Below are positions 1 to 39,355 of a stretch of DNA of 39,355 nucleotides, piece by piece. The stretch comes from Acidithrix ferrooxidans. GTDB taxonomy: Bacteria > Actinomycetota > Acidimicrobiia > Acidimicrobiales > Acidimicrobiaceae. Position 1 is the stretch's first letter. Every line of letters begins with the position of its first letter. The stretch spans positions 1 to 39,355 of the forward strand of contig NZ_JXYS01000068.1 of the NCBI RefSeq assembly GCF_000949295.1, given 5' to 3'. The notes beneath the pieces are model-generated. The model ran no database searches, was not told the origin of the DNA, and worked only from the letters and a program-made list of their open reading frames with translations. The translations under genes were made by a program, and so were the position numbers.

Positions 1-581
1 AGTGCAGCATCAGGGGGATTGAGATAGATCCCAGTTATGTCGCGGACCTTTTCGGTAAAGGCCGGATCGGTACTGATGTTGAAGTATCCCAAGACATGGG
101 GCTTGAGGCCAAAGGTTCTCCAGATACGTGAGATGCTCGCTGGTGATACCCCGATCCGCTTGGACATTGAAGACGTCGACCACTGGGTAGCAAGCGGGGG
201 CTCTTCTTCCAAAGTGATCCTTAGAATCTCGGCGATCTTTTCGTCATCAATGCTTCTCGGTTTTCCACTTCTCGGTGCGTCATCGAGAAGTTCCACTCCG
301 TAGTTGATAAAACGCCGCTTCCATTTGCATACCGTCTCTGTAGATATCTGAAGTCTTTGCGCGATCTCGTTGGTTCCAACCCCTTCGTTACTCCATAGGG
401 CAATGCTGGCCCTTGCCACCTGTCCTATGGGAGCTGTGGACTTTCTTACCACTGCTTCTAATTCGCTACGTTCTTTGGGACTGAGCGGAACCACCGAAGC
501 TTGTCGTCCAGATCTCTTCTTGGGCGGCTTGCTCTGGTTGGCATCAATGTTTGGCTCCTCTGAAACGGTGTGACTTTGCAT
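1..581 (-). CDS. IS630-family transposase, N-terminal part, cut by window edge
   Basis: The minus strand is open from an ATG at 581 to the window edge, giving 193 codons without a stop. The N-terminal 30 residues are polar. They are followed by a helix-turn-helix region ([20 protein letters not shown], about residues 66-85) and a second one ([17 protein letters not shown]). The reading ends in [13 protein letters not shown], which in IS630-family transposases sits just before the first catalytic Asp (the VDEKSQ segment). The DDE catalytic part would therefore lie left of the window. The order of HTH, linker and 'YLNPP' is typical of the family. The visible part shows no frameshift, so this copy could be intact; it is the least decayed transposase here. 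Whether it is active cannot be judged without the missing C-terminal half. Confidence 0.85.
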
Positions 582-676
582 CGTTCTCCCTTGCAAGGTT
601 ATGTCCTTACCAAGGAGAACAACCTTACGAAGGGATTAATTCCTCAGTTTCAGGGAAATTATGAGAGGGGACACTA
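1..676 (-). mobile_element. IS630-family element, one end located at 674 with TA target at 675-676
   Basis: The IS630 transposase is read leftwards, and its upstream region ends at 674. The TA at 675-676 matches the TA at 5940-5941 inside the IS1380 transposase start. From that TA rightwards the sequence is identical to the IS1380 copies; leftwards it is unrelated. IS630/Tc1-type elements insert at TA and duplicate it, so the element tip is read as GTGTCCCCTCTCATAA on the minus strand. The other tip and the second TA lie outside the window. Confidence 0.7.
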
Positions 677-712
677 GTGCTTTAGAGTGTTTGATAGTCA
701 CCTTTGACGATT
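675..712 (+). mobile_element. IS1380-family fragment (38-39 bp)
   Basis: Bases 674-712 are identical to 5939-5977 and 10089-10127, which encode the start of the IS1380 transposase (Ala-Leu-Glu-Cys-Leu-Ile-Val-Thr-Phe-Asp-Asp). The base at 674 is probably a chance match belonging to the IS630 tip. The fragment breaks off at 712, where decayed IS607 sequence begins. It is the remains of a third IS1380 copy, split by the IS630 insertion and deleted on its right side. Confidence 0.8.
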
Positions 713-714
713 TC

Positions 715-1008
715 CTAAGTCCACTCATCTACAGCTATACCAGCGTTAAGACAGTAGATCTCCATAGCTTTAACCTGTGATACCAGGTCATCTTTTTGCC
801 CTGAACCACTCACTCGGCGCTAGACGACCGTGACCCGACTAACAGGAGCGCCGCCCAGCATAGCTCGTACATCAGACTCATCGAAGTAGCGATGCCCGCT
901 AGGGAGCCTTTTGGGCGTGATCTTGCCCTCTTGCTCCCATCGCCGTACCGTACTTGGACTACGCCCAATCCGTCGTGCGAACTCACCAATGCTGTAAGTA
1001 TTAGCCAT
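715..1008 (-). pseudogene. IS607-family serine recombinase (TnpA), dead remnant
   Basis: The reading starts at the ATG at 1008 (MANTYSIGEFARRIGRSPST). It gives a MerR-like helix-turn-helix that ends in GGAPVSRVTVV, followed by an in-frame TAG at 820-822. IS607 TnpA proteins continue here with Tyr-Cys-Arg-Val-Ser, the start of the serine recombinase domain with its catalytic Ser. In this copy the Tyr codon has become TAG and the next Cys codon CGC. The same frame then reads RRVSGSGQKDDLVSQVKAME and CLNAGIAVDEWT, which fits the resolvase fold, and stops at 715-717. The rest of the catalytic domain and any TnpB partner are missing. The gene is therefore inactivated by a nonsense change and truncated by the junction at 712. 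Confidence 0.8.
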
Positions 1009-1543
1009 TACAGTTAAGTAAAGCAAGTGTTGGATTAAAAAGTGTCAACTGTTGTTTGCTCCCAAATACCTCAAGACATACCTAATATAGGTTTTTTCTT
1101 TGGATCTATCACAGCCACATCGATAGCGCCTGAAAATTGCTCTCAGCTTAGAACTAGAATACACCCATCCGTAGTGGTGGAGCTGCAGAGTCGAGGGCGA
1201 TCCAGACTAAATGAAAAAAGACTGTGCCTGAATCAAAATATCAAAGAATACGGCTAATCTATCAAGCCAAGAAACAGCCTTTAGTGCATTATTGAATAAT
1301 AAGAGGTTCCAAAATCCATGTCTCCAGGAAAATCACGATCCCACCAACCTGTGGAATCCAAACCCCAAATATCTCCATTTGATAAATTATATTTAGATCA
1401 AGTTGGCCCATCGTTTTAGTCCAACAAACAAGTAATACAAACCTTGTCAATTCCTAGAAAACTATTTAAATGCATTATTACCCTTCCCTTAGCGCCCAAT
1501 TGACTTCTTCAGGAGCTGAAAGAGTTCTTAGCGGAGCTGACAA
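1009..1543. other. Intergenic stretch, no gene recognised
   Basis: The stretch holds no convincing coding frame, tRNA or hairpin terminator. Short open frames have no ribosome binding site and no recognisable motif. The last 30 bases (GGAGCTGA-type purine run around 1511-1540) lead into the secreted protein gene that follows. Confidence 0.5.
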
Positions 1544-3406
1544 ATGATCAAGCAATGGTTTTCAAAGACCACGACGCTCAAACGAACGATTACCATTTTC
1601 GTGTTAGCCTCACTTGTCATATCGGGACCAATTGCCATTGCGCACTCAATATGGTCTCCAAGCAAAACAGCCGTGACCACAAAGACGTCCAATAGGTCCA
1701 AGACTACGACAACCACCGCTAAAGAGACAAGAAAGACTATCGCTAGCCTCAAGGCACAATTCCCAACCTTATCTCCGGGATCGCTATATTCAGCGTCGAT
1801 CGCAGCCGAGAACCGAAAGCCTGGTACTACAAGTTGGAGAATCACGGGCAACCCAATACCAGGGCAAATCGAAGGTTTTGCATCTTCCACCTTTGCTAGA
1901 GTCGGCGATACCTTACCCTTTTACATCTCTACCATTTCACCCTCCTATTCAATAGTGGCTTACCGAATGGGCTGGTACCAGGGAAACCTAGCGAGACTGA
2001 TTTGGAAATCTGGGACCCTTCCAGGCCATCTACAGCCACAGTGTCCAATACTTGCTCCAACAAATACCGTGGAATGCTCGAACTGGAGTCAAAGCATCAA
2101 GATTCACATATCAAAGGCGTTTATTCCGGGAGACTATCTCTTCAAATTGATAGCATCAAATGGCCAACAGCAGTACATTCCCCTAACTGTAGTAGACCCA
2201 ACTTCCAATGGGGCAATTGTAGTCATAAACGCCGTAAGCACTTGGCAGGCCTATAACAATTACGGCGGCTATTCCCTCTACCATGGACCCAATGGAGCAA
2301 ATGCGACCAGGGCTACGAAGGTCTCCTTCGATCGGCCATACGCCTTCGATTTTGGCTTAGGAGGAGGAGACTTTCTCGGAAACGAGCTACCCCTAGTTGC
2401 ATTTGCCGAAAAATTAGGGCTCAACGTTACCTACGTAAACTCGGTGTATCTCCAGATGCATCCTTCATTGATCCTAAATCACAACGCAGCGGTAAGCCTA
2501 GGTCACGACGAGTACTACTCGGTCACAATGCGAGATGCTCTCCAGAATGGAGTCAATAACGGAAGAAGCATTCTATTTCTGGGGGCCAACGCAATCTTTA
2601 GGAGGATTCGTTTCGAGCCCTCTCCTATGGGTCAAGATCGGATAGAAGTAAACTATCGAAACCCTTATCAAGACCCACTATTTGGAAAGAACAACGCCAG
2701 AGTCACAGCCAATTGGCCTGCATTCCCTGATGCGAATAATGAAAGTTCTTTGATCGGCCTACAATACGAGTGCAACCCTGTTAACGCGCCTCTCGTCGTA
2801 ACGGATCCATCGTCGTGGATCTTCAGCGGCACCAACGCGTATCTCGGCTTTAAGGTACCTTCGTTAGTAGGACCGGAATTCGACCAATATATTCCTTATT
2901 CCCCGCATCCGTCTAACCTTCAGATTCTCGCGCACTCTCCACTTCTATGTCGAAATGTCCCGTATTTTTCGGATATGTCATATTACAGCACTCCTACCGG
3001 TGGAGGCGTATTCGCAACGGGCACTAACTACTGGGTGGTTTCACTGATGGGCGGATGTCCTTCGTTTACTGGACCGTGTCCAGATCCATTTACCCAAACT
3101 GTCACCGCCAACGTGCTAAAGGCGTTTGGATCGGGCGGAGTTGGAATCATTCACCCATCGATTCCAAATGCCAACTCAATCTACTACAATCCCCCCTTCC
3201 CAGCATTGACTCCGGTTCCTCCAATCATCTCAGCACCCACCACAACCAAACCACCCACTCCGTGTTCAACCGGCCCCAAATCCCAGGTCACATCGACCAC
3301 GAGTGGTTCTAAAACAACTTCGTCTACGACAACGACTCTTTGTCCAACTGCTACCACCTCTCCATCTGCTACCAGTACCACAACTGCTACAGTGACGCCA
3401 GGGTAG
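1544..3406 (+). CDS. Secreted N,N-dimethylformamidase-large-subunit-like protein
   Basis: This 620-residue protein has a basic N-terminus and one hydrophobic segment (about residues 15-34), so it is exported or anchored by its N-terminus. A Thr/Lys/Ser-rich linker follows (about 40-70). The body matches the C-terminal domain family of the N,N-dimethylformamidase beta (large) subunit: YRMGWYQGNLARLI (about 140), WQAYNNYGGYSLY (about 234), GHDEYYS (about 320), FLGANAIFRRIRFEP (about 345) and a late TGTNYWVVSLM segment. The last 55 residues are a Pro/Thr/Ser tail, as in cell-wall-spanning or glycosylated regions. The known enzyme cleaves dimethylformamide, but most family members are uncharacterised secreted proteins, so a C-N hydrolase activity is only a guess. 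The gene stands alone, with a weak purine run before the ATG. Confidence 0.75.
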   Translation: MIKQWFSKTTTLKRTITIFVLASLVISGPIAIAHSIWSPSKTAVTTKTSNRSKTTTTTAKETRKTIASLKAQFPTLSPGSLYSASIAAENRKPGTTSWRITGNPIPGQIEGFASSTFARVGDTLPFYISTISPSYSIVAYRMGWYQGNLARLIWKSGTLPGHLQPQCPILAPTNTVECSNWSQSIKIHISKAFIPGDYLFKLIASNGQQQYIPLTVVDPTSNGAIVVINAVSTWQAYNNYGGYSLYHGPNGANATRATKVSFDRPYAFDFGLGGGDFLGNELPLVAFAEKLGLNVTYVNSVYLQMHPSLILNHNAAVSLGHDEYYSVTMRDALQNGVNNGRSILFLGANAIFRRIRFEPSPMGQDRIEVNYRNPYQDPLFGKNNARVTANWPAFPDANNESSLIGLQYECNPVNAPLVVTDPSSWIFSGTNAYLGFKVPSLVGPEFDQYIPYSPHPSNLQILAHSPLLCRNVPYFSDMSYYSTPTGGGVFATGTNYWVVSLMGGCPSFTGPCPDPFTQTVTANVLKAFGSGGVGIIHPSIPNANSIYYNPPFPALTPVPPIISAPTTTKPPTPCSTGPKSQVTSTTSGSKTTSSTTTTLCPTATTSPSATSTTTATVTPG

Positions 3407-3449
3407 AACTCGGTTGGCATGGGCAAAATTTTAAAGCAGATAAAACCGC

Positions 3450-3634
3450 GGGTAAACCCCTTGGTGCTAGCAACATCGGATAAGAACGATGCCAACTGGA
3501 CCAGACCTGCGGGGTGTCGTTGGAGTGGTTTCCTTAGTTACTTCAATATCGGTGGAACCACCTATCCGAGCGCATGCCACCACCGTATCGCGGTGGATAT
3601 CAAGACCAGCGACTCTGTCTCTAATCTGTTTCAT
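3450..3634 (-). pseudogene. IS110-family transposase N-terminus, frameshifted remnant
   Basis: From an ATG at 3634 the minus strand reads MKQIRDRVAGLDIHRDTVVA, then CARIGGSTDIEVTK. This is the standard opening of an IS110-family transposase: a GLDIHRDTVVAC block carrying the first catalytic Asp of the RuvC-like DEDD domain. After about 40 codons similarity moves to another frame, reading PAGLVQLASFLSDVASTKG; this corresponds to the segment before the conserved Glu in the family. The first frame stops at 3467-3469. The rest of the transposase is absent, because the sequence runs into the 3' flank of the secreted-protein gene. It is a small, non-functional relic. Confidence 0.75.
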
Positions 3635-4265
3635 TGTGCTAACCGCACTAATTGTTTATTAGTGGAGGTTGTTGGGATCAGGCCAAGGTAAAGCGGATTC
3701 TGGAGTACGTGCTCGTAGCGACATTCTTTGGTCCTCAACGGTCCACCACCAAACTTATAACGCGCTCATGGCTGCAAGAAAGGACGGTGACTACTCCCGA
3801 GGGCCTTCATCACTAGCATTACATGCTTCAGCGGTGTTGCCAACGTCATAAGAACTTTTATCGGATTTACCGGAATACTCAGCGAGGATGGCGTAACGGC
3901 CGGACCCTGAGAGGTCGAGGAAGTTTTCAGGCACTGTGAATGAGCTCTTGATGAGCCGTCGGAGCCAGCAAATCATCGAGCCAGGCAGACATCTGGAGTC
4001 GGCCTCCCAATAATCGCGTCAACTCTTCGAAAGACAGTTGTCGCGCGACCTTCTCGACAATCTCAGGCGTCACTTCACGTCGACCCAGATAGTGAGCCGA
4101 TACCTCAAGCAAGACAAAAGCAGAACCTGAGCGAAGATCTTGGTCCACGACTTGAATCCAACAAAAGGGCCTCAAGAATAGAAACTGGGATCTAAAAGAT
4201 CTTGTAGTCTCTTATCGGATTCTATCAAAGCCAGCTTTTTCTTGCCAGCCCCAAATAAGGCTGAT
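3635..4265. other. Region with decayed coding sequence, no confident gene
   Basis: The part next to 3634 is probably the upstream end of the IS110 element. On the minus strand, 3927-4175 is open for 82 codons with a protein-like composition (for example VTPEIVEKVARQLSFEELTR), and 3791-3976 continues in another frame. This looks like the remains of one frameshifted gene. No family was recognised, and no ribosome binding site is evident. It may also be a real small gene of unknown role. Confidence 0.35.
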
Positions 4266-4775
4266 TCAGGAGAGGCTCGGACATCTCGCAGAATCACACT
4301 CGCTAGTTGCAACCGCGACACTTTCCAATTCTTCAATCGGGCGATCAACAAAAATGGTGAGTATGTCCAAATCGGCTTCATCATACTTAGATAGAAAGTA
4401 ACGACGAACTCCATTAACGTGGGTTGGAGCAGCCTCATTCAACTTATCAAATCCCAATGGTGTAATAGTTGCGTTCATTCCTCTGCGATCAGTAGGACAA
4501 GTCGTCTTTTCGACAAACCCAGCAGCAACCATATGTTCAAGCCGGCGAGTCAACCCCGAACGGGAGACAAAACAGGCGTTCGCCAAAGCGGACATCCGCA
4601 TCGTTCCACCTAATGCTTCAGATAGATGTACAAGCACTTCGTACTCAGCCAATGATATCGAATGCGCCGCTACTAGGTCTGCATCGAGTCTCGACATAAG
4701 CAAAGCGTTCAACGTCAGAAATTTACGCCATGCATTTTGCTCACGTTGATTCAACCAAATACCTTCATTTAACAT
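4266..4775 (-). CDS. MarR-family transcriptional regulator
   Basis: This 169-residue protein has the MarR layout: an N-terminal dimerisation helix (about 10-35), SLAEYEVLVHLSEA (helix 2), then a winged helix with recognition segment ACFVSRSGLTRRLEHMVAAG (about 69-88) and the wing signature PTDRRGMNATITPLG (about 95-109). The C-terminal helices (about 110-160) complete the dimer interface. MarR proteins usually repress a neighbouring divergent gene and release DNA on binding a small phenolic or oxidative signal. The gene is divergent from the yceI-like gene, 98 bp away, making that gene its likely target together with itself. The ligand cannot be told from the sequence. The start ATG at 4775 follows an A/T-rich leader. 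Confidence 0.9.
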   Translation of the reverse strand: MLNEGIWLNQREQNAWRKFLTLNALLMSRLDADLVAAHSISLAEYEVLVHLSEALGGTMRMSALANACFVSRSGLTRRLEHMVAAGFVEKTTCPTDRRGMNATITPLGFDKLNEAAPTHVNGVRRYFLSKYDEADLDILTIFVDRPIEELESVAVATSECDSARCPSLS

Positions 4776-4809
4776 TTTCTCTCATTTATTCTAAACATTA
4801 CGGAATTAT

Positions 4810-4840
4810 TTGCGCACGCAACTATGTTGAAAGGTACAAC
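4810..4840. promoter_or_regulatory. Candidate MarR operator between marR and yceI
   Basis: The 98-bp divergent spacer holds two dyads: TTGCG-CA-CGCAA at 4810-4821 and GTTG-N7-CAAC at 4826-4840. MarR proteins bind short palindromes of this size in the shared promoter region. The assignment rests on position and symmetry only. Confidence 0.4.
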
Positions 4841-4873
4841 TATATGATAGTCAACACCGAAAGGAACCATTAA

Positions 4874-5437
4874 ATGTCTGCAATAACAAGTTCCGCAGAA
4901 TTAGGCCTCAAGGAAGGGACCTGGACAATCGACCCAGCCCACTCCTCTATCGAATTCGTCGTAAAGCACCTTGTTGTCTCAAAAGTACGAGGACGATTCA
5001 ACGAATTTGCAGGAACCATCACCGTCGCATCCAACCTCCTCGATTCCGCGGTAAATGCTACCATTGCAACAAACAGCATCTTTACTGGACAAGAGATGCG
5101 CGATAACCATCTCAAGTCTGGAGAATTCCTCGACGCCGAGGCGAACCCACAGATCACCTTCGACTCGACATCTATCGTCGCCAATGGTGACTCTTACACC
5201 TTGAACGGGGATCTATCAATACATGGCGTAACCAAGGGCGTAGCGCTTGACCTTGAATTCAACGGTATCGCTTCACATCCAATGGGGGGAAATCGGGCTG
5301 CATTCACCGCCACGACAACCATCTCTCGCAAAGACTTCAACATGGAGTACAATGCACCTCTAGAGACCGGCGGAATGCTCCTAAGCGACAAAATTACAAT
5401 AGAACTCGAAATTCAAGCCTCAGCTCCAGAAGCCTAG
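4874..5437 (+). CDS. YceI-family lipocalin-like protein
   Basis: This 187-residue protein has all the YceI marks: GTWTIDPAHSSIEFVVKHLV near the N-terminus (about 15-34), VRGRFNEFAGTI, GQEMRDNHLKSGEFLDAE (about 76-93), PQITFDSTSI, and LSIHGVTKGVALDLEF (about 115-130). YceI proteins form a barrel that binds an amphiphilic ligand such as a polyprenyl or polyisoprenoid compound; their role is often linked to base or oxidant stress and remains loosely defined. No signal peptide is present, so this one should be cytoplasmic, as in many actinobacterial members. A GAAAGGA element about 10 bases before the ATG supports the start. Divergence from marR suggests control by that regulator, and a strong terminator follows at 5562. 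Confidence 0.92.
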   Translation: MSAITSSAELGLKEGTWTIDPAHSSIEFVVKHLVVSKVRGRFNEFAGTITVASNLLDSAVNATIATNSIFTGQEMRDNHLKSGEFLDAEANPQITFDSTSIVANGDSYTLNGDLSIHGVTKGVALDLEFNGIASHPMGGNRAAFTATTTISRKDFNMEYNAPLETGGMLLSDKITIELEIQASAPEA

Positions 5438-5561
5438 ACCTAAAAAGTCCAAATCTGGGAAATCCAGCACGAACTTTGTAACCCATCAAGTTGCGACCAA
5501 ATCAACTAAAAATGGTCGCAGCTTGCAGGCTCAATATCGTTCAGCCGTTGTCCAAAAAACT

Positions 5562-5607
5562 AAAAGCGCGAGATCGGCCACAGTCGTGGCGGATCTCGCG
5601 CTTTTTT
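5562..5607 (+). terminator. Intrinsic terminator after yceI
   Basis: A long hairpin has outer arms AAAAGCGCGAGATC / GATCTCGCGCTTTT and an inner arm GCCAC/GTGGC around AGTC, with a single G-G mismatch. It ends in a run of six Ts. This is the strongest intrinsic terminator in the window. It is 125 bp past the yceI stop. Confidence 0.9.
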
Positions 5608-6458
5608 ATACCTTCAATATCCAAAGACTAACCTTAGGCGTCAGAGTTGCCAAAGCTCAATCTGTCCTGGTTCGAATGACCATAGTTCAAGAGAGTGAGC
5701 CATGCCCTAAGCGACAAACCTATACCCGCAATGACCCCTTGGACTAGTTGGCCCTACCAATTGGAAGAACGAGTAGAAACTAGACTTGGCAAGAGTTAGA
5801 TTTACCCTGGACCCACCGAAAATTTAGCCGATCAACTTTGATTTTGGCATAGAAAAGGTGCTCTGAACTGGTAGAATGATGTTTGAAGACACTTCAAATC
5901 TATCAGTTTAAGGAGCACCTTTTAGATGCGAGCATCTGCTAGTGCTTTAGAGTGTTTGATAGTCACCTTTGACGATTCGAACGCAGTTTCCAACAGTGGG
6001 TTGATACTTCCTATCACCCTTGCTGAGAGACTTGGCCTTAGGGATCTCTTTGATTTACACATTGACCTAGAGGATCGTCCTGGACGAGCAAATGTTGGCA
6101 GAAGAGCTATGGCTATCGTCGCATCTATTTTGGCCGGTGGTGATTGCATTGATGACACTGCAATCCTTGAAAGCCCAAATGCGCAAGTGATTCTTGGTCA
6201 GATAATGCCAGCACCTTCTGCTCTTGGTGTCTTCTTGCGTAGTTTTGAGACCAGTGACATCGCAGATGTTGAACGAGTTGCAGCTTTGTTGCTAAAACGA
6301 GCATGGCTAGCTGGAGTAGGTCCAGGTGATGAGTCACTCACCATTGATGTTGATTCCACAATATGTCAGGTATATGGAAACAAAAAAGAAGGAGCTTACT
6401 TTGGTTATACCAAAGTAAGGGGGTATCACCCACTAGTAGCAGCTGTTGGTAAAACAGG

Positions 6459-6860
6459 CCACCTTCCAGCCATCGAGATCTGCCGCAAGAATCCCATGTT
6501 CTCGGAGGTAGGTGCCAAGTTCGAGCTCGGTCATGGATTCGGTTCTAACAACAATCTCGTACTTTGCCTTGAACGAGAGCGTAAGCGACGGATTCGCAGA
6601 TGCGGAGAACTTGCCAATGTCACCAGTTTGCTTCAGTGACGCGTTCTGGGTGTAGAGCGTATTGAGTGGAATTCCTTCAGCATTAGAAAGCTCGGTAATA
6701 GCACCCTCTGGAGCGTTTCCACCATCGCCTAGCTCTAAGAGCTTCCTCAGCACTCGTTCCTTTTGTTCTCTTGGGTATACCTTTTTCATGACTCCTCTAT
6801 CCTCGCCCTATATATGACTGTAGTAGATTTTCCGGCACGGACTCTGAGGGCTGGGGGTAC
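6459..6860 (-). pseudogene. Foreign transposase-like fragment inside IS1380 copy 1
   Basis: On the minus strand an ATG at 6789 opens MKKVYPREQKERVLRKLLEL, then an acidic loop and a helix-turn-helix-like stretch ITELSNAEGIPLNTLY. KAKYEIVVRTESMTELELGT and REHGILAADLDGWK follow, and the frame then runs into IS1380 sequence at 6458. The layout resembles the DNA-binding N-terminal (OrfA-like) part of a transposase; I cannot name the IS family with confidence. It is cut at the junction, so only the first 100 or so codons remain. Bases 6790-6860 would be its upstream end. Confidence 0.6.
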
Positions 6861-7138
6861 GAAGAACAAAGCCTACTCCCTTGACACCTAAGGTCAGAGT
6901 CAAGCCTACTCCAGGGTCTCAGCTGGCACTATTTAGTGATTATGACTATCACGCATTTATAACCGATCGACAAGGCGAAACGCTTTTTCTTGAGGCTGAT
7001 CACCGAGCACATGCCCAGATCGAACTAGTCATCAAGGATCTCAAAGGAGGTTCGGGATGGAATCATGTTCCATCTGGATACATGATCGCTAATGCCGTCT
7101 GGTTAGCTCTGGTTTGGTTAGTTATTTGTGCAACTGCA

Positions 7139-7262
7139 CACAACCTGGCACGGTGCAATTGCAGACAATCTGGCACGGTGCAATTGCAGACAATCTGGCA
7201 CGGTGCAATTGCAGACAATCTGGCGCGGTGCAATTGCACGCAACCTGGCACGGTTCACTGCA
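7139..7262 (+). repeat. 25-bp tandem array, five units, in IS1380 copy 1
   Basis: Units start at 7139, 7164, 7189, 7214 and 7239 (the last is 24 bp and diverged). The unit core is CTGGCACGGTGCAATTGCA; units 2-4 differ by one base at most. The array lies in the transposase codons for His-Asn-Leu-Ala-Arg, which normally occur once. Each unit carries the palindrome TGCAATTGCA. Because 25 is not a multiple of three, every added unit shifts the frame; the array has no stop in any forward frame. Confidence 0.95.
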
Positions 7263-7715
7263 CGAATAGGTGCTATTGCAGAAACTGTTATCACCACACC
7301 AAAGCTTCGACGGTGTTACTTTCAGATCGCAGGACATATCACTCGTTCAGCTAGAAAAGTGAAACTGCATCTTGAAGAATACTGGCCCTATAGGGATAAG
7401 TTCTTAGAGGCTCTTGATCGGATCAGAAAGTTTGAGATCGCCATCACCTGAACATCTGGTTACCTAACACACTGAATATTACTTGAAGGAACTGCTCTAG
7501 AAGACAAGGGATTAGGTCACTATACCCAAAATGAGATTTCACAATCTCAAAAATGACCAAAAAGGCTCAACCACAAAGGAAATAGGTCATATTTGGCACT
7601 CTGAAACCAGATTTAAGCCATAGACCCTCCGTCAAACCTAAATCAGTTCCAAAAAACCGACTTGAAGTCACACCGAGGGGCTCAAGCTGGTCCATTTCCG
7701 TGGATTCAGGATTAG

Positions 7716-8069
7716 TAATTTCTGGTGCTGGCGGAGCGTCGAAGAGGCTAATTGCAACATCGACGGTCATCCGTCCAGTGATAGATGGGTCTGACCTGCG
7801 ACGAGGTTGGTGAGTCCGTCGAGTCCCAGAAGTTGGATGGCGGCCGTTTCGACGTCAAATGCAGTCTTCTCAGTCATAGCGAATCGCAACAGTTCGTATT
7901 TAACGTTAAGACCAGTTGACCTGATAGCACGGATGCGTTCGAGCTTGTCGGTAACTTGTTCGTGGTCGAGGGCGTCCCTGGTGTGAGCAAAAACTCGATT
8001 ACCTTTGCCCTTGCCAACATAAAAGATCTGTCCGTCACGGTGGGTCTGAGAGGAGGTACACGTATCAAA
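7716..8069 (-). pseudogene. GIY-YIG nuclease-like gene, broken by IS1380 copy 1
   Basis: The minus strand is open from 8069 to a TGA at 7767 and contains GQIFYVGKGKGNRVFAH (the YIG half with its Arg), then DKLERIRAIRSTGLNVKYEL, TAFDVETAAIQLLGLDG (conserved Glu) and LTNLVAGQ (conserved Asn). This pattern fits the LEM-3-like branch of the GIY-YIG superfamily. A one-base shift near 7775 brings in GRMTVDVAISLFDAPPAPEI, a natural continuation, which ends at the IS1380 tip. On the 5' side an in-frame TAG at 8070-8072 and lack of a start codon separate it from SSYV, a possible remnant of the GIY half. The gene therefore has a broken 5' end, a frameshift and an IS insertion. The C-terminal remainder was not found left of the IS. 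Confidence 0.75.
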
Positions 8070-8571
8070 CTAGGCGCTCTGGTACATATGACGAGAAGCC
8101 ATCCAACAACAATGCTTCGCCCTCATTGTCGCCATCGACCGTACTCAAGTCGCCCCCCCTCTTCAGCTTGTCCTTGGCCGATCATAATGTCATAATGGCC
8201 ACCAAGACCGAAAAAGACAGCCAGACACTTCACAACTTCGCAATCGTGTTTCATTACTTACATCTTGCCGGTAATACGGTTTTATTCACTGAATTGAAAG
8301 ATCGAAAAACGCTGGAATAACATCGGGGGATATGGAATAATCTGTTGAGTTCGAAATAACTTTTTTCAAATTTCAAGACACGGTTTGCCGTAAAACTCTT
8401 CTCAACGAACGATGTTCGATATACACTGTGTCTGACCAACCGATGGGAATGGCTTAACGTGATGGAAAGAGCCCATATACCATGCTTGGAGCAATTTGAT
8501 AATTGACACCCTTTTCTATCCCTGTTATATTGGAACCCCGGTGGGCGTAAACAATTAGCGAAGGGGAACTG
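8070..8571. other. Intergenic stretch with possible 5' debris of the GIY-YIG gene
   Basis: Near 8071-8140 the minus strand has short coding-like pieces (GEALLLDGFSSYV), perhaps the decayed upstream part of the nuclease gene. The rest has no convincing gene. Before 8572 the sequence GAAGGGGAACTG supplies a ribosome binding site for the lipoprotein gene. Confidence 0.45.
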
Positions 8572-9261
8572 ATGATGCGAAGAGTGGGTTTTGTTCCGTT
8601 GATTGCGCTTGGACTCGTTATGAGTGCCTGCGGTGGATCATCCGCCTCTAGCGCGTCACCATCGGGATCATCTACTGCGGCGGCCTCCACGGCGCAGCAT
8701 GCAAGTGGTGTAACTACCACGAGTACTACACAGGCTCCGAATGTCAAATCCATGCTTCTTTCTGTTTCCGATCTACCTTCGGGTTGGTCGGTGGACAACT
8801 CCTCGCAATCATCAACAAACAAGACTTGTTATACAAATCCTCTAAAACAGCTTGCATCGAATTCCTACGCAAATATCAATTTCGCAAAGGATGGAAGTCT
8901 TCCTGAGTTAGTTGAAGAAATTGTATCCGTTAGTTCGGGACCTCAAGCTTTCGGAAAAATAACGTCAACACTTAACTCGTGTAAGAATTTTACGGAATCA
9001 ATTCAGGGCCAAGCGGTAACTGGCGCCGGGGCTCAGACTGCTAACGGGTCCATGGGCGCTATGTCCGCGCCGAAATATGGTGATCAAAGTGCCGCTTATG
9101 ACGCGACTATATCATCGCACGGGATTTCCTTAAATCAAGGATTTGTAGTTGTTCAGAAAGGCAACATTCTTATTCTCGTGGCTCTTGCCAATATCGGGTC
9201 CCTCAACTCAGCAACCCTGCAGCAGCTTGCGACTATTGCGGTAGGGAAGATCCCAAGCTAG
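8572..9261 (+). CDS. Probable lipoprotein with PknH-type sensor-like domain
   Basis: The 229-residue product begins with a lipoprotein signal: two Arg, a hydrophobic stretch and a lipobox-like VMSACGG with Cys20. A Ser/Ala/Thr linker (about 22-58) reaches the outer domain. That domain starts MLLSVSDLPSGWSVD and holds one early Cys (NKTCYTNP) and one later Cys (LNSCKNF). It resembles extracellular domains of mycobacterial lipoproteins and the PknH sensor region, where Cys pairs form disulfides; this is a fold-level resemblance only. No enzymatic motif is seen. The tandem ATGs at 8572 and 8575 are both possible; AAGGGGA lies 6-9 bases upstream. The gene stands alone between IS remains, so its function is unknown beyond surface location. 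Confidence 0.75.
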   Translation: MMRRVGFVPLIALGLVMSACGGSSASSASPSGSSTAAASTAQHASGVTTTSTTQAPNVKSMLLSVSDLPSGWSVDNSSQSSTNKTCYTNPLKQLASNSYANINFAKDGSLPELVEEIVSVSSGPQAFGKITSTLNSCKNFTESIQGQAVTGAGAQTANGSMGAMSAPKYGDQSAAYDATISSHGISLNQGFVVVQKGNILILVALANIGSLNSATLQQLATIAVGKIPS

Positions 9262-9550
9262 CACGGATTGGATTGCCAATGGGTGCGACCGAGTTATGGC
9301 GGCATATTACGGGTTTTCATGGTGCCTTGGTGGGATTTTACGTAGTATGGAAGTCGACACCTTAACTACACATCGGCCTTATGTGTGGTCTGTTTGGCTC
9401 TTTCCACATGAACTCCGGTAGCTGGGATGCACTGGTGTTGCCGGTTCATGTGTCTGCTCCTAGACCGAACATACGACTGAATTTGGCCCAAATCTCTATC
9501 TCTACCTGGGTAAGTTTTTGTTCGGGCTAAGAATGTAGGCACTAAATTGC

Positions 9551-9579
9551 TTGACAACTCTAGTGGCGTCTGCTATGCT
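9551..9579 (+). promoter_or_regulatory. Near-consensus sigma70-type promoter in IS1634 end
   Basis: A TTGACA at 9551-9556 and TATGCT at 9574-9579 are separated by exactly 17 bp. The site faces the IS1634 transposase remnant and, beyond it, IS1380 copy 2. It is among the best promoter matches in the window. Because the TTG at 9551 belongs to the -35 box, a coding start there is unlikely. Confidence 0.6.
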
Positions 9580-9604
9580 ATCTCGCCTGGCCCGTCGCGG
9601 TAGA

Positions 9605-9958
9605 GGGGTTCATGTACATACGACTCGTCGCAACTACAAGGACAAGGTCTATGAGACCCATCTCCTTCGAAGGTCTTATCGCGAAGATGGTAAGGTCAAG
9701 AATGAGACCTTGGCCAATCTCTGCCATCTTTCTTCTGTAACGATTGAACTTATTCGTGAATCATTAGCTGGTAAAAGCCACGTGGTAGCAGGAGAGGAAT
9801 TTGAGATAGAGAGATCTCTATTTCATGGCCATGTTGGGGCAATAGCTGCAATGGCCAACAAGTTGAAGCTTGCATCTCTATTGAGTCCAGAATCCAAAGA
9901 GCGAGATATCATCCTCGCACTTGTAATAGCAAGAGCGACAAGTCCTTCTTCTAAGCTT
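9605..9958 (+). pseudogene. IS1634-family transposase N-terminus, interrupted
   Basis: The frame gives VHVHTTRRNYKDKVYETHLL, RRSYREDGKVKNETLANLCH, then GEEFEIERSLFHGHVGAIAA and RDIILALVIARATSPSSKL. These are the well-known opening blocks of IS1634-type transposases (IS4-like DDE group), ahead of the catalytic core. Similarity ends at SSKL, exactly where IS1380 copy 2 begins; the frame runs on for ten codons of IS1380 sequence and stops at 9989-9991. No IS1634 sequence follows the right end of IS1380 copy 2, so the remaining three quarters were deleted. No good start codon lies downstream of the promoter; the start may be mutated. Confidence 0.8.
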
Positions 9959-10075
9959 GGATTCACCGAAAATTTAGCCGCTCAACTTTGATTTAGACAT
10001 AGAAAGGGTGCTCTGAACGCGTGGAATGATGTTTGAATACAATTCAAATCTATCAGCTCAAGGAGCACCTTTTAG

Positions 10076-11485
10076 ATGCGAGCATCTGCTAGTGCTTTAG
10101 AGTGTTTGATAGTCACCTTTGACGATTCGAACGCAGTTTCCAACAGTGGGTTAATACTCCCTATCACCCTTGCTGAGAGACTTGGCCTTAGGGATCTCTT
10201 TGATTCTCACATTGACCTAGAGGATCGTCCTGGACGAGCAAATGTTGGCAGAAAAGCTATGGCTATCGTCGCATCTATTTTGGCCGGTGGTGATTGCATT
10301 GATGACACTGCAATCCTTCGAAGCCCAAATGCACAAGTTATCCTTGGTCAGATAATGCCAGCACCATCCACTCTTGGTGTCTTCTTGCGTAGTTTTGAGA
10401 CCAGTGACATCGCAGATGTTGAACGAGTTGCAGCTTTGTTGCTAAAACGAGCATGGCTAGCTGGAGCAGGTCCAGGTGATGAGCCGCTCACCATTGATGT
10501 TGATTCCACAATATGTCAGGTATATGGAAACAAAAAAGAAGGAGCTTACTTTGGTTATACCAAAGTAAGGGGGTATCACCCGCTAGTAGCAGCAGTTGGT
10601 AAAACAGGTGACATTCTTGGAATAGTGACACGTGAAGGCAACGCCAATACCGCTCGTGGTGCCGGGGAGTTTGTAACTCAGGTAATCAACAATGCCAGAG
10701 CCGCTGGAGCAACTGGTGAAATAACCATGCGTTTTGACTCTGGGTTCTTCTCAAGAGCCGTAAGAGACGCAGCTAGTGCGGGCGATGTTCGCATTTGCAT
10801 TACAACACGGATGTCAAAACGATTGAAGCAGGTTATTGCAGCCATACCAGAAGAAACATGGACTTCAGTTCCTTATTGGCTTGAAGGTGGAGCTGATGTA
10901 GCAGAAGTGAAATACCGTCAAAAACAGTAAATATTGCGCATTTGCAAGAGATAGACAAGACGTTCGTCTTATCGTAGGAAGAACAAAGCCTACTCCAGGG
11001 TCTCAGCTGGCACTATTTAGTGACTATGACTATCACGCATTTATTACCGATCGACAAGGCGAAACGCTTTTCCTTGAGGCTGATCACCGAGCACATGCCC
11101 AGATCGAACTAGTCATCAAGGATCTCAAAGGAGGTTCTAGATGGAATCATGTTCCATCTAGATACATGAACGCTAATGCCGTTTGGTTGGCTCTGGTCTG
11201 GTTAGCCATTGGTGCAATTGCACACAACCTGGCACGGTGCAATTGCACACAATCTGACACGGTGCAATTGCACACAATCTGACACGGTGCAACTGCACAA
11301 ATAGGTGCTATTGCAGAAACTGTAATAACCACACCAAAGCTTCGACGGTGTTACTTTCAGATCGCAGGACATATCACTCGTTCAGCTAGAAAAGTAATAC
11401 TCCATCTTGAAGAACACTGGCACTATAAGGATAAGTTCTTAGAGGCTCTTGATCGGATCAGAAAGTTTGAGATCGCCATCACCTG
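10076..11485 (+). pseudogene. IS1380-family transposase, copy 2, frameshifted
   Basis: The first 284 codons include LTIDVDSTICQVYGNKKEGA (first catalytic Asp), KVRGYHPLVAAVGKTG, RGAGEFVTQVINNARAAGAT, TMRFDSGFFSRAV (second Asp) and PYWLEGGADVAEVKYR. A stop follows at 10928-10930, just after an A5 run (10920-10924). One base further the frame continues: KYCAFARDRQDVRLIVGRTK, PTPGSQLALFSDYDYHAF and EADHRAHAQIELVIKDLKGG. A second break comes from the 25-bp array at 11223-11297, after which the C-terminus (TARIGAIAETVITT-like to KFEIAIT) resumes and ends at 11485. Both catalytic Asp blocks are intact. One slip at the A-run and a change in repeat number would restore about 460 codons, the normal size for the family. 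Confidence 0.85.
11223..11297 (+). repeat. 25-bp tandem array, three units, in IS1380 copy 2
   Basis: Units begin at 11223, 11248 and 11273. A further half unit (GGTGCAATTGCA, 11211-11222) lies before them. They occupy the same codon position as the five-unit array at 7139-7262. Here most units carry the complete 12-bp palindrome GTGCAATTGCAC. Confidence 0.95.
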
Positions 11486-11784
11486 AACATCTGGTTACCT
11501 AACACACTGAATATTACTTGAAGGAACTGCGCTAGAAGACAAGGGATTAGGTCACTATGGCCAAAATGAGATTTCAGAATCTCAAAAATGACCAAAAGGC
11601 TCAATCACAAAGCGAATAGGTCTTATTTGGCACTCTGAAACCAGATTTAAGCCATAGACCCTCCGTCAAACCTAAATCAGTTCCGAAAAACCGACTCAGA
11701 GTCACACTGAGGGGCTCAAGCTGGTCCATTTCTGTGGATTCGGGATTAGGAGTTACATCTCGCTCTGAGTAGCAGATCAAAAAG

Positions 11785-12459
11785 CTACTTCTTAGATGGC
11801 TGATAAAAAGGATTTAGCCCTGAAAGGTGATCCGTTACATCTACAATCTGCTTAATGGATGGAAGGGCATCCTTTATTGCCACTTCAATACCTTGAGAAA
11901 GAGTGACTGAAGCCATTCCACACCCTTGGCAACCACCTGAAAGGCGCAAATACGCTATCTCGCCATTTACGCCAACCAGGTCAGCTCGACCACCATGGCT
12001 TGCAATTGCCGGGTTAATTTCATCCTGTAAAATTGCAATAATAGCACGAGCATCGTCGGAGTCTAGAGTTGCATCCGCAAACCCCTCTGGAGCGGGCGCC
12101 GTGGACGTAGGGGAGTTAGGGGAGTTAGGGTTGACTATCACCAAACCGCCATCTTCGCCAACTTCCATACGGCTCCCGCGCAAGCTTGCGATGCTCTTCG
12201 AAGGAATCACCACTGTTATCCCTGGTGCTATCTCCTCTATCGCATCATTGCGGTCAGCGTCTGAAATCGCTTGAAAATAGACGTCGTAATTGTAAGTAGA
12301 ACCATTGGTACCTGCAATTTCAACCCACAATGCAAGTAAACTTGGATCAGCCTCCTCGGCTGCAACGGATGCAACTAGTTCCTGAGCCTCAGGTGTCAGA
12401 TCCAAAACCATCTCGTCCACGGATTTCCCGCCTTTTTGTAAAAAACTAAACTTTTTCAT
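11785..12459 (-). CDS. Nfu-type Fe-S cluster carrier with degenerate A-type domain
   Basis: The 224-residue protein has two domains. Residues 18-110 (LTPEAQELVASVAAEEADPS, IPSKSIASLRGSRMEV) look like an A-type (IscA/HesB) domain without its three cysteines, as in E. coli NfuA. A Pro/Ser/Thr linker with an NSPNSP repeat (about 110-125) follows. The C-terminal Nfu domain (about 135-212) carries LRLSGGCQGCGMASVTLSQG with the cluster-binding Cys177 and Cys180. Such proteins receive a 4Fe-4S cluster from the SUF/ISC machinery and pass it to enzymes such as radical SAM proteins or aconitase. AAGAGGA just before the ATG at 12459 supports the start. The gene diverges from the ATP-grasp/radical SAM pair, whose radical SAM member needs a 4Fe-4S cluster. 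Confidence 0.88.
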   Translation of the reverse strand: MKKFSFLQKGGKSVDEMVLDLTPEAQELVASVAAEEADPSLLALWVEIAGTNGSTYNYDVYFQAISDADRNDAIEEIAPGITVVIPSKSIASLRGSRMEVGEDGGLVIVNPNSPNSPTSTAPAPEGFADATLDSDDARAIIAILQDEINPAIASHGGRADLVGVNGEIAYLRLSGGCQGCGMASVTLSQGIEVAIKDALPSIKQIVDVTDHLSGLNPFYQPSKK

Positions 12460-12707
12460 ATCCTCTTAAAGCCACTAAACTAGTCCTATAGACATGATAG
12501 GTGAGATCGGAAACTCTTCCCAGCTTAGCCCACATCTCTTTGTAGTTATTCTTCCCTCGAAGGATAACAACATAAAGACCACAACTTATATGCCTTGACA
12601 CAAAGACTTTGGCCAAACCAGACCAAAAAAAAGAGCCAGTAGGAGCCTTTGAAGTACAGGTCAGAGGATTTATCACTCGCCCCCAAAGAAGAGAAAGCGA
12701 CGCAGAT

Positions 12708-13943
12708 ATGGAAAGACTAATGATTATCATGCCCGCAAATACATACCGGGCCCAACGATTCATCACGGCAGCAATCGAGTTGGGCGTTGAGGTGACAGTC
12801 GCCACAGATAGTGACTTCTCGCCACCAGATCCTACCAAGAACGTTATAGACGGTATATCCTTCTGCGATCCCAAAAGTGCAGGCAGAGCCCTTGGAGAGA
12901 TAGCGATTGAAAAAGGAATAAAGAAAGCTATCGCGATCGACGAGGGAGGTGTGGAGGTTGCAGCTTGGACTCAGGCTACTATTTCCAACCTTTCATCACC
13001 ACCAATTGGAACCCTAGTCTCCAGAGACAAGGCAAATCTCCGTAAAACCTTGACTGCAGCCGGAGTCCCCCAGCCAACCATGCACCAAGTGATCAAAGGT
13101 GAACAATTAGAGCAATTTAGCGAAAATGATTTTCCGCTCATTGTAAAACCCTCCAAAGGATCTGGTTCGATTGGAGTCGTTCGAGCAGACAACCTCAAAG
13201 AACTCAAAGAGGCCCTTGAAATTACAGATCTAGTCATCTCAGAGATGGCCCTTAACGATCAGGTAACGCTTATTGAGAGTTATATTGGCGGCACAGAATT
13301 TGCCGTCGAACTCCTAGTCGTCGAAGGTAAAGTTCACGTTCTCGCAATCTTTGAAAAGCCTGATCCCCTAGAGGGCCCCTACTTCGAAGAAACGATATAC
13401 ATCACCCCACCAAGAATCTCAAAATCAGACTACGAAGCTATAGTCGCCAGCATGGATCTGTGTATAAAAGCACTCGACATATCGAATGGCCCGATGCACA
13501 TAGAAGTTCGCGTCCGACCCGACGGAGTGGTATTTCCAATCGATATCGCTACGCGGTCGATCGGTGGAAACTGTTCCGACGTCCTAAACTTCGATGGCAT
13601 GGTATCGCTCGAGACACTGATCATCTCAAACGCGCTCAATTTAGAGATGCCAAATATCTCCAGAGAAAAACAAGCCTCCGGCGTCTATATGATTCCCGTG
13701 GATGATCGAGGTTACCTAAGGGAGATCTCTGGCCTTCATGATGCCGAAAGAGTTGGATTTATTGAGTCAATCTCCATTACCGCAGCGATTGGAAACCATT
13801 ACCGCCCTGTACCCTATGATAATAAATATCTGGGGTTTATCTTCGCAAAAGCACCAACCTCCGCATTGGTCGAAGCGGCACTTCGAAAGGCAAGAAAACG
13901 ATTAAATATCGTCTATTCACCTTCTAAGTCTGAGCTTGTGTAG
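12708..13943 (+). CDS. ATP-grasp ligase paired with a radical SAM protein
   Basis: From ATG 12708 the product is 411 residues. An N-terminal pre-ATP-grasp region (MERLMIIMPANTYRAQRFIT) is followed by the ATP-grasp fold: NLRKTLTAAGVPQPTM, FPLIVKPSKGSGSIGVV (nucleotide-binding Lys and Gly-rich loop), EFAVELLVVEGKVHVLAIFE, then HIEVRVRPDGVVFPIDIATR and SIGGNCSD, holding the Mg/ATP-binding acidic and Arg residues. ATP-grasp enzymes activate a carboxylate as acyl phosphate and join it to an amine, thiol or similar group. The fold is nearest the carboxylase/CPSase-large type, but the substrate is unknown. The frame is open back to a TTG at 12609, but those codons look unlike protein and lie beside a possible -35 TTGACA (12595). 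The radical SAM gene starts 96 bp downstream, suggesting joint expression. Confidence 0.85.
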   Translation: MERLMIIMPANTYRAQRFITAAIELGVEVTVATDSDFSPPDPTKNVIDGISFCDPKSAGRALGEIAIEKGIKKAIAIDEGGVEVAAWTQATISNLSSPPIGTLVSRDKANLRKTLTAAGVPQPTMHQVIKGEQLEQFSENDFPLIVKPSKGSGSIGVVRADNLKELKEALEITDLVISEMALNDQVTLIESYIGGTEFAVELLVVEGKVHVLAIFEKPDPLEGPYFEETIYITPPRISKSDYEAIVASMDLCIKALDISNGPMHIEVRVRPDGVVFPIDIATRSIGGNCSDVLNFDGMVSLETLIISNALNLEMPNISREKQASGVYMIPVDDRGYLREISGLHDAERVGFIESISITAAIGNHYRPVPYDNKYLGFIFAKAPTSALVEAALRKARKRLNIVYSPSKSELV

Positions 13944-14039
13944 TCTGGGTACCACTCAATTAGCAGAAGCGATCCCCTAGGATATCAACCAAGCTCTTTC
14001 GACGACAAAAACCACCACAACTCTTACCGAGGCTTTGAA

Positions 14040-15458
14040 TTGAATATATTAATCGCAAGCACATATGAACTTGGACATCAACCATTCTCAAGTCTCTACC
14101 TAGAAAGTCAGCTACGAAAGCAGGGGTGGAATTGTCAAATTTTAGATACCTCCCAATACGAGAACTCTCCAGCGATCTTATCTGGCATGCTCAGCAATTT
14201 CGATGCACTTTTGATTTCAGTACCTATGCATACAGCCTCTTCTTTGGCACTTGAGCTCGTTGAGACGATCACGGAGCGATTTTCCAACCTCCCAATTGGC
14301 CTCTTTGGCCTTTACGCCTCATCGCTTGAGCACCTCAGCCTTCCAGCATCAATTAGCCTCCTCGCAAGCGGCGAGATCGCAGACGAAGTGACCCAATGGA
14401 TAACCGAAATTGAAGCAAACTCCCAAATATCAAGAGTTGTAATTAGAAAAAACCGCTCATCCAACCCAAATGCAAATGAGCTTCGACTGGATCGAAGACT
14501 AGTTGGACCTTTGGAAAATTACACGAAACTGGTCCACAAGGAAAAGACCATTGCCGTCGGCTACACCGAAACTACAAGGGGTTGCATGCATCAGTGCCGC
14601 CACTGTCCTGTACCGGTCGTATACGAGGGAAAGATTCGAATATTTGAACGCGGTGGCGTCTTGACGGATATCGATGACCTCGTAGCCATGGGTGCGCAGC
14701 ACATAACCTTTGGAGACCCCGACTTTTTCAATGCACCAATTCATGCTATGAAAATCGTTGCCGAGATGCACAAAAACCACCCTCAGCTAACTTTCGATGC
14801 GACGATCAAGGTGGAGCACCTTCTGAAGTATGAGACGCTTATAAAACAACTCAAAGAGTTTGGATGTCTCTTCGTGGTAAGCGCTTTTGAACACGTTTCG
14901 TCGTCGGTGCTTGAAAAGTTCCAAAAGGGCCACGATAGGCACGACATGGTAAGAGCCCTAGAAATCTGTCGACTTAACGGAATCGAAATTCGACCCTCCC
15001 TCCTACCATTCACTCCATGGACTACGCCTAGCGATCTAATGGAGCTCTTCGAATTCGTAGTAGAAAACGACCTCATAGACAATATTGATCCTGTACAGTT
15101 TGCCATACGACTTTTAGTACCAGAGGGGTCGCTCTTGCTAGGCGACGAAGAAGATCAAAATAGATTCAAACCTTCCAAAGATAATCCACTTACGCTAGTA
15201 TGGGAATCACCTGATCCAAAGCTCGACGAGCTGGCAAGGATCTTTAGTGATATCGCTGCAGGTTCAATCGACTCGAAGGATCCAGCCATATCGAAGTTTG
15301 ATCTCATGTATCAGACAGCTGGTAATATGCTAGGTCTCCCAATTCGCTACTCAAATTGCACATCATCTACAAACCGCGAGGTGCCACGACTCAGTGAATC
15401 CTGGTTTTGCTGCGCCGAACCTACTCAAGGGATGTTGGCAAAGACAAAGGCCCAGTGA
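14040..15458 (+). CDS. Radical SAM protein with CCAEP C-terminal tail
   Basis: The 472-residue protein has a Rossmann-like N-terminal region (1-150) like the B12-binding part of class B radical SAM enzymes, but without the DxHxxG cobalt-ligand motif. The radical SAM barrel starts with TTRGCMHQCRHCPVP; Cys182, Cys186 and Cys189 form CxxxCxxC for the 4Fe-4S cluster that cleaves S-adenosylmethionine. ITFGDPDFF and DATIKVEHLL are typical barrel strands. The C-terminus ends SWFCCAEPTQG with adjacent Cys457-Cys458. From memory, databases hold a family defined by this tail, 'CUAEP/CCAEP-tail radical SAM (seleno)protein', where relatives carry selenocysteine; here both are TGC Cys codons. The start is TTG at 14040, preceded by GAGG. 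The ATP-grasp gene lies just upstream. Substrate unknown. Confidence 0.88.
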   Translation: MNILIASTYELGHQPFSSLYLESQLRKQGWNCQILDTSQYENSPAILSGMLSNFDALLISVPMHTASSLALELVETITERFSNLPIGLFGLYASSLEHLSLPASISLLASGEIADEVTQWITEIEANSQISRVVIRKNRSSNPNANELRLDRRLVGPLENYTKLVHKEKTIAVGYTETTRGCMHQCRHCPVPVVYEGKIRIFERGGVLTDIDDLVAMGAQHITFGDPDFFNAPIHAMKIVAEMHKNHPQLTFDATIKVEHLLKYETLIKQLKEFGCLFVVSAFEHVSSSVLEKFQKGHDRHDMVRALEICRLNGIEIRPSLLPFTPWTTPSDLMELFEFVVENDLIDNIDPVQFAIRLLVPEGSLLLGDEEDQNRFKPSKDNPLTLVWESPDPKLDELARIFSDIAAGSIDSKDPAISKFDLMYQTAGNMLGLPIRYSNCTSSTNREVPRLSESWFCCAEPTQGMLAKTKAQ

Positions 15459-15536
15459 GCAACTTCTTGACATCTTCGTCCTAAGGAATTCAAAGAGCCG
15501 CTCCTAGCCAGTACGGCGCCCATAACTGGAGGATCT

Positions 15537-17615
15537 GTGTCGGACATTGCACTATTCAAAGGATTGACTGAAGAACAAATCACAGCGGTAACAGACCAAT
15601 CACCAATTGTCTGCATCATTGCTGGTCCTGGCAGCGGAAAGACTACAGTCTTAACCAAACGTATAGCTCACCGTGCCACAAAACACCAGATCGCTCCAAA
15701 GAACACGGTAGTCATAACGTTCACAAATCAAGCGGCTCAAGAGCTACGAACTCGCTTGGCCACCTTCAATCTTTACGACCTACCTTGGATTGGAACCTTC
15801 CACGCCTTTGCCTTTCAAGTTATCCGCAAGTATCACGAAGAAAGACGGACCCACCCGCCTCTGCTAATCACATCCAAGCCGCGAGAGATCCAAGCGATGC
15901 TCCATGACTCCAGAGACCTTAAAGGGCTCATAAGTCGTTCACCATCGAGTAGCTCCGAGACGTCAAAACTATCTCATTTGGTCATTGCTGAGATTGCCAC
16001 AGAGATAGAAAATGCTAAGTCGGAGATGATATTAGTCAACGACTATTTGGAGTGGTACAGAAGGACAAATCGCCAAAGTAGTATCGGCGGTGACGTCCTA
16101 GCAGAGATCTTCATGGCTTACGAAGCGCGTAAGAAAAAGCTCAACCGAATTGACTTTGAAGATCTTCTCCTAGTTGGTGGCGATATCCTGGTCGATAATA
16201 CCAGCTTTGCAGCCACCTTCAGATGGTGGTATCGACACTTTTACGTAGATGAATTTCAAGATGTCAACCGCCCTCAAATACGCCTTCTTAAAGGACTGGT
16301 AGGCGATAATCCTGATCTTTGTGTGGTGGGAGATCCAAAACAAGCGATCTACACTTGGAACGGCGCTACGCCCGGAATCCTTTTGAACTTCGACCAGACC
16401 TTCCCCCGAGCTCAATACCGCTACCTGACCGCCAACTTTAGATCCTCACCCGAGATCGTTGATCTCGCCAACGCAATAGCAACCTCGTTTGAAGACAGCG
16501 ACCTATCGCGTCGCGGAGGGGTGATCTACGCAAAACGCCAGGGTGGATCTATGCCAAAACTCCTGGAATTCGAGAATGACGAAAATGAATCCAAAGAGAT
16601 CGCAAAGTCGATCTATGAATCTATCACCGATGGAAGATTGGCAAATGAGATCGCCGTCATAGCTCGAACAAACTCTCTCCTTCCACCTCTAGCCGAAGCG
16701 CTCTCATCTCTAAGGGTTCCCCACCAAATCTTAGGTGGAGAGCAAATCCTAAACAACAACTTGGTAAAGTCGACGATGAAACACCTAAAAGAGGTGCTTG
16801 GCCCTCGAGGTCGTCTTCAGGATGCGATAGTTGAGATAGACAACCTCATAAAAGAGTTCGAAAACGATCGCAACTCACAAAAGACAGAAGAGTCACTGGA
16901 GTACCTCCGATCAATCGCCCTAGAATCACTCCGCTTTGACCCGCGAATGGATATCTATGGCTTCACGACCTATTTCAAGGCTCGAGCCAACGACATTGGA
17001 TCGACAAAAAAAGACGGAGTAACTCTCACAACGCTGCATCGATCCAAGGGCCTTGAATGGCCATCGGTCTACCTGATTGCACTAGAAAATGGCATCTTGC
17101 CACACAGCAAATCTGTCACTCCGAGCGCCTACGAAGAGGAAAAACGTCTCCTATATGTCGGCATAACACGGGCTCGAGATAATCTGATTCTAAGCTACGC
17201 AAAAAAACGAGGCAGTTCTAACAAGTTTCGCAGTCCCTCGGACCTCCTATATCCAATTGAGGAACTTGTAACCATGGGTAACCAAAAGCTTGCAACCAAG
17301 GAGGTCGCACTCTCTTACATCCGTCAAAATCGAAAGATGCTACTCGAGCCCCATAAGTCGTCACTTCCTCAAGGGATAGACCCGATCATCGACACATTAC
17401 TTCTATGGAGAAAGACAAAGGCGCTAGCAGAAGCCAAAGAAGATCGATCTATCCTTAGCGAGGTTACCTTGGAGGCAATCGCGGCCTCCTTGCCTAGAGG
17501 GATCGATGAACTAAATCGAATTCCGGGGGTATCCACTCACTTTTCAATCACATATGGCAGGGAACTTCTGCGTCTCACCAATGGCCTTCGCAAAGCATCA
17601 AAATCGAGAACCTAA
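15537..17615 (+). CDS. UvrD/Rep-type DNA helicase with HRDC domain, UvrD2-like
   Basis: A GTG start at 15537 with GGAGGA 5 bases upstream gives 692 residues. SF1A helicase motifs appear in order: Gln motif LTEEQITAV, Walker A AGPGSGKTTVLTKR (29-42), TFTNQAAQEL (motif Ia), WIGTFHAFAF (Ib), YVDEFQDVN (II), VVGDPKQAIYTWNGA (III), YLTANFRSSPEIVDLANAI (IV), TTLHRSKGLEWPSVYLI (V) and LLYVGITRARDNL (VI). The last 80 residues (TLLLWRKTKALAEAK, TLEAIAASLPRGIDELNRIP) form an HRDC domain, the layout of mycobacterial UvrD2. That helicase unwinds DNA 3'-5' and is linked to repair. The gene starts 78 bp after the radical SAM gene and ends 2 bp from the convergent thioesterase gene. Confidence 0.9.
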   Translation: MSDIALFKGLTEEQITAVTDQSPIVCIIAGPGSGKTTVLTKRIAHRATKHQIAPKNTVVITFTNQAAQELRTRLATFNLYDLPWIGTFHAFAFQVIRKYHEERRTHPPLLITSKPREIQAMLHDSRDLKGLISRSPSSSSETSKLSHLVIAEIATEIENAKSEMILVNDYLEWYRRTNRQSSIGGDVLAEIFMAYEARKKKLNRIDFEDLLLVGGDILVDNTSFAATFRWWYRHFYVDEFQDVNRPQIRLLKGLVGDNPDLCVVGDPKQAIYTWNGATPGILLNFDQTFPRAQYRYLTANFRSSPEIVDLANAIATSFEDSDLSRRGGVIYAKRQGGSMPKLLEFENDENESKEIAKSIYESITDGRLANEIAVIARTNSLLPPLAEALSSLRVPHQILGGEQILNNNLVKSTMKHLKEVLGPRGRLQDAIVEIDNLIKEFENDRNSQKTEESLEYLRSIALESLRFDPRMDIYGFTTYFKARANDIGSTKKDGVTLTTLHRSKGLEWPSVYLIALENGILPHSKSVTPSAYEEEKRLLYVGITRARDNLILSYAKKRGSSNKFRSPSDLLYPIEELVTMGNQKLATKEVALSYIRQNRKMLLEPHKSSLPQGIDPIIDTLLLWRKTKALAEAKEDRSILSEVTLEAIAASLPRGIDELNRIPGVSTHFSITYGRELLRLTNGLRKASKSRT

Positions 17616-17617
17616 CA

Positions 17618-18349
17618 TCAGAGCTGAGGCTTTTGACCATCGTTGGTTCTTTCACGCTCGCCAGCCAACTGCGCCAGCTTTGAAAAGTCCACAGAGATGA
17701 ATAGGGCATCTGCCTCCGCAGTCAAGATGTCCCCAAAATAACACTTGCCCTCGGTGAAAACCTTTTTTCCCTCCTTTTTCACGATACGTGCTACAAATGT
17801 GAGAGGCTCACCAAGTGGCGTGGGCTTTCGATAGTTCACACTCAGGCGAGCTGTCATTCCTGGAGAACCCGACATAGATTGAGCCAAACCCAAAACTTCG
17901 TCAAATGCAGCAGCGATATGACCTCCATGAACAGATCCTGGAGGACCCTCATAGGCCGAACCAAAGGTCACGACACCCACTACGATCGGAGAGCCATCAG
18001 GGTCACTGCTCAAGGAAAGTTCTACCGGAGGAGCTATTGGATTTGCAGCACCGGAAATAGGTGAGAAGTCCATAAATCCGCCATTTCCACCCGTATTTGC
18101 AGCTTCGGCAAAACCTTCATAAACGCGTCCAGATGGAAATCTACCTATATCTTCGGCTACCTTTTCGATCGCATCTGCGATCAACCCCAATTGTTCGGTT
18201 GGCGCTTTTGATGCGACCACAGATTCAATTACCGCTCTAGTCGCAGTGCCAATACGATTGAATTGGCGACGGCGATCCGAATCAACTCCATTAAATGAGT
18301 CCACGATACTGTCAAGCCACGAATTCGTCAACTTACTCCCAATCTCCAT
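17618..18349 (-). CDS. PaaI-like hotdog thioesterase with N-terminal extension
   Basis: The C-terminal half (about residues 120-235) is a hotdog domain with GSVHGGHIAAAFDEVLGLAQ, the standard acyl-CoA thioesterase helix with its acidic residue, then ARLSVNYRKPTPLGEPLTFV and VFTEGKCYFGDILTAEADAL. The first 110 residues are an extra helical region common in actinobacterial long PaaI-type proteins. Such enzymes hydrolyse acyl-CoA or aryl-CoA thioesters; the substrate here is not clear. I chose ATG 18349 over TTG 18373, because the eight extra codons are Phe/Cys-rich and without a better ribosome site. It lies 41 bp downstream of the exonuclease III gene in the same direction and probably shares its transcript. 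Confidence 0.85.
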   Translation of the reverse strand: MEIGSKLTNSWLDSIVDSFNGVDSDRRRQFNRIGTATRAVIESVVASKAPTEQLGLIADAIEKVAEDIGRFPSGRVYEGFAEAANTGGNGGFMDFSPISGAANPIAPPVELSLSSDPDGSPIVVGVVTFGSAYEGPPGSVHGGHIAAAFDEVLGLAQSMSGSPGMTARLSVNYRKPTPLGEPLTFVARIVKKEGKKVFTEGKCYFGDILTAEADALFISVDFSKLAQLAGERERTNDGQKPQL

Positions 18350-18390
18350 CTCAAAAACAAAACACCCTAACAAGAATCAGCTTCGCCGAT

Positions 18391-19170
18391 CTAGTGGTCA
18401 AATTCGATAACAAGAGGTGCGTGATCGCTAGGGCGAGCTTGACTTTGACCACCCTTTCGTTCATTACGGTCAATCAGGGCCCAAACCATGTCACGCGATA
18501 CCTTTTGTGATCCTAAAACGAGATCGATCCTCATTCCATTCTTTTTATGAAATGCACCATTTCTATAGTCCCACCAGCTGTAGAGGCCAGAATCCTTGTA
18601 CATCTGCCTAAAAAGATCGACAAATCCTGCCTCAATGATCGCTTCGATCGCCTTACGTTCTAGGGGCGAAACATGAGTCATTCCGTCAAAAGCCGAGATA
18701 TCCCAGAGATCCAAATCACTGGGCGCAACATTGAAGTCACCGCCAAGAACGACAGCCTCGTATTGCTCGGATTCTAAGCGACTATCTGACAAAAGTGCTT
18801 CGAGCCAACGTAGCTTATATTGGTAGTGGTCGTCTTCTAGAGAACGACCATTTGGGATATAAAGTGAGGCTACCCTAACCCCTTGACAAGTGGCCCAAAT
18901 AGCCCGTGCTTCGCCAGAGGGGTCATTGGTCAAACCATATCGCGGTGATTCAATTCCGACTTTCGAGAGAATTGCCACACCGTTCCACTGACCCTGACCG
19001 TAGTGAATCGACTCGTAACCCAATTGGACAAAGAGGTCATGGGGAAATTTATCTTGGGCGAGCTTGGTCTCCTGAATACATAGGACATCTGGGGAAACGT
19101 CATCGAGCCAAGCAACCACACGGTCGATTCGCGCCTTTAGGGAGTTTACATTCCAGGTTGCCAATCGCAT
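18391..19170 (-). CDS. xth: Exonuclease III (AP endonuclease family)
   Basis: The 259-residue length is typical of ExoIII/XthA. All family motifs are present: RLATWNVNSLKARI (Asn7), DVLCIQETKLAQD (Glu metal ligand), QWNGVAILSK, SLYIPNGRS, VVLGGDFNVAPSDLDLWD (Asp and Asn), YSWWDYRNGAFHKKNGMRID, IDLVLGS, and SDHAPLVI (catalytic Asp-His). The enzyme cuts at abasic sites and removes 3' blocking groups in base excision repair; it also acts as a 3'-5' exonuclease on duplex DNA. The gene follows the FabZ-type gene but is separated from it by a terminator at 19192-19228, so it has its own promoter or relies on read-through. The ATG at 19170 begins directly with the family N-terminus. Confidence 0.95.
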   Translation of the reverse strand: MRLATWNVNSLKARIDRVVAWLDDVSPDVLCIQETKLAQDKFPHDLFVQLGYESIHYGQGQWNGVAILSKVGIESPRYGLTNDPSGEARAIWATCQGVRVASLYIPNGRSLEDDHYQYKLRWLEALLSDSRLESEQYEAVVLGGDFNVAPSDLDLWDISAFDGMTHVSPLERKAIEAIIEAGFVDLFRQMYKDSGLYSWWDYRNGAFHKKNGMRIDLVLGSQKVSRDMVWALIDRNERKGGQSQARPSDHAPLVIEFDH

Positions 19171-19191
19171 TATCTAACCGTCGTCCAACCT

Positions 19192-19228
19192 AAAAAAGAA
19201 ATAGCGCGATCAAAGATCTCGCTATTTC
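19192..19228 (-). terminator. Intrinsic terminator after the FabZ-type gene
   Basis: Read on the minus strand, arms GAAATAGCG/CGCTATTTC enclose an inner GATC-N3-GATC stem and are followed by six Ts (19197-19192). It lies 33 bp past the stop of the dehydratase gene and 22 bp ahead of the exonuclease gene. Confidence 0.85.
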
Positions 19229-19260
19229 TACCTAAACCTTGAATTGGGTCTACTTTGGCA

Positions 19261-19677
19261 CTAGGCATCAGCGATTATGAACATAATGTCCACCTCAGTC
19301 GTCGTCGCCCCGTTAATAGATGCGACCCCATGACCCTTGCCCGCACGAGCCGAGAGTCGACCGATAGTGACTTCGAGATCCAAAATATCACCGGGTACAA
19401 CTTGCTTGCGGAACCGAGCCTGGTCGATTCCTCCAAAGAGGGGCAACTTGCCCTTGTAGCGCTCGTCAGCTAGGACGGCACATGCCCCCAACTGCGCTAG
19501 GGACTCCACCTGCAACACACCAGGCAAAGTTGGTCTTCCTGGAAAATGACCGCCAAAAAAGTCTTCGTTGCCAGTCAAGTGCCATCTACCTCTGGCATAC
19601 TCACCGGGGCGAATTTCAAGGATCTCATCGATAAGTAAAAAGGGTGGACGATGCGGTATTAGCTCTTGTGGTTTCAC
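19261..19677 (-). CDS. fabZ: 3-hydroxyacyl-ACP dehydratase, FabZ-type
   Basis: The 138-residue hotdog protein opens with LIPHRPPFLLIDEILEI, then NEDFFGGHFPGRPTLPGVLQ with catalytic His44 and, in the following VE, Glu58. It continues with LFGGIDQARFRKQVVPGDIL, the standard FabZ order. FabZ removes water from (3R)-hydroxyacyl-ACP in each round of type II fatty acid synthesis. Length is normal. The gene is single, not in a fab or lpx cluster, between kgd (upstream, same strand) and a terminator. Start ATG at 19677. Confidence 0.93.
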   Translation of the reverse strand: MKPQELIPHRPPFLLIDEILEIRPGEYARGRWHLTGNEDFFGGHFPGRPTLPGVLQVESLAQLGACAVLADERYKGKLPLFGGIDQARFRKQVVPGDILDLEVTIGRLSARAGKGHGVASINGATTTEVDIMFIIADA

Positions 19678-19783
19678 ACATTAAAGACTAGATCATCAAT
19701 TCAAAATGAGCTACCGAGAGATAGGTCTTATAGCCTCAATAAAGAGACAGAAAAGCCAATCCCTCGGTAGTATCAACAAATCA

Positions 19784-22700
19784 CTATTGATGGTTCTTCA
19801 CTCGACCCAAAAGAGCCGTCTCCACGGACTGTTCAATCGCTCGATAGAGCAGGTCCTTCTGTTCAAGTCCATGCATAGCCGCAGAACCAGTTGCCGGAGA
19901 ACCAGAAGGTACCCGGGAAACGTGCCGAAGTTGGAAGTCTTCCCTTAGCAACGAGTGAAGCTGGGAATGGACAAAACTCCATGCCCCTTGGTTCTCGGGC
20001 TCCTCCTGAAGCCAAACTACCTCTTTAGTGCGATAGTACTTAGAGAGAATTGAACCCAATTCAGAGACTGGCCATGGGTACAATTGCTCCACTCTAACGA
20101 CAGCCGTTGTCGAAGTGGGGTTCGACTCATTCAACATCGAGTCTCTCTTTGCGATGGCTTCATATGAGATCTTCCCAGAGCAAAGAACTACGCGGTCTAC
20201 ATTCTCAGCCGAGTTTCCACTTCCAACGTCAAAGCTCGGATCATCGATTATTGGCTGGAAGGCTCCATTTAGAACTACGTCCAACGGCACACGAGTAGTC
20301 TTGGCTCTCAGTAGAGACTTGGGAGCAAATAGAACAACCGGACGAGCTTGAGTCCTCATTACTTGACCACGCAACATATGGAAGTATTGTCCCGCTGTAG
20401 TCAAATTCATGACAGCCATATTCTCCCCAGCACAGTTCTGCAAGAAACGCTCCATGCGTCCCGAAGAGTGTTCTGGCCCTTGGCCCTCATAGCCATGGGG
20501 TAAGAGTAGTACGAGACCAGAGCCCTGATCCCACTTATCGTGAGCGGCGATTAGGAACTGATCCATGATAATCTGAGCACCATTTGCGAAGTCACCAAAT
20601 TGCGCCTCCCAGATTACTAGGGTATCCTTTCGAACCGTTGAATAGCCATATTCAAAGCCAAGAGCGGCATATTCAGACAATAAAGAGTCAAAGATCATAA
20701 ATCGACCTAGAGAGTCCCCATTATCTACAAAATCCGCCAGATGCTCCAGTGGAATATGATTATCGCCATTTTTATAGTCGATCAATGCTGCATGGCGATG
20801 CGAAAATGTTCCTCGCCTAGAATCTTGACCAGCCATTCTGACGTCATGGCCCTCAAGCATGAGGGTTCCAAATGCCAACGCCTCACCTAGTGCCCAATCC
20901 ACTTCGCCCGAGGCAAGGGTATCCCTGCGAGCCTCTAATTGACGCAATAGCTTGGGGTGAACGGTAAAGCCAGACGGCCACGAGTGCAAAGCCTTAGCCA
21001 AGACGTCGATATCTCCCGATTTAGCGCGAGTATCAACTACGGTCATCGGCACATTGTGTTGGGGTGCCCTAGGAAGTTCCGTAGGCTTGGGAGGAGCCGT
21101 CGATCTCGTTTGATCCAGGGCAGACTGCAACTTCGAGAGAAAGTCGTCCAAGGAGGCTTCAGCCTCTTCCATCGAGATATCACCACGAGAGACTAGCGAC
21201 TCCGTGTACAGTTTTCGAACCGATCTCTTAGCCTCAATTACTTCATACATCTGCGGCTGGGTGTAGCTTGGCTCGTCTCCTTCGTTATGGCCGAACCGAC
21301 GATAGCAGACCATGTCCACAACTACGTCTCTATGAAAGGCTTGTCGATAGTCAGTCGCCAATCGTGCGACGGAGGCTACCGCTTCAGGATCGTCACCATT
21401 GACATGGAAAACGGGCGCTTGTATCATCTTGGCAACATCGGTCGCATACCTTGAAGAACGGGCTTGAGCTGGATTAGTCGTAAATCCAACCTGGTTATTT
21501 ATGACCAAATGTATCGTTCCACCGGTTCTATAGCCACCAAGTTGGGAAAGGTTCAAGGTCTCAGCCACCACACCCTGGCCGGCAAAGGCTGCGTCACCAT
21601 GTAAAAGAATTGGAAGAATTGGGAAGTCGGTACGATTTCTGGTTATATCCTGCTTAGCTCGAACCATTCCCTCGACAACAGAGTCAACAGCTTCTAGGTG
21701 CGATGGATTAGATGACAAGGTAACGTCGATAGGGCTATCACTCATTCCGCGATATACACCATGAAATCCCTTGTGGTATTTGACGTCGCCGGAACCCTGT
21801 ACGCTCGAGGGATCTAAATTACCCTCAAACTCCTCAAAGATTTCGCTATAGCTCTTTCCAACAATATTAGTCAAAACATTCAATCGTCCTCGGTGGGCCA
21901 TTCCAATGACAGCCTCGGTCAAGCCTGAGGTAGCAGAACGATCTAGCACCTGATCCAAAAAGACGATTGCTGACTCACCGCCCTCTAAGCCAAACCTTTT
22001 CTGTCCGATATATCGGGTATGTAAAAATCTCTCGAACGCTTCGGCTGCATTGAGGCGTCCCAGAAGGTGTAGCTTTTCAGCACCGGAAAATCGGCTAACC
22101 ACGCCTTCGACGCGCTCTTGGATCCATCGCTTTTGCTCAGAGTCCTGAATGTACATATATTCAAGGCCAATAGTTCGACAATAAGTGTCCCTTAGAACCT
22201 GAAGGATCTCACCGAGGGACATCTTATCCTTGGCGGTAAGCCCACCCGAGAAAAAGACCCTGTCAAGATCCCAAAGAGTCAGACCATATCTGGCTGGATC
22301 CAACTCTTCCGGCATTGCTGGAGACTTGCTTGTCAAGGGATCCAACCGTGCCATGAGGTGGCCACGGGAGCGATAGGTATCAATCAGCTGATTGACCATC
22401 GCCTGCTTACGCAACTTGATCATATCCGAAGCATCATTTTCGGTATGATCCCGCTGCCAAGTCACTGGAGGATAAGGCACCCCCATTGACTCGAATACCT
22501 CTTCGTAAAAGCCGTGCTCGCCGGTGAGTAGTGAAGAGATATATGCCAAAAACAGTCCAGATTCGGCACCTTGTATGACCCTATGGTCATAGGTTGAGGT
22601 AAGCGTCACAGTCCTAGATACACCCAAATCAACCAAAAGCGTCGGATCTGCAGCCGCCATCCCAACAGGATAGGAGATTGCGCCTACGCCAATAATTACA

Positions 22701-23644
22701 CCTTGACCTCGCATCAATCTTGGCACTGAATGTTGCGTGCCGATGGTGCCAGGGTTAGTAACTGTCAAAGTGGCACCAGCGAAATCATCCGGAGAGAGCC
22801 GATTGGCTCGCACCTTTCGAATCAGAGCTTCATAGGCTTTGAAGAAGCCAAAGAAGTCTAAGTCCTGAGCCGAACGAATTACTGGAACCATAAGACTTCG
22901 CGAACCATCTGACTTTTCAAGATCTACGGCAATTCCTATATTGATCTCCTTGGAGCGCTGTACTCCTGGAGTTCCTTTAGCGTCAATCTCTTCTAAAAAT
23001 ACAGAGTTCATCACAGGAAAGTTGCGAACCGCTTTGACTATCGAATACGCAATGATATGAGTAAATGAGATCTTCTCACCAGAGCTTCGAGCCAAATGAT
23101 TGTTAATCACTCCTCGGTTGATTTCGAGAAGCTTCGCAGGTATCTCTCGCACTGAGGTAGCCGTTGGAACCGTAAGAGACGCCTCCATGTTTGCAACGAT
23201 CCTAGATGCACTACCGCGAATAGCTTGTACATCTGCACCCAAAAGTGGGACTATAGGTGCTAGTGAAGGTGATGGTTTCTTGACATTTAAGACTGCACCC
23301 TGATTTGATTTAGCATCAGAGACAGCCAAACCAACCGGGGCCGCCGGGGTTATAACTGCTTCAGGAGTCGCGATAGGTGTATCAGAAATGACCTCACCTA
23401 CGGGAACTCTTGCTACTAAACCTGCTTCTATCGCTCCAGTTTCATCATGGCCTTGGCCATAGAGGTTGGAGTCTTCTTGGGTCTGTTGTTCGCTAGTCTT
23501 TGAATCAACTCGGTAGTCGGCGAAGAAGTCGCGCCAAGATTCCGGAACGGAATTTGGATCACGCCTGTACGCGTCGTAGTAGTCTTCCACAAGCCAGGAA
23601 TTTGGACCAAACGTATTTATCGAATCTATGTGTTTTTCACTCAC
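19784..23644 (-). CDS. kgd: Multifunctional 2-oxoglutarate decarboxylase/dehydrogenase E1-E2 (Kgd)
   Basis: From GTG 23644 the product is 1286 residues. The N-terminus NTFGPNSWLVEDYYDAYRRD with SVPESWRDFFADY is the E1o-type docking segment. After a Pro/Ala linker comes an E2-like acyltransferase domain (about 145-390; HIIAYSIVKAVRNFP, LTVTNPGTIGTQHSVPRLM, STYDHRVIQGAESG with catalytic His near 353). The thiamine-diphosphate E1 follows (VIGMAHRGRLNVLTNIVGKS, LHGDAAFAGQGVVAETLNLS near 683, VINNQVGFTTNPAQARSS, CYRRFGHNEGDEPSYTQPQM, and a transketolase-type C-terminus). No lipoyl domain is present, as in mycobacterial Kgd, which borrows E2p. It converts 2-oxoglutarate to succinyl-CoA with E2p and Lpd, or to succinic semialdehyde. 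The frame is open to 23752, and GTG 23668 is also possible; 23644 best matches known N-termini. Confidence 0.94.
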   Translation of the reverse strand: MSEKHIDSINTFGPNSWLVEDYYDAYRRDPNSVPESWRDFFADYRVDSKTSEQQTQEDSNLYGQGHDETGAIEAGLVARVPVGEVISDTPIATPEAVITPAAPVGLAVSDAKSNQGAVLNVKKPSPSLAPIVPLLGADVQAIRGSASRIVANMEASLTVPTATSVREIPAKLLEINRGVINNHLARSSGEKISFTHIIAYSIVKAVRNFPVMNSVFLEEIDAKGTPGVQRSKEINIGIAVDLEKSDGSRSLMVPVIRSAQDLDFFGFFKAYEALIRKVRANRLSPDDFAGATLTVTNPGTIGTQHSVPRLMRGQGVIIGVGAISYPVGMAAADPTLLVDLGVSRTVTLTSTYDHRVIQGAESGLFLAYISSLLTGEHGFYEEVFESMGVPYPPVTWQRDHTENDASDMIKLRKQAMVNQLIDTYRSRGHLMARLDPLTSKSPAMPEELDPARYGLTLWDLDRVFFSGGLTAKDKMSLGEILQVLRDTYCRTIGLEYMYIQDSEQKRWIQERVEGVVSRFSGAEKLHLLGRLNAAEAFERFLHTRYIGQKRFGLEGGESAIVFLDQVLDRSATSGLTEAVIGMAHRGRLNVLTNIVGKSYSEIFEEFEGNLDPSSVQGSGDVKYHKGFHGVYRGMSDSPIDVTLSSNPSHLEAVDSVVEGMVRAKQDITRNRTDFPILPILLHGDAAFAGQGVVAETLNLSQLGGYRTGGTIHLVINNQVGFTTNPAQARSSRYATDVAKMIQAPVFHVNGDDPEAVASVARLATDYRQAFHRDVVVDMVCYRRFGHNEGDEPSYTQPQMYEVIEAKRSVRKLYTESLVSRGDISMEEAEASLDDFLSKLQSALDQTRSTAPPKPTELPRAPQHNVPMTVVDTRAKSGDIDVLAKALHSWPSGFTVHPKLLRQLEARRDTLASGEVDWALGEALAFGTLMLEGHDVRMAGQDSRRGTFSHRHAALIDYKNGDNHIPLEHLADFVDNGDSLGRFMIFDSLLSEYAALGFEYGYSTVRKDTLVIWEAQFGDFANGAQIIMDQFLIAAHDKWDQGSGLVLLLPHGYEGQGPEHSSGRMERFLQNCAGENMAVMNLTTAGQYFHMLRGQVMRTQARPVVLFAPKSLLRAKTTRVPLDVVLNGAFQPIIDDPSFDVGSGNSAENVDRVVLCSGKISYEAIAKRDSMLNESNPTSTTAVVRVEQLYPWPVSELGSILSKYYRTKEVVWLQEEPENQGAWSFVHSQLHSLLREDFQLRHVSRVPSGSPATGSAAMHGLEQKDLLYRAIEQSVETALLGRVKNHQ

Positions 23645-23971
23645 CTTACTATGGTAGTCAACTATCACACCAATGTTAAAATCTAGGCTAACCAATCTCC
23701 AAATGGCCATGAAAGCTTCGCCATACAGTCGCCCAAAGCAACCAACAGGCAAGCTCAGCCATGGACGAAACCTCCTTTGGGTCCTATTGACAAGTCATGG
23801 CATCGAACTAACCTTGGGACTTGATTCGCAAACATCGTCGGCAAAAGACGTCCCTGGTGATGGCCCAGCAATATCATGGTCCAGACAAAACAAAATTAGA
23901 GAAAAGAAATGGTTATAATCATTTTGTAGATGGCCCACGAATAATTTTCCAATTCAGCTAAAAGGAATCTC
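23645..23971. other. Divergent spacer between kgd and a small membrane-protein gene
   Basis: About 330 bp with no convincing gene. It should hold the kgd promoter on the minus strand; A/T-rich segments such as TAGATT and TAACAT at about 23672-23687 are possible -10 boxes. On the plus strand AAAAGGAATCTC lies just before the 23972 start. Confidence 0.5.
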
Positions 23972-24292
23972 ATGAAGCTAAGAAGTCTCAGGCTCGTAAT
24001 CGCGACAATTTCAGTAATCGCAACCGCTTCAATGATTATCTCTGCAATATTGCTCCACATAGGTGCCGTAATTGCATTTGGATCTTTCGCCGCAGTATCA
24101 ATAATCGTTCTAATTACGGCCACAACCGTGGTTAAAGGTGAAACCGTTCCAAAAGATGGAGCAAGCTCAAAAGAGCTTTCCTTGGAACTCGAAGACAAAA
24201 TCACTATGATCTCATCAGAAAGCGAGGTCGAGGAGTCCGACCTTAGAGACCTCGTTCGGATCGCTGTTAAATTAGGCGAAAACCTGCATTAA
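23972..24292 (+). CDS. Small two-helix membrane protein, unknown function
   Basis: The 106-residue protein has a basic start (MKLRSLR), two hydrophobic segments (about 8-28 and 31-53) joined by a short turn, and a polar, strongly acidic C-terminal half (LSLELEDKITMISSESEVEE to about 106). By the positive-inside rule both ends would be cytoplasmic. AAAAGGA lies 6-9 bases before the ATG, and codon use resembles neighbouring genes, so I believe it is real. No family was recognised. It is divergent from kgd and stands alone. Confidence 0.65.
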   Translation: MKLRSLRLVIATISVIATASMIISAILLHIGAVIAFGSFAAVSIIVLITATTVVKGETVPKDGASSKELSLELEDKITMISSESEVEESDLRDLVRIAVKLGENLH

Positions 24293-24464
24293 ATAAATAA
24301 TGCCTTAAATAATCAGCGGGATTTCCACTTTCCCTTCTCGACTTGTTGTATGACAATCTACGATCTCATGCCAAAACCATAAATCTGGCCTTCAATGCCA
24401 TTAAATATAGACAAAAGTTGCAGCTATATTAAAGGACGGTTCGTTTACTTCCGAAACTCATGGG

Positions 24465-24692
24465 ATGACAACAGTTTCACCGAGCACGAGCCGAGCTGTA
24501 ATGAGAGGCGTAGACCCAGGATCAATATCGGACTGCGCCGTTTGCGCCAAGCACATTAGATTTTCAGCAAAATTGCGACCACGTCAGGTTATCGCCAACG
24601 TCTATGAAGATGGCAAATGGCAACGAGTCGAATATTTTCACGAAGAGTGCTACCAGATCGCCAATGCCCCCTATGGCAACACCCAATCTTAA
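24465..24692 (+). CDS. Small probable zinc-binding protein
   Basis: The 75-residue protein contains SDCAVCAKHIRFSAKL (Cys-x2-Cys) and, 30 residues on, RVEYFHEECYQ (His-x3-Cys), which together give four possible ligands for one zinc. Between them QVIANVYEDGKWQRVEYF fits a beta ribbon. The arrangement suggests a zinc-ribbon-like domain of a kind found in small actinobacterial proteins, often near housekeeping genes; I know no assigned function. The start is ATG 24465; the ribosome site is weak, and an internal ATG (codon 13) remains possible. It is monocistronic. Confidence 0.65.
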   Translation: MTTVSPSTSRAVMRGVDPGSISDCAVCAKHIRFSAKLRPRQVIANVYEDGKWQRVEYFHEECYQIANAPYGNTQS

Positions 24693-25227
24693 TTCTTTGA
24701 GGCAGCTCTAATCCAGCGCTTTATTGGCCTAAGTCGCAAGGGCATCCACCTTCGCAAGTCAACTAATAGGATTTAAAACGTTTGAGATGTAAAGCACTAT
24801 CCAGCGGCCCCTGCGGCCACGTAATTTTACAATTACGGATTCAAAATACAGATTTAAAACAATTTTAAAGTGAAAATGACTATCACTTGGTGATTAAGGT
24901 ACTCGTGCCAAATCAAGCAGCGCGAATTCCCATAGAAAACTAAAGGTCACGAAATGTGGCTCCATTGGCAATATCTACTGGCAGCACCCAAACCCAATTG
25001 GAAAACTCATTCTGATTACATAGTTCCCAAGGGCTCCAACTAAAAAAGGGCCAAGTCCATGCAACGACAGCAAAAACCATGCCCTAGATCCGAAGAGACC
25101 ATATCAATGGCGATCTCCAAGGTCCCCTTCAAACAAATGTAGATCGCCACTAGCCCTGTCGAACAAAATTGTCTAAGCCGACCCATCCAACAATTGGGCA
25201 CTTAGACCATTCGAATAAAATAGGCTA
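24693..25227. other. Intergenic stretch with a perfect hairpin, no gene seen
   Basis: A perfect inverted repeat CGTAATT-TTAC-AATTACG lies at 24820-24837, without a following T-run. Nested short dyads occur near 24866-24885. No frame with a ribosome site and protein-like composition was found. The last 35 bases appear to be the promoter of the hydrolase gene. Confidence 0.45.
25194..25221 (+). promoter_or_regulatory. Candidate promoter for a leaderless hydrolase transcript
   Basis: TTGGGC (25194-25199), 16 bp, TAAAAT (25216-25221); the first possible start codon (TTG 25228) is 7 bases beyond the -10 box. No Shine-Dalgarno sequence is visible, which fits leaderless translation, common in actinobacteria. 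GTG 25234 is the alternative. Confidence 0.35.
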
Positions 25228-26046
25228 TTGGATGTGTTGACTTCAAGATCCGATTCTCTTTCTATAACTTTCCAAGAAGCACGAGGACTTCTCTTCGAGG
25301 GAACGACCCAGTTGATCCTCGTGCACGGAGCGATGGATCGAGCAAAGTCATTCTCTAGAATGACGCGGTCATTAGTCGACTTCGGCTTCGATACCAAAAG
25401 CTATGATCGGCGCGGCTATGAAGAGTCCGCCCTTGTTGATCCCTATTCGCAACAGAACCCTCCCACGATCGAAGACCACATTTTAGATTTGGCAAGCGTT
25501 ATTGGAGAGCAGAAATCGCTGATCTTTGGCCATTCCCTCGGTGGCACTATTGCGTTACTCCTATCGGCACGAAACATCTCTCCGATAGCTGGAATAGTTA
25601 CCTTTGAAAGCCCACTGCCCTGGATGGAATTCTGGAGGAGGTCTGGCGCATACGGAATCGACCCAGATAAGCCTCTGGACCTCGACTTTTGCGAAGAGTT
25701 CGCTGAAATATTCATGAAGCGAATGCTTGGCGAGGAAAGGTGGATGCGACTTCCACCCAGCACTCGAAAAAAACGCCGATTAGAGGGGTCGGTCCTGGTA
25801 GCCGAGATGGCTTCCATGAGCCATCTCACCCCACCCTTGGACCCGTCACTCATAAAAGTTCCAACCATCATAGGTTGTGGGATCGATGCGCCGAGTCGCC
25901 ACAAAGAGGCTACAGCCTATCTCGCATCCAATATTGCTGGGGCAAAAGCGGTGGAAATTGCAGATACTGACCACGGAGTTCATCTGACGAACCCAACAGC
26001 TGCCGTAGATCTAATCAAAGGACTTTGGCAATTTACCAAAGATTAA
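25228..26046 (+). CDS. Alpha/beta-hydrolase fold protein
   Basis: The 272-residue protein shows the alpha/beta-hydrolase core: LILVHGAMDRAKSF (oxyanion-hole HGA), SYDRRGYEES, then SLIFGHSLGGTIALLLSA with nucleophile Ser103 in GHSLGG, a late VPTIIGCGID strand that may bring the acid residue, and ADTDHGVHLTNP with the catalytic His. A cap region rich in Trp/Arg (about 125-190) covers the active site. The fold covers esterases, lipases, epoxide and C-C hydrolases; the substrate cannot be read here. The start is TTG 25228 or GTG 25234, with no ribosome site. It is monocistronic. Confidence 0.85.
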   Translation: MDVLTSRSDSLSITFQEARGLLFEGTTQLILVHGAMDRAKSFSRMTRSLVDFGFDTKSYDRRGYEESALVDPYSQQNPPTIEDHILDLASVIGEQKSLIFGHSLGGTIALLLSARNISPIAGIVTFESPLPWMEFWRRSGAYGIDPDKPLDLDFCEEFAEIFMKRMLGEERWMRLPPSTRKKRRLEGSVLVAEMASMSHLTPPLDPSLIKVPTIIGCGIDAPSRHKEATAYLASNIAGAKAVEIADTDHGVHLTNPTAAVDLIKGLWQFTKD

Positions 26047-27324
26047 GATAGATCCCTGGCCACAGAAAGCCAAGTTCAAATCAGAGTCGACTTGGAAAAT
26101 CAAAATTCAGAATAAATAAAAGTTGAGCTAGTTGAGATAATAGAGCGTATCTAGATCAGGTACCACAGCGCCTCCAGGATTCTCCAACTCAGAAAGATCA
26201 ATATATCGGCTGGACCACAGAAAGGGCCTAAAATATCACCTCAAAGCTGGAAGATCCACCGTGACATCGACCTTGGAGATTCCTCATTGGTTCAAATGAA
26301 TTTCATCGACTTAATAGAACCATGCCCAAAAAGACCCAATGGTCTGAAGCCCTCTGGATTTGATCTTCAAGTCATGTCCTTCTAGCTTCATAATCTTTGA
26401 ACAAAAAGACATTTATTCGAAATAAGAAATTGAATCCGCAATCGATGCGTTGTGTCAAGTTGACAAGATTATGTTCAGCGGATCGCTCTGATAACTTGAT
26501 TTTTGCTCAGGCAAGAAACCGTACTAGAGCTATTAGGTAGTGCTAGATCGGTTGTGGGTAAAAGGTGGTGAGAAATGAACACTATGTCGTTCATGGCTGG
26601 TGACATTATTCGAATGCAAAAGCGTATAAAAACAGACCTCGCGGCCAGGTTGCAACTAAAATTCTATAAATGATTAAGGTGCAAAATATAAATGAATCAA
26701 TCCTTCATCGATAACCGGAAAAAACCTTAGCACTGCGACAGTAAATCTTGCCATAAACGCTAATCCTACTTGGTTGATAATCAGTATTTGGCGAAAGACA
26801 GAGAGCCTGATATAAAAAATGAAAGCTAAAGATCTCTTTAAAGGCACTGCTAATTTACCTAAATTTCCTCCAGATGGTTGGATACAACTGGAGTAGATTC
26901 CCTTGGCAAGCTAGCATACCCCCAGTTCGAAGATGACGTCGGCGTCACGTGTTCGTCGACGACCAATCCTAATTAATCCGCCAAAGCAACTCCAGATAGA
27001 CAAGACCGTACATTAACATCCACTGTCAAAACCCATTGTGAAAATATTTAAGGCTTGTCAAAACGGTCAGAATTTACCTCGCTTGATTCACAGCATATCA
27101 ATCTCTAGCATATGATTTTCGTTAAAGAGCGGCGATAGCTATGCTTCTATAAGTCAAAATATTGAGCAAATTCTAAAATTAGAGCAATATATCAAGTCAG
27201 ATAAAGAAGCAAATATCTAGAAAAATAATTTCGACCAAAAAGTGGAATTATTATAATCAAACAATTGATGGATGATAAAAACTTCATCTGTAACTATGAA
27301 ATTTAGATCAGGAGTAGAGATAAA
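26047..27324. other. 1.28-kb gene-poor, A/T-rich interval
   Basis: Apart from a 32-codon frame at 26575-26673 I see no gene, no IS remnant and no tRNA. A 13-bp perfect dyad TGTCAA-G-TTGACA lies at 26453-26465. The right 250 bp are very A/T-rich. It could hold small RNAs or regulatory DNA, or be decayed beyond recognition. Confidence 0.5.
26575..26673 (+). CDS. Possible 32-residue basic peptide
   Basis: The frame opens with ATG 26575 and closes with TGA 26671-26673. AAAGGTGGTGAGA directly before the ATG is a strong ribosome binding site at suitable spacing, stronger than that of most long genes here. The peptide starts MNTMSFMAGDIIRMQKRIKT and ends in a basic, possibly helical stretch (LAARLQLKFYK). 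A chance occurrence cannot be excluded. Confidence 0.35.
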   Translation: MNTMSFMAGDIIRMQKRIKTDLAARLQLKFYK

Positions 27325-28227
27325 TTGAAGATTTTACTAACTGGCTCCTCGGGGCTCATAGGAAAAAAATTAAATGGCGCCCTCAAGGCTAGGGGTGACG
27401 AAGTACTAATTGCAAAAAGAGGTACCACGTCTGAAAGAAACACCGTTTCTTGGGAAATCGATCGCGCTGAACTCTCAGGAGTTGGTCTATCCAACCTCGA
27501 TGCAGTAGTTCACCTAGCGGGAGCCCCAATCGCACAAAAACGGTGGAGCCCAGAACGCAAAGCGGAGATATATGACTCTCGAATCAACGCCACAAGGTCT
27601 ATCTTCCAGGCGGTGGAAAAACTCGAGGTCCCCAAGGTTAGATTTGTCATAGCATCAGCGATTGGCTTCTACGGTGACCAGGGGGATAAGATCCTCGACG
27701 AAAAATCCCCTGGCGGAGTGGGATTTCTGGCAAAAGTAACCACCGATTGGGAAAAAGCCGCAGCGCCAATCAACCAAGATGGTTGGTCTGTTGCACTCGC
27801 TCGCACCGGAATTGTTTTGGATTCAAGAGGAGGCGCCCTTGCCAAACAGCTCCCCCTCTTCAAACTAGGGTTGGGTGCCAAATTAGGGGCTGGAACTCAA
27901 TGGAGCAGCTGGATTCATATCAACGATGAAGTGAGCGCTCTCGTCTTCCTTTTGGACCACCCAGAGATCGAAGGACCTGTCAACCTCGTGGCTCCAAACC
28001 CTGTTACTAATTTAGCCTTTACGCGCGCCCTTGGAAATGCACTGCATCGTCCGGCAGTACTCGGAGCCCCCAGTGTGATACTGAAAGCACTGTTGGGCGC
28101 CGAGATGGCCCAAGAGATGCTATTTTCATCGGCGCGAATTCTGCCGTCAGTCCTAGATTCAGCCGGCTTCAAATTCGAATTCCCCGAAATTAACGGCGCT
28201 CTCGCCAATTTAGTGGCGAATAAATAG
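27325..28227 (+). CDS. TIGR01777-type NAD(P)-dependent epimerase-like protein
   Basis: The 300-residue protein starts MKILLTGSSGLIGKKLNGAL, the extended-SDR dinucleotide-binding motif, followed by LDAVVHLAGAPIAQKRWSPE (characteristic of the TIGR01777/YfcH group), AEIYDSRINATRSI, IASAIGFYGDQGDK, then LARTGIVLDSRGGALAKQLP and WSSWIHINDEVSALVFLLDH. The C-terminus (HRPAVLGAPSVILKALLGAE) matches the DUF1731 domain. The family is widespread, and its substrate is not established. Start TTG 27325 with GGAG about 10 bases upstream. It is followed 194 bp later by the acyl-CoA synthetase gene. Confidence 0.9.
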   Translation: MKILLTGSSGLIGKKLNGALKARGDEVLIAKRGTTSERNTVSWEIDRAELSGVGLSNLDAVVHLAGAPIAQKRWSPERKAEIYDSRINATRSIFQAVEKLEVPKVRFVIASAIGFYGDQGDKILDEKSPGGVGFLAKVTTDWEKAAAPINQDGWSVALARTGIVLDSRGGALAKQLPLFKLGLGAKLGAGTQWSSWIHINDEVSALVFLLDHPEIEGPVNLVAPNPVTNLAFTRALGNALHRPAVLGAPSVILKALLGAEMAQEMLFSSARILPSVLDSAGFKFEFPEINGALANLVANK

Positions 28228-28355
28228 GAATCTGGAGATACAAATCTCGTGAGGTAAAGTTTCGAGGTTGTCACCACCTTCCTAAGTCGCAATATCTGCA
28301 ATCTAATTCTTACTTTAAAGTGAGTTAGACATCGAAATAAATTGAAATAGACACA

Positions 28356-28413
28356 ATCGACATATTGCCAAAAATATAAATTTTGACGATATGTCGATCA
28401 AAAAGGCGATAAT
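28356..28413 (+). promoter_or_regulatory. Promoter with operator-like inverted repeat before acyl-CoA synthetase
   Basis: A perfect 10-bp inverted repeat ATCGACATAT (28356-28365) / ATATGTCGAT (28389-28398), with a 23-bp spacer, places centres 33 bp apart, about three helical turns. The right arm lies between a possible -35 TTGACG (28383-28388) and -10 GATAAT (28408-28413). The GTG start at 28422 is 8 bases past the -10 box, implying a leaderless transcript. A bound dimer would cover the promoter, so repression is the likely mode. Confidence 0.5.
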
Positions 28414-28421
28414 TTAAAGGC

Positions 28422-30041
28422 GTGGCTATTTCATATGAACAAGGATCTTCTTCAACACCCCTTTTGGCCGAGACAATTGGAAGTAATCTAGAAAAAACCG
28501 TATCTAGATTCGGTGATCGCGAGGCGCTAGTAGCGATCCATCAATCAATTCGTCTCACTTACAATGAATTCAACAAGCTGGTCGACGACCTAGCGCTCGG
28601 CCTTCTCAACGAGGGGTTCACCAAGGGCGATCGGATCGGGATCTGGAGTCCAAACCGCTACGAGTGGGCTATCGTCCAGTATGCAACCGCAAAGATTGGC
28701 GTAATACTTGTAAACATCAATCCCGCCTATCGTACCTTCGAGCTTGAATACGTCCTAGACCAGTCGGGCTGTAGTGCAATCTTTGCCATGACCAGCTTCA
28801 AGACCTCAGACTATTCGTTGATGATCAACGAGGTAAAAGAGAGGCTACCTGGGCTTCGTCGCGTCTTTCTCTTCGAGGACTCGAGCTATAGCGATCTTTT
28901 GGTCAGTGGAGCAAAAGGAGACAGAGAACAATTGCGTTCGATCTTGAACCAGTTGGACTTTGACGATCCGATCAACATCCAGTACACCTCCGGGACTACG
29001 GGCTTTCCCAAAGGTGCAACCCTCTCTCACCACAACATTCTAAATAATGGCTATTTCGTGGGAGAAACCTGCAAATATACCGAATTCGACTCTGTCGTAA
29101 TCCCTGTGCCTTACTATCACTGTTTCGGGATGGTGATGGGGAATCTAGCATGCACCTCGCACGGTTCAAAGATGATAATCCCCTCTTTCGCGTTCGAACC
29201 AAAAGCAGCCCTGTCTGCCGTCACCACCGAGACCGCAACTTCTCTTTATGGCGTACCGACCATGTTCATAGCAGAACTAGCAGACCCGACCTTTGGCGAC
29301 TACGATCTATCGAGCCTGCGCACCGGGATAATGGCCGGTTCGCCATGTCCTGTGGAAGTCATGAAACAAGTCGTAAGCAAGATGAACATGAGTCAGGTCA
29401 CTATCTGCTATGGGATGACAGAGACTTCGCCTGTTTCCACCCAAACCAAGGTGGATGACGAAATCGAAAAACGAGTTGGAAGTGTCGGGCGAGTACTTCC
29501 GCACTTGGAAGTAAAGGTCGTTGACAGTGACGGGCACTGCGTTGAACGGGGGGTTCCTGGAGAGTTTTTGACTCGCGGCTACTCGGTAATGCTCGGCTAT
29601 TGGAATGACTCTAAAAAGACGACCGAAGCGATCGATCCTGCTCGATGGATGCACACTGGCGATTTAGCAATAATGGACGAAGACGGCTTTCTCAACATCG
29701 TTGGAAGAGCAAAGGACATGATAATCAGGGGAGGCGAAAACATCTATCCACGAGAGATCGAGGAATTTCTATATTCGCATCCAGATATCATGGACGTCTC
29801 TGTCATTGGAATTCCCGATCCTGTCTATGGTGAGGTCGTCATGGCTTGGATAACACTCAAAGAGGGGGCTAATCTCACTCAAAAAGATATCCATGACTAC
29901 TGCGAAGGTAAGATAGCCCACTATAAAGTTCCAAAGGTCATTAAATTTGTCAGCGAATTTCCTATGACCGTTACAGGCAAAGTCCAAAAGTACGTCATGC
30001 GACAACAGGCCATCGCGGAGTTAGGACTTGCGCCTTCATAG
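28422..30041 (+). CDS. Acyl-CoA synthetase (AMP-binding, FadD-like)
   Basis: The 539-residue protein carries all adenylate-forming motifs: P-loop YTSGTTGFPKG (about 188-198), PYYHCFGMVMGNL, TSLYGVPTMFIAEL, YGMTETSPVSTQT (A5), TRGYSVMLGYWND, WMHTGDLAIMDEDGF (A7), GRAKDMIIRGGENIYPREIE (A8) and PMTVTGKVQKYVMR with the A10 Lys. It activates a carboxylic acid as acyl-AMP and transfers it to CoA. Sequence style is nearest medium/long-chain fatty acyl-CoA synthetases of the ACSF2/FadD group. GTG 28422 is the start; no ribosome site precedes it, consistent with a leaderless mRNA. It probably stands alone under the operator-like repeat just upstream. Confidence 0.92.
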   Translation: MAISYEQGSSSTPLLAETIGSNLEKTVSRFGDREALVAIHQSIRLTYNEFNKLVDDLALGLLNEGFTKGDRIGIWSPNRYEWAIVQYATAKIGVILVNINPAYRTFELEYVLDQSGCSAIFAMTSFKTSDYSLMINEVKERLPGLRRVFLFEDSSYSDLLVSGAKGDREQLRSILNQLDFDDPINIQYTSGTTGFPKGATLSHHNILNNGYFVGETCKYTEFDSVVIPVPYYHCFGMVMGNLACTSHGSKMIIPSFAFEPKAALSAVTTETATSLYGVPTMFIAELADPTFGDYDLSSLRTGIMAGSPCPVEVMKQVVSKMNMSQVTICYGMTETSPVSTQTKVDDEIEKRVGSVGRVLPHLEVKVVDSDGHCVERGVPGEFLTRGYSVMLGYWNDSKKTTEAIDPARWMHTGDLAIMDEDGFLNIVGRAKDMIIRGGENIYPREIEEFLYSHPDIMDVSVIGIPDPVYGEVVMAWITLKEGANLTQKDIHDYCEGKIAHYKVPKVIKFVSEFPMTVTGKVQKYVMRQQAIAELGLAPS

Positions 30042-30193
30042 TCGAACCAGGTGATCAATGATCAAATCACCACCGTCCGGAGAGTCCTGAAGCGTCGATG
30101 ACGTTACTAGTCAGTGAATTGATCAAGTAATTTTGACTCGCCAACTACAAATCAGTCCCGATTACCTTTTAATTACGATCTAGACTCAATTGA

Positions 30194-30913
30194 ATGATAG
30201 AAATGCAAAACGCCGCTTCAAAACTCAAAAGTACGCTCCATCTAAATGTAGAACCTATCGGAATAAGTTTTTCAGATAGGGTCGATCCATCGCAGGAGTT
30301 CTTCGACATTGAGATGCCACTGCCCACAGAAGATGGACGCACCGGCAGAGTCGCCGCTGGATGTGTATTTTGGATGCACGCGGTGGAAAGGCGTTTCGCA
30401 ACAGTTGCAGCCGACCATGCAAACTGCTCGGTCGGCTCTTTTACCCATGGTTTCTTGGAACTATCCGTGGCTGCAACAAAATCAGATGTCGGTGCTCTAG
30501 TAACTTCGGGCTGGGTCAGTGAATCTGACTTCGGCACCATAGAGCACGTTACAACCCAACCCGCACAGGTAATCTACGAGCCGCTCTCCTCTTCAAGCTC
30601 CGTTCCTGATGTCGTTTTTCTGCGATTGAATGCGCGCTCTGCAATGATCTTTAGAGACGCATTTCCAACCGCTAGGATCGAGGGAAAACCCCAATGTCAT
30701 ATCGTGGCTATCGCCAAAGAGCTAGGGGAGATAGCGCTATCGTTTGGATGCATGCTTTCGCGAACCCGAACCTCGATGCCATCTTCGGAGATGACCGCCG
30801 CCATTCCTGGGCCATTACTACAAGAGGCACTGGATCGGCTCGAAGAGACAGCGTCGATCGATCGAAACGTGGCCAACTATGCATCGATTGATTCAAAACG
30901 ATTTGCGAATTAG
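30194..30913 (+). CDS. DUF169-family protein
   Basis: The 239-residue protein matches DUF169: LNVEPIGISFSDRV near residue 20, AAGCVFWMHAVERRFATVAA (about 54-73) and DHANCSVGSFTHGF (about 74-87), with conserved Cys residues in the GC and NCS motifs. Later blocks VVFLRLNARSAMIF and ALSFGC (second NCS-like Cys) also fit. The family's biochemical role is not established; conserved Cys/His suggest metal or cofactor binding. The gene lies 41 bp before the UbiB-type kinase gene in the same direction, so they are likely cotranscribed. Confidence 0.82.
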   Translation: MIEMQNAASKLKSTLHLNVEPIGISFSDRVDPSQEFFDIEMPLPTEDGRTGRVAAGCVFWMHAVERRFATVAADHANCSVGSFTHGFLELSVAATKSDVGALVTSGWVSESDFGTIEHVTTQPAQVIYEPLSSSSSVPDVVFLRLNARSAMIFRDAFPTARIEGKPQCHIVAIAKELGEIALSFGCMLSRTRTSMPSSEMTAAIPGPLLQEALDRLEETASIDRNVANYASIDSKRFAN

Positions 30914-30954
30914 CAGATAATGAAAGTCTCCTCTAGCAAGATCATCTCAAATCG

Positions 30955-32334
30955 ATGAAGCCTCCTTTGAACTCATCACGGATACGACGTCTAAGCAAGC
31001 TCGTCAATATGGGTTCAAAGGTTGCAGGCCGAACAATCGCTGAAAAGGCTTTAGCTACCTTTAATGCACACGAGCCTGGTGTGCCAATCGACAGGTCTCG
31101 ACAGATAACAACTATCAATGATGTGGCAAAAGAGCTAGGTTCGATGAGAGGCGTTATGACCAAATTCGGTCAAATGCTAAGCTACGTATCAACCCCAATT
31201 CCTCTCGAGCTACGTTCACCATTTAGCTCACTCCAAGACAGCGTCCCGCCGATGTCAAAGGAGTTGGTAGACGAGATTATACGACAGGAACTTGGAGATG
31301 GTCCCGATGGCGTATTTGCAATTTGGGATCCAGAGCCAATTGCCGCTGCTTCAATTGGGCAAGTTCATCGTGCCGTTACATCAGATGGAGCAGCCGTCGC
31401 AGTAAAGATTCAATATCCCGGAATCAAAAATACCATTACCGCAGACCTATCAAATCTCCGCCTCATAGCAAAGGGGCTAAAATTGGGATATCCATCGATG
31501 GACACCGATTCGATGATAGACGAAATCGCGGATCGCATCTTAGAAGAGCTTGACTACAAGGCCGAAGCCACCAATCAAAGAAAATTCGCTAACTTCTTTG
31601 AGGGCCACCCAACAATAGTCATACCGAGAGTTATTGCAGACTATTCAACCGAAAAATTACTCACTACCGAACTTGGAGAAGGGGTCAGCTTTTCAAAATT
31701 CCAAGAATACGACCAAGAGGCCAAGGATCTGGCCAGTGAAACAATATTTCGATTTGTCTTTAGAAGTTTATATCAACTTAGGTCATTCAACGGAGATCCC
31801 CATCCTGGCAACTACCTCTTTGGAGAAGATGGCCGAGTCACTTTTTTAGATTTCGGATTGACCAAACACTTCGGAAAGCAAGAGATCGAGATCTTTGAAC
31901 ATCTGATTATTGCAATGGTAATCGACAAGGATCCAGTGGCTTTTAGCGCATCGATCAAATCGGCTGGATTGCTCTCTGAATCGTGCGACCTTGATGTCGA
32001 GCAAATCTATGACCATTTTGTCCCATTTTATGAGTCGGTTATGGACAACAACAAATTCGCCTTCAACGAGGACTACACATCACGCCTCTTCGCCCATACC
32101 TTCAACCAGAAGGCACCGATCGCCAAGTACCTAAATGTATCGCCATCGTTCGTGGTCATTCAAAGAATCAATCTGGGTCTCTATTCAATCCTTGCCGCCC
32201 TCTCTGCTGAAATGAATTTCCGAGGTATAGCCGGCGAAATTTGGCCATTCACGAAGACGCCGCCATCAACTGACATGGGAGCAAGAGAAGTAAATTGGCT
32301 CAAAAACCTCGATGAAGGTACCGCGAAGCAGTAA
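30955..32334 (+). CDS. ABC1/UbiB-family atypical kinase
   Basis: The 459-residue protein has the ABC1/ADCK/UbiB signature: KFGQ in MRGVMTKFGQMLSYVS (res. 70-73, the KxGQ inhibitory motif), Ala-rich nucleotide loop PIAAASIGQVHRAV (130-140), VAVKIQYPG with Lys151, EELDYKAEATNQRKF, RSFNGDPHPGNYLF (catalytic loop) and TFLDFGLTKHF (DFG-type metal ligand). Family members bind ATP and support ubiquinone or menaquinone synthesis and lipid balance in bacteria; the mechanism is not fully settled. There is no C-terminal membrane segment. It overlaps no neighbour; the DUF169 gene is directly upstream. The ATG at 30955 is a reasonable start. Confidence 0.9.
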   Translation: MKPPLNSSRIRRLSKLVNMGSKVAGRTIAEKALATFNAHEPGVPIDRSRQITTINDVAKELGSMRGVMTKFGQMLSYVSTPIPLELRSPFSSLQDSVPPMSKELVDEIIRQELGDGPDGVFAIWDPEPIAAASIGQVHRAVTSDGAAVAVKIQYPGIKNTITADLSNLRLIAKGLKLGYPSMDTDSMIDEIADRILEELDYKAEATNQRKFANFFEGHPTIVIPRVIADYSTEKLLTTELGEGVSFSKFQEYDQEAKDLASETIFRFVFRSLYQLRSFNGDPHPGNYLFGEDGRVTFLDFGLTKHFGKQEIEIFEHLIIAMVIDKDPVAFSASIKSAGLLSESCDLDVEQIYDHFVPFYESVMDNNKFAFNEDYTSRLFAHTFNQKAPIAKYLNVSPSFVVIQRINLGLYSILAALSAEMNFRGIAGEIWPFTKTPPSTDMGAREVNWLKNLDEGTAKQ

Positions 32335-32633
32335 GCGCCGGGGGTGACCCACGGGCAACCTCACTTAGAAAGCTCCTTCTAGTTATCTCCAAAAGAAAGA
32401 ACAAGAGTGAATCTGGATAAAGTAGCTCCACCTAAATTATTTCCACAGCCCAACGCCAAGATCTAAATACTACTTAGAGATCACCAGCAGATAAAAGTGG
32501 TAGAACCACTACCAAAGGTCAAACACATCCGACTCCAACCCCACCATTCAAAAATGACCAAACTCTTCCAAACTCTTGAAAAGAAATCTTCGCATTAGCA
32601 ATTACAAAGGAGACCGGTCTCTTCGAGCATTAC

Positions 32634-35600
32634 TTAGGTCACCTTTAGGGCGCAATCCTCCTTTGCAAGAAAGAGCGCTTCATCTGGATCCATCGGCCTT
32701 GCGAAAAAGTATCCTTGGATAAAGTCAACCCCTAGGGCTTGAACCCTCTCTAGCTGCGCCTGGGTCTCAACTCCCTCGGCAACTGTCGCCAACTTTGATG
32801 CTTTTGCAATCTCCACCAGCGCTGGCAATATAGCTGCGGCTTTAGATCCTGAATCGGAGTTTTGGACATAGCTCTTATCGATCTTCAAAATGTCAAAGGG
32901 AAGATCTCGCAAATTAGCTATGGTCGAGTTTCCTACTCCAAAGTCATCCAGGGCAACCAGAAACCCAAGGCGCTTCAATCCGTCCACCTTCTCTAAAAAC
33001 TGGTCAGATTGAAGTGCTAGATTACCTTCGGTAATCTCCACTACGACGTCGTTGGGCAAAAGCCCAAACTTTGCTAGGAGGCGATTCAACTTGAAAGAAA
33101 AGTCACGCTCCAGGAATTGAAGTGGTGAAAAGTTAATTGCGAAGGTTGTGTTTAGCTTCATAGATCGCCATTTAGCAAGTTCTTGAAGTGCATCGCCGAG
33201 AATAGACCAGCCCAATAGATTTATAACGTGGTTCCGCTCTGCACTTGGTATGAATAAGTCAGGCGGAATTATTCCTCTTTGAGGATGGCGCCATCGAGCC
33301 AGAACTTCAAAGGATTCTATTTTTCTCGTATCTGCCCTATAGATTGGCTGATATTGAAGAAAGATCTCTTTTCTCTCCACAGCTCGCCGCAGCTCAACCA
33401 CCAAATCAAGGTCGGAGAGAAGATTTGCGTCGGATCTAGAGGCTGGACGAAATACCTCCACCCTGGCTTTACCCAATGATTTGGCACGATACATGGCTAG
33501 GTCTGATTCGCGCAACAGATCTGCTGGAGTAACGGATTTATCTCGCGAAAAGGCCACCCCGAGGCTAGCAGTAATCACGTGGTCGGCCCCATCTATAGAT
33601 ATTGGAGCCGATATCCCCGCTAGGATTCTCTCGGCAATATCGGTGGCCTGAGAAACGCTTCGAATTCGACTCAACAATACTACAAACTCGTCTCCACCAA
33701 TTCGAGCCGCAACGTCTCCGGGTCGAATCAAATCAATTAGCCTCTTGCTAACTTCGATGATCACAAGGTCGCCATATGCATGACCCTTTGAGTCATTGAC
33801 GGCTTTAAAGCCATCCAAATCAATAAAAATGAGAACCGTCAACTGCTTAAGACGCTGTGAATCAATTGCTGATTTTGTCCGGTCCAAGAGAACGCTTCTA
33901 TTGGCCAACTGGGTCAATTCATCTCGAAGGGCTCGTTGTCGCAACATCTCTTCAAGTTCAACGCGATGAGTAATATCGGTAGCAGAGAGATAGAACCCAT
34001 CGATTTTTCGACCAGAATCAAATCTTGGTGACGCCTTCAACTGTAAGTGAATATCGCTTCCACCACGACCAGGCACCTTGACCGTCAGGGTCTCCAGCTC
34101 TAAGCTTTCGTCAGACATCGAATCAAAATTATCTAAAAAATCGACAAAAAACCTGCCAATTCTAATCTTCTCGTCCGCTCCGACCATGCTAAATAAATTT
34201 CGACCAACAATTTGATCGCCCGGAATTCCTAATGTTCGTCCGACCGAAGGAGACGCTAGCTCAACGACGCCACAGACATTGACTATAGCAACCATATCTT
34301 GTAAGTTTTGGGTCAAAGAACGAAAGACCTCTGCCTCTCGTTCCGCTTGCAGTCTCAACTCTTGGCTGACTCGAGATTGAACTGCGCCATTCAAAGCAGA
34401 GGCAACGACCTTAGAAAAGTTTTCGACAAAATGAAGGCTCGGGCCTATTCGATTTGAAATTGGCGAAACCGATATCGAGATAGTTGATCCATTTGGACCT
34501 GAAATACTTATAACTTTGGACTCATGCAGAGAGGGCGACTCAGGGGCAAGGTTATCATTGGGGCCTACGGAATCCGCGTCAGCAAAATCTGACTTTAGAG
34601 CTGCGTGGTCGCCATCAAAAGCCACCTCTACTTCAACTTTGCCAAACTCACCATGACTTGCCAGTGAGTCAACTATGCGACTTGCTAGGGCCTTTGGCGA
34701 GGTGATCTCTTGGGGCTTTTGCGCCATCAAAACCAGTGATTCAAGCTCGCGTTCACGACGCATGGCCTGCTTGCGCAAGCGCAACTTCAAAATCGCGGCG
34801 CTGATAACTCTGGAAAACTGAGTCATCACATCCAAGTCAAAGAGATCAAATCTCTCCTTATTAGAAGAAAGCAGTCCGATAACTCCAATGCAAGAAGCAA
34901 ATTCATCCATCAGCGGAACGGCCATAACAGATTGGGAACCAGATTGTACACTATGTAAATAATCCAACAGGGCAACTTCATTTGGCCAACAACGTCTAGC
35001 TGAAAGGTCAAAGATGATCACAGGCTTGCCGGTCTTTCGAACCACGCCAGCGACTCCTTCGTCGAGCGATCGCTGGCGTCCGACTACACCACCAAGCGGT
35101 CCATAAGAGGCTTCAATCGTCGCCAGGTGAGTCTCATTGTCGGCAACGATAATCCTCGCTGAGTCTGCGCCCACTCCTAGAGCCGCCTGCTCGCAGATCT
35201 TATTCAGGCTATCGAATGCAAATTCTGCATCCACAACGCCTTGGATGGCACCACCTAAAACCTCTAGATGGTGGCCCTGCCTCACAAAATGATCTTTGCG
35301 TTGCATATCCATCAAGTAGAGAGACAGGCGTCTAACGCCTCGATAGGTTATGAATTTAGTCAACTCTTGCAGCTGGCTACCTTTGTCTACTTTCGCAACC
35401 AATACGCCCAGCAGACTACCACTTAGAGCGTTATCAAAAAACGGAACAGTCAGTAAAGAGATCTGGCCATCCTTGGACGAATTCGGATGTTCTGATAGAT
35501 TGATGATCCGATTTGATCTTGGGAAGGCTTCGCTCACCCACTCTGTCAAAAAGTTGCCTTCTGCCTGTATTGGCATGAAATCAAACAGGCCAATTCCGAA

Positions 35601-35762
35601 ACCCAAGGAACCCCGCTGGGAAGTACCTACCTTGATAAATGCGAGTCTAAATTTATCGTAGGCATATATGACTGCGAAGTCAAAATTCGCACTCACCACC
35701 AAAGCCTCACATGTATCGGAGGCTACTTGACGAAGCTCTTGATCATCTGTCCAACGCTGCAA
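32634..35762 (-). CDS. GAF-GAF-PAS-GGDEF-EAL c-di-GMP turnover protein
   Basis: The 1042-residue cytoplasmic protein has an N-terminal GAF-like domain (about 5-150), a clearer GAF (about 185-330; GVGADSARIIVADNETHLAT, SVMAVPLMDEFASCIGVIGL), a linker, and a PAS domain (about 478-600; LQDMVAIVNVCGVVELASPS). The GGDEF domain (about 640-790) has intact GGDEF (689-693) preceded by RPGD, the RxxD feedback I-site. The EAL domain (about 812-1035) has EVLARW (819), AINFSPLQFL, EITEGNL, ALDDFGVGNS, ILKIDKSYV and TVAEGVETQAQLERV, all expected metal-binding and catalytic residues. It can in principle both make and break c-di-GMP, with sensing by GAF/PAS. There is no membrane segment. Start TTG 35762 is uncertain; the neighbours share no obvious pathway. 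Confidence 0.93.
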   Translation of the reverse strand: MQRWTDDQELRQVASDTCEALVVSANFDFAVIYAYDKFRLAFIKVGTSQRGSLGFGIGLFDFMPIQAEGNFLTEWVSEAFPRSNRIINLSEHPNSSKDGQISLLTVPFFDNALSGSLLGVLVAKVDKGSQLQELTKFITYRGVRRLSLYLMDMQRKDHFVRQGHHLEVLGGAIQGVVDAEFAFDSLNKICEQAALGVGADSARIIVADNETHLATIEASYGPLGGVVGRQRSLDEGVAGVVRKTGKPVIIFDLSARRCWPNEVALLDYLHSVQSGSQSVMAVPLMDEFASCIGVIGLLSSNKERFDLFDLDVMTQFSRVISAAILKLRLRKQAMRRERELESLVLMAQKPQEITSPKALASRIVDSLASHGEFGKVEVEVAFDGDHAALKSDFADADSVGPNDNLAPESPSLHESKVISISGPNGSTISISVSPISNRIGPSLHFVENFSKVVASALNGAVQSRVSQELRLQAEREAEVFRSLTQNLQDMVAIVNVCGVVELASPSVGRTLGIPGDQIVGRNLFSMVGADEKIRIGRFFVDFLDNFDSMSDESLELETLTVKVPGRGGSDIHLQLKASPRFDSGRKIDGFYLSATDITHRVELEEMLRQRALRDELTQLANRSVLLDRTKSAIDSQRLKQLTVLIFIDLDGFKAVNDSKGHAYGDLVIIEVSKRLIDLIRPGDVAARIGGDEFVVLLSRIRSVSQATDIAERILAGISAPISIDGADHVITASLGVAFSRDKSVTPADLLRESDLAMYRAKSLGKARVEVFRPASRSDANLLSDLDLVVELRRAVERKEIFLQYQPIYRADTRKIESFEVLARWRHPQRGIIPPDLFIPSAERNHVINLLGWSILGDALQELAKWRSMKLNTTFAINFSPLQFLERDFSFKLNRLLAKFGLLPNDVVVEITEGNLALQSDQFLEKVDGLKRLGFLVALDDFGVGNSTIANLRDLPFDILKIDKSYVQNSDSGSKAAAILPALVEIAKASKLATVAEGVETQAQLERVQALGVDFIQGYFFARPMDPDEALFLAKEDCALKVT

Positions 35763-36822
35763 CTAAGACCGACTCTCTCCCCTGATAAATCTGTTTCTAC
35801 CATCATTACGCGAAATCAATATCAAATAAAGAAATGTCCTAAATTTAAAAAGCACCTAACCAGATAGCAATCGGCAAAAACACCATCACACTATAGTTAG
35901 CCTTTGCTCAAGAATCCTTCGCACCAAGTTATTACGACCCCTCAAGGGGCCCAATCTCCTTATCAACACTCCATAAGAGCGACTCCCAAAAGCAGAATCT
36001 AAAATAAACAGATATACAACCAGTTCAACATCTAGGGCTCGACATCTAGTGCTTGCCAAAATCCGATATCTCCTATTGTTCGAGATGCTACCACTCAAAC
36101 AATAGCGGAGACCAAGCAGACCAAGTAGTCAAATAATACTTCCAAAGGCTAACTATCATATTTATTTAATCCAGGTACAGTCTACGAAGGCCCTTGACGT
36201 CTTTAAATGGCTAAAATGCTAAGCGTATTTCACCATCCATGATGCTTGCTGGGGCCAGATTCCAAGACCTTGAGCCCGCCTCCTTTAGTTGGATTGGGTT
36301 CACTCATTTACTTTTGATGATTCAGCTATCAAACCAGCTCGTTCTGAAATCACAGCTGTCACAGCTGTTATCTGATAATTTTTCTCTCTAGCATTTGCAA
36401 AGAACTATCTCTCGATCATGTTGATGCGCGCTCACGGGCAAGGAGCAAAATCCAGAACTGGGAGAATCGGGTAATTTCTCCTCATAACTACACCCCATCA
36501 GACTCTTCAATGGCGCTAATAAAATGGGCGCCAAAAGATAAGTTACCGGCAAAGAGGGGCCTAACAACCCATGAGGAAGGCCAAACAATTAGATCGCTCA
36601 CAATAGCGTAAAAAGCAAGGTGTCGGATTTCTCAGAGCAAAGGCGCCAAAAGGCCACATATCTGCCGCTATTAAATTATTTCCAATATAGCCTTATCTAT
36701 AATGGTTCAAAGTCGTATTAAATCTGCCCTAACAGCCAGAGCGAAACATTCCATGCATCGATGTGCAAACGATATTGACACAAAGATAGCAATCGCCAAT
36801 TGATCAGAGATGAAAACATCAA
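35763..36822. other. 1.06-kb gene-poor interval
   Basis: No convincing gene was found on either strand. A possible promoter TTGACG-N17-TGCTAA lies at about 36193-36221 on the plus strand, and tandem ACAGCTGT dyads near 36352-36368 are followed by an A/T-rich segment ending TTTTT at about 36376-36383. Together they could bound a short non-coding transcript of about 160 nt; this is speculative. Confidence 0.4.
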
Positions 36823-37500
36823 GTGAACCAGAGTCCATCGCCTCACCAGAATTCCAATGATCCAATAATTTCGAAAGAACCCCGTTGGCCAGCTTCGATC
36901 GCCCTCTTAGTTGCAATCGCACTTTATGTCGTCCTTCCACAGACTCTCATCTATGGTCCTCGGTATCTAATTCCCGCCCTTGAAATCGTCCTCATCGTAC
37001 CACTCACAATCTTCAATCCATTTCGAGAACACCACGAAACTAAGGCTCTTAGATACCTAGCTATTTCACTTATAGCACTTGTAAATTTTGCCAATATTAC
37101 ATCTGTGATTCTCCTGGTTCAAAGGCTTCTCGATGCATCGAAGATCTCCGGACGAAGTTTGGTCTATTCGGCAGTTGCAATATGGCTGACAAATGCAATC
37201 GTCTTTGGACTTTGGTTTTGGGAGTTAGATCGAGGCGGACCAGCCAAACGTGCTGTCCATCATGAGGCCGTCCCTGACTTTCTTTTCCCTCAGATGACAG
37301 ACCCACAATTTGCTAAACCAAATTGGAGGCCCACATTGATCGATTACGTCTACGTCGCATTCACCAATGCAACAGCCTTTAGCCCCACAGACACAATGCC
37401 CCTAACATCCTTTGCCAAAATGCTCATGACCGGGGAGTCGATCGTCTCCATGATAACTGTTATCGTTGTCGCGGCTAGAGCGATCAATATTCTTCCCTGA
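36823..37500 (+). CDS. Integral membrane protein of unknown function
   Basis: The 225-residue protein has a polar N-terminus (1-22) and about four to five membrane segments (roughly 24-42, 47-64, 76-98, 108-130 and 200-222). The C-terminal part reads TLIDYVYVAFTNATAFSPTD followed by TMPLTSFAKMLMTGESIVSM and a last membrane helix. This 'DYxYVAFTNATAFSPTD' block with a following helix resembles the end of DUF1345 proteins and, more distantly, two-helix ion-channel pores; I recall similar uncharacterised proteins but cannot assign a family firmly. The start is GTG 36823, without a clear ribosome site. Confidence 0.65.
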   Translation: MNQSPSPHQNSNDPIISKEPRWPASIALLVAIALYVVLPQTLIYGPRYLIPALEIVLIVPLTIFNPFREHHETKALRYLAISLIALVNFANITSVILLVQRLLDASKISGRSLVYSAVAIWLTNAIVFGLWFWELDRGGPAKRAVHHEAVPDFLFPQMTDPQFAKPNWRPTLIDYVYVAFTNATAFSPTDTMPLTSFAKMLMTGESIVSMITVIVVAARAINILP

Positions 37501-37716
37501 AGGGTTGATGCAAGGAAATTGCCCTAGAAATGCAGAGTTAGCAAGGATTATCAAAAAAAAAAGGAACACCCGAGCAAAATCCTGATAAATCGATACTCTC
37601 CATATCTGGCCTTTGTTTCCCCTTTCCAACGTTGTCTGTCTTCCGTAGTGCAGCCACGGCAGAGTTAGGCCAAAGAGCTCACAAACAGCGAAATTGGCAA
37701 AATGAATATTCTGGCG

Positions 37717-38193
37717 TCAGTCCACCGAAGGCTTCCAGATCAAAAATGCCCATATTGGCAAAAACTTAAGAATATGCTTCGCCACTACACACAATTGGTC
37801 ATGCAGGTTAAATATCTCTATCGTCGCGAACGACTTCATCTCATGATCGTCAACTGAGTCAACCCTGCAGTTTGCAGTCATTGAATCACCAAAATAAACG
37901 AGCTTTAGAAATCTCAACCAATCATACCCATAGTAAAGGCTCGGAATGGTAGCGTGTGCCTGCACCTGAATCAAGGCTGAAGCCGTTGATCCAAGTGCAA
38001 AAGTTAAAACACCATGAACTAGAAGCCGTTTATATGGCGTAGTTTTCATAAGTTCTTCATTGGTATGCATTTGGCTAAAGTCAAGTGTTATATCAGCGAG
38101 CATGTAGACATTAGACTCACTAATTGTCTTGGTAAATGATACGCTATCGCCCGCTTCAAGAAGGACCTTAGCTGCAGTTTCGGATGTATTCAT
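37717..38193 (-). CDS. MaoC-like hotdog hydratase/dehydratase
   Basis: The 158-residue protein has the MaoC/R-hydratase form: GDSVSFTKTISESNVYMLAD, ITLDFSQMHTNEELMKTTPY (hydratase motif with Asp and His) and RLLVHGVLTFALGSTASALI. WLRFLKLVYFGDSMTANCRV and a late VAKHILKFLPI strand follow. Family members add or remove water at 2-enoyl-CoA or 3-hydroxyacyl-CoA; the substrate cannot be told. The Asp-to-His spacing is normal for the family. ATG 38193 is preferred over GTG 38196, with GGAAGA about 12 bases upstream. It stands alone. Confidence 0.82.
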   Translation of the reverse strand: MNTSETAAKVLLEAGDSVSFTKTISESNVYMLADITLDFSQMHTNEELMKTTPYKRLLVHGVLTFALGSTASALIQVQAHATIPSLYYGYDWLRFLKLVYFGDSMTANCRVDSVDDHEMKSFATIEIFNLHDQLCVVAKHILKFLPIWAFLIWKPSVD

Positions 38194-38792
38194 CACTTAA
38201 AATCTTCCATCAAATCTTTAGACGATAGACTCCGCTATTTAAAATAGATACATTGAAAAAATTGCCGAATTAAATCATTGACCGATTACAACAACCAAGT
38301 CAAAAGAAGATCTTTCGTAGAACTATTCCAGAATCAAGGGTAGTGATACGCCCCGGGTTTAATGGAGGCTCCATTATCGCAGAACCAATCGGTTCTGCGG
38401 GGTACGCATTAGCGCAGCAGAGACGGATGTCAATACCCCTAAAAGCACGATATTTGATGGAATTTGAGCTTTCTGGCGAACTGATTGTTTAGATCAAATC
38501 TTTAAAATGTGGCTGGTTCGTTACTATTTAGGACATCTCTCGCTACCACCAACTTTGTAACAAACAAATCCACAATCACAACAGAAGCATTTGTGGTGAT
38601 AGTTGACTCGAAATGCTGGGTACATCAAAATATCTATGGGAACTTTGATGGAACTCTGAATTTAACGATGGAAGGTTAGTTATCGAGATCGACGTGGGCG
38701 ACTGGTTCGTCACAATGAGTGGAAGGCCCCCATTTAATTGATCCGCTACTAATGTGAGCTTTGTATCCATAATGTAGATGGAGGAAATTATT
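38194..38792. other. Intergenic/IS-flank stretch with two tandem hairpins
   Basis: No gene was recognised. The segment contains the dyads at 38360-38399 and may be partly the left arm of the decayed IS3-type element that follows, since it is bounded by sequence such as ATACGCCCCGGGTTTAATGG reminiscent of IS tips. Confidence 0.4.
38360..38399. repeat. Two adjacent perfect inverted repeats
   Basis: TAATGGAG-G-CTCCATTA (38360-38376) is followed at once by CGCAGAACC-AATC-GGTTCTGCG (38378-38399). The second forms a 9-bp stem with a 4-base loop. Neither is followed by a T-run, so they are not ordinary terminators. They may be part of an IS end or a structured RNA. Confidence 0.6.
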
Positions 38793-39355
38793 GTGAAGTC
38801 CAAAAGGCATACCCGTTCTACTCAAGGTAAGCAGGGCGCAGGTGCGCAAGAAGATCGCCGAAGGGGACAAGATGCTAAATGACGGTGCAACCATAAGTGA
38901 AGTTGCCGCTTTGCCATAAAAGCCCTAAGGCGCTGCACTTACCGAGACGACCTGGCACCGATGGAAGAGTACCTACGCTGCATTGAAGGGAACCAAAGTA
39001 AAGCTTACTCAAGGAACTTGAATCTAAAGAACCGTCGTCTAAAGAGCATCGTTGCCGACCTAACTCTTGATGTCTCCATGCTTAAGGAGGTGACGATAAG
39101 AAACTTCTAACCCCGAATCGTCGTCGTATGGTAGTTCACAAACTACAGATACGATTCGGGGTTTCTAAAGAGACGAGCCTGCAAAGTAGCAGGTCAAAAT
39201 CGTTCTACGCAGCGTACCGTAGCACCTGAACGCAAAAGTGCAGATCTAGACGAAGAGATCACGCAATTCCTTAGAACGTTTGTCCTAGAACACAAAGCTC
39301 AAGGTTACAAAAGAGCATATCGCTACGTCATAGACAAGGGATACCATGTCAATAT
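38793..39355 (+). pseudogene. IS3-family element (orfA/orfB), decayed, cut by window edge
   Basis: After GGAGGAAATTATT a GTG at 38793 opens MKSKRHTRSTQG; similarity moves frame and continues QVRKKIAEGDKMLNDGATIS, with two in-frame TAA stops, then ALTETTWHRWKSTYAALKGT. Another shift leads to NRRLKSIVADLTLDVSMLKE, the typical OrfA leucine-zipper end. OrfB-like sequence follows: PNRRRMVVHKLQIRFGVSKE, SKSFYAAYR, then after a further shift SADLDEEITQFLRTFVLEHK and AQGYKRAYRYVIDKGYHVN at the edge. This is the OrfA/OrfB pattern of IS3 family elements (IS407/IS2-like group). At least three frameshifts and two nonsense codons show it is inactive. Confidence 0.8.

Follow-up and report, generated by a model that had tools for sequence, protein, structure and literature searches.

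The CUAEP/CCAEP-tail radical SAM (seleno)proteins (NF040546) are a family whose name carries no function; an ATP-grasp partner and an iron-sulfur (Fe-S) gene context both lie outside that name. For the radical SAM protein studied here, the nearest characterized relative is ArsL, an enzyme of arsinothricin biosynthesis that transfers the aminocarboxypropyl group from SAM to arsenic. The encoding gene adjoins that of an ATP-grasp protein similar to the L-amino acid ligase BL00235 (PDB 3vot) and other ligases of this type (BacD, RizA), and the surroundings of the two bear a likeness to SUF/NfuA assembly. To our knowledge, neither radical SAM proteins nor ATP-grasp ligases form part of any SUF or Nfu system described so far. 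The open PMC literature yielded no such case, and the one review there that covers most of these topics does not mention ATP-grasp.

The window analyzed here is a stretch of 39,355 nucleotides from Acidithrix ferrooxidans. The ATP-grasp gene (12708..13943, forward strand; 411 amino acids, ATG start) is followed after 96 bp by the radical SAM gene (14040..15458, forward strand; 472 amino acids, TTG start). The initial annotation had described the two as adjacent and co-directional, and indeed both reading frames are intact at the positions it gave and the motifs it quoted are present. Divergent from the ATP-grasp gene, and 248 bp from its start, lies the gene of an NfuA-type Fe-S carrier (11785..12459, reverse strand), with a degenerate A-type N-terminal half and a NifU C-terminal domain; in other genomes, this carrier follows the ATP-grasp gene. 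A DUF169 protein (30194..30913, forward strand), encoded ∼15 kb away, is a possible accessory member, since its homologs adjoin the two genes in 17 of 80 relatives; the portions of the open PMC literature covered give no function for DUF169. The window contains no tRNA and no Rfam match.

The two proteins and their relatives

A Pfam search assigned Radical_SAM to the larger protein. Its top NCBIfam match is NF040546 (E = 1.5e-139), which it resembles over the full length, in the tail and in the radical SAM motif, and which includes both Cys and Sec versions; the score of 465.7 bits, however, is below the curated cut-off of 500, a value exceeded in 12 of 98 relatives. The second NCBIfam match is ArsL (NF040542), at 248.5 bits, also below its curated cut-off (450). 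Among 148 genomes of the class, NF040542 gave 36 matches at E 1e-60, none of them over the cut-off. ArsL and two proteins with an RCCLKC tail show 28%–33% identity along most of their length, and they too have a C-terminal Cys-Cys; an ATP-grasp gene likewise occurs in two operons encoding RCCLKC proteins. They differ in the tail itself (RCCLKC in ArsL versus WFCCAEP in the window protein), and ArsL is set in an ars operon, unlike the pair described here. The CxxxCxxC motif (Cys182/186/189; codons 14583..14606, forward strand) is invariant in 59 aligned rows of relatives. In a predicted-structure comparison, the nearest folds were those of AprD4, MgmA, OxsB, and TsrM, and the N-terminal half is predicted to resemble a B12-binding domain. 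In the open PMC literature, the papers listed for CCAEP, CUAEP, or radical SAM contain only the last of these terms, although others with just CCAEP or CUAEP could be absent from that listing. We found no paper there joining radical SAM, selenoprotein, and Acidimicrobi, nor one joining selenoprotein, radical SAM, and ATP-grasp.

The ATP-grasp protein matches PF13535 (ATP-grasp_4, 113.2 bits) and PF18603 (LAL_C2, 48.1 bits) over the Pfam cut-offs, and both fold and sequence place it nearest to the L-amino acid ligase 3vot. It shares with the LAL-type ligases the fold (TM 0.81) and the two domains, but its identity to BL00235 is only ∼26%, and unlike them it belongs to a separate family, tightly conserved (mean column identity of 53%), that has a radical SAM partner and, within the RSIGGxC loop, an invariant Cys289. 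Lys147, Glu266, and Arg283, which we take to have roles in ATP-grasp ligation, are invariant in 35 aligned rows. The possibility that this protein comes from a known family with another fixed partner had been raised at the outset; the protein falls far below every NCBIfam cut-off, and therefore has no known fixed partner.

Linkage of the radical SAM and ATP-grasp genes

The radical SAM and ATP-grasp genes form a genetically linked unit. In 52 of 80 loci, spread over many phyla, no more than 4 kb separates the ATP-grasp gene from the radical SAM gene; three kinds of arrangement occur, and the order varies. The adjacency across distant phyla that the initial annotation proposed to look for is thus found, Sec-containing homologs included. 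These counts refer to loci L062 to L141, since larger sets (120 and 140 loci) contain duplicate contigs (e.g., L058 is L062); one locus (L127), where the contig start cuts the ATP-grasp gene, is counted neither among the 52 nor among the 27 genomes whose radical SAM locus has no ATP-grasp gene. The scan of genome contigs for loci used an alignment, and a single-protein query confirmed no locus. Of those 27 genomes, 24 carry the ATP-grasp gene elsewhere (as fragments only in G102, G105, and G117), and it was not detected in the other three, which are drafts.

The same association is seen at the level of whole genomes: Of 98 relatives, both genes are present in 56 and neither in 40, whereas one has only the radical SAM gene and one (G092) only the ATP-grasp gene. 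Some radical SAM match occurred in 64 of these relatives, and 57 were counted as having a family member, either through a match of at least 90 bits, full or partial, or, in G006, through a fragment of the tail; weak hits on other radical SAM proteins were dropped, as were the matches of 114 and 97 bits in G059. In the NF040546 search, unrelated radical SAM proteins matched in seven of 14 control genomes, none over the cut-off. The ATP-grasp search gave 59 of 98 relatives at E 1e-30, of which G055 (186 bits) and G059 (139 bits) were set aside as weak. Because the pairing recurs in distant phyla with differing gene order, and because the genes co-occur in genomes, we consider it to be more than chance. 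What had been put forward as a candidate uncharacterized pair is thus a conserved one with no assigned function; its adjacency recurs in other genomes, and no different fixed partner of the ATP-grasp protein is known.

The C-terminal tail and selenocysteine

The window protein ends in SWFCCAEPTQG followed by eight further residues, with Cys457-Cys458 in the WFCCAEP codons (15402..15422, forward strand). The tail W[FY]C[C/U][AS]xP is found in all 80 loci; its second Cys position is an in-frame UGA in 32 and Cys in the other 48. This UGA very probably encodes selenocysteine, since it is in frame and followed by a covarying SECIS-like hairpin on its 3′ side. Six Sec-tail regions folded singly against dinucleotide shuffles gave z-scores from −1.97 to +0.40, unconvincing one by one, and for this reason the case for the SECIS element rests on covariation and on a group comparison with mononucleotide shuffles. 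The stem counted for covariation was taken from the fold of one of the tested sequences, which biases it in its favor relative to the slid controls, and one comparison used 34 of the 48 Cys-tail forms. The comparison for SelB covered 25 of the 32 Sec-tail and 25 of the 48 Cys-tail genomes; 22 of the former and 12 of the latter have a match over the cut-off. At least 10 exchanges between Sec and Cys can be placed on the tree. The window protein is thus the Cys version of a family with Sec members, one of which is found in Thermomicrobium roseum DSM 5159.

Fe-S genes around the pair and the proposed pathway

The pair is physically linked to Fe-S genes. An NfuA-type carrier is encoded near it in 44 of the 80 loci, and no Nfu is nearby in the remaining 36. 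YggX occurs in six loci and also adjoins two ATP-grasp genes that are split from their partner, and a lipoyl synthase gene occurs in some loci. In L116, SUF genes stand in one row with the pair, and in L107 and L067 they do so in part; these, together with the NifU domain of the Nfu neighbor, constitute the likeness to SUF/NfuA assembly. A cysteine desulfurase gene is present in only three loci (L098, L107, and L116), and many have no Fe-S gene apart from Nfu. Where the pair is split, Nfu lies within 2 kb of the ATP-grasp gene in 13 of 19 genomes versus three of 19 for the radical SAM gene. For this test, 19 of the 24 genomes provided 20 ATP-grasp loci, of which L163 was omitted because it is an additional copy in G114 that has a radical SAM gene next to it; some of the contigs are short (L103 stops 488 bp past the radical SAM gene; L117 starts 1019 bp before it). 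The suggestion of the initial annotation that the Nfu-type carrier could provide the radical SAM cluster is, in that form, not supported by this distribution. The link to Fe-S genes is new here; that earlier reading had noted neither the wider Fe-S surroundings nor the relatedness to ArsL.

We tentatively infer, at somewhat less than even confidence, that the pair constitutes a two-enzyme pathway to a small amino-acid-derived molecule, used with the NfuA-type carrier in the handling of Fe-S clusters or iron. The radical SAM enzyme would hold a [4Fe-4S] cluster at Cys182/186/189 and, by analogy with ArsL, would cleave SAM and form a new carbon-heteroatom bond. Delivery of the accepting soft atom to the active site may fall to the Cys457-Cys458 (or Cys-Sec) pair, a part that the RCCLKC tail possibly plays for arsenite in ArsL. 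The ATP-grasp enzyme would convert a carboxylate to an acyl phosphate and join the new amino acid to another, and the peptide-like product, working with Nfu, may serve iron or Fe-S clusters as a ligand or helper. Several observations weigh against this proposal. The reaction cannot be deduced from similarity to ArsL, and AprD4, MgmA, OxsB, and TsrM, the nearest folds, do other chemistry. Also unfavorable are the scarcity of cysteine desulfurase genes, the loci with no Fe-S gene except Nfu, and those with no Nfu nearby, as are G092, with an ATP-grasp gene and no radical SAM gene, and the three draft genomes of the opposite kind. The idea that the product is a thiol replacing mycothiol was also considered and got no support, because an MshC-type match (E 1e-60) is present in 97 of the 98 relatives whether or not the pair is, although none of these matches is over the cut-off of 485 (most score ∼370–450 bits, and a few are lower and possibly CysS).

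It is possible, although doubtful, that a 5′-deoxyadenosyl radical instead modifies an amino acid or peptide at a C-H bond, with the Cys-Cys or Cys-Sec tail as a redox relay (a disulfide or selenenylsulfide passing an electron or hydrogen atom) and the ATP-grasp enzyme ligating the product. AprD4 and B12-type enzymes that use this radical are among the nearest folds, and the frequent exchange of Sec and Cys fits a redox residue. Passages of a published account (PMC8552651) describe the 5′-deoxyadenosyl radical as the usual mode of action of most radical SAM enzymes. However, ArsL, the closest relative whose reaction has been described, works otherwise and also has a Cys-Cys tail. Another explanation, which we consider unlikely, is that the Fe-S genes are near only for building or rebuilding the radical SAM cluster, and that the product is a specialized small molecule unrelated to Fe-S handling. 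Radical SAM enzymes do require Fe-S assembly, and the row of SUF genes in L107 and L116 includes the radical SAM gene itself; yet in most of the split genomes Nfu, and in two cases YggX, accompanies the ATP-grasp gene, whose product should itself require no cluster.

The close linkage of ATP-grasp and Nfu genes could also mean that a protein, such as Nfu, is the acceptor to which the ligase attaches the modified amino acid, making the pair a protein-modification system. Some ATP-grasp ligases, such as RimK, do work on proteins, but the nearest family and fold here are those of free L-amino acid ligases, and the 36 loci without a nearby Nfu (which may lie elsewhere in the genome) make this quite improbable. 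Production of an organoarsenical, such as an arsinothricin peptide, is suggested by the kinship to ArsL and by RCCLKC operons of Priestia and Alicyclobacillus, which hold an ATP-grasp gene beside arsinothricin-resistance genes. Those ATP-grasp proteins are, however, only 23%–29% identical to the ones of this family, whose chromosomal setting is conserved and whose tail is not RCCLKC. Moreover, ars genes are nearly absent: In 140 loci (some contigs occurring twice), ArsR and ArsI were found in L084 only, and ArsB, ArsC, ArsH, ArsM, ArsQ, and ArsN1 in none. The search was made at E 1e-8, with one query or two for every gene, in loci of 3 to 21 kb, and it would miss distant or remote ars genes. 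In the open PMC literature, “RCCLKC” was not found, and a query on arsinothricin, ATP-grasp, and gene cluster gave no paper with both arsinothricin and ATP-grasp among the matches listed. We thus regard an organoarsenical product as very improbable. Hardly more credit can be given to a RiPP system, with a ribosomal precursor peptide as the substrate of both enzymes, even if radical SAM and ATP-grasp enzymes are known from RiPP pathways. No precursor peptide had been noticed near the pair, and this extends to its relatives: Among 613 small intergenic ORFs (15–80 amino acids, within 2 kb, in 77 of the 80 loci), none was common to more than four loci, all of them close Chloroflexota relatives.

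Returning to the proposed pathway to an Fe-S or iron helper, its most specific form would be a widespread, unrecognized branch of Fe-S biogenesis, in which an aminocarboxypropyl-derived amino acid is built into a dipeptide ligand for iron or Fe-S clusters going to or from NfuA; we consider this rather unlikely. In any case, a named family of radical SAM (seleno)proteins gains a near-obligate partner and a biological context, and its chemistry is therefore directly testable. The Fe-S core process is thought to rely on proteins and common thiols; if the product is a ligand for iron or Fe-S clusters, a dedicated small molecule would be added to it. If the tail acts as in ArsL, the family would define a type of radical SAM enzyme in which a C-terminal Cys/Sec pair presents a soft atom.

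A two-enzyme unit across distant phyla

Re-examination of the window sequence agrees with the initial annotation in describing an ATP-grasp gene (12708-13943, forward strand) followed by a radical SAM gene (14040-15458, forward strand). The ATP-grasp protein carries the Pfam domains ATP-grasp_4 and LAL_C2, and in sequence and fold alike the L-amino acid ligase BL00235 (3vot) is its closest solved relative. For the radical SAM protein, the best NCBIfam match is NF040546, the CUAEP/CCAEP-tail radical SAM (seleno)protein, with 465.7 bits over residues 3-465, below the cut-off of 500; its second family is NF040542, arsinothricin ArsL (248.5 bits). Relatives of the pair belong to a named family of unassigned function.

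Scanning a collection of GTDB-species genomes with an alignment of 23 rows, we found at least 545 relatives, and the best 80 of these served for neighbourhood counts. By record title they span Actinomycetota, Chloroflexota, Nitrospirota, Nitrospinota, Gemmatimonadota, Acidobacteriota, Latescibacterota, Bacteroidota/Ignavibacteria, Planctomycetota, KSB1 and Poribacteria. The adjacency across distant phyla that the initial annotation proposed to look for is indeed seen: in 52 of the 80 loci, the two genes are no more than 4 kb apart (ATP-grasp 40 times upstream on the same strand, 9 times downstream and 3 times on the other strand). Since gene order varies while linkage stays, a functional link is favoured. 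Among the 28 loci without a nearby ATP-grasp gene, 12 have the radical SAM gene within 2.5 kb of one locus end. Among 27 genomes with no ATP-grasp gene at their radical SAM locus, the gene was found elsewhere in 24 (in three of them as fragments) and not found in three, all drafts. Among 98 relatives including the window genome, 56 carry both genes and 40 neither. The only genome with the radical SAM gene alone is 65% complete (G005), and a repeat search of the only one with ATP-grasp alone (G092) found no radical SAM gene. Ignoring kinship, Fisher's test on this co-occurrence gives p 3e-25 for all 98; with the set restricted to other families of the order (56 genomes), p is 2e-13. The pair is a real, old and near-obligate two-enzyme unit.

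Of the 80 loci, 17 have a DUF169 gene no more than 6 kb from the radical SAM gene, and DUF169 occurs in 31 of 57 radical SAM-positive versus 6 of 41 negative relatives. The window copy, about 15 kb from the pair, and the ABC1/UbiB-like kinase gene that comes after it together span 30194-32334. The window also contains transposase pieces at 5926-7354 and 9551-10930, of DDE_Tnp_1_4 (5926-6639) and IS1380 type (6881-7354 and 10076-10930). Nearly all 98 relatives have MshC-like proteins below the mycothiol cut-off.

Iron-sulfur neighbours

The pair shows an unexpected tie to iron-sulfur genes. An NfuA-type gene is found near it in 44 of the 80 loci; in the window it is the divergent neighbour (11785-12459, reverse strand), one of two NifU-domain genes of the genome, the other being short and located elsewhere. 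An Ignavibacteriales locus (L116) reads SufB/D-type, cysteine-desulfurase type, NifU_N, FeS_assembly_P, A-type Fe-S_biosyn, radical SAM, Nfu, dehydrogenase and ATP-grasp, and a Bacteroidetes locus (L107) has a similar row before its radical SAM gene (the cysteine desulfurase type being the member itself scanned). L067 reads radical SAM, Nfu, FeS_assembly_P, and in L174 a CDGSH/Fer4_19 protein gene adjoins a split ATP-grasp gene and Nfu. Six of the 80 loci hold YggX-type (Fe2+ trafficking) genes, which also adjoin the ATP-grasp gene in two split cases. A group of seven related loci from Chloroflexota has genes for a lipoyl synthase and a pyruvate dehydrogenase E1 after the pair (one member of the group being scanned for each). 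One actinomycetotal genome (G114; loci L117, L163 and L166) has two radical SAM and two ATP-grasp genes, with Nfu adjoining each of the latter.

Of 19 genomes with a split pair, 13 have Nfu within 160 bp of ATP-grasp, versus 3 that have it up to 2 kb from the radical SAM gene (Fisher p 0.003). A pure cluster donor should travel with the radical SAM gene, so the earlier suggestion that Nfu could supply the cluster of that enzyme is not supported in that form, and we infer a link to the ligase or to the product.

The C-terminal tail and probable selenocysteine

All 80 loci, chosen independently of this feature, encode a W[FY]C[C/U][AS]xP tail, 48 with Cys and 32 with an in-frame UGA. In the UGA forms (n=33, with Thermomicrobium roseum added to these 32), a stem of 7 bp closed by an AGUU-type loop begins 12 bases 3' of the UGA. 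Its cells are 89.2% paired, two-sided changes number 31 versus 9.2 in shuffles, and the covariation score of 0.473 exceeds both the shuffled value (0.212) and the highest slid value (0.162). The same columns in Cys forms (n=34) are 47% paired, not above slid versions. Median folding z-scores are -1.15 (33 UGA) versus +0.29 (48 Cys; p 4e-8, relatedness ignored), and UGA regions folded one at a time were not convincing. Of 25 genomes tested for each tail type, 22 with Sec and 12 with Cys have SelB above the cut-off, one of the 12 only by summing neighbouring matches. A quick 59-row tree implies at least 10 Sec/Cys exchanges (no shuffled-label comparison). In these 59 rows, the only invariant cysteines are the three cluster cysteines (Cys182/186/189) and the tail pair (Cys457-Cys458). 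We therefore see the tail as probably catalytic or substrate-carrying.

On the Thermomicrobium roseum DSM 5159 megaplasmid (L196:8935-10386), the annotated CUAEP/CCAEP-tail protein stops at an in-frame UGA with AEP and the hairpin after it, and is thus very probably a selenoprotein annotated as cut short.

Kinship with ArsL and proposed chemistry

AlphaFold models of both proteins are confident (mean pLDDT 92.7 and 93.7). In VIA-align comparisons, the fold nearest to the radical SAM model is AprD4 (Z 25.7, rmsd 3.7, 402 aligned), followed by MgmA (24.1, 3.3, 350), OxsB (23.8, 3.8, 423) and TsrM (23.6, 3.5, 398); the predicted architecture is a radical SAM core with an N-terminal half like a B12 domain. 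Of the relatives whose reaction has been described, ArsL is the nearest; it puts the aminocarboxypropyl group of SAM onto arsenic (Galvan et al. 2021, PMC8552651), a reaction for which a 2025 review (PMC12159101) cites Yao et al. 2024. The window protein shares 28-33% identity with the Pseudomonas amygdali ArsL and with two further proteins of the RCCLKC kind, and all three have CCLKC at the C-terminal end. Two of the operons concerned, of Priestia and Alicyclobacillus, combine arsinothricin-resistance genes with an ATP-grasp gene (L198:1686-2909 and L199:436-1668), a distant homologue of the present ligases at 23-29% identity, which parallels them in design but is not their orthologue. Its presence hints at arsinothricin-containing peptides in those operons.

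An arsenic role for the window pair is unlikely. We are thus led, by analogy, to commit to a route in which the radical SAM enzyme would form a carbon-heteroatom bond, its tail presenting the atom, before a peptide ligation; a canonical radical route gets a weight not much lower, and both reaction and product are proposals.
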